From positions 1 to 44,157 of the IMG/VR virus record IMGVR_UViG_3300043602_000035: DNA of 44,157 nt; one strand, 5' to 3'. This document shows positions 1-44,157 of this stretch, in pieces. The stretch's first letter is position 1, and every line of letters starts with the position of its first letter. The notes beneath the pieces were generated by a model, which was not told where the DNA came from, did not search any database, and worked only from the letters and a program-made list of their open reading frames with translations. The DNA is from a virus. Both the position numbers and the translations under genes were made by a program.

Positions 1-100
1 CTCATGGCGGCTCCTATCTACCGCGCTCCCCGGCGCGATAGCGTTCAACAGCCCTCCGCAGCGCGTGACGGCGCTCCTGCTTGACCCGATACTTATCGGT
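1..100. repeat. 100-bp direct repeat shared with the other end of the window (left copy)
   Basis: The first 100 bases are identical to positions 44058-44157. Joining them gives a circle of 44,057 bp in which gene order stays intact across the junction. The repeat lies between two structural genes rather than beside the terminase genes, so it more likely reflects the arbitrary break point of a circular or circularly permuted assembly than a packaged terminal repeat. Confidence 0.95.
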
Positions 101-328
101 AGATCGCTTAACCTTTTTGGTTAGTTTTTCGGTGCCAACCTCGGTGAGGCCATTGGCGCGGCCAACAGCTCGGAAGGCGGCCTTCGACGTGTAGTGACGC
201 CCATCGACCTGTTCAGTCGGCGGCATCTCGTCGCTGATGATGTACGGACACGGCAACGCGCTTCGTGCAGGAGCTGTCTGCTCGCGCACAAAACGAAATC
301 GCCCCGGCTCGATCTCCACCAGACGCAT
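14..328 (-). CDS. Conserved small phage protein upstream of the scaffold gene (104 aa)
   Basis: A 104-residue basic protein with ATG at 328. Its centre reads PYIISDEMPPTEQVDG, then HYTSKAAFRAVGRANG, then TEVG. From memory this pattern (a short SD-x-M-x-PTEH/Q motif followed by a SKaaFR...EVG helix) recurs in small proteins encoded next to portal or capsid genes of podoviruses. The C-terminus is strongly Arg/Lys-rich and should bind nucleic acid or an acidic partner. Across the circle junction, its stop lies only 8 bases before the scaffold start, so it belongs to the head operon. No catalytic motif is visible. The role is unknown; a head-assembly accessory function is an inference from position. 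Confidence 0.8.
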   Translation of the reverse strand: MRLVEIEPGRFRFVREQTAPARSALPCPYIISDEMPPTEQVDGRHYTSKAAFRAVGRANGLTEVGTEKLTKKVKRSTDKYRVKQERRHALRRAVERYRAGERGR

Positions 329-342
329 CTGTCCCCCAATTA

Positions 343-390
343 CAGGACGCGGCGCTGGCGAAACCCGTGCTAGGGCAACGCCGCGTCCTG
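343..390. other. Long perfect hairpin between the TIG-protein gene and the 104-aa gene
   Basis: The 12-base arms at 343-354 and 379-390 are perfect inverted repeats, CAGGACGCGGCG against CGCCGCGTCCTG, with a 24-base loop. It occupies the only real gap (329-398) in this part of the leftward operon, directly ahead of the 104-aa, scaffold and capsid genes. No U-run follows on either strand, so a classical terminator is not shown. It may instead partially terminate, stabilise or process the late mRNA. Confidence 0.6.
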
Positions 391-398
391 GCCGTCTA

Positions 399-1271
399 CT
401 ACCGTTTGCCCTTTTTGGCTTTGGCCTTCTCGCCCTTGCCCTTACGCTTGATCGCCTTGGGAGGCGCTTTGCGCGTTGCAGGCTCGGCGTGGAACGTGAA
501 ATCCATCAGATTGGACATCTTGTCCCCGTTCTTCACCGACACCTGTACCGTGTCGGGGCCGTTCCACACGTCCATGTTGATGCCGGTCGAGAGCGAGCCG
601 TCATCCTCAAGGTCTGTCGGCTCCTCCTGCCCAGCGAACACGATCACGCTGTCCTCGGTGAAGCCGGTGCCGTGGACGAAGATGTCGAATGTCTCCTCGC
701 CAATGGTGCATTCGTCCGGGTCCAGCTCGGTGATGACCGGCGCGGCATCGGGGGCTGGTGTGCCGCCGCTGCCGCCGGTAATCGGCTGGCCTTGGGCGTC
801 CATGTTGCTGCCGATTGACGAGCCAAGCGGCTCGTTGATGCTGCTGACAGCGCCACGGCCCATAGCCAGCGGCGTCGTCGGTGCCTCGCCTTCCTTGGCT
901 TCCGGCACTTTCGGCACCGCAGCGCCCGCCGTGCCTTGCTCCATGCCCAGCGTCTTGGGATCGACGATGCCCATGCCGCGCTCGCCACCGTGCGGCGAGC
1001 TGGGGATGTTGGGGTTGACGTTGTCGCGGGTGATCTGCCCGTGCGCGGTTTCAGGCGGCAGACGGTCTTCCGGCTTGGTCCGCTCGATGTAATCGAACGG
1101 CCTGTTGTCGCCCAGCACCTGATGCACGTCGTCGCCCTTGCCGGGGCCAGGACCGGGCGGTGCCTTGGCTGGGTCTGGCGGCGTCGTGCCGGTATAGCCT
1201 GCATACGGCCCGGTCTTGTCCTTTGGCTGGCCTTGCTCCGACTGCGGGAGGTCTTCGCGCTTCGTGGTCAT
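399..1271 (-). CDS. Virion-type protein with a C-terminal IPT/TIG (Ig-like) domain (290 aa)
   Basis: The start at 1271 is chosen because its ATG overlaps the stop of the upstream gene (ATGA). An in-frame ATG further upstream would lie deep inside that gene. Residues 1-175 are Pro/Gly-rich and probably unstructured. Residues about 180-265 form an Ig-like IPT/TIG domain: APVITELDPDE, FVHGTGFTEDSVIVFAG and the final VQVSVKNGDKMSN strand. The C-terminus is a Lys/Arg tail (about 25 residues). IPT/TIG modules in phages usually decorate capsids or fibres and bind weakly to surface carbohydrates. Together with the next gene this gives two consecutive TIG proteins between portal and scaffold. A capsid decoration role is an inference from position and fold. 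Confidence 0.75.
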   Translation of the reverse strand: MTTKREDLPQSEQGQPKDKTGPYAGYTGTTPPDPAKAPPGPGPGKGDDVHQVLGDNRPFDYIERTKPEDRLPPETAHGQITRDNVNPNIPSSPHGGERGMGIVDPKTLGMEQGTAGAAVPKVPEAKEGEAPTTPLAMGRGAVSSINEPLGSSIGSNMDAQGQPITGGSGGTPAPDAAPVITELDPDECTIGEETFDIFVHGTGFTEDSVIVFAGQEEPTDLEDDGSLSTGINMDVWNGPDTVQVSVKNGDKMSNLMDFTFHAEPATRKAPPKAIKRKGKGEKAKAKKGKR

Positions 1272-2041
1272 GTGAACGTCCATGTCTGGGCGGCAGTGGT
1301 GACTGCGCCGCCGGTTACGACCGTGACCGGCCACGGGCCTGACGAGGTCTTCTTCGTCACCGTGGGCGCAGTCAGAGAGGTCGAGCTGTTGAACGTCGTG
1401 GTCTGAGCCACGCCGTTCACATAGATAACACTCTGCCGGGAGAAGTTGGTTCCGGTCGCGCCAAGCGTAGTTGTGCCGACACCCGACACTGAGTTACCCG
1501 GCGAGATGCTGGTCAACGTCGCTGCACTGGCAGGCGACAGCGACGAGGCGTGGTAGGCGTTGGGGCTGAATGGCGCTCCACCCACCACAGCCGCAGGCAT
1601 CGCCGGGCCAACGCCAACCGTCACCGTAGGCACTTGCGGCGGTGCGCCGGAATAGGCTGGCGGGTAGGTCAGGCTGACCACGCTCTCGGTGCCTGCGCCT
1701 TCGTGCGGGACGCTGGTCGAGGCCGGGACCGGACCCAGGAAGTTGATCGGCGGCGGATTGCCGGTGCCGCTGCCGGGATAGCTGCCCTCGGTGCCGCCTG
1801 CGGTTGCGCCAACGCCTGACGCCAGAGCTGCGGTCTGCGCCGCGAACAGCGTGAGCGCGCCTGCTGCACCGTCGTCGAAGTATGGCGGCGGATATGTCGG
1901 TGTGCCGCCACCCCAGTTCTTGCTGTCGTTGTAGGTGTTCTTGGTGAAGTTTGGCGGATTAGGTCCGGTTGCGCCAACGCATGAGTAGTTTGTCGGCGGC
2001 GTCGGGTTTGGCGGCGTCACTGTCACTGTAGATTGGGCCAT
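1268..2041 (-). CDS. Structural protein with C-terminal IPT/TIG (Ig-like) domain (257 aa)
   Basis: ATG at 2041 is preceded by AGGAGC at good spacing. The N-terminal 170 residues are low-complexity and rich in Pro, Gly, Thr and Ser. Residues about 172-257 carry an IPT/TIG fold: LTSISPGNSVSGVGTTTL, then GATGTNFSRQSVIYVNG, then a closing WPVTVVTGGAV strand. It differs in sequence from the TIG domain of the downstream gene, so the pair is an old duplication or two independent acquisitions. There is no signal peptide. The likely role is a capsid-surface or neck decoration protein in the virion; no enzymatic motif is seen. Confidence 0.75.
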   Translation of the reverse strand: MAQSTVTVTPPNPTPPTNYSCVGATGPNPPNFTKNTYNDSKNWGGGTPTYPPPYFDDGAAGALTLFAAQTAALASGVGATAGGTEGSYPGSGTGNPPPINFLGPVPASTSVPHEGAGTESVVSLTYPPAYSGAPPQVPTVTVGVGPAMPAAVVGGAPFSPNAYHASSLSPASAATLTSISPGNSVSGVGTTTLGATGTNFSRQSVIYVNGVAQTTTFNSSTSLTAPTVTKKTSSGPWPVTVVTGGAVTTAAQTWTFT

Positions 2042-2054
2042 GCGTCAGCTCCTG

Positions 2055-2144
2055 TTACCAGCGGTTGGAGAGCGTGATGGGAATACCATAAAGCAGCGGT
2101 CCTGGCTGCGGCGGTTTCTGTGGCGGCTCGTTGATGGAGGTCAT
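2055..2144 (-). CDS. 29-residue peptide with strong ribosome site
   Basis: The short gene starts ATG at 2144 and stops TAA at 2055-2057. It is preceded at 2151-2157 by AAGGAGA, one of the best Shine-Dalgarno sites in the window. Its start overlaps the stop of the 843-residue gene (ATGA), and its stop sits directly in front of the ribosome site of the next TIG gene. The product begins MTSINEPPQKPPQPGP and ends GIPITLSNRW, a Pro-rich head with a short hydrophobic C-terminus. It may be a real micro-protein of the head, or a leader coupling translation of the TIG genes. Function unknown. Confidence 0.6.
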   Translation of the reverse strand: MTSINEPPQKPPQPGPLLYGIPITLSNRW

Positions 2145-4672
2145 TGGTATTCTCCTTGATCGGCAATGCCGCCCATCTTCGCGGCTCCCACTGCGCCAGC
2201 AACAGGAACCACCAGCAGCGGTGCCTTCTTCCTAATGAAGTCAGACAGCGTCTTGCTGGGGTCTTCGCCACGCATCTTGGCGGTGTAGAGAATACGCTCG
2301 TTGAGGAGCTGCGGGAATGTGTGCGTCGGCACCGTCCCCAGGCCGGTGAGCTGCCCGCCACCAGCCCAGGCTGCGCCCTGCGCGTCCGCTGTCGGCAGCT
2401 TAAAGTCACGCCCCACCTCGCTGTAAAACTTTTCGGCTGCGCCATACTCATTGGCTCGCGGCTTGGCGCTCCAGAAATACGGTATCTGTAGCGCATCCTT
2501 CATCTTCAACTTGCCGCCTTCGTGCAGCTCCTGCGGACGAAACACCACAGTGTCACCAGTGCGCTCGCCGTACTTGTTGACAATGGTGTCCTTCGCTGGA
2601 TCGGTCCCCTGCTTGTACTTGGCCGACACTGACGTTTCGAGGAAGCGTGGGTCTTTGGTCCGCATGCCGATATTGCGGAAGGCATGCGTGTCCATCGTCC
2701 CCGGAACCAAGTTGCCCTGGAGGTTCGCGGAGAACGATGCAGGCTTGGTGTTTTTGAAAATATCCCAGCCCTCGGGGCTGGTGACGGTGGCGTAGTTCTG
2801 CCGGTGAAGGTTCTGCGCGACGTGGCCATACGGATATGGCAGTTCTTCCGGCAGTCCCTTCTTGCCGCTCATCATGTAGTAGAACGAAGCATTGCGGATG
2901 TTGGTAGGAACGTCTGATCGTGGTGATGTCGCAGCCACCATGTCCATGAACCGCGCATACTCAATCGGGCCACGCACCTCGCCCAGCTCCTTGATGAACT
3001 CACGGCGCACCGGCTCGTTGTGATACCACTTGTCGGCACCAAACTTGAGGCCTGTCTCGACGCTCTCGCGCACACCCTGCTGCACCTTCTTGTTGGCGAT
3101 GGCGTCGGCCAGACGGTCTGTCACGCCGTGCTTGGGGACGTAGCGTTCCATCGGCGTCTGCGGAACGTCGGAGCGCAGGATGCCAGACAGGTCCATCGGC
3201 CCTGCGCCCTTCTCGCCTGCGGCTATCTCATCGAGAACATTGCGGCTCTGCTTGGTGAAGGCCGCGCCCTTGATCGGTGCGCCGCTGGCGTCGAGGATTG
3301 GCTTGCTTGTCGGGAAGCCTGGGCTTGGCGAAAATCCGGTGATCTTCTTCGCCAGTTGCGGCTGCTCGGCCAAACCGCCCATCGCGAGGCCGGGCAAGTT
3401 TCGCTGCATGTTGTTGAACGTGACAATCTGCTTCTCACGCGGCACTTGCTCGGTGACCGGCGGCGGCACGTTTATCAAATATTCCGGTTCTCTGTTGGCG
3501 CGGAACTGCACGTTCTCTGCTTCATTCTCACCGGCTGACCGGCCATAGGCCTTGTTCGCCGCGATGCGCCGAAAGTTGTTGTCGAGCAGAACAGGATCAG
3601 CGTTCTTCGCCGCCTCGTATTCCTTCATGAACCGCTTGTAGGTGAAGCCCGGCGGCAGCAGGCCTTGCGCCTTTGCTTCCTTCGCGCTCGGCGGGTTCTG
3701 GAAGTCGCGCTTGAGCTGCTCGTAGATGTCTTGCGCTGGCTTGCTCAGCGGGTGGGTGTTGACGTTGGTGCCAGCGTTGAGGTCTTGCTCGAATTGAGTG
3801 ACGTGCGTTCCTTCGTGCATGACCACGCTGTGCGGCGTGTCATGCTTGTAGTCCACGTTCACCTCGATCTCATTCGGCCTGCCCTTGGCAGGATCGGCAT
3901 GCAGGAAGCCGCCGCCAATGTCGGGATGCTCCCTGGTGACCGTCAGCTTGGTTTCAGGCAGCCAGGGCGCTTGTGGAAACAGGTTCTTGTGTTCAAACAC
4001 GTCGCCCAGCTTCAGGTTCTTCTCACCCACCAGCTTCGCCGGATCGACCAGCCAGCGGCTGCCCAGGTCAGGCACCTCGTAGCGCCAGATACCGTCAGCG
4101 CCCTGGAACAGGCCGGTCCTGTCCCAGATGCCCCGGACATCCATGCCCTCGCTCAGCAGCTTCTCGGCCCGGCTCAGCAACTTGCCCGGCGGTGCCTTGA
4201 GGAACGAAGCGTCGGCATCGCTTGGCGACAACGCAAAACCAGCCGCCAATCCAGCCAGTTTTGCCGGTCCCGGCAGGCTCTTAGCCGCCGCCGCTGTCGC
4301 CCCCGTCAGCCCGGCACCCCATGTGGTTGTCGGCAGATACCAGTCGCGCAGGCTCTCGCCAGTGCTGCGGTAAGCCTGCTCGGCCTCCTGCTGCGTGGCC
4401 ACGCCGTAGGGCAGGTAGCTGTGCGGCGCGATCTCCTTCTGGAGCTGCGCGTCGTCATACTTCTTCCAAGCATCCGGCGCTGAGCGGTCGCGCACGTTGT
4501 AGCCAGCCGCCACCGGCTCCATGTAGCTCTGCGCTTCCGCCACGCCGCTGTCGCGTGGCAGCATCAGCGCGCTTGTCGGCGGCGCAGGCTGTGGCGGCAG
4601 CTTGTCGGTGGCCGCCAGCTCGCCCATGATGCTCTCAAGCGTGTCGGGTTGCTGTGAATACCAATCGCTCAT
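2141..4672 (-). CDS. Large virion-associated protein with HEXXH metallopeptidase motif (843 aa)
   Basis: The 843-residue product starts at ATG 4672, overlapping the upstream gene by ATGA. Around residues 185-260 a TGLFQGADGIWRYEV / LGDVFEH pattern precedes VVMHEGTH at 283-290. This is the arrangement I associate with the zincin module of phage polyvalent proteins. His286, Glu287 and His290 would be the zinc and catalytic residues; the third ligand is not obvious. Residues about 500-780 hold a second conserved region (DTHAFRNIGMR, PYFWSAKPRANEYGAAEKFY, PTADAQGAAWAGG). The extreme C-terminus is a Gly/Ala hydrophobic segment, as in ejected internal proteins. It lies between portal and scaffold. 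A capsid-internal protein ejected with DNA, possibly protease-active, is an inference. Confidence 0.75.
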   Translation of the reverse strand: MSDWYSQQPDTLESIMGELAATDKLPPQPAPPTSALMLPRDSGVAEAQSYMEPVAAGYNVRDRSAPDAWKKYDDAQLQKEIAPHSYLPYGVATQQEAEQAYRSTGESLRDWYLPTTTWGAGLTGATAAAAKSLPGPAKLAGLAAGFALSPSDADASFLKAPPGKLLSRAEKLLSEGMDVRGIWDRTGLFQGADGIWRYEVPDLGSRWLVDPAKLVGEKNLKLGDVFEHKNLFPQAPWLPETKLTVTREHPDIGGGFLHADPAKGRPNEIEVNVDYKHDTPHSVVMHEGTHVTQFEQDLNAGTNVNTHPLSKPAQDIYEQLKRDFQNPPSAKEAKAQGLLPPGFTYKRFMKEYEAAKNADPVLLDNNFRRIAANKAYGRSAGENEAENVQFRANREPEYLINVPPPVTEQVPREKQIVTFNNMQRNLPGLAMGGLAEQPQLAKKITGFSPSPGFPTSKPILDASGAPIKGAAFTKQSRNVLDEIAAGEKGAGPMDLSGILRSDVPQTPMERYVPKHGVTDRLADAIANKKVQQGVRESVETGLKFGADKWYHNEPVRREFIKELGEVRGPIEYARFMDMVAATSPRSDVPTNIRNASFYYMMSGKKGLPEELPYPYGHVAQNLHRQNYATVTSPEGWDIFKNTKPASFSANLQGNLVPGTMDTHAFRNIGMRTKDPRFLETSVSAKYKQGTDPAKDTIVNKYGERTGDTVVFRPQELHEGGKLKMKDALQIPYFWSAKPRANEYGAAEKFYSEVGRDFKLPTADAQGAAWAGGGQLTGLGTVPTHTFPQLLNERILYTAKMRGEDPSKTLSDFIRKKAPLLVVPVAGAVGAAKMGGIADQGEYQ

Positions 4673-5280
4673 CGCCGTCGCCTCACGTCGAGGTCATCCA
4701 TCGGATACGCTGGCCTGACGAGGTCATCCAGGCCTCGCGGCTCCCAGCCGCGCATGGCGCGCAGCTCGTCGTCGAAGCCGCCCTGCGGCGTCGAGGGCCG
4801 CAGGATCGAGCCTATGCCGCCCTCCGGTGCCGCCATCCCCAGCCGCTCCAGCTTCATGTTGTCGAGGCGGTTCTCGGCGCTCTCGCGCAGGCCCCACGGG
4901 TCGTAGGGGCGGCCCATCATCGTCGCCAGCTCGCGTGATGTCGGCACGTCCATCTGCATCTGCGCCTGGAAGGCGTCCAGCTCCTCCCGCGTCAGCGGTC
5001 GCAGCCCGCCACGCGCATCGTCCAGCTCGTCGTCGCCGGTAGGCTCTGGCTGCGGGTTCAGCTCCGGTGGCGGGCCGCGCCCTTCACCAGGGAGCATCGG
5101 CTCGCCCATCATTTTCTTACGCAGCTCGTACTGAAACATCTCCTCGTCTGTCGGCTGCTCGAAGGGCTGGTTAGGCACGAACGATCTACGGTCGATGACG
5201 TTCGTCGGCCCGAATGTCTCAGGCGGCATGTAGCCGTCTTGCGCGGCCAGCTCCCCCATCTGCCAATCTTCCGGGTCCAT
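4669..5280 (-). CDS. Acidic structural protein downstream of the portal (203 aa)
   Basis: ATG at 5280 overlaps the portal stop (TGATG); a GTG one codon upstream is also possible. The 203-residue protein is acidic and Pro/Met-rich, with no membrane segment or recognisable catalytic motif. It ends in an Arg-rich tip (DVRRRR). The ATGA overlap with the next large gene shows tight coupling. Its beginning (DPEDWQMGELAAQDG) resembles the start of the next protein (IMGELAATDK), perhaps a shared targeting peptide of portal-proximal proteins. Function unknown. Confidence 0.75.
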   Translation of the reverse strand: MDPEDWQMGELAAQDGYMPPETFGPTNVIDRRSFVPNQPFEQPTDEEMFQYELRKKMMGEPMLPGEGRGPPPELNPQPEPTGDDELDDARGGLRPLTREELDAFQAQMQMDVPTSRELATMMGRPYDPWGLRESAENRLDNMKLERLGMAAPEGGIGSILRPSTPQGGFDDELRAMRGWEPRGLDDLVRPAYPMDDLDVRRRR

Positions 5281-7598
5281 CACTGCCGTCCCATCGGCCT
5301 GGGCTGCATCATCTTCATCTCATGCTGTTGTCTGCGCTGCTCGGACTGCGCCTGCGTGTCGATCTGCTTGTTCTGCGCCTGGACCGCCGTCATCTGCGCC
5401 TTCTGGTCGTTCATCCGCATCTTCTGCTCGTTCTCGCGCATGTGCGCCTGATGCGCCTCGCGGTTCTCAAAAACCTTCTCTTGCTGGATGACGGCCTTGC
5501 CCTCGGTGTCGCTCAGCTTGATCTGCGCGTTGGCCCAGGCGATCTTGCGGTCGTTCTCCAGCTTCTCGTCGTGCTGGCGCTGCTTGTCCAACAGCTCCTG
5601 CTTGTTGATCTTGATCTGCTCGGCGTCGGTCTGCTGCTTCTGCTGTATCTTCGCCATCTCGATCTTCTCGTTGCTCTTGACCGCTTCCAGCTGCGGGTTG
5701 GGCGGCACGTTCTGGCCCTTGGTCTTCATCTGCTCGACCAGCTCGTCGATGGTGCCGTCGAGCGAACGCCCGGCGCGGAATGGTGCCGTGGCGAACTTCA
5801 GCAGCTCGCCGCAGAACTCAGCCGTTCCCGGCTCGGCCACGATCATCTGCGACAGCTGCGGCAGCAACCCGCCAAGCATCTGCACGAACTCGGTGCGCTG
5901 CTGCTTCTCGGCCTGCTCGTCGGCCATGATGGTGCTGTCTGTCTCGATGTCGAGGATGAACGACTTGGCCCGGCGGTCCTTCAGGAACTTCAGCACCTGT
6001 TCGATGGTTGGCTTCTCGCGTAGCTGATTGATAGTCTGCACCGCAGCTTCCTGGCTCTTCTGCGCCTGCTGCGCTACCTGTTGCGCCTGCTCTGGGTTCT
6101 GCTGTGCCATCTGCTGCACTTGAGGCATCTGCATGAGCTGCTGCATCTGGCTCTGCTGCCCCTGCATCTGCTTCATCACCTCGGAGATTTTCTGTTGAAC
6201 CATCGCCTGCGTTGGAAGCTGCGTCTGGCTCATCTCGATGATGGTGACTGGATCGAACTTGTCTGTGATGATGTCGAGGCTCAGTTCGACAAGGTCGCGA
6301 GCGAACCTGACAAGCTCCTGCTGCTTGTCTTTAATGCGCTTAGAACCATACTCAGTCTTGAGCCGCTGAGCGCCAAGCGTTTCCTGCGGATCGGTATCGC
6401 CCCGCATAATGTCGCTCAGGCCCATCACTTGGTAGATGTCCTCAATGACTTGCTTTCGCAGCGCCACTAGGCCGGTGATGGTCTGCGCGATCTGGTCGAT
6501 GGGCATCCAGATGATGACCTCTTTCGAGGTGCCGAATGCGGCCCAGTTGGCGATAGGCACCAGCATACGTCCGCTGGTCTTGGTCTTCACCGCAGTCTCG
6601 ATGGCGTCGGCCATCTCGGTGCCGCCGCTCGGATAGAAGCCCTTCGCCTCCAGCACCTCGCTCAGCGCGTGGATGCGGCCCGTCAACATGTTCAACTCGT
6701 CCAACTGATCCTTGTACTGGAGAACGTCTGGAACAGGGATGAGGCTGCCACGCTGCACTGTCCCGTAGGCTGGCTTGGGGCAAGGAAAAAATCCGCATAG
6801 CTCCAGATGAGGGTCATCTTCGTCGAGGATTTTTTCGCATCCATGTGCCACCCATAGCACCCGATTGTCCTGCTTGCTCCAGATTTCCCAAAACTTAGCC
6901 CGCTCTCTGTTATCTGCACCGCCAATCTCCGCGCCTTCCTTGTCCACCTTGTACTCGGCGTTCTGGTACTCGTCGCCGCTGGTCTTCCTGAACCGCTTGC
7001 GCGCCTGTCCTCGCGTCAGGTAGCTCGCGCCTGCGACCCAGGTCACCTCTTCCCAGTTGCGTGAGATGCTGTGCAGGAAGTCGCGGCGGTTTTTGAACTC
7101 GATGCACACGCGCTCGGTGTCGTAGTAGCCCTTGCCCTTGCTCTCGTAGCGCACCCAGCCGCAGCCGCGACTGATCATCGCCACGTCGTCGCGTATCAGC
7201 TTCATGATGTCGTCGATGCGCGTGAGGTCGAATGCCACCGTCACACACCGCTCGGCCACCTCTGACGCGGCCTGATAGACCGGCCTGCGGTCCTTGAATT
7301 TTGGGACGACAACTGGCTGCGGCGGCTTGGCGTAAATGCTGGGCTTGATGACCTCGCAGTTCGCCCAAAACATTTGAAACTCTTTTTCACGCGACATCGT
7401 CGCCAGCCGCGCCATGCTGGCGTATTGCTTGTCGATGTTGTCGCAGTGATCGTTCCAATCGTTGAACATCTCCTCGCTTTCGAGCAGGAGATTGAGCCAC
7501 GCCTTGGCGTTCTTAGGCTCGACTGCCGGGTTGTAGTCGTAGTCGTCCGCGCCCAGATCGGCGTCGATTGGCTTGGGGTTGTCGGTGTCATCGGCCAT
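5280..7598 (-). CDS. Portal protein, podovirus type (772 aa)
   Basis: The portal ring sits at the capsid vertex, where TerL pumps in DNA and the tail attaches. The chosen ATG at 7598 has GGAG at 7607-7610 with 8-base spacing; an in-frame ATG at 7643 would add 15 residues but lacks a ribosome site. The N-terminal 500 residues match large podovirus portals by overall pattern (WFNDW/WANCEVIKPSIYAK, RDDVAMISRGCGWVRYE, PVPDVLQYKDQLDELN, VMGLSDIMRGDTDPQETLGAQRLK). Residues from about 480 onwards are Gln-rich helical coiled coil, consistent with a long C-terminal barrel into the capsid. It is the fourth gene after terL, with three small genes between. Confidence 0.93.
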   Translation of the reverse strand: MADDTDNPKPIDADLGADDYDYNPAVEPKNAKAWLNLLLESEEMFNDWNDHCDNIDKQYASMARLATMSREKEFQMFWANCEVIKPSIYAKPPQPVVVPKFKDRRPVYQAASEVAERCVTVAFDLTRIDDIMKLIRDDVAMISRGCGWVRYESKGKGYYDTERVCIEFKNRRDFLHSISRNWEEVTWVAGASYLTRGQARKRFRKTSGDEYQNAEYKVDKEGAEIGGADNRERAKFWEIWSKQDNRVLWVAHGCEKILDEDDPHLELCGFFPCPKPAYGTVQRGSLIPVPDVLQYKDQLDELNMLTGRIHALSEVLEAKGFYPSGGTEMADAIETAVKTKTSGRMLVPIANWAAFGTSKEVIIWMPIDQIAQTITGLVALRKQVIEDIYQVMGLSDIMRGDTDPQETLGAQRLKTEYGSKRIKDKQQELVRFARDLVELSLDIITDKFDPVTIIEMSQTQLPTQAMVQQKISEVMKQMQGQQSQMQQLMQMPQVQQMAQQNPEQAQQVAQQAQKSQEAAVQTINQLREKPTIEQVLKFLKDRRAKSFILDIETDSTIMADEQAEKQQRTEFVQMLGGLLPQLSQMIVAEPGTAEFCGELLKFATAPFRAGRSLDGTIDELVEQMKTKGQNVPPNPQLEAVKSNEKIEMAKIQQKQQTDAEQIKINKQELLDKQRQHDEKLENDRKIAWANAQIKLSDTEGKAVIQQEKVFENREAHQAHMRENEQKMRMNDQKAQMTAVQAQNKQIDTQAQSEQRRQQHEMKMMQPRPMGRQ

Positions 7599-7660
7599 CG
7601 GGGCTGCTCCGTTAAATCGCCAGCCCCAACTGGCGTCAGACATATTGCGTCAGCGTCACG

Positions 7661-7918
7661 TCATTTGAAATAGCTCGCCTTGCGCCTAAGCGGGATAACC
7701 TTCTCGTCGCCGTACATGCGGTCGAGCTGCTCGTTGAGCGTGTAGAACACGATCTCGGCGGTGGCGTGGGCATCGTCCCGGCTGCCGCCCTCCTGCCAGA
7801 TTGCCTGCGCCAGGGCCGTCGTCAGGATGTCGCAAGCCTGCCGCCACGGCAGCCGCTTGCCCAGCTGTCGCGCCTTGCGCTTGATGCGCTGCGCCTCGCG
7901 CTTTTTGTATTCCTTCAT
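7661..7918 (-). CDS. Small basic protein between terminase and portal (85 aa)
   Basis: ATG at 7918 overlaps the upstream stop (ATGA), which decides the start over a longer upstream reading. The N-terminus is strongly basic (MKEYKKREAQRIKRKARQLGKR). It is followed by a helical region, WRQACDILTTALAQAIW, and a C-terminal helix with YGDEKVIPLRR. No family is recognised. The basic head and position suggest a DNA- or portal-associated packaging accessory, but this is inference only. Confidence 0.75.
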   Translation of the reverse strand: MKEYKKREAQRIKRKARQLGKRLPWRQACDILTTALAQAIWQEGGSRDDAHATAEIVFYTLNEQLDRMYGDEKVIPLRRKASYFK

Positions 7919-8184
7919 GGTTTTGCCCTCGGTGGAAAAGCCCGCATCACGTCTTCGCGGTTGAGCATGACCCACAGCTTGTGCGGTGGCTTGTCGTCGC
8001 GTCCCAGCCAGCGCCACAACGCCTTGCACTGCTTCCGCGACAACGTGTTCACTGCCAGGGTGTGATGCTCGGCCAGCCAGCGCCCGACTAGCGGGAAGTC
8101 GTACTCGCGTTGCTTGGCATCGACCAGCTTGATGCGGATCGACGGCATCCATTCGTATTTGTACTGGACGTTGCGATGCTCCAT
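7915..8184 (-). CDS. Hypothetical protein between terminase and portal (89 aa)
   Basis: ATG at 8184 overlaps the preceding stop (TAATG). The product MEHRNVQYKYEWMPSIRIKL... is a basic, Trp/Lys-rich 89-residue protein, with KALWRWLGRDDKPPHKLWV near the centre and no membrane segment. It is coupled at both ends to neighbours. I do not recognise the family. Confidence 0.7.
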   Translation of the reverse strand: MEHRNVQYKYEWMPSIRIKLVDAKQREYDFPLVGRWLAEHHTLAVNTLSRKQCKALWRWLGRDDKPPHKLWVMLNREDVMRAFPPRAKP

Positions 8185-8435
8185 TAGCCTGACACCCTTT
8201 CGTCCTCCAGCTCTGACGCCTGTTGCCCTTGTGCCTTCTGCCGCTCCTGCGCGTCGTGCAGCATATGCGCGATGCTCGACACCGTCGCCCACTTGTCGTG
8301 AAACATCCGGCGCAGGCCGTACTGCGCGCACTGGCTGTCTGCAATCGGGGCCACTCCATATCTGGAAAGCAGATCAGCGAGCAGCTCAGCCGCGTGACGC
8401 TCGTCTGTCTCTGGATGCCCCGGCATGCGGCTCAT
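8184..8435 (-). CDS. Hypothetical protein immediately downstream of terL (83 aa)
   Basis: ATG at 8435 overlaps the terL stop (ATGA). The mostly helical 83-residue product contains ERHAAELLADLLSRYG and a C-terminal Gln/Glu-rich helix. There is no recognisable domain. Coupling to terL suggests co-production during packaging. Confidence 0.7.
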   Translation of the reverse strand: MSRMPGHPETDERHAAELLADLLSRYGVAPIADSQCAQYGLRRMFHDKWATVSSIAHMLHDAQERQKAQGQQASELEDERVSG

Positions 8436-9793
8436 AGCCTGATGCCCTTGCTTGGCTCTGCCGGTGGCGGGATGAAGAAGCCGCGTGGCTTCTCGACATG
8501 CACCTCGCGCAGCGGTGCCAGCTTCCAGCTCAGCGCCAGATAGCGGAATGCGTCAGCCGGGTGCGAGGTCCAATCGTGCATGTCGCTGGCCTTGAACGCC
8601 TTTTTTTCATCGTCCCATTCTCTTCTGTACTGCTCCAGCGCCGCGATGCCTGTCTCCTCGGTGCGCGGATGAAACACGCTGAGCGCCAGCGCCCGGCGCA
8701 CTGCGTTGCGACCGTCCTCGACCGTCGCGCTGGGTACGAGCTGCGGGTTCAGCCCCATCAACCGCATTGTCTCCACCCTGGTGCGGCCCGCCAGCCATTC
8801 ACGCACCTTGGCGTCGTGCGGCACGAAGTCTACACCACGCCGCCAGCCGTGCTGCTGCTCGCGCTTCTCGATCTCGTTGAGGTAATGCTCCAGGCCTACG
8901 CCAGAGCTGGCGTAGTGATCCAGCACGAACAGCTGCGCGCCAACGGCGCAGAACCACCAGATCGAGGTGTCGCTGCCGACACCCAAGTCCCAGGCGCGGT
9001 GGACGTACTGGTTGTCGAGCGGCTCGATGGGCAAGATGCGGCCCTCGTCGCGGAGCTGCGCCATCTCCAGTGCGTAGTACGCGCCAAGTATCGACGCTGA
9101 CCAATCGCAATAATATTCCTGCAAGAACTGGGCGCGTCCAAAGTCGCTGCCGTACAGCGCACGGTACTCACGCTGTGTCTCGTCGAGCTGGTCCTGCGTC
9201 AGCGCGCCAGTGTCCTCGACCGTCAATCGCTCTGCGAACCATCCCGGCGTCTGCGCCGCGTAGGCGTACATCGCATGCGCGTGGTTCCTGCCCCTCGGTG
9301 TCGTGATGAACGTCGCCCAGCCGCCGTTCTCCTCCAGCATCGGTCTGAGGTAGCCCCAGGCCGCCGGGTTGCTCAGCGCGTATTCGCTGAACACCACTCC
9401 TGCCGCAGAGCTGCCAACTGTACGGTCGTATTCATCACTGCCAATGCAGCTCCACGTCGAGCCGTTGACCAAGCGTATGTGCATATCGGTATCGCGTGTC
9501 GAGGCGCGCAGCTCTGCCGGAAATGCCTCATCAATACGCCGCAGCCCGGTGTGAGGATTAACAGCATCCCAAATCGCCTTTCGTGCCTGCGCGTACTCAG
9601 GCAGCATGTGCCAATAATTACCTTGCCGTTCAAACGCACTGATCGCGGTGTGATGTAAACAAACGTCATCTTTCCCGGCGCGTCTGTGCCACACAGCCAT
9701 CGCTCGCTTGCCGCCCTCGCGTAGGTAGCGCCACAACGGCATCTGGTGATGGCGTGGCGTCCACTGATTGTGCGGCAGCGAGATGTCAATCAT
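8432..9793 (-). CDS. terL: Terminase large subunit (ATPase + nuclease, 453 aa)
   Basis: This is the DNA-packaging motor that translocates and cuts phage DNA. The start at 9793 (MIDISLPHNQWTPRHHQ) overlaps the upstream gene by 8 bases; the upstream in-frame extension would read through that gene. ATPase: Walker-A-like HRRAGKDD at residues 36-43, Walker B GVVFSE at 132-137 (Glu137 catalytic), and coupling motif TFITTPRGRNH at 161-171. Nuclease (RNase H fold): Asp269 in AWDLG, Asp327 in HDAK, Asp414 in HPADAFRYLAL. The length is usual for podovirus terminases. Confidence 0.95.
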   Translation of the reverse strand: MIDISLPHNQWTPRHHQMPLWRYLREGGKRAMAVWHRRAGKDDVCLHHTAISAFERQGNYWHMLPEYAQARKAIWDAVNPHTGLRRIDEAFPAELRASTRDTDMHIRLVNGSTWSCIGSDEYDRTVGSSAAGVVFSEYALSNPAAWGYLRPMLEENGGWATFITTPRGRNHAHAMYAYAAQTPGWFAERLTVEDTGALTQDQLDETQREYRALYGSDFGRAQFLQEYYCDWSASILGAYYALEMAQLRDEGRILPIEPLDNQYVHRAWDLGVGSDTSIWWFCAVGAQLFVLDHYASSGVGLEHYLNEIEKREQQHGWRRGVDFVPHDAKVREWLAGRTRVETMRLMGLNPQLVPSATVEDGRNAVRRALALSVFHPRTEETGIAALEQYRREWDDEKKAFKASDMHDWTSHPADAFRYLALSWKLAPLREVHVEKPRGFFIPPPAEPSKGIRL

Positions 9794-9953
9794 AGCGCAA
9801 CCGCACGGTAGCCACCCAATAGTCCCGGTTAACATCGTCAAGTCTGAACACAAACCATCGATGCAGATTGTGTTCGACAATCGCCAGCGCCGGGATGTCG
9901 CGACCGATAGCAGCTCGCGCCTTCCACCGTCGCCTGCTGTCGCGCTTCTTCAT
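9786..9953 (-). CDS. Small basic protein upstream of terL (55 aa)
   Basis: ATG at 9953 overlaps the preceding stop (ATGA), and the stop overlaps the terL start by 8 bases. The product MKKRDSRRRWKARAAIGRDI... has a very basic head, then a beta-type segment, HRWFVFRLDDVNRDYWVATV. It looks like a small strand-rich phage protein. Function unknown. Confidence 0.65.
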   Translation of the reverse strand: MKKRDSRRRWKARAAIGRDIPALAIVEHNLHRWFVFRLDDVNRDYWVATVRLRYD

Positions 9954-10165
9954 GCAGTATCCCGCATCAGCATGTCCTCGATCACCTCGACATCGACGCA
10001 GCGCCCGCCGTGCAGGAAGTGCCACAACGCCAGCGCATGAAAGTTGGTGAGGTCGCGGGCAATGACGAGGCCATCCAGCTTCTGCTGCAAGCCCCAGCTA
10101 TCGCCATCGCGGTAGATGATAAACATCGCCGGGTTGGCGCTCGGCGTCACGCCGCTGCTGTTCAC
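9950..10165 (-). CDS. Hypothetical protein of the packaging cluster (71 aa)
   Basis: GTG start at 10165, in a GTGA overlap with the preceding stop. The 71-residue product contains MFIIYRDGDSWGLQQKLDG and LALWHFLHGGRCVDVEVIED. It resembles the strand pattern of the following 55-residue protein, and both may be short beta-rich proteins. No family is recognised. Confidence 0.65.
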   Translation of the reverse strand: MNSSGVTPSANPAMFIIYRDGDSWGLQQKLDGLVIARDLTNFHALALWHFLHGGRCVDVEVIEDMLMRDTA

Positions 10166-10398
10166 TTCTTGCCCTCGATGATGTTGCGAATAGTGATGCG
10201 GATGTCGCCCTCGCCGTCAGCGCCGGTCACCGGGCTGGCCGGTCGTCCCCAGCCGCGCTCCCACAGCATGCCGATAGCGCGTAGCTTTGTCTCCTCATCG
10301 ACGCCCTTCTCGGCCTGGGCGATGCCCGCGACGATGCGGACGGTATTGGGCGTGTAGGCCCGGCACAAAGATCGTATATCGGCTGGTGCTTTAGCCAT
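10162..10398 (-). CDS. TerS-like candidate, small packaging protein (78 aa)
   Basis: ATG at 10398. The helical core, RAYTPNTVRIVAGIAQAEKG followed by TKLRAIGMLWERGWGRP, matches from memory the 'R-x-h-T...A..L..ILDRGWGRP' pattern of small phage proteins encoded just upstream of terL and often taken as small terminase or DNA-recognition subunits. At 78 residues it is short for TerS, which usually also carries an HTH and an oligomerisation core. No other gene in the packaging cluster is a better candidate. An alternative is that TerS is the HTH protein at 10675-10917. Confidence 0.55.
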   Translation of the reverse strand: MAKAPADIRSLCRAYTPNTVRIVAGIAQAEKGVDEETKLRAIGMLWERGWGRPASPVTGADGEGDIRITIRNIIEGKK

Positions 10399-10597
10399 TT
10401 AACTTGGGTGCCTCCCCCTTCTGCTCCAACGCCTCCACGCGCTCACGCAGCGCATCGAGCTGGCTTGTGACGCGGCCTATTGCGGCCAACAACTGGGCAT
10501 CTGACGCCGCCACGGCAGCCACCAGGGCGCTGTGGACATCAGCTCGCACGTCACGGTCGCCCTGGGCGATCACCGGAATGATTTTGCCGCCGCTCAT
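10391..10597 (-). CDS. Small coiled-coil protein (68 aa)
   Basis: ATG at 10597 is chosen because upstream in-frame sequence reads through a hairpin and looks non-coding. The C-terminal half is a heptad-like coiled coil (LLAAIGRVTSQLDALRERVEALEQK). The stop overlaps the next gene's start by 8 bases. It is probably an oligomeric accessory protein of the packaging cluster; no family is recognised. Confidence 0.6.
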   Translation of the reverse strand: MSGGKIIPVIAQGDRDVRADVHSALVAAVAASDAQLLAAIGRVTSQLDALRERVEALEQKGEAPKLNG

Positions 10598-10614
10598 GCC
10601 TGTCCCCAAAGAGA

Positions 10615-10651
10615 GAGGGCGCGACTGCCCTTGCGGACAATACGCGCCCTC
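10615..10651. other. Inverted repeat between HTH gene and packaging genes
   Basis: Nine-base arms GAGGGCGCG (10615-10623) and CGCGCCCTC (10643-10651) with a 19-base loop fill the 77-base gap between the HTH gene and the packaging cluster. There is no U-run, so intrinsic termination is not shown. The position would suit partial termination or mRNA processing ahead of the structural genes. Confidence 0.5.
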
Positions 10652-10674
10652 CCGGCCTGTCGTCCAGGCGCAGG

Positions 10675-10917
10675 CTAGTCCCGGCGTCCCTCCAGCGGAC
10701 TGATCCACTTAGGGATGAACGGCTTGATGCCGTACTGTATCAGCAGCCGCAGCAGGATGGCAGAGGGTGCCGGTATCCTGGCGGTGCCTTTGGCGTAGCG
10801 GTTGGCGGTGCGCTCACTCACGTCGAGGTAGCGCCCGGCTGCGGCCTGCGTCAGCCCCAGCTCCTTGATGGCATTTTTGAACTGGCGCGGTGTCATTACT
10901 CGGTCTTGCTGGCTCAT
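10675..10917 (-). CDS. XRE/Cro-like helix-turn-helix protein (80 aa)
   Basis: ATG at 10917 is preceded by GGAG. The 80-residue protein carries a textbook HTH at about residues 10-45, FKNAIKELGLTQAAAGRYL followed by DVSERTANRYAKGTARIPAP, then a hydrophobic helix AILLRLLIQYG. This is a DNA-binding regulator fold, seen in small transcription factors and also in some TerS proteins. Its place as the second gene behind the late promoter and just ahead of the packaging genes fits either a late-operon regulator or a DNA-recognition packaging factor. Confidence 0.8.
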   Translation of the reverse strand: MSQQDRVMTPRQFKNAIKELGLTQAAAGRYLDVSERTANRYAKGTARIPAPSAILLRLLIQYGIKPFIPKWISPLEGRRD

Positions 10918-10949
10918 GGTCTTGGTTCTCCGTTGGTGATGGATTGTGA

Positions 10950-10967
10950 GTGGCGCTAGAGCGCCAC
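10950..10967. other. Perfect palindrome over a stop codon
   Basis: Eight-base arms GTGGCGCT and AGCGCCAC flank a two-base centre. The structure includes the TAG stop of the 230-residue gene (10956-10958) and lies in front of the HTH gene. It could form a tight hairpin that attenuates read-through into the late operon, or act as an operator for the adjacent HTH protein. No U-run is present. Confidence 0.45.
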
Positions 10968-11648
10968 CCACCGCTTGCCTTCCCACTTGTGGGTCTGCGT
11001 CCAGCCCTCGTAGCGGGCCGTGAACTCCTTGATGTCCCGCTTGAGGCTAGTGATGCGGCTGTCGCGCTTGTCGAGGTCGCGAGCCTTGAACTGATCGAAC
11101 GTCGGCTCGTACTGGTGCGTGAACACGCTATCGACGTTGGCCTTGACGATGTCCGCAAACCTGTCGCGGGTCATGATCAAATCCCGCTTCTCGTAGCGGC
11201 CACGGTCACGCAAATAAATCTCATAAGTGTGCGTCACCGGCTCGATCTCGTCAGCCACTGCACACCGCAGATACTCGGCGCGCAGCAACCACTCCTTGAG
11301 GTGATCGATCAAATCCTTGACTGCGCTGCGGTCCACCTCCCACGGCAGGCGTTTCGCGCCAAAGCACGAAGCGGTCTGCCAGCCGTGACCTGGGCGGGTG
11401 TAGCCGTGATGAGCAATCCTGCCGGATGCGGCGTGGATGGTGCGGTTGCAGCACTGGCAGTGCATCGCCTGCGAGGCATCGATGTCCTTCACCGTGCGCT
11501 CGCTGATGAAATACCGGCTGCGGTATTTCTCGTTAAACTTACTGACGATGTAGGCCTCGCCTTCCGCCTTGGTGGCGAACGACAAGTTGCGGTGGGTGTA
11601 GTCGCGGCCCCTAAAGGTCTGCTCGACAAGGACAAACTTGGTGGACAT
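10956..11648 (-). CDS. Zinc-motif protein, first gene of the leftward operon (230 aa)
   Basis: ATG at 11648 is preceded by AGGAGC. A probable zinc site lies near residues 63-98: CQCCNRT, IAHHGYTRPGHGW and TASCFGAK, giving Cys and His clusters. I recall this HHGYxRPGxGWQTxSCxGA signature from uncharacterised phage and plasmid proteins. The remainder is charged and helical (KARDLDKRDSRITSLKRDIKEF) and probably binds nucleic acid. It is the first gene after the minus-strand promoter at 11678-11707, so it would be made early in that transcript. No catalytic role can be assigned. Confidence 0.75.
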   Translation of the reverse strand: MSTKFVLVEQTFRGRDYTHRNLSFATKAEGEAYIVSKFNEKYRSRYFISERTVKDIDASQAMHCQCCNRTIHAASGRIAHHGYTRPGHGWQTASCFGAKRLPWEVDRSAVKDLIDHLKEWLLRAEYLRCAVADEIEPVTHTYEIYLRDRGRYEKRDLIMTRDRFADIVKANVDSVFTHQYEPTFDQFKARDLDKRDSRITSLKRDIKEFTARYEGWTQTHKWEGKRWVAL

Positions 11649-11677
11649 GGATAGCTCCTGTTGTGATGAACAGGCCC

Positions 11678-11707
11678 CTTATACCGACAACCAGTCAGCC
11701 CTGTCAA
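11678..11707 (-). promoter_or_regulatory. Sigma70-like promoter for the leftward (late) operon
   Basis: On the minus strand, TTGACA (702-707 of the 11-kb block) is separated by 18 bases from TATAAG (11678-11683). The spacer closely matches that of the divergent promoter at 11723-11752. The transcript leader contains GTTCATCACAACAGGAGC just before the ATG at 11648. The AT-rich hexamers stand out in a GC-rich genome. Confidence 0.75.
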
Positions 11708-11722
11708 CTGGTCAAATACCGC

Positions 11723-11752
11723 TTGACAGCCCTGACAGGCTGTCGGTATAAG
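11723..11752 (+). promoter_or_regulatory. Sigma70-like promoter for the small rightward operon
   Basis: TTGACA at 11723-11728, an 18-base spacer, then TATAAG at 11747-11752. The spacer contains GACAGGCTGTC, a palindrome of the TGACAG half-site that also forms part of the -35 box, so a dimeric repressor could sit here. The leader GTTCATCACACAGGAGG leads to ATG at 11786. Confidence 0.75.
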
Positions 11753-11785
11753 GGCGGCGTTGGTTCATCACACAGGAGGTTTTCT

Positions 11786-12001
11786 ATGACTACCCGCGTC
11801 CAAATCCCGGCCTACACTGACCGCTGGATGATGGGTGACCGCTACGGCGAGGTCACCAAGGTCATCCGCGCCTGGGAGCATCACCCCAGCACCAATGGCC
11901 TGTCCGTAGCCAAGCGCACGGGCCATGAGATCGCCAGCGTCAAGCTCGACAAGTCTGGCAAGACCGTGCGTGTCATCCTCGCTGACTGCGTGGAGGTCTG
12001 A
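11786..12001 (+). CDS. Small conserved phage protein (71 aa)
   Basis: ATG at 11786 has an excellent AGGAGG ribosome site (11774-11779) and lies 34 bases past the -10 box. The product is MTTRVQIPAYTDRWMMGDRYGEV... ending VKLDKSGKTVRVILADCVEV, a compact mostly beta protein. From memory, similar 'PAYTDRWMrGDRYGeV' proteins occur in other alphaproteobacterial phages without known function. First gene of the rightward cluster. Confidence 0.75.
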   Translation: MTTRVQIPAYTDRWMMGDRYGEVTKVIRAWEHHPSTNGLSVAKRTGHEIASVKLDKSGKTVRVILADCVEV

Positions 12002-12002
12002 C

Positions 12003-12164
12003 ATGACTGCCGTCTATCTCCGCAACTCTCTGGACTGTGTCCTGGGCTGCATCCAGCTCTCGGATGCAGACGCTACCGGCGAGGCCCTGGCCCGCGCCGC
12101 CATCGAGCTGATCGAGCAAACGGGTGTGCTGCACGAAGGCGACACCATCACGGTGGAGGCCTGA
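12003..12164 (+). CDS. Small hypothetical protein (53 aa)
   Basis: ATG at 12003 follows one base after the previous stop. The 53-residue acidic helical protein reads MTAVYLRNSLDCVLGCIQLS... with a C-terminal DTITVEA strand. It is part of the five-gene rightward cluster. No family is recognised. Confidence 0.6.
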   Translation: MTAVYLRNSLDCVLGCIQLSDADATGEALARAAIELIEQTGVLHEGDTITVEA

Positions 12165-12166
12165 CA

Positions 12167-12364
12167 ATGCGAAACTACAGCGTAGCCATCGACTACCTCG
12201 CCACGATGGGCCAGCAATCCTGGCCCGGCTCCTGGCAGGGCCACGTCAAGGCCAACAGCAAGGCGGCGGCCATCGAGGCCGCCATCCACCAGCTCCGCGT
12301 CGAGCATGTCGAGCGGCTGACCATCAAAGGCACCTCGGCCCAGGTCAACGGATGGAGCGCGTGA
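12167..12364 (+). CDS. Small conserved phage protein (65 aa)
   Basis: ATG at 12167. The product MRNYSVAIDYLATMGQQSWP... has a strand-helix-strand pattern (WQGHVKANSKAAAIEAAIHQL, then ERLTIKGTSAQVNG). This is typical of short phage proteins in which an Ala-rich helix is packed on a sheet. Its stop overlaps the next start (TGATG). Function unknown. Confidence 0.65.
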   Translation: MRNYSVAIDYLATMGQQSWPGSWQGHVKANSKAAAIEAAIHQLRVEHVERLTIKGTSAQVNGWSA

Positions 12365-12654
12365 TGAGCTACCGTTATCTCGTTCCGCCCATCGTCAACC
12401 TCAACGGCAGCTCCCGCCAGGAATTGCTTGATCAGCAATTGGAGGTGCTGTTGGCGCTCGACGTGCTGATCTCCAGAATGCGGCAGGCTGCGCCCCACGC
12501 CAGGGATTTTCAGCCCCGCCCCCAGGAGTACATCCCGGCCCGCGAGGCCTGGAACGAGCGGGTCGAGGCCCTGATCGAGATGAAGGGCCAGCTCGCCTCC
12601 AACGCCTACTGCATCTCGCAGCAAGGGGACGGACGCGCTACATCGAAGGGATGA
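12364..12654 (+). CDS. Hypothetical helical protein (96 aa)
   Basis: ATG at 12364 overlaps the previous stop; the longer upstream reading frame is antisense-like Arg/Pro noise and is excluded. The product is mostly helical (ELLDQQLEVLLALDVLISRM), with a conserved-looking REAWNERVEALIEMKGQL near the end. No family is recognised. Confidence 0.65.
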   Translation: MSYRYLVPPIVNLNGSSRQELLDQQLEVLLALDVLISRMRQAAPHARDFQPRPQEYIPAREAWNERVEALIEMKGQLASNAYCISQQGDGRATSKG

Positions 12655-13094
12655 CAGACCTCCCTCCCAACCTCGCCCAGGCCTGCGAAGCCTGGGCGAG
12701 GCTTGAGGCCCACCTGATCGAATACTGCGGACTAGGGCAGGGCGCGCTCCTCGAAAGGGAACGCCCTGCCCTCATTCGTCTTATAGTGGCGGCGCTAGAC
12801 GGTTCCCCGCCTGCCCCGGCACCCGTCATCGTCAAGGATACGGGAGGCTCCCCGCCTCCCGTGTCTGATCCGTACCCTTCCCAGCCCCTGGTTACAGACC
12901 CCACCCGGCTGGTCAGGGGGGTCTGGTACGCCGCTGGCGACCTCCCGGCTCCTGACCTAGCAAGAGCCAGAGCAGACGGTCCCGGCTTCGACTGCCGCCA
13001 GTGCGGTCGCCGGGTACGCGGCGCGAGGCATAGTGACCCCAGGCTTCTTTGCCCAACTTGTACGCTGTCAGAAGGCCACTCATCAGCAGGATGA
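12651..13094 (+). CDS. Protein with helical head and C-terminal zinc ribbon (147 aa)
   Basis: ATG at 12651 overlaps the previous stop (ATGA). Residues 1-50 are helical (LAQACEAWARLEAHLIEYCG). Residues 50-105 form a Pro-rich linker, and residues about 113-138 carry two CxxC pairs, CRQCGRRVRG and LCPTCTL, a small zinc ribbon. The last 182 bases overlap the oppositely directed gene at 12913-13566. Three strong hairpins (12673-12862) lie within its coding region. The zinc ribbon argues that the overlapping part is genuinely translated. Role unknown. Confidence 0.65.
   Translation: MTDLPPNLAQACEAWARLEAHLIEYCGLGQGALLERERPALIRLIVAALDGSPPAPAPVIVKDTGGSPPPVSDPYPSQPLVTDPTRLVRGVWYAAGDLPAPDLARARADGPGFDCRQCGRRVRGARHSDPRLLCPTCTLSEGHSSAG
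12673..12862. repeat. Three successive perfect inverted repeats inside the 147-aa gene
   Basis: Arms are 12673-12682/12690-12699 (10 bp, TCGCCCAGGC), 12734-12744/12762-12772 (11 bp, AGGGCAGGGCG) and 12840-12848/12854-12862 (9 bp, ACGGGAGGC, 5-base loop). The arm sequences are unrelated to each other. They lie just upstream of where rightward and leftward transcription meet. None is followed by a U-run. Confidence 0.6.
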
Positions 13095-13566
13095 GCAGCA
13101 GTCCGGTCACACTGACCGGGAAATCGCTACTTGCGTGATTTTGCGCTTTTGCGCGGATATCGCCGGTTGCATTCCCGGCTATTTCCGGCCATTCCCGGCT
13201 GACCATTCGCAGCGGGGTAAAATCGCCCGATTTTACCCCGCTGTCCTCGAATACCCAAGTCGGTCCCTCGGACGAAAGGCTGCTCGCCGTTTTTGGCTCG
13301 CTGCTTTTCGTTGCCTCTGGAGGGGGGTTGCGTTTGGAACCTGTTTTTTCGTTCCTAAACGCAACCCCCCAGCACCGCCTGCCCTGGCCGTCACCTGTCC
13401 AGCGCAGATTGAACCCGTAGGCCGCCCTCGCCTGCGAGTGCGTCAGGCACTGCGCGCCGTGCGCCCGGTCGATCAGCAGGGCCAGGACCAGCAGCATCAT
13501 GCTGACGCAGAGCAACAGCATGCTCGCGCTTAATAGCCTCTGCCTCCCGGTCCAGCTCCCAATCAT
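12913..13566 (-). CDS. Exported/membrane protein with N-terminal signal and second TM (217 aa)
   Basis: ATG at 13566 has GGGGAGG five bases upstream, a strong start. Residues about 12-38 are a hydrophobic signal or anchor (SMLLLCVSMMLLVLALL) followed by AHGAQC. A CLTHSQARAAYGF...RRCWG segment follows, a pattern I recall from small secreted phage or bacterial proteins. Residues 70-155 are a charged linker encoded by DNA with very strong hairpins. A second membrane helix lies near 155-175 (SVTGLLLILLMSGLLTAYKL). Its start lies inside the 180-aa gene in another frame (176 bases shared), and its end overlaps the opposite-strand gene. Envelope location is inferred. Confidence 0.6.
   Translation of the reverse strand: MIGSWTGRQRLLSASMLLLCVSMMLLVLALLIDRAHGAQCLTHSQARAAYGFNLRWTGDGQGRRCWGVAFRNEKTGSKRNPPPEATKSSEPKTASSLSSEGPTWVFEDSGVKSGDFTPLRMVSREWPEIAGNATGDIRAKAQNHASSDFPVSVTGLLLILLMSGLLTAYKLGKEAWGHYASRRVPGDRTGGSRSRDRLLWLLLGQEPGGRQRRTRPP
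13210..13243. repeat. 34-bp near-perfect palindrome (16-bp arms)
   Basis: Arms 13210-13225 (CAGCGGGGTAAAATCG) and 13228-13243 are exact reverse complements around a two-base centre. This could extrude as a DNA cruciform. It contains the locally AT-rich TAAAATCG/CGATTTTA core. It is inside the coding region for a low-complexity linker of the 217-aa protein. Confidence 0.75.
13322..13370. repeat. Long hairpin with 19-bp arms and single-base bulge
   Basis: Arms 13322-13340 (GGGGGGTTGCGTTTGGAAC) and 13351-13370 pair throughout, apart from one unpaired base in the second arm. The 10-base loop contains six T residues. It is about 80 bases from the 34-bp palindrome, with a weaker imperfect hairpin (13272-13311) between them. 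Confidence 0.7.
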
Positions 13567-13933
13567 CTGCCTGCCCTCCCCTTTCCGCTGACGAGGTCAC
13601 CGGAAGCTGCGAATGCAGATACGGCTGCCCTATGGTCATGATGTTGTGCAGCACGGTCCTGACCTCGGCGCACTGCCGCACGGCCATGTCGCGCTCGGCC
13701 TGGAGGGTCGCCATGCGGCTGTCGCGCTGCGCCTCCATGCTGGAGTGCGCCTCCAGGGCAACCTTGTACCCGGCGATGTCGCTTTGCAGCTCGCCCACCT
13801 TCCGCAGGAGCTGGTCGCGTTCGTGTGCCACCTCCTGATAGACCCGCTGCGCCTGCTCGATCACGGCCTCCCTGGCCGCCGGTAATTCGAGGTTGGTCGA
13901 TTTGCCGCTGCCGTTATGGTTAACGCCGTCCAT
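13391..13933 (-). CDS. Coiled-coil protein overlapping the exported-protein gene (180 aa)
   Basis: ATG at 13933 overlaps the preceding stop (TGATG); the longer upstream frame is excluded. Residues 1-100 are strongly coiled coil (ERDQLLRKVGELQSDIAGYK, AQRDSRMATLQAERDMAVRQ). From about residue 140 the sequence becomes Ala/Gly/Arg-rich and looks like an out-of-frame reading of the overlapping 217-aa gene. The protein may therefore have evolved a tail by overprinting, or the true stop was lost. There is no signal peptide. Function unknown. Confidence 0.6.
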   Translation of the reverse strand: MDGVNHNGSGKSTNLELPAAREAVIEQAQRVYQEVAHERDQLLRKVGELQSDIAGYKVALEAHSSMEAQRDSRMATLQAERDMAVRQCAEVRTVLHNIMTIGQPYLHSQLPVTSSAERGGQADDWELDREAEAIKREHAVALRQHDAAGPGPADRPGARRAVPDALAGEGGLRVQSALDR

Positions 13934-14595
13934 CACTTGCCCTCCTGCTTCCTGCCCAGCGGGGTGCCGCGCAGTATTTCGTCCATGTCCTCCCAGGGGT
14001 CGTCCAGCCTTTCGGCCCGGCCTGGGATGTCCTCCAGCGGATCGCGAGGCTTGCGGGTCCGCACCACTCTGGCTCCCGGCCACTGCACCTTGGCTTTCAG
14101 CAGCGCCTCGCTGGCCCACAGCACCTGGGCGATCTCGTCCAGGGTGTAGACCGCCTGCTGCCTGCCATCGCGTGTCCTTGCCCCTGCTATCCTGGCTGCG
14201 TGAGCCGTGGTGCGGCAAATGCTGATGACGGTGCCATCGGGTGCCGCCACCTCCCAAACCTCCGTAGGCAGCCGCCCTGCGCCGCTGGCGATGGCCTCCT
14301 GATTGAGGGTGCGCCACGCCAGCAACATGCGATGCCCCTCCCGCTGCACGTCTTGCAGGGAGCCGTGCGTGACGGCTGCGTTCAGCTTGAACCTTTGCCG
14401 GTCGAACCGCTCCCGCATGTCCTCTGGGACGAGCAGGCGCAGACGGTCCACGCCCCAGTAGGCCTCCATCTCCAGCGCCAGCGCGTCCACGCCATCCAGC
14501 ACGGCGCGTCCGCTCAGATAGGTGCCGTAGGTCTGCTCCCATTCGGCTGACACTGGGCTGGGTTTATGCTCGGCCTTTTTCTTTGAACTAGGCAT
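13933..14595 (-). CDS. Hypothetical protein downstream of the putative origin (220 aa)
   Basis: ATG at 14595 is preceded by GAGAGG; the longer reading into the palindromic region is rejected. The mostly helical product contains WEQTYGTYLSGRAVLDGVDA, FDRQRFKLNAAVTHGSLQD and a beta segment LPTEVWEVAAPDGTVISIC. The C-terminus is charged, with DPWEDMDEILRGTPLG. It sits directly after the T-shaped palindrome and downstream of the primase-helicase, so a replication-linked job is possible but unproven. I do not recognise a family. Confidence 0.7.
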   Translation of the reverse strand: MPSSKKKAEHKPSPVSAEWEQTYGTYLSGRAVLDGVDALALEMEAYWGVDRLRLLVPEDMRERFDRQRFKLNAAVTHGSLQDVQREGHRMLLAWRTLNQEAIASGAGRLPTEVWEVAAPDGTVISICRTTAHAARIAGARTRDGRQQAVYTLDEIAQVLWASEALLKAKVQWPGARVVRTRKPRDPLEDIPGRAERLDDPWEDMDEILRGTPLGRKQEGK

Positions 14596-14642
14596 TTTAT
14601 CCTCTCTCTCGCTGGTGATGGAACTCGGTCGCCACGTTCGCG

Positions 14643-14739
14643 AAATCGCCACGCTGAAGGGAAAACGCACTCGTCGCTGCGGCAACGCCGCAAGCGATTG
14701 ACGCAGCTTTGCGTCAATGCGTTTTCCCTTTGGCGATTT
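14643..14739. other. T-shaped palindrome (22-bp stem with two internal hairpins), candidate replication origin
   Basis: The outer arms 14643-14669 and 14718-14739 pair over 22 positions: AAATCGCCA with TGGCGATTT, and AAGGGAAAACGCA with TGCGTTTTCCCTT, with one 5-base bulge. Inside are two further hairpins: CGCTGCGGC/GCCGCAAGCG (about 14675-14696) and TTGACGCA/TGCGTCAA (14698-14717, 4-base loop). The folded shape resembles a cloverleaf or the T-shaped ends of parvoviruses. It lies in the 219-base gap between the primase-helicase and the 220-aa gene and includes A/T-rich blocks. An origin or replication-initiator site is the leading idea; a structured RNA is the alternative. Confidence 0.6.
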
Positions 14740-14796
14740 TAATTGATGACGCAGCCTTCTGCATCATGGGTGCGTCAATGCCAAAACTAATGACGC
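14699..14796. repeat. Five TGACGC boxes in alternating orientation (iteron-like)
   Basis: TGACGCA at 14699-14705 (+), 14710-14716 (-), 14747-14753 (+) and 14771-14777 (-), and TGACGC at 14791-14796 (+). They start in the inner arm of the T-shaped palindrome and run to just before the stop of the primase-helicase gene. Five copies of a 6-mer in 98 bases with alternating strands suggests binding sites for an initiator or regulator. Confidence 0.6.
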
Positions 14797-14814
14797 GCCA
14801 GATTGGCGTATTTT

Positions 14815-17142
14815 TCATGACACTGATCCTGGCCGGTTGTTGAGATTGGAACGGACACCTTTCCTAGGGCGGCGCTGTTTTGGGTCAGTGTATTCGACCA
14901 CCTCCAGCACCTTGGTTTTGATCCACTTGGCGATGAGCTTCTTGGCGGTCTTCTCGCTGATGCCCAGCTCCATCAGGGCGTGTCCGCACCAGCGGGCATT
15001 GCTGGCCCCGGCGGCGGTTGGGCTGAAGAGCTGGCCGGTGGCCACGCCCTGCTCGTTCTCGATGCCACGGTCGATCTGGTCGAGCGCCGCATTGAGGTCG
15101 TTGACGGTGATGCCATCCATGCCGTCCGGTGGCTTCCAGGCCAGCAGCACACCCACCTCGTCGCTGGGCAGGAAGCCGGTGGCATTGCCCACCTCCCGGC
15201 TGACCTTCTCAAACCACTTGGCGTTGCCATCCTTGCGGGAATAGTTGGCCTTGCCGTCGTCGTAGCGGACGTAGTCGAAGCGCCGCTCCTCGTCGATCTC
15301 GTTGCCATCGGCCTCCTCCTCGGACATCGTGAACAGCGTCCCCACCACGCGAGCGATGCCCACCATCGCGCCGCCGCCCCGGCTCGCGTCGGGGTCGCCC
15401 GCCATGCCCGCCGCGTACTTTTTGGTGTGATGGACGAGCCACAACGCGATGCCACAGAGCCGCGCCACCTCGCGCCACGCCACACCGGCCCACTTCACCT
15501 CGCTGTTGCTGTTCTCGTCGCCCTGGAATGTCTCGGCAAACGGGTCCACCACCACCAGCCCGTAGCCGTTGGCCTTGATGGTCATGACCAAGTCTGCCGA
15601 CAGCGGCGTCTTCACCACCGTCTTGGTGCGGCTGTCGGTCTTGGCGATGATGATGCTCTCCGGGTTCTCGGCCACGTCGAGCCAGCCGTCGAGCTGCGAC
15701 TGCGCGATGCCCATCTCCCTGGCCGCCACCACCAGCCGCCGCTTCATCTCGTCGAGGTCGTCCTCGGAATTGATCACCAGCACCTTCTGCCGCCCCCTCG
15801 GCACCCAGCCTCCCCAGGACACCCCTGCCGCGACCGCTATGGCCATCTGGAGCGTGAGCAGCGACTTGCCGCTGCCGGGCGGCGCAACCAGAATGGACAC
15901 GCTCCCGCACAACAGCAGGCCCGGCACGGACCATCGCCTGGGCGGGATGGCGGCGGCATCGATGGGGAACGCAGCGTGAACGGCAATGGGCGTAGCCGGG
16001 CGTGGTTGGGCATGCCCATAGGCATGCCCAGGCGTCGGCCCGGTAATGCCGGGAATTACCGGGCCATATTGCCAGTTGACAGCCTGCTTGGCGGCGTAGG
16101 CGGCGAGCGCCTCTTCCGTTGTGCGGCAGCCGGGTATCTCGCCCGCCGCGAAACGCTCGACCGTGTAGGCTGCCTTCTGGGCAAATGCCTCCGTTGTCCA
16201 GGGCTGGCCGTTGGCGCGTGGCTTTGAGATGTCGGCACCGGCTGAGAATTGCGGCCACGCCAGCTCAAACAACGCGGCGGCTGACGGCACCTTGCCGCCG
16301 CCCTCGCCTATCAGCTGGATCAGGCAGGCATTAAGCGTGGCCAGCATGTAGGCCTCGCGGCCATCCTCCACCTTTCCGGTGGGCATGCCGAATGCATCCG
16401 GCTGCCGCACCGGCCCGGCAGCCTGGGCGATGGCGGCGTTCCACATTTGCGATACGGCCTCGACCGGCGTGACCGGCGCATTCAATTGCGCCCCCAGCGC
16501 CGTGGCCCCGTAGCCTGCCTTGGCCCCCGGCGGCACCAGCATGTCGGTCAGCTCCTCGATGCGGCCCTCCTTCACCGGCCACGCCACTGAGCCTGCCAGC
16601 CGCATGACGCGAGAGGGGTTGGACACGGTAGGGTCGCCATCCAGCGCCTTGGCCATAGCCTTCAGCAGGAGCTGCGACTGCGCCGGGTCTGTGATGGGGC
16701 TGTCCAGCTTCCACCAGAGCTGCGCCCTGGGTGCCGGGACGAGGCCGGTCACCACCACCAGGGTGGGCTTCAGCTCGCCATACTTGGCCTTGGCGGCAGC
16801 CACTGTGCCGGGCTTGTCCAGATCGACGTAGGTTGCCGTCAGCGCCAGGAAGTCGGCGTCCTTGGCCCTGGCGAAGGGAGCCGTGCCGGGCTGGCGCAGG
16901 GCTGCGCCGATATAGACGTTGCTGCCCTTGGCGTTGGTGACTGAGGCATCCCGCACCAGCACGGCGAGCCGGTTCAATGGGTAGAGCTGGCCCTGGTTGA
17001 CGGCCCGCTCGCCGGGCTTGTTCCAGGCCAGCTCGACGAGGCCATACTGGAACGCGCCCAGGGGGATGTCGCCGCCGAATAAATGGGTGACGTGCGCCAG
17101 CATGGCGGCGCTGGACGGGACGAGCGGCATGGTGCTATCCAC
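14815..17142 (-). CDS. Primase-helicase: AEP/RepB-type primase fused to RepA-like helicase (775 aa)
   Basis: The start is GTG at 17142, with AAGGAG at proper spacing; the first ATG is four codons further in and badly spaced. The N-terminal half looks like an archaeo-eukaryotic (RepB-like) primase: YVDLD at 105-109 supplies the acidic pair, followed by QLWWKLD at 141-147 and RVMRLAGS at 178-185. After a Pro-rich linker (about 365-400) comes a RecA-fold helicase: APPGSGKS at 420-427 (Walker A), LVVVD at 529-533 (Walker B) and WLVHHTKK at 568-575. It primes and unwinds at the phage origin. No phage polymerase is present, so host polymerase must be recruited. The linker DNA holds two strong hairpins. 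Confidence 0.88.
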   Translation of the reverse strand: MDSTMPLVPSSAAMLAHVTHLFGGDIPLGAFQYGLVELAWNKPGERAVNQGQLYPLNRLAVLVRDASVTNAKGSNVYIGAALRQPGTAPFARAKDADFLALTATYVDLDKPGTVAAAKAKYGELKPTLVVVTGLVPAPRAQLWWKLDSPITDPAQSQLLLKAMAKALDGDPTVSNPSRVMRLAGSVAWPVKEGRIEELTDMLVPPGAKAGYGATALGAQLNAPVTPVEAVSQMWNAAIAQAAGPVRQPDAFGMPTGKVEDGREAYMLATLNACLIQLIGEGGGKVPSAAALFELAWPQFSAGADISKPRANGQPWTTEAFAQKAAYTVERFAAGEIPGCRTTEEALAAYAAKQAVNWQYGPVIPGITGPTPGHAYGHAQPRPATPIAVHAAFPIDAAAIPPRRWSVPGLLLCGSVSILVAPPGSGKSLLTLQMAIAVAAGVSWGGWVPRGRQKVLVINSEDDLDEMKRRLVVAAREMGIAQSQLDGWLDVAENPESIIIAKTDSRTKTVVKTPLSADLVMTIKANGYGLVVVDPFAETFQGDENSNSEVKWAGVAWREVARLCGIALWLVHHTKKYAAGMAGDPDASRGGGAMVGIARVVGTLFTMSEEEADGNEIDEERRFDYVRYDDGKANYSRKDGNAKWFEKVSREVGNATGFLPSDEVGVLLAWKPPDGMDGITVNDLNAALDQIDRGIENEQGVATGQLFSPTAAGASNARWCGHALMELGISEKTAKKLIAKWIKTKVLEVVEYTDPKQRRPRKGVRSNLNNRPGSVS
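16007..16065. repeat. Two adjacent perfect hairpins in the primase-helicase linker
   Basis: TGGGCATGCC/GGCATGCCCA (16007-16016, 16021-16030; 4-base loop) is followed by GGCCCGGTAAT/ATTACCGGGCC (16037-16047, 16055-16065; 7-base loop). They encode the Gly/Pro/His-rich joint between the primase and helicase domains, a place where extra sequence is tolerated. Confidence 0.65.
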
Positions 17143-17186
17143 GGGTACTCCTTGTTGTGTTTGCTGACACGCGGGGTTTGGAGTAG

Positions 17187-17212
17187 CGCCGGGAGGTCCG
17201 CACCTCTCGGCG
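17187..17212. other. Hairpin between SSB-like and primase-helicase genes
   Basis: Eleven-base arms CGCCGGGAGGT and ACCTCTCGGCG (one G-T wobble) with a 4-base loop lie in the 84-base gap between the SSB-like stop (17227) and the GTG start of the primase-helicase (17142). With no U-run on the leftward strand, it is more likely an attenuator or processing hairpin than a full terminator. Confidence 0.5.
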
Positions 17213-17226
17213 TTCTCGTTTCAGCT

Positions 17227-18048
17227 TCAGCCGAAATCGCTGGCCGATACTGTCCGCTGCTGCGGTGCCTGCTGCGGCTGCTGCTGTGCGTCCCACGGCA
17301 GGCTGCCGTTCTGCGGCGGTGCAGCCCGCTGCCCGCCGGTCTGCGGCGCAGCGTTGTTGCTGAAGCCAGCCTGCTGCTGTGGTGCAGGCTGTTGCACGGC
17401 CTGCTGCCCAGCCGCGTTATGGAACGCTTGCTGGTGCTGTGGCGGCTGCTGCGCCCTGGGGATGAACACCAGATCGCCGCGTGGCTGCCACCCTACGATT
17501 TGGAATACCGGCTGGTAGTTGGTGGATGACCGGATGCCCTGGCCGGTCGTCACCGGCAGCGTGGCTTCCAGCGTGACCACCGGCAGCAGGCCAGGGTGTG
17601 CGGCCTTCTCGGCCTTGTACTGAGTGTAGACGAGGCCGAAACCATTCCTGAAGGCATCGGCGGTGCCGGTGATCTCGCGGATGGCCTGCTTGCCCTGCGC
17701 GCAGTCGTTCGACAGCTTCAGCATGAAGCGGACGCCCGACTTGTGTTCCTTCGTCGGCTGCGGCGGCAGCTGCTGCCCCATCGGCACCAGCACCAGTGAC
17801 GGGGCTTGGCCGGGAATGAACAGCATGTAGCCGTATTCAATATTCTCAAAATCGACAATCGCCGTGAACTTGGGGTTCGTGGTGATGTCGGTTTTCGTCA
17901 CGCCGTAGTTGCCGCTAGCGTCCTGGCCACGGTCGTCGCGAAACATGCGACCGGCCTTGGCGTCGTAGCGGCAGATGACGGCGAACGGCTCGCCGTTGCC
18001 GCCGCCGGAACGCATGGGTAGTCCGAAAGCATCTAGATTATTCGACAT
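17227..18048 (-). CDS. Probable single-stranded-DNA-binding protein (273 aa)
   Basis: ATG at 18048; upstream in-frame sequence overlaps the previous gene and is excluded. Residues 1-190 form a beta-rich domain (GGNGEPFAVICRYDAKAGRMF, IVDFENIEYGYMLFIPGQAP, HKSGVRFMLKL), which I recall from replication clusters of other proteobacterial phages. Residues 195-255 are a Gln/Pro-rich flexible linker, ending in SASDFG. This architecture, an OB-like body with a disordered linker and a short end peptide, is that of SSB proteins, although the tip is less acidic than usual. Its place directly ahead of the primase-helicase supports the role. The SSB call is inference. Confidence 0.6.
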   Translation of the reverse strand: MSNNLDAFGLPMRSGGGNGEPFAVICRYDAKAGRMFRDDRGQDASGNYGVTKTDITTNPKFTAIVDFENIEYGYMLFIPGQAPSLVLVPMGQQLPPQPTKEHKSGVRFMLKLSNDCAQGKQAIREITGTADAFRNGFGLVYTQYKAEKAAHPGLLPVVTLEATLPVTTGQGIRSSTNYQPVFQIVGWQPRGDLVFIPRAQQPPQHQQAFHNAAGQQAVQQPAPQQQAGFSNNAAPQTGGQRAAPPQNGSLPWDAQQQPQQAPQQRTVSASDFG

Positions 18049-18499
18049 AATGTCGCTCCTCAAACGCAGCGACAGGCTCGCTGCCAGCCACACCCGATTG
18101 TCCGGGTATTGGACTAGTTGGCTCAGTCGGTACGCCATCGGGACTTGATGGCGCAACACGCATGTACAAACACTGACGGCGGGCGTGTCCTGGCTTGCGT
18201 TCGTTGGGCCGCTTCATCGGCAGCTCGCGCAGCAGGCCCTTGCGCTTGCAGTGGCCAAGGTTAGAACCCCAGGCGTTGGGGTGTCTCGGCTCTACGCCTT
18301 TCCACTCCTTCATGATGGTTTCGTTGTTGCCGATCCAGCCCAGCGGCAGCGCCAGGACGTGGTGAAAATACTGGTAGGAGAATTTTGGGTTGTTGTCGGC
18401 AACCCGCTTCATACCCTCGTCGCGCAGCCTGACACTCTCGGCGTAATCGAACAGGTCGTCTTCGCCGTCGTCGTCATCGCCGCCGTCTTCGTCCGACAT
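18038..18499 (-). CDS. Conserved small phage protein of the replication block (153 aa)
   Basis: ATG at 18499 overlaps the nuclease stop. A very acidic head (MSDEDGGDDDDGEDDLFDYA) is followed by AESVRLRDEGMKRVADNN, then RHPNAWGSNLGHCKRKGLL and SPPHARRQ-like residues (KPGHARRQCLYMRV). From memory, the 'RDEGMrrV...HPNAWG...aHARR' series is a recurrent uncharacterised phage family found beside replication genes. The C-terminal 40 residues are Pro/Ser-rich. The acidic head may mimic DNA or bind the basic SSB-like or nuclease partner; function is not established. Confidence 0.7.
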   Translation of the reverse strand: MSDEDGGDDDDGEDDLFDYAESVRLRDEGMKRVADNNPKFSYQYFHHVLALPLGWIGNNETIMKEWKGVEPRHPNAWGSNLGHCKRKGLLRELPMKRPNERKPGHARRQCLYMRVAPSSPDGVPTEPTSPIPGQSGVAGSEPVAAFEERHYVE

Positions 18500-19230
18500 C
18501 AGATGCCCCAAATCTGAAACGCCAACGCCCTGGCTGCCGGTGGCGACCAGTAAAAACTGTCGAGGTCCGGTACGGTAATATCCACGAAAAATTGCGGGTC
18601 GTCACTAAGGCTTCTGAATTTTTCGATGCGCTTGGCGACAGCCACCAGGGCTAGACGATGTTCGCTGATGTTCTCCAACCCATAGACCTCCAGCTTCTTT
18701 GGCGTGACGTAGGCAATGCGGGCTTGTGCGTTGCCTGCGGTGTAGTGCGCTACTTGTCTTGCGTGGCCCACCTTGATCTGCCCCGGCATCTTGTCGCTGG
18801 TCTTGAGGTCCAACAAAATACCGTGCTGCATCCACTCAAAGTCATAGAAGCCCAACATCGGTAACGCCAAGCCCTCGTAGTGCCGCTCGATGCGCCCCTG
18901 CATGCCGCTGGGCGTCCCGTACTGCCGCAGCTCGGCCAGCGCCGCCGTCACCATGTCGGGGATGGTGGCGCGAAACTTGTCGCGCCTCGGATCGCCGCTC
19001 ATCGCCGTCAGCGTGTCGTACTTGGTCAGCGCCACGTCGATGCATTCGCTGACCGGCCTGTCGAGCTGCTTCAAGCCGCACGTCACGCCGTCCTCGACGC
19101 CAACGCCGCGATGCGCCGCGATGGACACTGGCTGCTTGTGGCCAAGGATGACCTCGCACACCCACATGGCTGGCTGGGCGGCGAACAGATTGCACTTGCT
19201 GGGCGAGTGGTGATTAAAGGATGGCAACAT
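18499..19230 (-). CDS. PD-(D/E)XK nuclease, Cas4/RecB-like (243 aa)
   Basis: ATG at 19230, overlapping the RuvC-like gene by 17 bases. The catalytic series of the PD-(D/E)XK superfamily is visible: His40 with RGVGVE (Glu46), Asp130 in GFYDFEW, DLK at 141-143 in ILLDLKTSDK, and QVAHYTA (Gln159...Tyr163) as the final helix. Such proteins act as exonucleases in phage recombination or DNA processing. The cluster of PD-(D/E)XK nuclease, RuvC-like resolvase and SSB suggests a recombination-dependent replication module. The iron-sulphur cysteines of true Cas4 are not evident. Confidence 0.85.
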   Translation of the reverse strand: MLPSFNHHSPSKCNLFAAQPAMWVCEVILGHKQPVSIAAHRGVGVEDGVTCGLKQLDRPVSECIDVALTKYDTLTAMSGDPRRDKFRATIPDMVTAALAELRQYGTPSGMQGRIERHYEGLALPMLGFYDFEWMQHGILLDLKTSDKMPGQIKVGHARQVAHYTAGNAQARIAYVTPKKLEVYGLENISEHRLALVAVAKRIEKFRSLSDDPQFFVDITVPDLDSFYWSPPAARALAFQIWGI

Positions 19231-19711
19231 TCAACAGTCCCTTCGTGTGTGCGTAGTGGTAGGCGAGCAAGGCGGCCTCGGCACGGCTTGCGTCCTTCTT
19301 GCGTCCGAATGTGATGGCGTTCGCGGGAAACAGGCTCATCGCCATGCCCCGCGAACGGTCCTTGTTGTCCTTGCCGCCGGGCAGCCTCATCGCCTTCTTC
19401 CAGCTTGCTGGGGTGATGAGAACCTGGGGAACGTGACTGAGCGCGCACACCACGCGGGCCGTGGTGTAGGCGGCACTAAACCGCCACGCCTGCATCACGC
19501 CGTCACGCGGCATTGGCCCAACGCGCTCGATGATGGCGATGTTTGGCCCGTAGTTGCCTACGAGGTCGCGCAGCGCAGATGCGTTCACGGCGCTCTCCAC
19601 CACCGGCATGTCATGCACCGACACATGGTCAGACACTGACGGGTAGTAGAACGCCACCGCTCCGGTGAGGCCGGGATCGACGGCCATGATGCAGTAGCTG
19701 CGGTCGTTCAT
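19214..19711 (-). CDS. RuvC-like Holliday junction resolvase (165 aa)
   Basis: RNase H-fold resolvase. Catalytic residues appear as Asp12 (IMAVDPGLTGAVAF), Glu62 (IAIIERV), and the C-terminal pair Asp140 and Glu145 (KKDASRAEAALLA). The last acidic residue is Glu where bacterial RuvC has Asp. At 165 residues it has the RuvC length. It would cut four-way or branched DNA before packaging and fits the neighbouring nuclease, SSB-like and primase-helicase genes. ATG at 19711 overlaps the previous stop. Confidence 0.85.
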   Translation of the reverse strand: MNDRSYCIMAVDPGLTGAVAFYYPSVSDHVSVHDMPVVESAVNASALRDLVGNYGPNIAIIERVGPMPRDGVMQAWRFSAAYTTARVVCALSHVPQVLITPASWKKAMRLPGGKDNKDRSRGMAMSLFPANAITFGRKKDASRAEAALLAYHYAHTKGLLNVAIL

Positions 19712-19998
19712 TTGCGCCTTCCTAGTGTCGCGTCGGTGACGCGGCCTGAGTTGGTCTTGAAGCGATTGGCGATCTGCTGCATCGACAGATGCGGGTGGGC
19801 GCGCTTGTAGTCGCGCAGCTGCCGCTTCAGCTGCGGCGTGTAGGCCCGCGACCGCACCCTGGTGACCGGGTTGCCCCTGCGCCGGTACAGTTGCTTCTCC
19901 AGCTCGCGCAGCCGGATGGCGAACGGTCGCGTGTAGGGATACTGGTACATCTCACGCGCCAGCTTGAGCAGTGCCACGCGCACCTGGGGAATTGTCAT
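19708..19998 (-). CDS. Basic HTH-like protein (96 aa)
   Basis: ATG at 19998 overlaps the GcrA stop region. This is a very basic, helical protein (LRELEKQLYRRRGNP, QLKRQLRDYKRAHPHLS). It ends MQQIANRFKTNSGRVTDATLG, which reads as a helix-turn-helix like those of small phage DNA-binding proteins. No exact family is assigned. Its place between GcrA and the resolvase suggests a regulatory or DNA-structure role. Confidence 0.65.
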   Translation of the reverse strand: MTIPQVRVALLKLAREMYQYPYTRPFAIRLRELEKQLYRRRGNPVTRVRSRAYTPQLKRQLRDYKRAHPHLSMQQIANRFKTNSGRVTDATLGRRK

Positions 19999-20423
19999 CA
20001 GTGCCTCCCCATTGCCGGATAGGCGATGCGCGAGTGCTTAGAGCAGTAGACGCTGCCCTCGACCGGCGGGATGCCGCAGTACAGGTACGGCGGCAGGCCC
20101 TCGGTCACCGGCCAGCGGCATGTGTGACTGTCGAGCTGCATGATGGTGACCTCGCCCCACACCACGCCGGGCTTGGGCGGCACCACCACCGGGTGCCGGT
20201 AGGCCTTGCGCTTCTTTTTGTGCGGGCTGCTGGCCCGCTCCTTCTTCTGGGTGCCACGCCGCGCCCGCGAGATGCAGGAGTTTTTGGTGAAGATGCGGTG
20301 AAACCGCGACACCATCCTGTCGGCAATGGCGCTGTAGTTGAGCGGCGGTCGATGCCGCATAAGCTCAGCAAGATACGCCTTGGCCTCGTCGGTCCACGGC
20401 GTGGTTTCGGTTGTATCGCTCAC
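19998..20423 (-). CDS. GcrA-family transcription regulator (141 aa)
   Basis: GTG at 20423 overlaps the previous stop (GTGA). The N-terminus (WTDEAKAYLAELMRHRPPLN, then SAIADRM) is the GcrA-type HTH. The C-terminus carries the family signature: TIMQLDSHTCRWPV, YLYCG, and YCSKHSRIAYP, with Cys/His spacing as in GcrA. In Caulobacter and relatives, GcrA binds sigma70 RNA polymerase and activates promoters bearing CcrM-methylated GANTC. A Lys/Arg-rich insert (KKERASSPHKKKRK) separates the two parts. It probably retunes host or phage promoters, and is strong evidence for an alphaproteobacterial host. No GANTC occurs in the core phage promoters I identified. Confidence 0.85.
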   Translation of the reverse strand: MSDTTETTPWTDEAKAYLAELMRHRPPLNYSAIADRMVSRFHRIFTKNSCISRARRGTQKKERASSPHKKKRKAYRHPVVVPPKPGVVWGEVTIMQLDSHTCRWPVTEGLPPYLYCGIPPVEGSVYCSKHSRIAYPAMGRH

Positions 20424-20695
20424 CGCTTCTTCCTCCGCTTGGCGATCTTGACGGCGGCCTTCACGGCCTTCTTCAGCTTGGGCCGCTTGTTGGCGCGCAT
20501 CGCCCACAGTTCGTCCGGGGCGCTCAGCCCCATCTCATGCAGCTTGTTTTTGATCGCGGTGTAGCTGTTGGCCGGAAATTTTCCTGTGGACCGCCAGTAG
20601 CTCACAACTTTTCCCGTGGTTTCGTTCAGCTCGGCCACGGCCTGATTGCCGCCCAATGCATCGATCACCAGCGGAGCAGATGGTAGGTTGGACAT
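20420..20695 (-). CDS. Cro/YdaS-like HTH regulator (91 aa)
   Basis: ATG at 20695 has GAGG upstream; longer starts enter the promoter region. Residues 5-50 read LVIDALGGNQAVAELNETTGKVVSYWRSTGKFPANSYT, i.e. the alphaproteobacterial 'ALGG..AVA.L....V.nW+..GrFPa' Cro-like family (shown here only in parts: VIDALGGNQAV, VSYWRSTGKFP). LSAPDELWAM follows, then a Lys/Arg-rich tail. It is the first gene of the leftward replication operon and borders the overlapping promoter pair at 20.71-20.76 kb, which it probably controls. No CI-like partner or integrase is seen, so true lysogeny is unsupported. Confidence 0.8.
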   Translation of the reverse strand: MSNLPSAPLVIDALGGNQAVAELNETTGKVVSYWRSTGKFPANSYTAIKNKLHEMGLSAPDELWAMRANKRPKLKKAVKAAVKIAKRRKKR

Positions 20696-20705
20696 TACAC
20701 ACCTC

Positions 20706-20734
20706 TTGTCTGAGTTAATACGACAGTCTAGATT
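20706..20734 (+). promoter_or_regulatory. Candidate rightward promoter at the regulator locus
   Basis: TTGTCT (20706-20711), a 17-base spacer, and TAGATT (20729-20734) lie upstream of the GTG start at 20761, in a locally AT-rich stretch. Its -10 box overlaps the -10 box of the opposing promoter at 20730-20758, so the two polymerases would exclude each other. Confidence 0.45.
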
Positions 20735-20758
20735 ATTTGGATTATGCCGGGAGGTCAA
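20730..20758 (-). promoter_or_regulatory. Candidate leftward promoter for regulator/replication operon
   Basis: On the minus strand TTGACC (20753-20758), a 17-base spacer and TAATCT (20730-20735). It reads into the HTH regulator at 20695 with a short leader. The -35 box coincides with the ribosome-site region of the rightward gene at 20761. Confidence 0.5.
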
Positions 20759-20760
20759 TC

Positions 20761-21000
20761 GTGATACCCATGACAAAACTGCCGGGCGTTCCCAACAAGG
20801 ACGATGTCAAGCCGGGCATGGCGAGCTGGGAAGGCAACGGGCCGAAAGGCAAATACTGCGAGAGCTGCGTCCATCGCGGCTACTACTTCGACACCGACTA
20901 CTACTCTGGTTGCTTCATGTTCTTTCGACAGTCGGGTGTGCATGGGCCGCGCATCAAGCTGCACTACAAGGCCTGCAAGCATTACGCGGAGAAAACATGA
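20761..21000 (+). CDS. Small cysteine-rich (zinc-type) protein (79 aa)
   Basis: GTG at 20761 is preferred because GGGAGG lies six bases upstream; an ATG nine bases later is the alternative. The product carries YCESCVHRGYYF, SGCFMFFRQ and ACKHYAEKT, a four-cysteine zinc-knuckle-like arrangement that I recall from many small phage proteins. Its stop overlaps the next start (ATGA). It may bind nucleic acid or host protein; function unknown. Confidence 0.75.
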   Translation: MIPMTKLPGVPNKDDVKPGMASWEGNGPKGKYCESCVHRGYYFDTDYYSGCFMFFRQSGVHGPRIKLHYKACKHYAEKT

Positions 21001-21326
21001 CAGACGAAGAGGCAAGGATGCGCGCCAACTTGGCGGCAGCGGAAGGCCGCATGCTGGAGGCGGCATGGATCAAGACCATGCTGGCGTCGGCACCGGACGA
21101 GCTGGGCGAGGGACACCTGATGATGGTGCGCGTCGGCTTCTATCGCGGCGCGCAGAGCATGCTGGAGATCATGCGGCTGGCGGCGGCAGAGAAGGACCAT
21201 CGCGTGGCGCAGACCGTCATGCGTGACATCGGCAAGGAAATGGCTGCGTTCTTCCGGGTGGCCGCCCAGTTCGGCAAGGACATGCTCAAGAAAAAAGAGC
21301 AGCAAAACCAGCTAGTTAGACACTAA
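20997..21326 (+). CDS. Helical hypothetical protein (109 aa)
   Basis: ATG at 20997 overlaps the previous stop. It is Met/Ala-rich and helical throughout (ARMRANLAAAEGRMLEAAWI, QSMLEIMRLAAAEKDHRVA), with a Lys/Gln-rich tail and no catalytic motif. It precedes the promoter at 21337, so it ends the first rightward transcript segment. No family is recognised. Confidence 0.7.
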   Translation: MTDEEARMRANLAAAEGRMLEAAWIKTMLASAPDELGEGHLMMVRVGFYRGAQSMLEIMRLAAAEKDHRVAQTVMRDIGKEMAAFFRVAAQFGKDMLKKKEQQNQLVRH

Positions 21327-21336
21327 ACAAGACAGC

Positions 21337-21366
21337 TTGACAGCCCTGCCTGGATGGCAGTATAAA
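21337..21366 (+). promoter_or_regulatory. Sigma70-like promoter, third member of the shared set
   Basis: TTGACA (21337-21342), an 18-base spacer beginning GCCCTG, then TATAAA (21361-21366). The spacer start, hexamers and downstream GTTCATCACAACGGAG leader match the two promoters at 11.68-11.75 kb. The spacer also has a CTGCC/GGCAG inverted repeat. It drives the gene at 21392. Confidence 0.75.
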
Positions 21367-21391
21367 CCGTTCATCACAACGGAGAAGACCA

Positions 21392-22342
21392 ATGACCCGC
21401 GACCTCAATGACGACCTCTCTGACCTCCTCGGCGGCGAGACTGCTCCTGCCACCAGCATGAAGCAGCCGCCTGCTTCCTACGTTCCTTTCGAGAAGACCG
21501 CTTTTGTCGAGGGCTGCCCCAAGTGCCGTGGCACCGGCAGCTTCATCAGCTACTCTGGCCGCAACCTCGGCCCGTGCTTCGCCTGCAAGGGCGCAGGCAA
21601 GAACACCTACAGCACCTCGCCGGAAGCCCGCGCCAAGTCGCGTGAGCGCGCTCTCGCCAAGCGTGTCGAGAAGGCGCAGGAGGTGATCGACAGCGCCAAC
21701 AGCTTCCGCGCCACCTATCCCGACATGGTCGCGTGGCTGGAAGGCTCGGCTAAGCGCAATGCAGCGCGTGGCGGCAGCTTCACCTTCCCGGCTGACTTGC
21801 TGGAGAAGCTGAACCAGTACGGCTCGCTGACTGACGCGCAGTTTGCGTCGGTGTGCAAGCTGATGGCGCGTGACGCTGAGCGCGCCGCTGAGCGCACCGC
21901 AGCAGCTCCCGCCGCTGACGTGTCGGCGCTGGAGAAGGCGTTCGACGTGGCTCGCGAGCGCGCCAAGCTGCCGGGCGCGAAGGGCGTGTTCACGAAGCCC
22001 CTGAAGCTGACGCACGGCGAGAAGGATGCCGCCATCTCCGTTGCCATCTCCTCGCCCAAGCCGGGCAGCAAGTGGGATGGCATGCTGTTCGTGCGTGACG
22101 CCAAGGATGACGAGCGCAAGCTGGGTTATTTCAAGGGCGGCAAATTTTTCCGCCAGGGTGCCGCCACTGACGCGGAGGCCGCCGCCATCCTCGCCGTCGC
22201 CGCCAGCCCGCTCGATGCCGTGAAGGCCTACGCCAAGGCGTGGTCTGAGTGCGGCATCTGCGGTCGCATGCTGCTGAAGGCGGAAAGCATCGAGGCCGGG
22301 ATCGGCCCCATCTGCGCCAGCAAGTACGGGTGGGGCCTATGA
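21392..22342 (+). CDS. Protein with DnaJ-type zinc finger and C-terminal treble-clef zinc motif (316 aa)
   Basis: ATG at 21392 with GGAG upstream. Residues about 41-67 contain CPKCRGTGSF and CFACKGAGK, a two-knuckle DnaJ/CxxCxGxG zinc site. Residues 95-200 are helical and charged. Residues 205-285 form a mixed domain (FTKPLKLTHGEKDAAISVAI). The end, CGICGRMLLKAESIEAGIGP followed by ICASKYG, is the zinc motif I associate with DUF6011 ('CxxCGRxLxxxxSxxxGxGPxC'). Such two-zinc phage proteins are common beside replication genes and may bind DNA. It has its own strong promoter, so it is probably abundant. Confidence 0.75.
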   Translation: MTRDLNDDLSDLLGGETAPATSMKQPPASYVPFEKTAFVEGCPKCRGTGSFISYSGRNLGPCFACKGAGKNTYSTSPEARAKSRERALAKRVEKAQEVIDSANSFRATYPDMVAWLEGSAKRNAARGGSFTFPADLLEKLNQYGSLTDAQFASVCKLMARDAERAAERTAAAPAADVSALEKAFDVARERAKLPGAKGVFTKPLKLTHGEKDAAISVAISSPKPGSKWDGMLFVRDAKDDERKLGYFKGGKFFRQGAATDAEAAAILAVAASPLDAVKAYAKAWSECGICGRMLLKAESIEAGIGPICASKYGWGL

Positions 22343-22665
22343 GCGGCCCTACCATCATCGAGATGCTGATCATCGATCCCCGGTCCTCGCCAGAGGATTG
22401 GGGGTTGATCCTCGGCATGATCGACCCCAGCGACCCGCGCCCGGCCAGGGAGCAGCTCGATGAGGGCTACCAGCCTTCCGGCTGGCATCCGCAGGAGGGC
22501 TTCAAGTTTAACCCCAAGACCGGCGTCATGAGCTATCCCGGCGACCCGCCGTTCTCGCCGCTGTCGGCCATCCCGCTGCGCGACGAGATGATTGTGCTGT
22601 ACCCGTACAGCTACGTCGCCATCATCCAGAAGGACAGCAAGTTTGAGATCGCGAGGATGGACTGA
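22339..22665 (+). CDS. Hypothetical protein (108 aa)
   Basis: ATG at 22339 overlaps the previous stop (ATGA). The product is acidic and Pro-rich (PRSSPEDWGLILGMIDPSDP, FKFNPKTGVMSYPGDPPFSP) and ends in a beta segment, MIVLYPYSYVAIIQKDSKFE. No membrane helix or catalytic motif is seen, and no family is recognised. Confidence 0.65.
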   Translation: MSGPTIIEMLIIDPRSSPEDWGLILGMIDPSDPRPAREQLDEGYQPSGWHPQEGFKFNPKTGVMSYPGDPPFSPLSAIPLRDEMIVLYPYSYVAIIQKDSKFEIARMD

Positions 22666-22736
22666 TGGACCTCTTATTGTACCTCGTCCTGCTCTACATC
22701 GCCGCTGCGTTTATTTCAGGAATGATAAACGCATGA
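22665..22736 (+). CDS. 23-residue single-span membrane peptide
   Basis: ATG at 22665 overlaps the previous stop (TGATG), and its TGA overlaps the next ATG (ATGA), a double coupling that argues for real translation. The peptide, MDLLLYLVLLYIAAAFISGM plus INA, is almost entirely a membrane helix. Tiny membrane peptides of this kind can modulate host membrane complexes or lysis timing. Role unknown. Confidence 0.55.
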   Translation: MDLLLYLVLLYIAAAFISGMINA

Positions 22737-23191
22737 AAGTCATCATCACAGACGGCGGTCGCGCCTCCAGCGCCCGCTGCCGGGGCCAGACGCGGGGCGA
22801 CTGCGTCACCCGCTCCATCGCCATCGTCACGGGCCGGTCCTACTGGGAGGTCTACGACCGGCTGGCCCAAGGGACCGGCGCGCAGCGCCGTGGCAAGGGC
22901 GGCAAAAAGCGAGCCGCTTCTGCCGCCAATGGCGTGAACACAGACCGCAAGTGGTTCAAGGACTACATGCGTGAGCTGGGCTTCACCTGGGTGCCGGTGA
23001 TGGGGATTGGCACCGGCTGCACCATGCACATGCGCTACAACGAAGGCTACGGCGGGTTGCCGCCGGGCAAGCTGGTTGTGTCGCTCAGCAAACACTACAG
23101 CGCCGTGATCGACGGCGTCTGCTACGACACCCACAACCCATGCCGTGGTGGCGACCGTTGCGTCTACGGCTACTGGAGGCTTGATCCATGA
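22733..23191 (+). CDS. Conserved phage protein with papain-like candidate triad (152 aa)
   Basis: ATG at 22733 overlaps the previous stop. The sequence GDCVTRSIAIVTGRSYWEVY (Cys24 at the start of a helix), GFTWVPVMGIGTGCTMHMR, GKLVVSLSKHYSAVIDG (His121) and CYDTHNPCRGG (Asp132/Asn135) follows the order Cys-His-Asp/Asn of papain-fold enzymes. I recall the same pattern in a widespread uncharacterised family of phage proteins of about 150-200 residues. Activity is not proven; it could be an inactive papain-fold binding protein. It sits just before the exported VPLPA-tailed protein. Confidence 0.65.
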   Translation: MKVIITDGGRASSARCRGQTRGDCVTRSIAIVTGRSYWEVYDRLAQGTGAQRRGKGGKKRAASAANGVNTDRKWFKDYMRELGFTWVPVMGIGTGCTMHMRYNEGYGGLPPGKLVVSLSKHYSAVIDGVCYDTHNPCRGGDRCVYGYWRLDP

Positions 23192-23394
23192 CAGAGGAGG
23201 AAGCAAAGTTGCGCGGGCTTATGCAGCTCGACGCCAAGGTCTACCGCGCTCGCAACCAGATCGCGGAGAAGACGGACCCCTTATCTGAAAAGGGGCAACG
23301 GAACGCAGCCCGTGCGGCTGCGAAGAAGCAGGCCAAAGCTAAAGTTAAACCAAGCGAACCAACAGAGGAACCATCAAATGAGCCGACACCTTAG
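23188..23394 (+). CDS. Small charged protein (68 aa)
   Basis: ATG at 23188 overlaps the previous stop (ATGA). It is helical and charged in the first half (EEEAKLRGLMQLDAKVYRAR), then Lys/Ala-rich (AARAAAKKQAKAKVK), with a Pro/Glu/Ser end. It is likely disordered or nucleic-acid binding. The last 17 bases overlap the exported-protein gene. Function unknown. Confidence 0.65.
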   Translation: MTEEEAKLRGLMQLDAKVYRARNQIAEKTDPLSEKGQRNAARAAAKKQAKAKVKPSEPTEEPSNEPTP

Positions 23395-24172
23395 CACCGC
23401 CGTGGCGGTGCTGCTTGCTACGTTTGTGCTGGCGCTGCCAGCGCAGGCGGCCACCATCCGCGTTCTCGGTGGCCAAAACTTTGACATCGACCAAGGCACC
23501 GCCCTGACACTGGGTGGCGTCCCGGCAGGCACTCAGCAGACTAACGATAACCCGTGCGTGATCTGCGGCGTAACGCAGCCACAGCAAACCAATACGGTGC
23601 AGGGTTTTGGCTACACCGACTACAACAACAAGGGTTCGCTATCGACTGAGGCGTTCTTCTCGTCCGGTATTCTGCGCGACACCAACCTCAACGCAGACAC
23701 CATTTCGGTGACCAACTACAGCGGTCAGCAGATCATCAATCTGATCACTGCGCTGGGCGGCCAACAGGCGTTCAGCATCGGCATCGACATGAACCAAGCC
23801 ACCGGACAGGGCGCACAAGTGCTGGAGAGCTTCTTTTTCTTGGACGTGACGCCGGGACAGTTCTCGGTCGTTGCATCGTTCCTGCCAGCCTTGGCTGACA
23901 GCATTGCTCTGCCGTCTGTCAACAATGGCACGGGCTTCGCTGACTACCTGTTGAACGGCCTGACCACAGCCGGGCTTGATCCAACCCACCAGTATGCGTT
24001 CTACGCTCGCGTGACGAACGCAAACGACGGCCCCGACAGCTTCTACATCGTTCCTAGTGTGCAGGCGGTGCCGCTCCCGGCAGTCGGGTCTGGCTTCCCC
24101 ATGCTGATTGCTGGCCTGGGTGGCTTGATAGCGTTGAACCGGCGTCGTAAGGCGCGGCAGCTCGCGGCGTAA
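23378..24172 (+). CDS. Exported protein with VPLPA/PEP-CTERM-type sorting tail (264 aa)
   Basis: ATG at 23378 has AGAGG upstream and overlaps the preceding gene by 17 bases. Residues 1-24 are a clean Sec signal peptide (MSRHLSTAVAVLLATFVLAL, cleavage after PAQA). The mature region (25-230) is Gly/Asn/Thr-rich and beta-like, with one CxxC (60-63). The C-terminus is a tripartite sorting signal: VPLPA at 231-235, a hydrophobic helix at 238-253 (FPMLIAGLGGLIAL) and the basic tail NRRRKARQ. This matches the VPLPA/PEP-CTERM class that host exosortases process for surface display. It ends the rightward operon. Such a tail in a phage-encoded protein is very unusual; it may be a host-derived gene that alters the infected cell's surface. 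Confidence 0.8.
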   Translation: MSRHLSTAVAVLLATFVLALPAQAATIRVLGGQNFDIDQGTALTLGGVPAGTQQTNDNPCVICGVTQPQQTNTVQGFGYTDYNNKGSLSTEAFFSSGILRDTNLNADTISVTNYSGQQIINLITALGGQQAFSIGIDMNQATGQGAQVLESFFFLDVTPGQFSVVASFLPALADSIALPSVNNGTGFADYLLNGLTTAGLDPTHQYAFYARVTNANDGPDSFYIVPSVQAVPLPAVGSGFPMLIAGLGGLIALNRRRKARQLAA

Positions 24173-24176
24173 ACAA

Positions 24177-24278
24177 CTACGCCCGGCAGGGGAGGGCTTC
24201 CGCTGCCGGGCGCTTACTCTGGGACACAACGCTGACGCACTTCGTCTGCCCTTGCTCGTCCATCACAACGAAGCGCAC
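24177..24278 (-). CDS. Tentative 33-residue peptide at the end of the leftward operon
   Basis: GTG at 24278, stop at 24177-24179. The reading RFVVMDEQGQTKCVSVVSQS looks like real protein, but the last ten residues are encoded by the terminator hairpin and the ribosome site is weak. It may be a remnant or chance frame downstream of the 60-aa gene. Confidence 0.25.
   Translation of the reverse strand: MRFVVMDEQGQTKCVSVVSQSKRPAAEALPCRA
24180..24212. terminator. Strong hairpin between the convergent operons
   Basis: Ten-base perfect arms CGCCCGGCAG (24180-24189) and CTGCCGGGCG (24203-24212) around a 13-base loop lie eight bases after the stop of the exported-protein gene and downstream of the last leftward late gene. 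It is the best bidirectional terminator candidate, though the following bases (CTTACTCT) are only moderately U-rich. Confidence 0.65.
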
Positions 24279-24283
24279 GAAAC

Positions 24284-24466
24284 CTAGGGCCGCTCGGCGT
24301 CCGGGTCAATGTCGTCTTCGTCGTCGCGCATCAAGACCCCCACGCCATTGACCGTGATCTGGATGTCCACGCCATCCGGCACGGTCAGCGCGATCTCGAT
24401 GCGCGGCACCAGTGGCTTCACCACGTCGGAGCTGAGACTGAAAATATCTTGCGGCGGCTTGCTCAT
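24284..24466 (-). CDS. Small acidic protein at the end of the late operon (60 aa)
   Basis: ATG at 24466 with AGGAGA six bases upstream. The product MSKPPQDIFSLSSDVVKPLV... contains a beta stretch (IEIALTVPDGVDIQITVNGV) and an acidic end (RDDEDDIDPDAERP). It lies one base after the lipoprotein stop. It is the last convincing gene of the leftward late block. Function unknown. Confidence 0.65.
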   Translation of the reverse strand: MSKPPQDIFSLSSDVVKPLVPRIEIALTVPDGVDIQITVNGVGVLMRDDEDDIDPDAERP

Positions 24467-24467
24467 C

Positions 24468-24644
24468 TCATCTCCTGATCGTGCAGCGTTCCATCTGGAT
24501 AAGGTTTCGCGCCAGTGCGCGGCAGGCGGTTTCGGCATTGATGGCATCGATCTCGTAGCGGCTATAGGTGTAGGGCTTCTCGGTCACAGCCGTCACGATA
24601 CAGCCGGATAGCAGGATGGCGATAGCCACCAGGGCGATAGGCAT
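24468..24644 (-). CDS. Small lipoprotein, possible outer-membrane spanin (58 aa)
   Basis: ATG at 24644 overlaps the stop of the membrane-protein gene (TGATG). The N-terminus MPIALVAIAILLSGC is a signal peptide with lipobox LSGC (Cys15 would be lipidated). The mature part of 44 residues contains two further Cys (41 and 54), YTYSRYEIDAINAETACRAL and ends CTIRR. Its position right after two membrane proteins fits a lysis cassette, with this as an o-spanin candidate. It lacks the Pro-rich character of Rz1, so the spanin call is tentative. Confidence 0.6.
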   Translation of the reverse strand: MPIALVAIAILLSGCIVTAVTEKPYTYSRYEIDAINAETACRALARNLIQMERCTIRR

Positions 24645-24847
24645 CACAACCTCAATGGGTGAACCACACCCAGCAATCCGGCGATGATGTAGACCACCAC
24701 CAGCACAACGATGACGGTTATCAGCACATTGATGATCGTGTGGAATGGAGCCGGAAGAGGCAGCAACGGCAGGAGCTGTTGTATCCCCCAGATGATCACG
24801 CCAAGCACGATCAGCAGCAGCACAATCGATATGAGCGTTCCAATCAT
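24644..24847 (-). CDS. Two-span membrane protein, holin candidate (67 aa)
   Basis: ATG at 24847 overlaps the preceding stop. Two hydrophobic helices, LISIVLLLIVLGVIIWGIQQ (about 4-23) and VLITVIVVLVVVYIIAGLLG (about 41-60), are joined by a PLLPLPAPFHTI turn. This resembles the small Thivi_2564-type membrane family that occurs in phage genomes. Short helical-hairpin proteins next to another membrane protein and a lipoprotein suggest a holin, but this is not proven. Confidence 0.6.
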   Translation of the reverse strand: MIGTLISIVLLLIVLGVIIWGIQQLLPLLPLPAPFHTIINVLITVIVVLVVVYIIAGLLGVVHPLRL

Positions 24848-25053
24848 GGCACGGTCCTCGGTTTGCAGGCTTGGATGAGCTGCGCGATTAGCTCGGCGTT
24901 CTGCTTGTCGCGCCCGCTGGCGTTAGTCGCCACGTCCGACATCAACATCGTGACAAAAACCAAAAACGCGACGTTCACTAACAACAAGGCGATAGCTATC
25001 GGCTGGCCGCTCATCGAGGCGAATGCAGCCTTCAAGGTTTCGCTTAGCGGCAT
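24844..25053 (-). CDS. Single-span membrane protein, holin/antiholin candidate (69 aa)
   Basis: ATG at 25053 overlaps the adhesin stop (TAATG). A short amphipathic start (MPLSETLKAAFASMSGQP) leads into one membrane helix, IAIALLLVNVAFLVFVTMLM (about 19-38), followed by a polar tail (SGRDKQNAELIAQLIQACK). It resembles class III holins or small holin partners. It forms a cassette with the two next genes. Confidence 0.6.
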   Translation of the reverse strand: MPLSETLKAAFASMSGQPIAIALLLVNVAFLVFVTMLMSDVATNASGRDKQNAELIAQLIQACKPRTVP

Positions 25054-25853
25054 TATGCAAGGCCACCTCTGATATCTGCGTTGTGCGCCCCCGTGTAGAT
25101 AAACTGGTTATTGGTGCCGTCCCAATTACCAAATGAGCAATTGCCCCAGCCGTAGACGGCCCAGCCTGCGGGGCCGCCAGCGAAATCGTAGTAGTAGCCG
25201 GGCGCGTTGCTGTAGGCGGTCGTACCGGCTTGGCCTGGGCCGCCGCCGTCGCCAATCCTGCAATTGGGGTCCAGTGTGGTGCGAAAGCCGGTGCCGCCAT
25301 TCTCGGTCGTACCGTCCTGCCCCATGATCCACCAGCCATCTCCAGGCGGCCCCGGTCCACCGGCAGGGCCTGGGACATAGCCGCAGCCGCCGCCGCCGTT
25401 GAATTGTGTACCGCCGTTGATGAGTTGCGAATTGCCGCCGCCGCCGCCACCACCGAATATCTGCGCGCCGTTGGCGACGATGTTCATGGCGCGGTCCATG
25501 TAGATCGCACCGCCGCCACCCAGGCCGCCGTTGCTGTTGGTGCCGCCGCCCTGGCCGCCAGCGCCTTGGATGCGGCCATAGATTATCAGGGTCAGTGTCG
25601 CAGCTCCCGCTGCTCCGTTCACCTCTGGCCAGCCGCCCGGCTGCAATGCCCACGCGCCGGTCGATGACGCGCCAATGTAGACACCGGGATTGATAATCAT
25701 GACGGCGGTGTCTCCCGGCACCAGGGCTGCGGGATACCATGAATTGAATACGGCGCGCATATTCACGTCGATGGCATTGCCGGTGAACGTCACGATCTTG
25801 GGCGGCGGTTTCACGCGCCCCAGCATCATCGACAGGCCTGGGATGTTGCTCAT
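25053..25853 (-). CDS. Glycine-rich adhesin, fibre-tip candidate (266 aa)
   Basis: ATG at 25853. After a short head (PPKIVTFTGNAIDVNMRAVF) and a beta domain, the protein contains many glycine-rich motifs: GGQGGGTNSNGGLGGGGAI, IFGGGGGGGN, FNGGGGCGYVPGPAGGPGPP, GDGGGPGQAG. These are typical of gp38-type tail-fibre adhesins and related phage proteins, in which polyglycine-II helices pack into a receptor-binding tip. Its position at the end of the structural genes, after the fibre at 25855, supports a fibre-tip role. The receptor is unknown. Confidence 0.7.
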   Translation of the reverse strand: MSNIPGLSMMLGRVKPPPKIVTFTGNAIDVNMRAVFNSWYPAALVPGDTAVMIINPGVYIGASSTGAWALQPGGWPEVNGAAGAATLTLIIYGRIQGAGGQGGGTNSNGGLGGGGAIYMDRAMNIVANGAQIFGGGGGGGNSQLINGGTQFNGGGGCGYVPGPAGGPGPPGDGWWIMGQDGTTENGGTGFRTTLDPNCRIGDGGGPGQAGTTAYSNAPGYYYDFAGGPAGWAVYGWGNCSFGNWDGTNNQFIYTGAHNADIRGGLA

Positions 25854-25854
25854 G

Positions 25855-26955
25855 TCATCCCATCGCAGGCAGATAGCAGCACCAGATGTAATCCGGCGAG
25901 TAGCAGGAGTAGGTGCAGATGTCGTAGCCGCCGCTGTGCGTAGGCTTGATGCTGTTGGGAAACTTCCAGCATGCGGCCCAGCCTGAGATCGCGCCGTATA
26001 TCCAGATCGTTCCCTTCTGTCCCTGCTTGACGTTGATCGGCTGGTACATGTAGCCGCCAGCCGATTGGAAATCGAAGCCCGCCGCCATGTTGATCTGCGT
26101 GTTTGCCGCCATCCCCACCAGGGTGGCCCCCCACGCTGCGCCCGGCGTCAGCATCTTGGTTGGCGCGGTATTGCCTACGAACTCAGCGACGGTTGCGGCG
26201 ACCGGCACGGCGGTCTTGTCGGCCTTCAGGTCGATGTTGGTTTGCAGCAACAGTTGCAGCGCCGCGTCGGCTGCCGCCATGTAGTCTTGGCGCACGGCGT
26301 GGTTGGCCAATGGCGGCGGCGTAGCAGGCAGCGCCAGCGGGCCGCTCAGATCGAAGTTGTTCGCCGTGACGCCGTCGTAGGCGAGATACTTGGTGCCGGT
26401 ATTGCCAAAGCCGATAGCGCCGCTTTTCGGCTCTGCTAAACCCGACATGATCAACGGGCCGTTCATGATGTCGCCGGTCACGTTGACGTACATGGCGTCG
26501 GCATCGACTTGCGAGGTCACCTGAGTGACCCACGCGCTCCACACGCCAGCGGTCTGCGAGCGGAAGTGTTTGGTGTGCGTGTTATAGCCGCGACACTCAA
26601 GTTGCAGGCTGACGCCGGGCTGGCCGTAGCAGATGCCAAGAAAAATCTCGGAGGCGTTGCCGCCTGACGGTGGCGCGTCGGTCGCGCCAGCATTGGAGTA
26701 GAACGTGCCGGGCAGGAACGGATAGTCGGCGTAGTTGGCGACCGGCCCCTGGTTGGCCATCTCGCCGCTCAGATTGATCATGGCGTCACGCGCATTGGTG
26801 GCACCCGTGCCGCCAGCCAGGATCGGGCGTGGCGTGTTCAGGTCTTGCTCCAGATCGCGCAGGAAGCCGTTGTATGGTGTCGAGAGAACCGGCGTGTCTG
26901 GGACGCCATCGGTCCCGCCGGGAACACTGTAGTTTTGTGCGCCGTCGCGTGGCAT
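25855..26955 (-). CDS. Tail fibre protein (366 aa)
   Basis: ATG at 26955. The N-terminus (GFLRDLEQDLNTPRPILAGG, TGATNARDAMINLSGEM) matches the start of many short fibre proteins. A beta domain with YNTHTKHFRSQTAGVWSAWV follows, typical of fibre-shaft repeats. The C-terminal domain ends in a Cys/Trp/Tyr-rich patch (YDICTYSCYSPDYIWCCYLP) that may be a receptor-binding or trimerisation face. It probably forms the second fibre type and works with the adjacent Gly-rich adhesin. Confidence 0.75.
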   Translation of the reverse strand: MPRDGAQNYSVPGGTDGVPDTPVLSTPYNGFLRDLEQDLNTPRPILAGGTGATNARDAMINLSGEMANQGPVANYADYPFLPGTFYSNAGATDAPPSGGNASEIFLGICYGQPGVSLQLECRGYNTHTKHFRSQTAGVWSAWVTQVTSQVDADAMYVNVTGDIMNGPLIMSGLAEPKSGAIGFGNTGTKYLAYDGVTANNFDLSGPLALPATPPPLANHAVRQDYMAAADAALQLLLQTNIDLKADKTAVPVAATVAEFVGNTAPTKMLTPGAAWGATLVGMAANTQINMAAGFDFQSAGGYMYQPINVKQGQKGTIWIYGAISGWAACWKFPNSIKPTHSGGYDICTYSCYSPDYIWCCYLPAMG

Positions 26956-26964
26956 TGCTGTCTC

Positions 26965-28908
26965 CTAGTATCCAGCCGGGAGTGGTTGCTTCTTTTTAAC
27001 ACCGCCCTGGCTTGACGCGAGGCCTGCGCCGCCAGACAGAACACCTTGCGCGACAAGTGCTTCGACGATTGCCGCCCTGGCGCGCTTGTCAGGCTCTGAC
27101 GCCATGAGTTGCTGCGCCAAGATTTGCAGCCGGGCGGGATCGTTGGTCGCCATGATGCTGGCGATCTTGTCTCTGGTGGCGTCGGCGGTTTTCTCGCGCA
27201 GCGCGTTGAGGCCCCACTGTCCAGCCTGCTCGACGCGCCCCCATATGGTCTTGTCGCCGGGCAGCTTGCCGCTGCTTGCCTCTTGCGCCTTGGCGGCCTC
27301 CAGACGCGCCGCCGTCTGCGAGCCTTTGACAACGTCCTGATAGGTGTCGCGGAACTGGCGCTCGTTTCGGATCACCCGCTGGACGGCATCGGCCCGCTCC
27401 TGGCCAAACATCTGCACCAGCTTCTGGCTATTCCAATCGTGCGGCTTGCCCAGCGTCAGCTCCAGGGCGCGGAGGTCGTCGCCCTTGGTGCCAAGGATGC
27501 GGTCGATCTCGGCGCGGGCTGCTTGGCTCAGCCGGAATGTCTCGGCTGACGGCCCAACATTGGTGCCTTTCGGCTGCACCCCCTCGGTGATGGTGTTCTG
27601 ATAGTCGTAGGGCCGCATGACTTGTTGCTGGCCGGTGTCGAAGATCGAGCCGCCAGCACTGCTGCTGTCGGCAGCCCGGCGCTGCGTTCCCAGCTCGGCG
27701 TAGTGGCTGTCCAGCTCGCGGATGCCCGGCACCTTGGCTTGCAGCTCCCTGGTCAGCAGTTCGTCGATATGCTCAAGCTGCTCGCGGGTGGCGGGTGGCG
27801 TTGCCGGGTCGCGGATTTGATCTTTGATCGATGAGCGCACCGCATGGATGCGTACCGGGTGCGGGTCCAGCACACCTGGGTTGCCGGGTATCTCCAGCGC
27901 CTGCCGCACCGCTTGCACGGTTCGCAGCCGCTCGCCTGCAAGATTGCCGGTCCACTCGGTCAGCCGGTCTGCGATGCCCTGCGTGTCGATGGCGCGAGCG
28001 TTCTGCAACAGCGGTTGATACTCGGCACCACGCACCCGCATGTTCTGCGCGATGTCGGCATCGACCACACTCGGCTCGGCAGTGCGGCCAAGGTTGCGAT
28101 CCACCTCGCCAGTGATGGTCCTTGCGGAAGTATTGTTGCGGTCTGTGAGGTTCGTCACCAGTGCCGACTTGCCGGGGCCTGACGTGCCTGGAACGGACCC
28201 CTGCGCCGTGCCAAGCATTGACGGCCCGGTGTCGGGCAGCATGCCGCGTGGCCCCTTGCGGCCAAGCATCAGCTCCATCAGGCCAGCCCTGTCGGCGTCG
28301 GCGGCCTTCGACAGTTCAGCCGGGAATATCTGGTTGTGCGCCTTGCTGGCGACACCGCCAACGGCACCCGCCACGGGAGCTGCGGTGCCAAGGATGCTAC
28401 CCAGGCCAAAGCCGGTGACGGCAGGCTGGACGTAGTCGCCGGGCTTGTCGCTGTAGGTGTGGCCGGTGGCTTGTGCTGCGCCGTGCGCGCCGCCCTCCAG
28501 CGCGCCAATGCCCATGCGCTGCCACAGCGCCTTCCCGGCATTGACGGCAGCACCCGTCGCCATGCCGCCAGCCTTCGCCAGCGTCGAGCCGGTGGCGAGG
28601 CCGCCGACAGCGTCGGCGGTGCCTGCCAGGAACGGCCCCAGCCGCTCGCGGGCTGCTTGGCTCCTGGCGACCTTGTCCTGCAACGCCTCGGCGTAGGACG
28701 GTGCGCCGCCGGTCAGCACCTCGCCAACGGCTCGCGCCCGGTCCCATTGGCCGTAGGTGGCTGAGTTGCCGCCAACGCGCAGCATGTCGCTGGTTGTCTG
28801 CGGCACGGCACGAACGACATCCATCGCCGTGTCGCCCCAGGTTTTCTCTGGCGGCTTTTCCTCTTCCTTGGCGAGGTAGGCGTCTGGGTCGAATGGTTTG
28901 TCTACCAT
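26965..28908 (-). CDS. Internal virion (DNA-ejection) protein (647 aa)
   Basis: ATG at 28908 overlaps the upstream stop (TGATG). An acidic or charged head (residues 1-60) is followed by a Gly/Ala-rich hydrophobic region (about 85-195: GPFLAGTADAVGGLATGSTL, GFGLGSILGTAAPVAGAVGG) able to enter membranes. A long helical region (300-620) follows. This layout is typical of podovirus internal proteins ejected to form a channel across the envelope. Its neighbour is the M15-bearing internal protein. No enzyme motif is visible here. Confidence 0.7.
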   Translation of the reverse strand: MVDKPFDPDAYLAKEEEKPPEKTWGDTAMDVVRAVPQTTSDMLRVGGNSATYGQWDRARAVGEVLTGGAPSYAEALQDKVARSQAARERLGPFLAGTADAVGGLATGSTLAKAGGMATGAAVNAGKALWQRMGIGALEGGAHGAAQATGHTYSDKPGDYVQPAVTGFGLGSILGTAAPVAGAVGGVASKAHNQIFPAELSKAADADRAGLMELMLGRKGPRGMLPDTGPSMLGTAQGSVPGTSGPGKSALVTNLTDRNNTSARTITGEVDRNLGRTAEPSVVDADIAQNMRVRGAEYQPLLQNARAIDTQGIADRLTEWTGNLAGERLRTVQAVRQALEIPGNPGVLDPHPVRIHAVRSSIKDQIRDPATPPATREQLEHIDELLTRELQAKVPGIRELDSHYAELGTQRRAADSSSAGGSIFDTGQQQVMRPYDYQNTITEGVQPKGTNVGPSAETFRLSQAARAEIDRILGTKGDDLRALELTLGKPHDWNSQKLVQMFGQERADAVQRVIRNERQFRDTYQDVVKGSQTAARLEAAKAQEASSGKLPGDKTIWGRVEQAGQWGLNALREKTADATRDKIASIMATNDPARLQILAQQLMASEPDKRARAAIVEALVAQGVLSGGAGLASSQGGVKKKQPLPAGY

Positions 28909-31697
28909 CAGGGTATCCCCAGTTTTTTCCTAACCGCAGGAGCGCGAGGATCGCCGGGGTTCTCTCTGAGCCACTTGAGCGCACCGGCCTCCTCGGCGGC
29001 GGATGACTGCGCCTTCTGCTCGCCAACGAACTTGTCTGCAATCTTTCTGCCTGGGCCAAGCGTGTCGTACAGGGCGCGCTCGGCAACCTCGCGCCGCTGA
29101 TTTTTGATCTTGATCAAATCCTCGCCCTCGCCGGGCTGCGGGAAGTATCGCTTGATGTTGTCCTTGATCTCCTGCGGGCCAAGCACCGCACCGCTGTCGT
29201 CACGCAATACTGCGGCACCCCAAGCCTCTGCCTCGCTTGCCTGAATTTGATACTCGTTTGACACAACGTAGTTGCCGCCAAGCGGTATCTTGCCAAGGGC
29301 TGTGTCTTTGAACCCGGCCATTGCCGAAAAGTCGCCGTGCTTGTGGCTGGCTTGTCTTGCCCGCTCAAAATTCTTCAGCGCGCTGCTCTGCTTTTCGGTC
29401 AGGGAGATGTCGCCTAGTTCTGGGTCAGGCGTGGCGTTCTTCCAGCTTCCATCCGGCTGCCGTTCAAACAGCTTGCCAGCAATCGTGGTGTGTTCCTTCT
29501 GCTGGCCTTTGGTGATGCGCTGCTGCGCCTCCTGTATCTCCAGTTGCTTCTTCTGCCGGTCCATCTCGACGTAGCCGGGCGAGTTTTCCCGGCGCAGCCG
29601 GGCAAGGTTTTCCTCGGCAGTCTGCCGGTCAGCGGTGGCCTTGAGTATCTCGTCAGGCCGCATCCTGGCCTTGGCCTGCTGCTCCTCGATCTGGAGCCGC
29701 TGCACCCGCATCGCCAGCTCCTTCTCAGGCTCCTTGTACTGGCGCTCCAGGGCGCTCTTGTGCAAATCCCAGCGCCGGTCCTCCAGCTTGCGGCGGTCCT
29801 GCTCCAGCTCGGCGGCCTCCTTGGCGTAGATCGCCTTTTTGCTGTCGGGCAGGCGCGGATCGGCGGCGGCATTCCGCAGCGCCCGCTCGCGGGCCGTCAT
29901 CGGCTCGGTCTGGAACGGCGGCACGGGTGCCATTGGCGGCGGCTGTCCAGGGATAGGCTCCTCGGACGGCAGCGTGGCGGGAGCCTTCTCGATGCCGGTC
30001 TGCGGCTGCGGCCCAATCGGGATGGTCTTGACCGGGCGCGGGCTGAAGATCGTGCCGCTGTCCACGGTCGAGCTGCCGGGAGCCTGTGCCACTTGCACGT
30101 CGGGGCTGACGGGAGCCGGTGCCGGTTGATTGGCCATCGAGCCAGCGATGGCGTTGCGCCGGGCATCGACGCTTGCCGCAATACCGGCCCCTACAGGGCT
30201 GTCTGGGCCTGCATCGCTGGCCACCCCTGCCCTACCTAGCGAGGCAGTCGCGCCACGCAGCCCAGGGCGCTGCCCCGCACCCAGCACGTCCTGCAAAACG
30301 GCGTCTTGCTGATCGCCGCCGGGCGGTGCTGCCTGCGCCACCTGGGGCGGCTGCTCCTGCATCATCGGGCTGGGGCGTACTGCCAGCGTATTGACCGGCG
30401 GCCCTGCGGGAGGCGCAGGAGGCGGCGGTGCCGCCGCAGCCACGGCCTGCGGACGCTCCCCCATGCGGTGCGGCGCAGCTTCGCTGCGGAACCATTCCGG
30501 CGTCTGGCCCAGGCTGGTATAGGAGCGGTTTGGCCCCCAGGCGACCGGAGTGCCGCTGCGGAAATCGACATGGATGTTGTTGCCGCCATAGTTGCCCAGG
30601 CCGCCAGCGCCACGCATCCTGGCGTCGGCTATCAGCGCCCGGCGCTGGTCCGCAGGAACGCCAGACACGTCCATGTCCACGGCCAGCCGCCGCATGTGTT
30701 CGCTGTTGGTTGCGCCACCCACTGCCGCGTTTACGGAGGGGCTGCGGTAGCCTGACGTGAACTTGACGCCGGGATAGGCCTTGCTGACCTCGGCCACATA
30801 CTGCTGCACCTTGGGGTCGAGGTTCTCGACGCCACGCGGCACCGCCGTGGGCTTCAGGTACGCGCCAATGCTGCGGTCCTTCATGTTCTGCGGGCCGCCT
30901 ACCGTGATCTTCAGCGGCGCGTCTGTCAGCGCCCCCTGGCCTGCCGGTGGCTGGAAGGCTGCCGTGGTTGGCGGCACACTCTCCATCGGCGGCTGCGGTC
31001 GATCCGCCTCGCGCTGCGGCGACATCATCAGCGCATTGGTGATGGCCTCGCGCACCGGCTGCACTTGCTGCACTGGCGGGGGCCGCTGCTCCTGCGCCTG
31101 GGAGGCGGCTATCAGCGCCGCTTTGGCTTCCGGCGACAGCTCGGAACTGATCGTGGAGCGTGGCGGTGCCTCGGACGAGGTGACGCCGGGTGCCGGGAGG
31201 TCTGGAGCTGCCGCCACCTCTGGCTGGTCGCCGTCGCCACCGACATCCGGTGCCGCCACAGCCACCGGAGCTGGCGCGGGTTCTGGCGCTGCCGCTACGG
31301 GTGCTGGTGGCGGTGCCGCTGACACTGGCGACAGCGTGGACGGCACGGCAGGATCGCTGCCTGGAATGGGCGGTCGAGCGCCGGTATCTCCAGGCACAGT
31401 ATTTCGCCGCGCCGCTGGCGGCGGCTCGGCAGTGATGGGCGCGACCGGCGTGACCGGCGGCAGATTGCGGTCGTAGCCCTGGGAGTAGCCCTGGCTCCTC
31501 GCCTCCTCCTGGCGTAGCCGCCAATCGAGGCCAGCTTCGCCAATGCTCTCGCCAAGGTACGTCAGGCCCTCGCCTAGTGTTTTGGGAAAGCCCTTCTTCT
31601 GCGCCGCCAACGCAGCAGCAATGGCACGGCGGCGTTGCAGCGCCTCGTAGGTTGGAATGTCTGGCGTACCAAAGATAAAGCTGTCGGTTTCAGCCAT
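28908..31697 (-). CDS. Large internal virion protein with M15-type peptidoglycan peptidase (929 aa)
   Basis: ATG at 31697. Residues about 80-290 are Pro/Ala-rich. Residues 293-390 are an M15 (D-Ala-D-Ala type) peptidase domain: FTSGYRSPSVNAAVGG, then SEHMRRLAVDMD giving His334 and Asp341, and NNIHVDFR giving His376 as zinc ligands. A second Pro-rich tract (410-640), a coiled coil (640-760) and a helical C-terminal domain follow. It would cut peptidoglycan during DNA entry. As I find no separate endolysin, it may also serve lysis. Three zinc ligands in the right order make the domain call firm. Confidence 0.85.
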   Translation of the reverse strand: MAETDSFIFGTPDIPTYEALQRRRAIAAALAAQKKGFPKTLGEGLTYLGESIGEAGLDWRLRQEEARSQGYSQGYDRNLPPVTPVAPITAEPPPAARRNTVPGDTGARPPIPGSDPAVPSTLSPVSAAPPPAPVAAAPEPAPAPVAVAAPDVGGDGDQPEVAAAPDLPAPGVTSSEAPPRSTISSELSPEAKAALIAASQAQEQRPPPVQQVQPVREAITNALMMSPQREADRPQPPMESVPPTTAAFQPPAGQGALTDAPLKITVGGPQNMKDRSIGAYLKPTAVPRGVENLDPKVQQYVAEVSKAYPGVKFTSGYRSPSVNAAVGGATNSEHMRRLAVDMDVSGVPADQRRALIADARMRGAGGLGNYGGNNIHVDFRSGTPVAWGPNRSYTSLGQTPEWFRSEAAPHRMGERPQAVAAAAPPPPAPPAGPPVNTLAVRPSPMMQEQPPQVAQAAPPGGDQQDAVLQDVLGAGQRPGLRGATASLGRAGVASDAGPDSPVGAGIAASVDARRNAIAGSMANQPAPAPVSPDVQVAQAPGSSTVDSGTIFSPRPVKTIPIGPQPQTGIEKAPATLPSEEPIPGQPPPMAPVPPFQTEPMTARERALRNAAADPRLPDSKKAIYAKEAAELEQDRRKLEDRRWDLHKSALERQYKEPEKELAMRVQRLQIEEQQAKARMRPDEILKATADRQTAEENLARLRRENSPGYVEMDRQKKQLEIQEAQQRITKGQQKEHTTIAGKLFERQPDGSWKNATPDPELGDISLTEKQSSALKNFERARQASHKHGDFSAMAGFKDTALGKIPLGGNYVVSNEYQIQASEAEAWGAAVLRDDSGAVLGPQEIKDNIKRYFPQPGEGEDLIKIKNQRREVAERALYDTLGPGRKIADKFVGEQKAQSSAAEEAGALKWLRENPGDPRAPAVRKKLGIP

Positions 31698-31698
31698 G

Positions 31699-33105
31699 TC
31701 ACGCCGCCTTCAGGATGCTGCCCATCACCATGCCGGTATTGATATGGCGAATGCCGCGCTGGTCCTTCTTGACGGCGCGCTTGTCGATCTTCTCAACGTC
31801 CTGCGCCATCGGCCCAACGTGGGTCTGCTTCTCTGGATCACCCTTGTACGAGTAGGCGTAGATCGGCAGCTCCTGGCGGTCGCCAGCTTCATCTGCTGCA
31901 AAGATCGTTGCCAGTTTTGGTCCGACATCCTTCACGCGCTCGTCGGACATCTTCATCATGCCGCCCATCATCCCAAAGATACCGCCCATGAGAGCGTTCT
32001 GATTTGCGCTCTCTTGTTTATAAATATCCATGTCCTGGCTGAAGCGAGTGTTTATAAGTCCCGCCACGTCAGTAGTTGGTATTTGATTATTCGGAGTGTT
32101 AACAAAATTCGGGTTGTTGATTTGCGAACCCGACAGCAGAGAGCTGATCTCGTTAATCGGTTGATTGCGCGCCGCATACTGTTCGTTCATCCATTGATTG
32201 CGCGCCATGTTCTGCGCGTTGAACCCGGCCTGACCCTGCGCCACTTGCTGCGCGAGGCCAGCGTTGGCGAACTCACCTCGAGCAGCGGCTTGCTGGAAAT
32301 CAGTGGACTGCGCCATGTTGGCGAACTGACCGCGACCTTGCTGCTGCGTGTACTCCTGCTGCTGCGCCGCGTTCTCGAACCCGGCGCGTTGTGCAGCCAT
32401 GTCCATCATGCGCTGCTGCTCTTGCCCGGCAGCGCCAATCGCACCAAAGCGGGTGTCGGTGGCTTGCCGGTTGTAGTCGTCCATCGCTGACGTGTAGGCC
32501 TGCGAGCCGTAGCGGATGCCCTGGTCAGCGAGGCGCTGCTCGATGTTGCTGCGCTCCTTGGCGAGCTGCGGATTGATGCGGCCCATCAAGCTGTCTTCGA
32601 CGCGCTGCCGGTCCTGGCTGAAGTCGCCAGCGCCGTAGCTCTTGGTGATGTCGCCAGCCGCGCCAAACTCGCGCTGCTGCGAGCCGACATCCGCGAACTC
32701 GGTGGCGGCCTTGCCGACACCCGTGATCATGTTTGGATCGCCAGCCGCAGGACCGCCGCTCGGATCGAAATCCTCCGCGAGGTGACCGGCCAGCCTGCCG
32801 CTTTGCACGTTGGCCATGCCAGCCAAATTCATTTTGGCTGCTTGGTTCTGGTCCTCGATGGCCTGCGCTTGCGGACTGCGTATCTGTGACGCCGTGAACG
32901 TCGGGATGTTCACGTCGAGGTTGGTGTATGGGTCGTGCCAGTTGTAGTTGCCGGTTTGATTGTAGGTGAGCGAGCCTTCCGGCGTGATCTGGTTGGTATT
33001 ATTCAGCATCGCATTCGCAATGGACGTGGCGACGTTCGTCGAGGTTGACGCTCGCGCCGTGTCCTGCGGATTAGGTGCTGGAGGTGGAGAGGATTTTCCG
33101 CCCAT
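31699..33105 (-). CDS. Internal structural protein with C-terminal S74-like chaperone domain (468 aa)
   Basis: ATG at 33105 overlaps the previous stop (TGATG). The central region (150-320) is helical and Gln/Ala-rich (RQRVEDSLMGRINPQLAKER, AGQEQQRMMDMAAQ), as in internal or tail-tube proteins. The last 84 residues carry an intramolecular-chaperone (peptidase S74) pattern: KMSDERVKDVG (Ser387 and Lys392 as a possible Ser/Lys dyad), PIYAYSYKGDP, THVGPMAQDVEKID. In tail spikes this domain trimerises then self-cleaves; here it is on a non-fibre protein. Confidence 0.75.
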   Translation of the reverse strand: MGGKSSPPPAPNPQDTARASTSTNVATSIANAMLNNTNQITPEGSLTYNQTGNYNWHDPYTNLDVNIPTFTASQIRSPQAQAIEDQNQAAKMNLAGMANVQSGRLAGHLAEDFDPSGGPAAGDPNMITGVGKAATEFADVGSQQREFGAAGDITKSYGAGDFSQDRQRVEDSLMGRINPQLAKERSNIEQRLADQGIRYGSQAYTSAMDDYNRQATDTRFGAIGAAGQEQQRMMDMAAQRAGFENAAQQQEYTQQQGRGQFANMAQSTDFQQAAARGEFANAGLAQQVAQGQAGFNAQNMARNQWMNEQYAARNQPINEISSLLSGSQINNPNFVNTPNNQIPTTDVAGLINTRFSQDMDIYKQESANQNALMGGIFGMMGGMMKMSDERVKDVGPKLATIFAADEAGDRQELPIYAYSYKGDPEKQTHVGPMAQDVEKIDKRAVKKDQRGIRHINTGMVMGSILKAA

Positions 33106-33533
33106 CAGTATGGTCCTAGCTGTCCCGGCCCGCCGGGCATCTGCGTTCCAAGTGTCGGATCGAGCGGTGCCTGTCCCACCATGTTAGGCACACGCGGCGG
33201 CGGCCCCACTGGAGCGCCACCCGGCATCGGCGGCGGTGTCTGGCCTGCCGCCATTGGCGGCGGCATGACGCCTCCCGGTGGCTGCATGCCGCCAGGGGGC
33301 ATGCCTCCACCGGCCCCAGGCATTGCGGGAGGTGCTGTCACGCCTGGAGGAATACCCTGCGGTGCAGGCGGCGCACCCATGCCCGGCATACCGGGTTGCG
33401 CGCCCGGCATCTCGGTGCGGGGCTGTGGCGATTGCACATTCATCAACGCCTGGGTGATAGCGTCACGAACGCCGCTGGTGTTCATGCCACCACCACCCAT
33501 CATTGCGGGGCCACCGGCACTGTACATAGGCAT
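33105..33533 (-). CDS. Pro/Gly/Met-rich structural protein (142 aa)
   Basis: ATG at 33533 overlaps the previous stop (TAATG). Apart from a short helix (TSGVRDAITQALMNVQS), the protein is low-complexity Pro/Gly/Met (MPGAGGGMPPGGMQPPGG and similar). Such disordered proteins occur among podovirus internal proteins. The same 'vr.AItnALm..P' helix recurs in the 929-aa protein (VREAITNALMMSPQ), hinting at a shared assembly signal. Confidence 0.65.
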   Translation of the reverse strand: MPMYSAGGPAMMGGGGMNTSGVRDAITQALMNVQSPQPRTEMPGAQPGMPGMGAPPAPQGIPPGVTAPPAMPGAGGGMPPGGMQPPGGVMPPPMAAGQTPPPMPGGAPVGPPPRVPNMVGQAPLDPTLGTQMPGGPGQLGPY

Positions 33534-34033
33534 TAGGCAGCCTCCTCTTGCGTCAGCTCATTGAGATCGGGGATCGTGATCTCATGATGCTTGAACCGCT
33601 GGTTGAACCTGTTGGCGCACCAATCTTCGTATGTGAGTATGCAGAGAACGCCGTCGCGCTCGCGGCCAAACATGCGCGGAACCTTGATGAATGTGTAATC
33701 GTAGGCAGCTAGCTGTGACAGCAGCTTCACGCTGTCAGCCGGGGTGCGTTGAAAAATCATCTGACAGCCGCAGATATGAAACGGATACTGGTACATGCGC
33801 CGGATCGTCCCACGGTTTAGCCAGCGTGGGTTGGTGGCGGCACCGCTTATTTCAATCGTCCCGGCCTCTGGGTCGTAGTTGTGATAAACCAGACCGCCAA
33901 TGAGGCGGCCCTCCTCGTCGATCACGCCAATGGCCTTGGCTTCTTTGTGGAAGCCGTAGTTGCGGACATGCGGAATGAGTTGCGCTACCGCTCGCGCTAC
34001 TAGTTCATCCTGCCCATAAACGTAGCGCAGCAT
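33533..34033 (-). CDS. GNAT-like protein of the tail-gene cluster (166 aa)
   Basis: ATG at 34033 overlaps the preceding stop (TGATG), excluding a longer frame. The fold reads as an acetyltransferase: KAIGVIDEEGRLIGGLVYHN, GTIEISGAATNPRWLNRGTI, then QMIFQRTPADSVKLLSQLAA and YEDWCANRFN. The usual Q/RxxGxG/A acetyl-CoA loop is not clear, so it may be an inactive GNAT fold. Similar GNAT-like proteins are found next to tail genes in other podoviruses. It might be virion-associated or modify a host protein early in infection. Confidence 0.65.
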   Translation of the reverse strand: MLRYVYGQDELVARAVAQLIPHVRNYGFHKEAKAIGVIDEEGRLIGGLVYHNYDPEAGTIEISGAATNPRWLNRGTIRRMYQYPFHICGCQMIFQRTPADSVKLLSQLAAYDYTFIKVPRMFGRERDGVLCILTYEDWCANRFNQRFKHHEITIPDLNELTQEEAA

Positions 34034-34536
34034 CAGTCTCCTCCAGGCGGCCCGCCAGCGTAGGGCCACTTGTACATCTCCATCGGATCGCGAGGTTGGG
34101 TGGCCGCCACTAGCGCATCTATCGCCTTTGGCGCTTTCAGCCGCTCGTTCTCAGCAAGGCGAGCTGCAATGGCGGCGCGTCGGCCTTCGATGTCGTAGTG
34201 GCCGCCTTGCGCCGCCACGCGCAGCGCCTCCGGGTCCACCATGCCGCGATTGTCGCCGTAGGTTTGCTGTAGCGGGATCGGGCCGCCGTAGACGCCGTCG
34301 CCTGCCGACATCGGGCTGGCCGCCGGATCGACGTACAGGTTCGGCATGCGCGAGGCTTCGACGAGGCCGGGCTGGTGATTGTAGGCGTTCCACGCCGCCA
34401 GCGCCTCCTGCGATGGCGCGAAGCCCTTGATGTAGGCTGGCGCAAACATGTCAGTGGGGTCACCCTTCTGGTAACCCTCGAAAATGTTGCCCGGCGCTTC
34501 CGGTGTCGGCGTCGGAGGAGGTGCTGCTTCTGCCAT
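34033..34536 (-). CDS. Hypothetical structural-cluster protein (167 aa)
   Basis: ATG at 34536, eight bases after the tail-hub stop. It has a Pro-rich head (PPPTPTPEAPGNIFEGYQKG), a middle with YIKGFAPSQEALAAWNAYNH, and a helical end (EGRRAAIAARLAENERLKAP). No family is recognised. Coupled to the GNAT-like gene. Confidence 0.65.
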   Translation of the reverse strand: MAEAAPPPTPTPEAPGNIFEGYQKGDPTDMFAPAYIKGFAPSQEALAAWNAYNHQPGLVEASRMPNLYVDPAASPMSAGDGVYGGPIPLQQTYGDNRGMVDPEALRVAAQGGHYDIEGRRAAIAARLAENERLKAPKAIDALVAATQPRDPMEMYKWPYAGGPPGGD

Positions 34537-34544
34537 ACTTGCTC

Positions 34545-36218
34545 CTACACGTTGGTGCCAAGGGTCCAGTACAGACCGTCAATGGCAATCAGTTCGACAT
34601 TCGGTTTGGCGTTCTGGGCCATTGTAACTTGCACCACTGGTGCATGCGAGAAGCCGGTCGAGCCTATCGACACCCAGCCGGTGTTTCGCACTGTCGCCGC
34701 TGGCAACCCAGCCGCGTCCCACAGCATCTGATCCCACAGCCCTTGGTCCCAGACATCGGCCCGGCCACTGTCGTGACCGGCATGTGGTGCCGCCGGAAGG
34801 TTGATGACGTAGTCGGTGACTGCGGTGATCTGCGGCACGAACGGCTCGCCGGGACGCGCCACGAACTGCGCCCTGGCTTGCGACCACGTCTTGGTCTGCG
34901 CCTGCTGACCAAACATGCCCCAGCCGCCAATCATCGTGCAGACGTAAGGCTTGCCGTCGTCGTAGCCGGTGCGCTCGCACTGCATGACGATGCCATCCTG
35001 CGTCCCGAAAAACAGATCGTAGGAGAGCTGCATGAAGCATGTGGCGTCGTAGCCCATGAAGCGGCACCACGCGCCGGTCGCCGTGTTCACCACGGCGCAG
35101 TAGCGGTTGCCGATATTTCCGCCCGGCCACGTCACGGCCATGATGCCTGCCTCGTCCCAGCGTTTCATCGTCCAGGGGAAGAAGCGTTTGCTGAGCGCCT
35201 CGCGCCGCCACATGCCGCGTATGGCATGCGAGATCATGGCGAAGTCGAGCTGGCCTGCGTCCTTGCTGATGGCCCCACTCATGGGGACAATGCCGTCGAG
35301 CGTGGCGACGAGCAGATCGCCGCCTAGGTTGATGTGGGCGTTCATGCCCATCGGCACGGGTATCTGGAAGCGGCCTTCCTGCCGCCAGTTGGCCGGGTCT
35401 GCCGGGTTGCTGCCAGTGAATACGATCAGCTCGCCAAGATTTGTGCAGAACACCAGCTTGTCATCCACTCCATCTCCCGTGTCCCCGGACCACACGGCGA
35501 TGAACAGCAGCTTGCCGCCACGCGCCGCAGCGCCTGCCAGCGGGATGAGGTTGAGAGCGCCCTGATGGCTGTCGATGCCCAAGTACCAAGCGTTCATCGT
35601 CCCGCCCTCGATAAAGAAAAACCGATTGCGGTACTTGCAGACGTAGGTGAGGTTGTGGCCGGTCGTGCATGTCGGCGGCGTAGCTGGCGCTGGCGGCGTC
35701 GGCGCAGTGATCTGGCTGGCGTCGAACGTCGTCCACGTCAGGCCGTCGAAGTGCATCAGGTAATCGCCAGCCTCGTTCGCCACCAGCATGTGGTCGCCGC
35801 TGGCGTTGGCCATCTGCGAGGCGACGTAGTTGCCGCTCGACTGCGCGTCCTTCACCAGTATCGGCGTGGCTGACGTGACATCGAACAGCTTGTCTTGCTG
35901 AGCTGCAAAGATACGCCGGGAGGCGGCGTCGATGTACTCAAACGCTGAGATGATCGGCTTGCGAAGCGGCGACGGGACCGGCGGCACCTCGGCGTCGAGC
36001 GCATGCAGATCGCAGTGCCGGATGAAGCCGCCACGCAGCTGGACGCCGCGCAGCGTCGGCACCCAGTTGTCCAGCAGCACGGCGGTGCCGGGCTTCATGA
36101 ACGCCAAGTTGTCGCTGTCGGTTAAGCCCGCTGCCGGTGCCGGGATGGTGATGGCCTGATGCTTCTGCGCCACTTGCGGCGGCACCGGCTGACGGCGGAA
36201 GCCCTGGTGGACGCTCAT
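34545..36218 (-). CDS. Tail hub / DNA-stabilisation protein, P22 gp10-like (557 aa)
   Basis: ATG at 36218 overlaps the previous stop (TGATG); the longer upstream frame is rejected. The sequence AFMKPGTAVLLDNWVPTLRG, RNRFFFIEGGTMNAWYLGID, SGDTGDGVDDKLVFCTNLGE and LGGDLLVATLDGIVPMSGAI is the repeated-blade beta pattern of the podovirus tail hub that closes the connector after packaging. Overall length (557) is typical. Its place right after the fibres and connector supports the role. Confidence 0.85.
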   Translation of the reverse strand: MSVHQGFRRQPVPPQVAQKHQAITIPAPAAGLTDSDNLAFMKPGTAVLLDNWVPTLRGVQLRGGFIRHCDLHALDAEVPPVPSPLRKPIISAFEYIDAASRRIFAAQQDKLFDVTSATPILVKDAQSSGNYVASQMANASGDHMLVANEAGDYLMHFDGLTWTTFDASQITAPTPPAPATPPTCTTGHNLTYVCKYRNRFFFIEGGTMNAWYLGIDSHQGALNLIPLAGAAARGGKLLFIAVWSGDTGDGVDDKLVFCTNLGELIVFTGSNPADPANWRQEGRFQIPVPMGMNAHINLGGDLLVATLDGIVPMSGAISKDAGQLDFAMISHAIRGMWRREALSKRFFPWTMKRWDEAGIMAVTWPGGNIGNRYCAVVNTATGAWCRFMGYDATCFMQLSYDLFFGTQDGIVMQCERTGYDDGKPYVCTMIGGWGMFGQQAQTKTWSQARAQFVARPGEPFVPQITAVTDYVINLPAAPHAGHDSGRADVWDQGLWDQMLWDAAGLPAATVRNTGWVSIGSTGFSHAPVVQVTMAQNAKPNVELIAIDGLYWTLGTNV

Positions 36219-38272
36219 CAGCTCCCCGGCTGCGTTGGCGGCGTGAAGTTGGCGGTCCAAAGGGCCTTGCCTTTGGTGACACGAAACTCATCGATGTAGC
36301 CGGTCCAGTAGTTGTTGTTGTTGCCAAGCGCACCTATGACAAACGACCATGTGCTGACGAAGATAGGCCAAGCTCCATAGTCTTGCAGATCGCTGTCTAT
36401 GACACCGTCCAGATACTGGCTGAAAACATTATTGCGCCGCATCACTGCGTAGTGGTGCCATGTGTTCTGTGTGACATCGACCTTGCCGTATGTCATCTGG
36501 GCAAGCCACTCGGTCCCGGTTGTGTCTCCGGTTTTTCCGAAAGAACAAACCAAGCGGTTAGCGGTGCCGATATAACATCCGATAGCCAGCTCACCCAGGC
36601 TTGGATTGCATCGGCCAAACAGTGCGCGGTTTGTCCCGGCAGCGCCTGTGCTGTAGAACCAAAAATCAATAGTGAAATCCTCATAACCAAAATTCAGATC
36701 GGCGGGGGCTGTCGGGACATAGCAGAGCTGGCCGCCGCTGAAGATTGCTGACGAGCCACCAAATTTACTCTGCGCGGTTGATAGCAGCGCCGTTGCTTTT
36801 TGAACGACCTGTCGCTTGGGTGAGCTGTCTTTGACATCGCCGTTGAAATGCAGCAGCAGGACCGTCTTTTCCCCGGTCGCGCCATGCACGTCTGTCGGCG
36901 GTGTGAAATCAGCAGTCCATAATGCCTTGCCATAAGTTATGCGTAGCTCGTCCATGAAACCCTTGAACGGGTAGGACGTGCCAGCTCCCCACATTCCAGC
37001 AAACAAAGCTGATGCGTTAGGGGCAGAGAACACCGGGGTTGTAAGTGGAGTGCCGCCTACGCCGTTGATGTAGACCTTGCTTACTTGGGCAGCTCGTACA
37101 AATGCAATGTGATACCAGTTATTAATCACTAACAGAGTGGAACCATATACGCTGTAATCGCCACCCGTGTTCCGCTGTAGAAAAGTGACACTGCCGTCAC
37201 TGAGTAGCATAAAAATCCAGCCACTGTTTCCAGCGAGATGCGATAGGATGCACCCGGCCTGTCCTGCTGCGGGTATTGCCTCAGGTCGCAGCCACAGATC
37301 GATGGTGTAGTCGTCGCCTATCGTCCAATGCACGTTATCTGGAAAAGACATGTAGTCGTCCAGGCCGTCGAACCGCGCCGAAATGCGGCCAAACTTGCTT
37401 TGTGCGATTGAAAAAGTAAGACCGGCGAATGTGCTGGCAGCGCCGCGCTTGTACTGCGATGCGTCAGCCCAACTGCTGTCGAAGTGCATCAGCAGGACAG
37501 TGGCGAGATCCGGGTCAGGTTTATAAAGCACTGACGGCGATGCCGCCGCCGGTAATGAAAAATTAGCTGTCCATCTAGCAATGCCGTTGCTGACGCGAAA
37601 CTCGTCTATATAGCCCCAGAAATAATAGTAGCCGTCGCTTCTCGGCCAGCAGCCCAGACACGGTCCATACGTTGCGATATTGAAAACACCGCTGCCGCCG
37701 ACTGCCGCCTGGGCCTTAAGCACACCATTCTCGAATGTGTAGAAGTAGCCACTCTTGCGAACGAGCGCACGGTGCGCCCAGGTGTTCATTTGCCGCGTAC
37801 CCATCGGCACGGCTGCCGCAAGGTTCCAAGTTGCGGCATCGTTGGATGCGTAAAAATACAAAGCGGTATTGTCGCCCCAACCCACCAGCATGGGAGAGTA
37901 GATATTACCCAGCGTGTCCCACACAAATGACGGGTGATAAACTCCGGTGTCGCCTACTGCGTATTCCCACCAATCAATAGTGAAATCGTTGTCGGACAGA
38001 TTGAACGAGTTGTCTATGTTTACCGGCGAGTAGGCCAGGGCGTTGTTGGGGAAATATATCGACGTGCCAGCACCACCTATGCCGGTGCTTGCACCAAATT
38101 GACAATTATCAGACAGGGCTATCCTGCCGTTTTGTTTTGCTGAGTGATCGACTATGTATGTTGCGGCTGGCAGCGTACCGGCGACCGTATCGAAATGCGC
38201 CAGCCACGTCACATACGCATCGTTGTAGCGCGTGTCGTCTTGGGAAATTTTGAAGCCCAGGCGGTTGCTCAT
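36218..38272 (-). CDS. Fibre-type protein with three tandem LamG/ConA-like lectin domains (684 aa)
   Basis: ATG at 38272 overlaps the collagen-like fibre stop (ATGA). Three similar domains of about 200 residues (roughly 20-235, 255-450, 470-680) each end in the same motif: [38 protein letters not shown] and [19 protein letters not shown]. Each is a concanavalin-like jelly roll (LamG_3 type) with [20 protein letters not shown] and [10 protein letters not shown] signatures. The DNA is AT-richer than neighbours. Such domains bind sugars, so this is a probable host-glycan-binding fibre component. Confidence 0.85.
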
Positions 38273-40155
38273 GCGATGAGGCTCCCGCAGAGCATCCAAG
38301 TATCGGTATTAATTTTCGTCAGCGTCCCGCATGATCCCAACTTGGGCAGCTTGCGCTTACTGTCTTCTGAATAAATCGTGACGCCACCGGCTGGTACTAT
38401 TGTCGCCACGAACGGTGCAGCCATCGCGAGATCGATTTGCGCGCCAATCGGGATCGCCACAGTGGCATTCGCTGGCACGGTGATGGTCGAGCCTAGTTGT
38501 ATTACAAGTGTTTTGCCTGCGTCGGACAGCACCAGAGTGTAGGTTGGTGCGGCTATGTTATTTATTGGCCGCACACCGGCATCGACGTACTGCTTGGTGG
38601 CGATGCCGAGCGGAATAGTTGGATCACCCAACACATCAATCTTGCCGTCGAAACGACTGATGTGAAACGGCACATCTATAAAATTCCCGGCATCGTCCAT
38701 CCTGCCAATCGCAAAATTTGATCCCGTGTTGCCGCCGGTTTCAGGCGTGGCGTCACAAAAATTTACGTTCCAGCGAAACAGGTTGCCGTTGTATCCCCTG
38801 ATCTGTGGGTTCTCTGCCGCTGTTGTCTTTTTGAGATTTATGATTGGCTTGGCGTAATTGAGCGTCAGATCGCCGGTCATCGTGTCGCCAGCAATCTTCA
38901 CGCGGCTCGACAGGTCAGGTGCAGGAACGGCGGCGACCTTGGCGTCAACATATTTCTTGGTGGCGACACTCTGCGGCTGCGTTGGCGGGTCTTGCGCGAC
39001 CGAAACCTGTCCTGATGCACGATCTATAGAAAGCGGCATGCCAAGAGGTAGGCCAGCGTTGTCGAAGCGATAGATACCAAAATTATTGCCGCCATTTCCA
39101 GCGACTTCAGGATTACCGTCGCCCAGCATTATTTGCCAGCGCGCCTGATAATCGGACCAATCAGTCTTTGTCCCAACACCACCCTCAATGGTGTTATTTC
39201 CTGCCGCGCCTGGGGCCTTCAGCAAACTGAGGTATGTTCCTGTTTCAGTTGGCGAAATAATTCCAATGCCGATTTTGCTGATCACCTCGCCGGTAAAAAC
39301 CGACAAGCCATCGCTGCCGATACGCAGGCGCTCGATGCCCCCAAGGCTGTCACCAGTCCAAAACGTCAATGCTGTTGGCACATGGCCAACTGTTATCGGA
39401 CCATCAACCTGACCGATAAGGCCAGCGCCATTAGCCCAATCGCCACCCTCGTTGCCGTTCCAGTAAAACCCGCCAAGCGCATCACCATTTTGTACTGGCG
39501 CAGGCGCTTCCGGTGTGCCGCGAGTACGGCCAAAATAGAATGCTGCTGAACTCCACTGATCAGTCCCAAAGCTAGTAGTTAGGTCAACCCAGAATGACGC
39601 AGCAGTGAACCCATTACCGGCACCATCATTGACTGCAAACAAAGCCCCTGGAAAAACCGGATCGGGTCCAATCTGGAGCGGCCCGCTCATCATGTCGCCA
39701 GCCTTGGCGACCTTCTCGTTGTCCAGCTCGGTGATGGCGGCCTGCACGTTGGTGGCGACGAGGTTGCCGCCGGGCGTGAAGGTGATGCCGCCAGCGTTGC
39801 CAGCTCCGGTGCCGTTGATAGTCAGCTTGTTGTTGGGGTCGTCGTAGACAATCGTGATGTTGGTTCCCGCCACCAGCATCCCGGCGACCTGATCCATCAC
39901 CGCTTCAGGATCGCCAGCCGGGCCGGTGTCGCCCTTTGGCCCCTGAATACCCTGGTCGCCCTTCTGCCCTGGCGGGCCTACCGGCCCTTCCGGCCCAGGT
40001 ATGGTGCTGTCGGCACCCGTGTCGCCTTTGGGGCCTTCCGGTCCAAACGGTCCCTGCGTTCCCGGCGGCCCCTGCGGCCCTGGCGGGCCTTGCAGCGCAA
40101 TGTTGAATGCGCCGTTGAACGGCGGGATTTCACCAGGGGTGGAGGAATAGGGCAT
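38269..40155 (-). CDS. Collagen-like tail fibre protein (628 aa)
   Basis: ATG at 40155; the next gene's start overlaps its stop. Residues 23-49 and 54-83 are Gly-X-Y collagen repeats (nine and ten triplets, broken by STIP), which would form a triple helix near the virion attachment point. Then come fibre-shaft modules, including two ATKKYVDA / ATKQYVDA motifs each followed by an AGDTMTGDL-like segment. The C-terminal knob contains [36 protein letters not shown] and ends [13 protein letters not shown]. Likely main tail fibre. Confidence 0.85.
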
Positions 40156-40156
40156 G

Positions 40157-40891
40157 TTAGTAGCCCCATGTGCCAAAGCCGGTGGGACGCAGTGTCGGGC
40201 CGACAACAAGGATCGGAGCTGGGCTGTCGCGGCCCATTATCGATGCGAGCGCGTCGGAGAACGTGGACATATCCTCGGCGTATGGCGCACCCTTGTTTGC
40301 TTTCCAGCTCCAGATCATGCCCAACTTCAACAGCCGCTCGTCGAGCGTGAACGTGTCGGCGTCACTAAGGAACGCATCGCCACGCCCGCCACTCGCGAGG
40401 TCGATGCAATTTTTGTCCAAATACATAAACCGTGCGGCAACGCCCACGCCCATCGCCGGGAAAATGTGCATCTTGCCGCCAAGCAGCGTCCACTCGCCCC
40501 ACGATCCGGTCGAGCTGTTGATGCGGCGGCGCAGCCACTCGTCGGTGTCGGGGATGAAGCGCATCGCCTGCTGCGTTGACGTGGTCAGCCACACGTTCGA
40601 TGTCAGCAGCATGCGCTTGTAGTTGGCGGGTAAGTTGAACGCCGTGGTGCCGGTCCACACTGCCGTAGGGTCAGGCTGTGGCGGCAGCCACACCGCATCG
40701 CCATCCAGCTGCGCGTAGGCGCGCAGCTTCGTCCAATCGCGATGGTCGTAGGCGATGCGCTGCGCCTGCTCGTTGGCGACCGCCAGCATCTCCTGCATCG
40801 ACCTGTTGCTGGCGATGTTTGAGAAGACTGAGTTAGGGTACGTCACCCCAACATGCGCGCAAACATCTTGAACAACGGTCAGCAGGCTCAT
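40157..40891 (-). CDS. Head-tail connector/adaptor protein (244 aa)
   Basis: ATG at 40891 overlaps the upstream stop (TGATG), so a longer upstream frame is rejected. The head [20 protein letters not shown], then [38 protein letters not shown] and [20 protein letters not shown] is the pattern of podovirus adaptor proteins that dock below the portal and carry the tail hub. Size (244) fits. It lies between capsid-side and fibre genes, the expected position. Confidence 0.8.
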
Positions 40892-41610
40892 CAAGCCGCC
40901 CTTTTTTGTGCCTCTGCTGCCATCCGCACCAGCACCTTGCGGGTCATCGAGCCGTGCGGTGCGTGGCCGGTCGCCGTGGTGATGAACTCGCGAAGCTGGT
41001 CGAGGTCCATGTTGTCGAACGCCTTCTCGGCCTCGGTCGCCGCCGGTTGCAGATCGGCGTAGGCCTTCTTGTCCTCTTCCAGCACGGCGTTGCGCGCCTT
41101 CAGCGCCTCCAGCTCGGCCTGGAGCTGCATGCTGGGTGCGTTCTGCACCCTGGCGTTGGTGATGAACTCCTCGGCCTTGTTCTTCAGGTCGCGGCCAAAC
41201 GATCCCAGGTTCTTCAGCTCCTGGCCGTCGATCACGGCGAGCGCCTCGACCGTGTAGATGTTGAGGGCGCGCAGCTCGGCGCGCTTGCCCTCGGTCAGGA
41301 ACGGAACGTACTGCAATGGCGTCCCGGCCTTGGTCTGGTGCGCCTGCTCCTTGAACTGGCGGTACTGTCGCTGGAAACGCTCGGCGTAGGTCACCTGTAT
41401 CTGTTCGCCGGTTTCCGGTTCGATCCTCCAGTGCGAGATGGCGGCGGCGGGGAAGGTGGACATGTTGCGTGATCCGGCAAAGCGGATGTCGCACACCTCG
41501 ACATCGTCAAACACCGGACGGCCAGCCTTGTCGGTCAGTGATTTATTCGGCAGCGCGTGGTGGCGGAATGTTGCGACCACTGCGGCGTCGGCATCACGAA
41601 CTTGGTACAT
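40891..41610 (-). CDS. Conserved coiled-coil structural protein after the capsid gene (239 aa)
   Basis: ATG at 41610 with CGGAGC upstream. The N-terminus is basic/beta (FAGSRNMSTFPAAAISHWRI). The middle holds PLQYVPFLTEGKRAELRALN and LAVIDGQELKNLGSFGRDLK, a coiled coil (LQAELEALKARNAVLEEDKK), and a C-terminal helical domain (LDQLREFITTATGHAPHGSM) resembling small LEM/SAP-like folds. I recall this protein as conserved directly after the capsid gene in alphaproteobacterial podoviruses; the exact function is unknown. Confidence 0.75.
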   Translation of the reverse strand: MYQVRDADAAVVATFRHHALPNKSLTDKAGRPVFDDVEVCDIRFAGSRNMSTFPAAAISHWRIEPETGEQIQVTYAERFQRQYRQFKEQAHQTKAGTPLQYVPFLTEGKRAELRALNIYTVEALAVIDGQELKNLGSFGRDLKNKAEEFITNARVQNAPSMQLQAELEALKARNAVLEEDKKAYADLQPAATEAEKAFDNMDLDQLREFITTATGHAPHGSMTRKVLVRMAAEAQKRAA

Positions 41611-41639
41611 CGTCTGCTCCGTTGTTTACTAATTCAGAA

Positions 41640-41760
41640 CCGCCGCCCCATCCGCGTCTTGGGGGACTTCCTTGTTAGGGATAAAGGCCAGGGCGGCGGC
41701 TCCTTTACTCGGCAGTCGCGTCACGCTGCCGGGTTCGTTTGCCCACAACTCGAGTGGGCA
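41640..41760. other. Inverted repeats in the gap after the capsid gene
   Basis: The 158-base gap between the capsid gene and the 239-aa gene holds TGCCCAC/GTGGGCA (41740-41746, 41754-41760; 7-base loop) and a wider pair CCGCCGCCC/GGGCGGCGG (41640-41648, 41691-41699). The first lies just downstream of the capsid stop and may act as a weak terminator or mRNA 3' stabiliser to raise capsid output. No U-run is present. Confidence 0.5.
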
Positions 41761-41768
41761 GCGGCCCG

Positions 41769-42788
41769 TCAAGTCGCCGGGTTGCTGTCGTAAAGTCTCC
41801 AATTAAACATGGGGTTAGTCATTGTGAGTTCGCCCATCCAGCCAATAAATTGGGCAACCGCGTCCTTATCAATGGGCATCTGCCCATCGCCGTCGAAAAT
41901 CTTGTCGAAGTTTCGGGACGGGTGATACCTGATCTTCAGGCTGTCGGTGTCGATGCCGAATGACGTATTGGGCGGCATGTTGCTGCCAATGCCGCCGTCG
42001 AGAACGATCTCGGCGCGCTTGCCGCCACCGATATATTCCAGCGAGCTGAAGCCCAGCTTGCCCATCGATGTCTCGTTGGTCTGGCGCTGGATGACGATGC
42101 TGGCGGCATCGTAGGCGGCGTAGTGTTCCGGCGACATGATGATCAAGTCGGCGTGGTCGCGGCCACGCGATTGCTTGTTCATGATGTAGTTCAACATCGG
42201 ACGAATGGTGTCCTTGTTGACCTGGGTGCTGCCCGCCAGGAATGACTGCGCGTCGTAGGACTTGGTTTGCCAGATCACGGCGCTGGCCCGGTCGAGGCCG
42301 CCATAGATGCCGCTGTTGGTGATGACCGGCAGAGCTGTCGCCAGCCCCGTCAGTGCCTTGCCGCCGTTGGCGGTGCCGTCGCCGTACAAGGCGGCGTCCA
42401 TCGTGTCTTCCAGCGAACGCTCGGCAGCTCCGATATAGCTGTCGTAGACATCCATGAGCTGGTTTTCGCCCTGGTTGTTCAGGATTTCCTGCATCGACAG
42501 GATGACCGGAACGACCACCATCTTGGGATCAAAATACGCATCATTAAAAAGATCGATGGCCGGGTTCAGGAGCTGGTCGTAGCCGCTGTACCACTGCGCG
42601 ACTTGCTTGGCGATTTGCAGTGTCTGGCGAATGCGCGGGCCAGAGTAGGTCTGCCACGCGCCCTTGCGGCGAAGCACGGCGAGCAGCGCGTTGTTGTTGC
42701 TGACGAGGTCTTGATAGCTCGATGACCGCTCTTCCAGCGCCATCGACAGTATCTGCTGATAAGCAGATGCGGTTGTGATATTGGCCAT
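41769..42788 (-). CDS. Major capsid protein (339 aa)
   Basis: ATG at 42788 with GGAGG six bases upstream. The sequence YQQILSMALEERSSSYQDLV, WQTYSGPRIRQTLQ, AERSLEDTMDAALYGDGTAN, GGLATALP-like (ALTGLATALPVITNSGIYGG) and LIIMSPEHYAAYDAASIVIQ follows the pattern of podovirus major capsid proteins of the HK97 fold. Length (339) fits. It follows the scaffold gene after only 17 bases. It has no obvious cleaved N-terminal delta domain, matching the separate scaffold. Confidence 0.9.
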   Translation of the reverse strand: MANITTASAYQQILSMALEERSSSYQDLVSNNNALLAVLRRKGAWQTYSGPRIRQTLQIAKQVAQWYSGYDQLLNPAIDLFNDAYFDPKMVVVPVILSMQEILNNQGENQLMDVYDSYIGAAERSLEDTMDAALYGDGTANGGKALTGLATALPVITNSGIYGGLDRASAVIWQTKSYDAQSFLAGSTQVNKDTIRPMLNYIMNKQSRGRDHADLIIMSPEHYAAYDAASIVIQRQTNETSMGKLGFSSLEYIGGGKRAEIVLDGGIGSNMPPNTSFGIDTDSLKIRYHPSRNFDKIFDGDGQMPIDKDAVAQFIGWMGELTMTNPMFNWRLYDSNPAT

Positions 42789-42805
42789 TGGCCCCTCCGG
42801 TTAAA

Positions 42806-44062
42806 TTACAGACCACCATTGACGCGCTTGATCGCGTTGCCGATTGCATCGCGCAAAGCTACGGGCTTGCCATCTCGCTTGCGCTCACCTGTCCCGTTTG
42901 AGGGGCCACTAGGTGCGCCTGAGATAGACTTGTCCGCTGTCCGGGTCTGAGCCGGTTGGGTGCGGGTCTGAGCCGCTTGGGCCGGGTACAGCTTGTCCGC
43001 TCGGTCGTAGGCTTCCTCAAGAGAGAAGCCCAAGTTGATCTCGCGGTGGATCGCTGCCCCTAGTTCATCGAACCTTGTGTGAGTGTCGGCAAAACTATCG
43101 ACCTCGCTGCGGGTATAGGTGAACTGTTGCTGAGTATGCATCTGGTTGATGGCTTGTTTCAAGCCCGCCACCTCCTGATGCAGCGCCCCAATCTGGTGCG
43201 AGGCCGCCTGTTGCTGGTTGCCCTGCTGCACTTGCTTGAGCTGCTCTGGCGACTGCGACAGGACGTGATACGCCACGTCGCGCAGCGTGATCGGCTGGCC
43301 GTCTGAGGTCTTCAGGCCCAGGTTGTTGACGATGACATCGAGGCCGCCGATAGGATCGCTGCGGAGCTTCTGCTCCATCGAGACATAGTTCGTGAGCGCC
43401 CGGTTGAGCGTGGTGCCGTGCTGCTCGGCCATCTTGTGAAATGGCCGGATGGTTTCCATCGTGTCGTAGTCGGCCCGGTAGGCCCGGTGCATGCCGTCTG
43501 TCTCTTGCGCCAGCCGGTGAAACTCGCCACGCACCCGTTCTGGCGTGGCGGCCCATTCGCCCTTAGCGTGTTCCGCCATGCGTTGGGGAGGATCACGATA
43601 TGGCGCGGTTTCCGGCAGGCGGGGAGCCTGACGCCCTGGCTGTTGTCCTGGCTGTTGCCCTGGCTGTTGTTCTTGTTGTCCTGGCTCTTGCTGTCTATCA
43701 GGCGCTCTCGCGAACCGGCCCTGCTCGCGATGCGGTTCGCCCTTGGGCGGGGCCTTCTTCAGATCGATCTTCTCTGGCTTGGTTTCCTCTGGCGGCTGGT
43801 TGTGGCCCAGGCCGGGCTTCTCCCGCTCGGCGGCAGGAGCTGGCTTCTTCGCCTCCCTGGCCTCCTTGGCCTTCTGCGGGTTGCTGGCCCGCTCAAACGC
43901 CTTCTGGATGGCGTCCCGGCGGTCGCCCGGCACCTTGTCGGGTGCTTGGTTGCCCAGCGGCGGCGGCGGCATCGTCGGGCTTGGATTGACGACTGCTTCG
44001 TTGGCAGGCGAGGGCGCTGCCGGTGCCGGTGTGGCATCGGGTGCTACTGTCACGTCACTCAT
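42806..44062 (-). CDS. Scaffold protein of the capsid (418 aa)
   Basis: ATG at 44062, reached across the circle junction from the 104-aa gene. It has a disordered Pro/Ala head (1-45), a charged Lys/Glu section with GLGHNQPPEE (about 84-93), and a Gln/Gly/Pro repeat tract. Helices then follow (YRADYDTMETIRPFHKMAEQ, HQEVAGLKQAINQM), with a basic C-terminus (ERKRDGKPVALRDAIGNAIK). This is the usual scaffold design, and the basic C-terminal helix is the region that binds coat protein in P22-type scaffolds. Its place immediately before the capsid gene supports the call. Confidence 0.82.
   Translation of the reverse strand: MSDVTVAPDATPAPAAPSPANEAVVNPSPTMPPPPLGNQAPDKVPGDRRDAIQKAFERASNPQKAKEAREAKKPAPAAEREKPGLGHNQPPEETKPEKIDLKKAPPKGEPHREQGRFARAPDRQQEPGQQEQQPGQQPGQQPGRQAPRLPETAPYRDPPQRMAEHAKGEWAATPERVRGEFHRLAQETDGMHRAYRADYDTMETIRPFHKMAEQHGTTLNRALTNYVSMEQKLRSDPIGGLDVIVNNLGLKTSDGQPITLRDVAYHVLSQSPEQLKQVQQGNQQQAASHQIGALHQEVAGLKQAINQMHTQQQFTYTRSEVDSFADTHTRFDELGAAIHREINLGFSLEEAYDRADKLYPAQAAQTRTQPAQTRTADKSISGAPSGPSNGTGERKRDGKPVALRDAIGNAIKRVNGGL
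43634..43690 (-). repeat. 12-bp tandem repeat encoding PGQQ units in the scaffold
   Basis: Near-identical 12-base units (CCTGGCTGTTGC/T on the plus strand) recur at 43634, 43646 and 43658, with degenerate copies to 43690. They encode Pro-Gly-Gln-Gln repeats in the flexible part of the scaffold, a likely length-variable tract. Confidence 0.75.
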
Positions 44063-44157
44063 GGCGGCTCCTATCTACCGCGCTCCCCGGCGCGATAGCG
44101 TTCAACAGCCCTCCGCAGCGCGTGACGGCGCTCCTGCTTGACCCGATACTTATCGGT
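44058..44157. repeat. 100-bp direct repeat shared with the other end of the window (right copy)
   Basis: Identical to positions 1-100. It covers the beginning of the scaffold gene and the 3' part of the 104-aa gene. Confidence 0.95.
44071..44157 (-). CDS. Partial second copy of the 104-aa gene (3' end only)
   Basis: This is the duplicated C-terminal 28 residues and stop of the gene at 14-328, present only because the ends of the window overlap. It is not a second gene in the circular genome. Confidence 0.9.
   Translation of the reverse strand, partial: TDKYRVKQERRHALRRAVERYRAGERGR

Follow-up and report, generated by a model that had tools for sequence, protein, structure and literature searches.

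Why would a soil phage carry a gene for a protein that ends like an exosortase substrate, a type of protein familiar from bacterial surfaces and biofilm matrices? The question is raised by the window, i.e. the whole stretch of 44,157 nucleotides that was analysed (IMG/VR record IMGVR_UViG_3300043602_000035), in which one ORF encodes an exported protein of 264 aa, here called P0001 (Table 1). The first-pass annotation had described a signal peptide at residues 1-24 and a VPLPA-type C terminus, and both were found in the translation. The N terminus (MSRHLSTAVAVLLATFVLALPAQA) is signal-peptide-like by inspection and by a hydropathy rule, with cleavage predicted after AQA at residue 24, while at the C terminus VPLPA occupies residues 231-235 and is followed by a hydrophobic span and by RRRK within the NRRRKARQ end.

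Table 1. Features of the P0001 locus in the window.
Feature	Position	Strand	Basis
Small ORF, 68 aa, 17-base overlap with the start of the P0001 gene	23188..23394	+	ORF list
CDS, exported PEP-CTERM-like protein P0001	23378..24172	+	translation; viral homologues; purifying selection
Sec-type signal peptide, residues 1-24	23378..23449	+	sequence; similar N terminus in nearly all relatives
Ectodomain, residues ~25-230, with PCxICG and NDGPDSF motifs; exchanged module	23450..24067	+	AlphaFold2; invariant columns; comparison with L032
VPLPA-type sorting tail, residues 231-258: VPLPAVGSGFPMLIAGLGGLIALNRRRK	24068..24151	+	TIGR03370 match; C-terminal segment 83% identical in L032
GC-rich stable hairpin past the stop codon	24180..24213	+	fold; kept in L032

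The P0001 gene is the final gene of a rightward series and leftward genes come next. Together with its overlap with the small ORF, with which it probably forms one operon, this agrees with the earlier description of the last gene of a rightward operon, and the accessory position in the phage was supported as well. That the gene is closed by its own terminator was confirmed in part: a very stable hairpin (-31.6 kcal/mol, z -4.3) follows the gene, but it has no U-run and was absent from the calls of an intrinsic terminator scan. The hairpin may be a terminator or an RNA-stability element.

The window is a tailed-phage genome with portal, terminase, structural and replication genes. IMG/VR contains errors, and some singletons from our tail-pattern scans may be host fragments, but it is hardly credible that the contigs are misclassified bacterial DNA, as terminase, portal and capsid genes also lie near, and abut, the family genes of other contigs. 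For the window and for a lineage in which the family gene adjoins the terminase gene, this explanation is contradicted by the phage core genes. The window terminase is closest to those of Rhizobium phage RHph_I3_18 and Bradyrhizobium phage ppBjS10J-1, and the portal is closest to that of Rhizobium phage RHph_I3_18. Shinella, a related genus, was reported to be without PEP-CTERM proteins (PMC9012009), and the actual host may therefore lie elsewhere among the alphaproteobacteria, not necessarily within the Rhizobiaceae. The window also encodes a large virion-type protein at 28908-31697 (-), the middle of which resembles an M15/VanY-like peptidase as judged from the sequence alone (SGYRSPSVNAAVGGATNSEH...).

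Tails were called with a rule-based detector that combines the motif, the hydrophobic span and the basic end. With this detector P0001 alone among the 49 window ORFs had a tail, and a tail arose in 66 of 20,000 shuffles of its last 45 residues and in 1 of 20,000 shuffles of the whole protein; a chance origin was thus ruled out by the shuffle tests. Residues 231-258 matched the NCBIfam model TIGR03370 (VPLPA-CTERM) with 20.0 bits (E=5e-4), below the curated cut-off of 25.35, and P0001 is therefore termed VPLPA-CTERM-like and not a formal member. Strictly read, the class assignment of the first-pass annotation thus lacks an HMM match at cut-off in P0001 itself, but it holds for relatives, which exceed the curated cut-offs of the VPLPA-CTERM, PEP-CTERM and PEPxxWA-CTERM models. 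TIGR03370 gave 27.6 bits for L033. The cut-off of TIGR02595 (16 bits) was passed by P0002 (17.9 bits), L015, L061 and L080 (24 bits), and that of NF035944 (35 bits) by L061 and L080 (41.5 bits). The commonest tail of the family, the VPGP flavour (VPGPIVGAGLPGL), by itself matched none of the NCBIfam sorting models (L046). The same dominant flavour is also C-terminal on L177:3445-4161 (+), a curated cistern family (NF033947) PEP-CTERM protein on a virus contig that scored 131 bits against a cut-off of 60.

Using P0001 as a single-sequence query we found 4 IMG/VR contigs, and alignment-based scans extended the family to 185 and then to at least 218 contigs. The family is undescribed until now. 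It had no relatives among 50,697 named phages or 72,556 plasmids; the tailed proteins of the second family likewise had none in named phages, and a 40-aa VPGP tail, too short a query to carry weight, gave no match in the plasmids. Among the first 80 family members examined, 79 had an intact tripartite tail, whereas among the roughly 1,575 other ORFs of those loci it was seen in 6, all of them second proteins with a signal peptide. The sole exception was L009, whose family gene near 10001-10801 (+) has the ectodomain of L008 and an altered C terminus after VPLPAVG, probably by a frameshift. A signal-peptide-like N terminus was common to nearly all members by sequence and hydropathy rule, and V231, P232 and P234 were nearly invariant in the alignment columns.

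The ectodomain is predicted to be a beta-sandwich. The AlphaFold2 model of P0001 (mean pLDDT 86.2) consists of a beta-rich domain and one predicted C-terminal helix at residues 239-263. No significant Foldseek match was found in PDB or BFVD, and a jelly-roll likeness in these searches was weak and was discounted as evidence. P0001 had no Pfam match and no PHROG match at E <= 0.1, and its ectodomain matched no Pfam, PHROG or NCBIfam family. The family is under purifying selection, with a median dN/dS of 0.21 for the ectodomain and 0.31 for the tail.

Three unrelated portal types were found among the family carriers, the window portal being the third type. At about 20 loci the family gene adjoins the terminase large-subunit gene, mostly directly 3' of it and in eight of them overlapping it by 4 bases; in many phages of this terminase-adjacent lineage a protease/capsid gene comes next, and other lineages have other portals. 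Because of the unrelated portals and the terminase adjacency, we conclude that the gene is phage-borne and has moved among unrelated phages. Alternatively, it could be a captured host gene, i.e. a passive moron or a transduced PEP-CTERM protein with a host-type biofilm role and no benefit during infection. The accessory position fits such a capture, as does the presence of some second proteins in the cellular PEP-CTERM families FxDxF and cistern. We nevertheless regard it as improbable given the purifying selection, the unrelated portals and the terminase adjacency in one lineage. Moreover, all contigs in which we found this ectodomain family are viral, and two scans of 85,000 species genomes with few patterns, which do not prove absence, gave no relative. 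At about nine loci the gene immediately 3' of the family gene encodes a small conserved exported protein of ~94 aa of the 'NKATGEKLGTA' type, a possible partner (e.g. L014:2339-2620 (+), L047:3470-3805 (+) and L004:7159-7419 (+)).

Tail and ectodomain behave as separate units, the tail being retained or swapped independently of the ectodomain. On a tree of 110 ectodomains the seven tail flavours require 17 changes, where the minimum is 6, and on well-supported branches alone at least 9, 6 and 5 changes are required for three of the flavours. L002 has the ectodomain nearest to that of the window, yet its tail differs. In L061, AVPGPTVGA is fused to VPEPATWAMM, so that a VPGP remnant precedes a PEPxxWA tail, which is likely a scar of a tail swap. 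The reverse, and the clearest case, was seen in the sister phage L032, which matches 13 window ORFs. Its flanks are ~73-80% identical to the window at the nucleotide level, whereas the ectodomains share ~42% protein and ~45-50% nucleotide identity. The C-terminal protein segment is 83% identical, and window positions 23996-24276, which span NDGPDSF, the tail and the hairpin, are 86% identical in nucleotides. Between these two phages the ectodomain has thus been exchanged, with flanks and tail conserved. An alternative to host matching for this conserved tail is that related phages simply recombined at the NDGPDSF segment, which is itself conserved. Taken together, the relatives that pass curated cut-offs and the exchange of tails independently of the ectodomain uphold the earlier proposal of a phage-borne sorting tail of the PEP-CTERM class.

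From two pattern scans (VPGP and PEPxxWA tails) and the loci of the family search we collected at least 200 distinct tailed proteins. The tail was C-terminal in all of them, at least 177 had a signal peptide, and they fell into at least 78 ectodomain groups, of which at least three besides the main family hold both flavours. At 26 loci two or more tailed proteins were present. The paired proteins of one locus have unrelated ectodomains, and they had the same flavour in 26 of 30 pairs, compared to a mean of 11.9 pairs after shuffling (none of 5,000 shuffles reached 26); the family search, which was blind to the tail, had supplied nine of these loci, and the others were selected by tail pattern and some are possibly host fragments. 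The four mismatched pairs (L003, L010, L033 and L187) are VPxP variants that were split by the flavour rule. One flavour across unrelated ectodomains of one contig argues for matching to the host, short of proof. Beside the family gene, L003:9221-9757 (-) and L010:11065-11613 (-) encode P0005, an unrelated exported VPLPA-tailed protein on the opposite strand.

No exosortase was encoded in ~148 virus records including the window, and the phage would therefore depend on the host enzyme. PEP-CTERM proteins are believed to undergo cleavage at the motif before they are sent outward (PMC1569441), and to retain exopolysaccharide on the cell (PMC12188702 and works cited therein). The tail class, the tail exchange and the lack of a phage exosortase point to use of the host exosortase, and we consider it likely that the P0001 gene supplies a phage-made substrate for this enzyme that decorates the infected cell. 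The Sec export step and the anatomy of the tail follow directly from the sequence, in which the signal peptide would route P0001 through the host Sec machinery and the hydrophobic span and basic cluster would arrest the protein at the inner membrane, its beta-sandwich pointing outward. The host exosortase would then recognise and cut the VPLPA-type motif, and the ectodomain would be passed to the outer surface or the exopolysaccharide matrix. There the displayed ectodomain could change the binding properties of the infected cell or of its surroundings, most plausibly by shielding receptors from further phages or by binding matrix sugars; the tail would stay matched to the host enzyme as the ectodomain diversified. 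As to the surface role of P0001, receptor shielding or superinfection exclusion is a guess that we put forward tentatively, and a change of the matrix is likewise a guess.

The tail might instead be a mere membrane anchor, with the protein acting at the periplasmic face of the inner membrane independently of an exosortase, where it might set the time of lysis or keep the DNA of superinfecting phages out, to name two examples. A hydrophobic span and a basic end would suffice for this, the predicted single helix would fit, and several of the phages have lysis genes close by, for endolysin and small membrane proteins. However, a plain anchor needs no VPxP motif, three positions of which are nearly invariant, and the exchange of whole flavours and the flavour match of unrelated proteins within one phage would be left unexplained. 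We therefore find an anchor, including these example roles, unlikely compared to a substrate of the host exosortase.

Compared to the known VPLPA-CTERM and PEP-CTERM exosortase substrates (TIGR03370, TIGR02595, NF035944; Haft et al. 2006, PMC1569441), the phage family shares the signal peptide, the VPxP-type motif, a hydrophobic span of ~14 residues and the basic C-terminal end. It differs in that it is encoded without an exosortase, one ectodomain family carries several flavours and P0001 scores below cut-off. LPXTG and GlyGly-CTERM proteins follow the same three-part C-terminal logic with a dedicated membrane enzyme, but with another motif and unrelated enzymes (sortase, rhombosortase). Of the cellular families, FxDxF (NF038126) has a near-member in the phage contig protein P0004 (E=4e-11, below cut-off) and cistern has L177 as a member; the P0001 ectodomain matches neither. 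Like the phage surface-modifying morons and superinfection-exclusion proteins, the family is accessory, exported and placed at an operon end or between core modules. Known examples of this kind are lipoproteins, membrane proteins or glycan-modifying enzymes, and in a literature search we found none described with an exosortase tag. The literature found on PEP-CTERM and phages concerned bacterial proteins only, apart from hot-spring viruses, in which TIGR03118-family genes were acquired by transfer (PMC11003980).

The recombined tags and outer domains indicate that these phages probably rely on a host sorting enzyme to decorate the cells they infect. A large family under selection, with tails exchanged and yet one flavour per phage, would show viral use of the exosortase route. 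Counting the beta-sandwich, FxDxF, cistern and thioester-like ectodomains, we see about an even chance that phages of soil bacteria, probably alphaproteobacteria, possess a modular, recombining surface display in which unrelated ectodomains with a host-suited exosortase tag coat the host cell and the flavour records the exosortase type of the host. If this is true, tail flavour could predict the hosts of uncultured soil phages, and the family would give a testable handle on the role of exosortase-displayed proteins in phage-host contact.

Two further tailed proteins were observed. L191:1201-1893 (+) has a PEP-CTERM-like tail and a weak match to TQXA (thioester adhesin; E=4e-4, below cut-off), and is possibly a covalently binding surface protein. 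L004:7422-7967 (+) encodes an FxDxF-family protein with a shortened VPGP tail, without hydrophobic span or basic end, and may be a secreted or decayed form.
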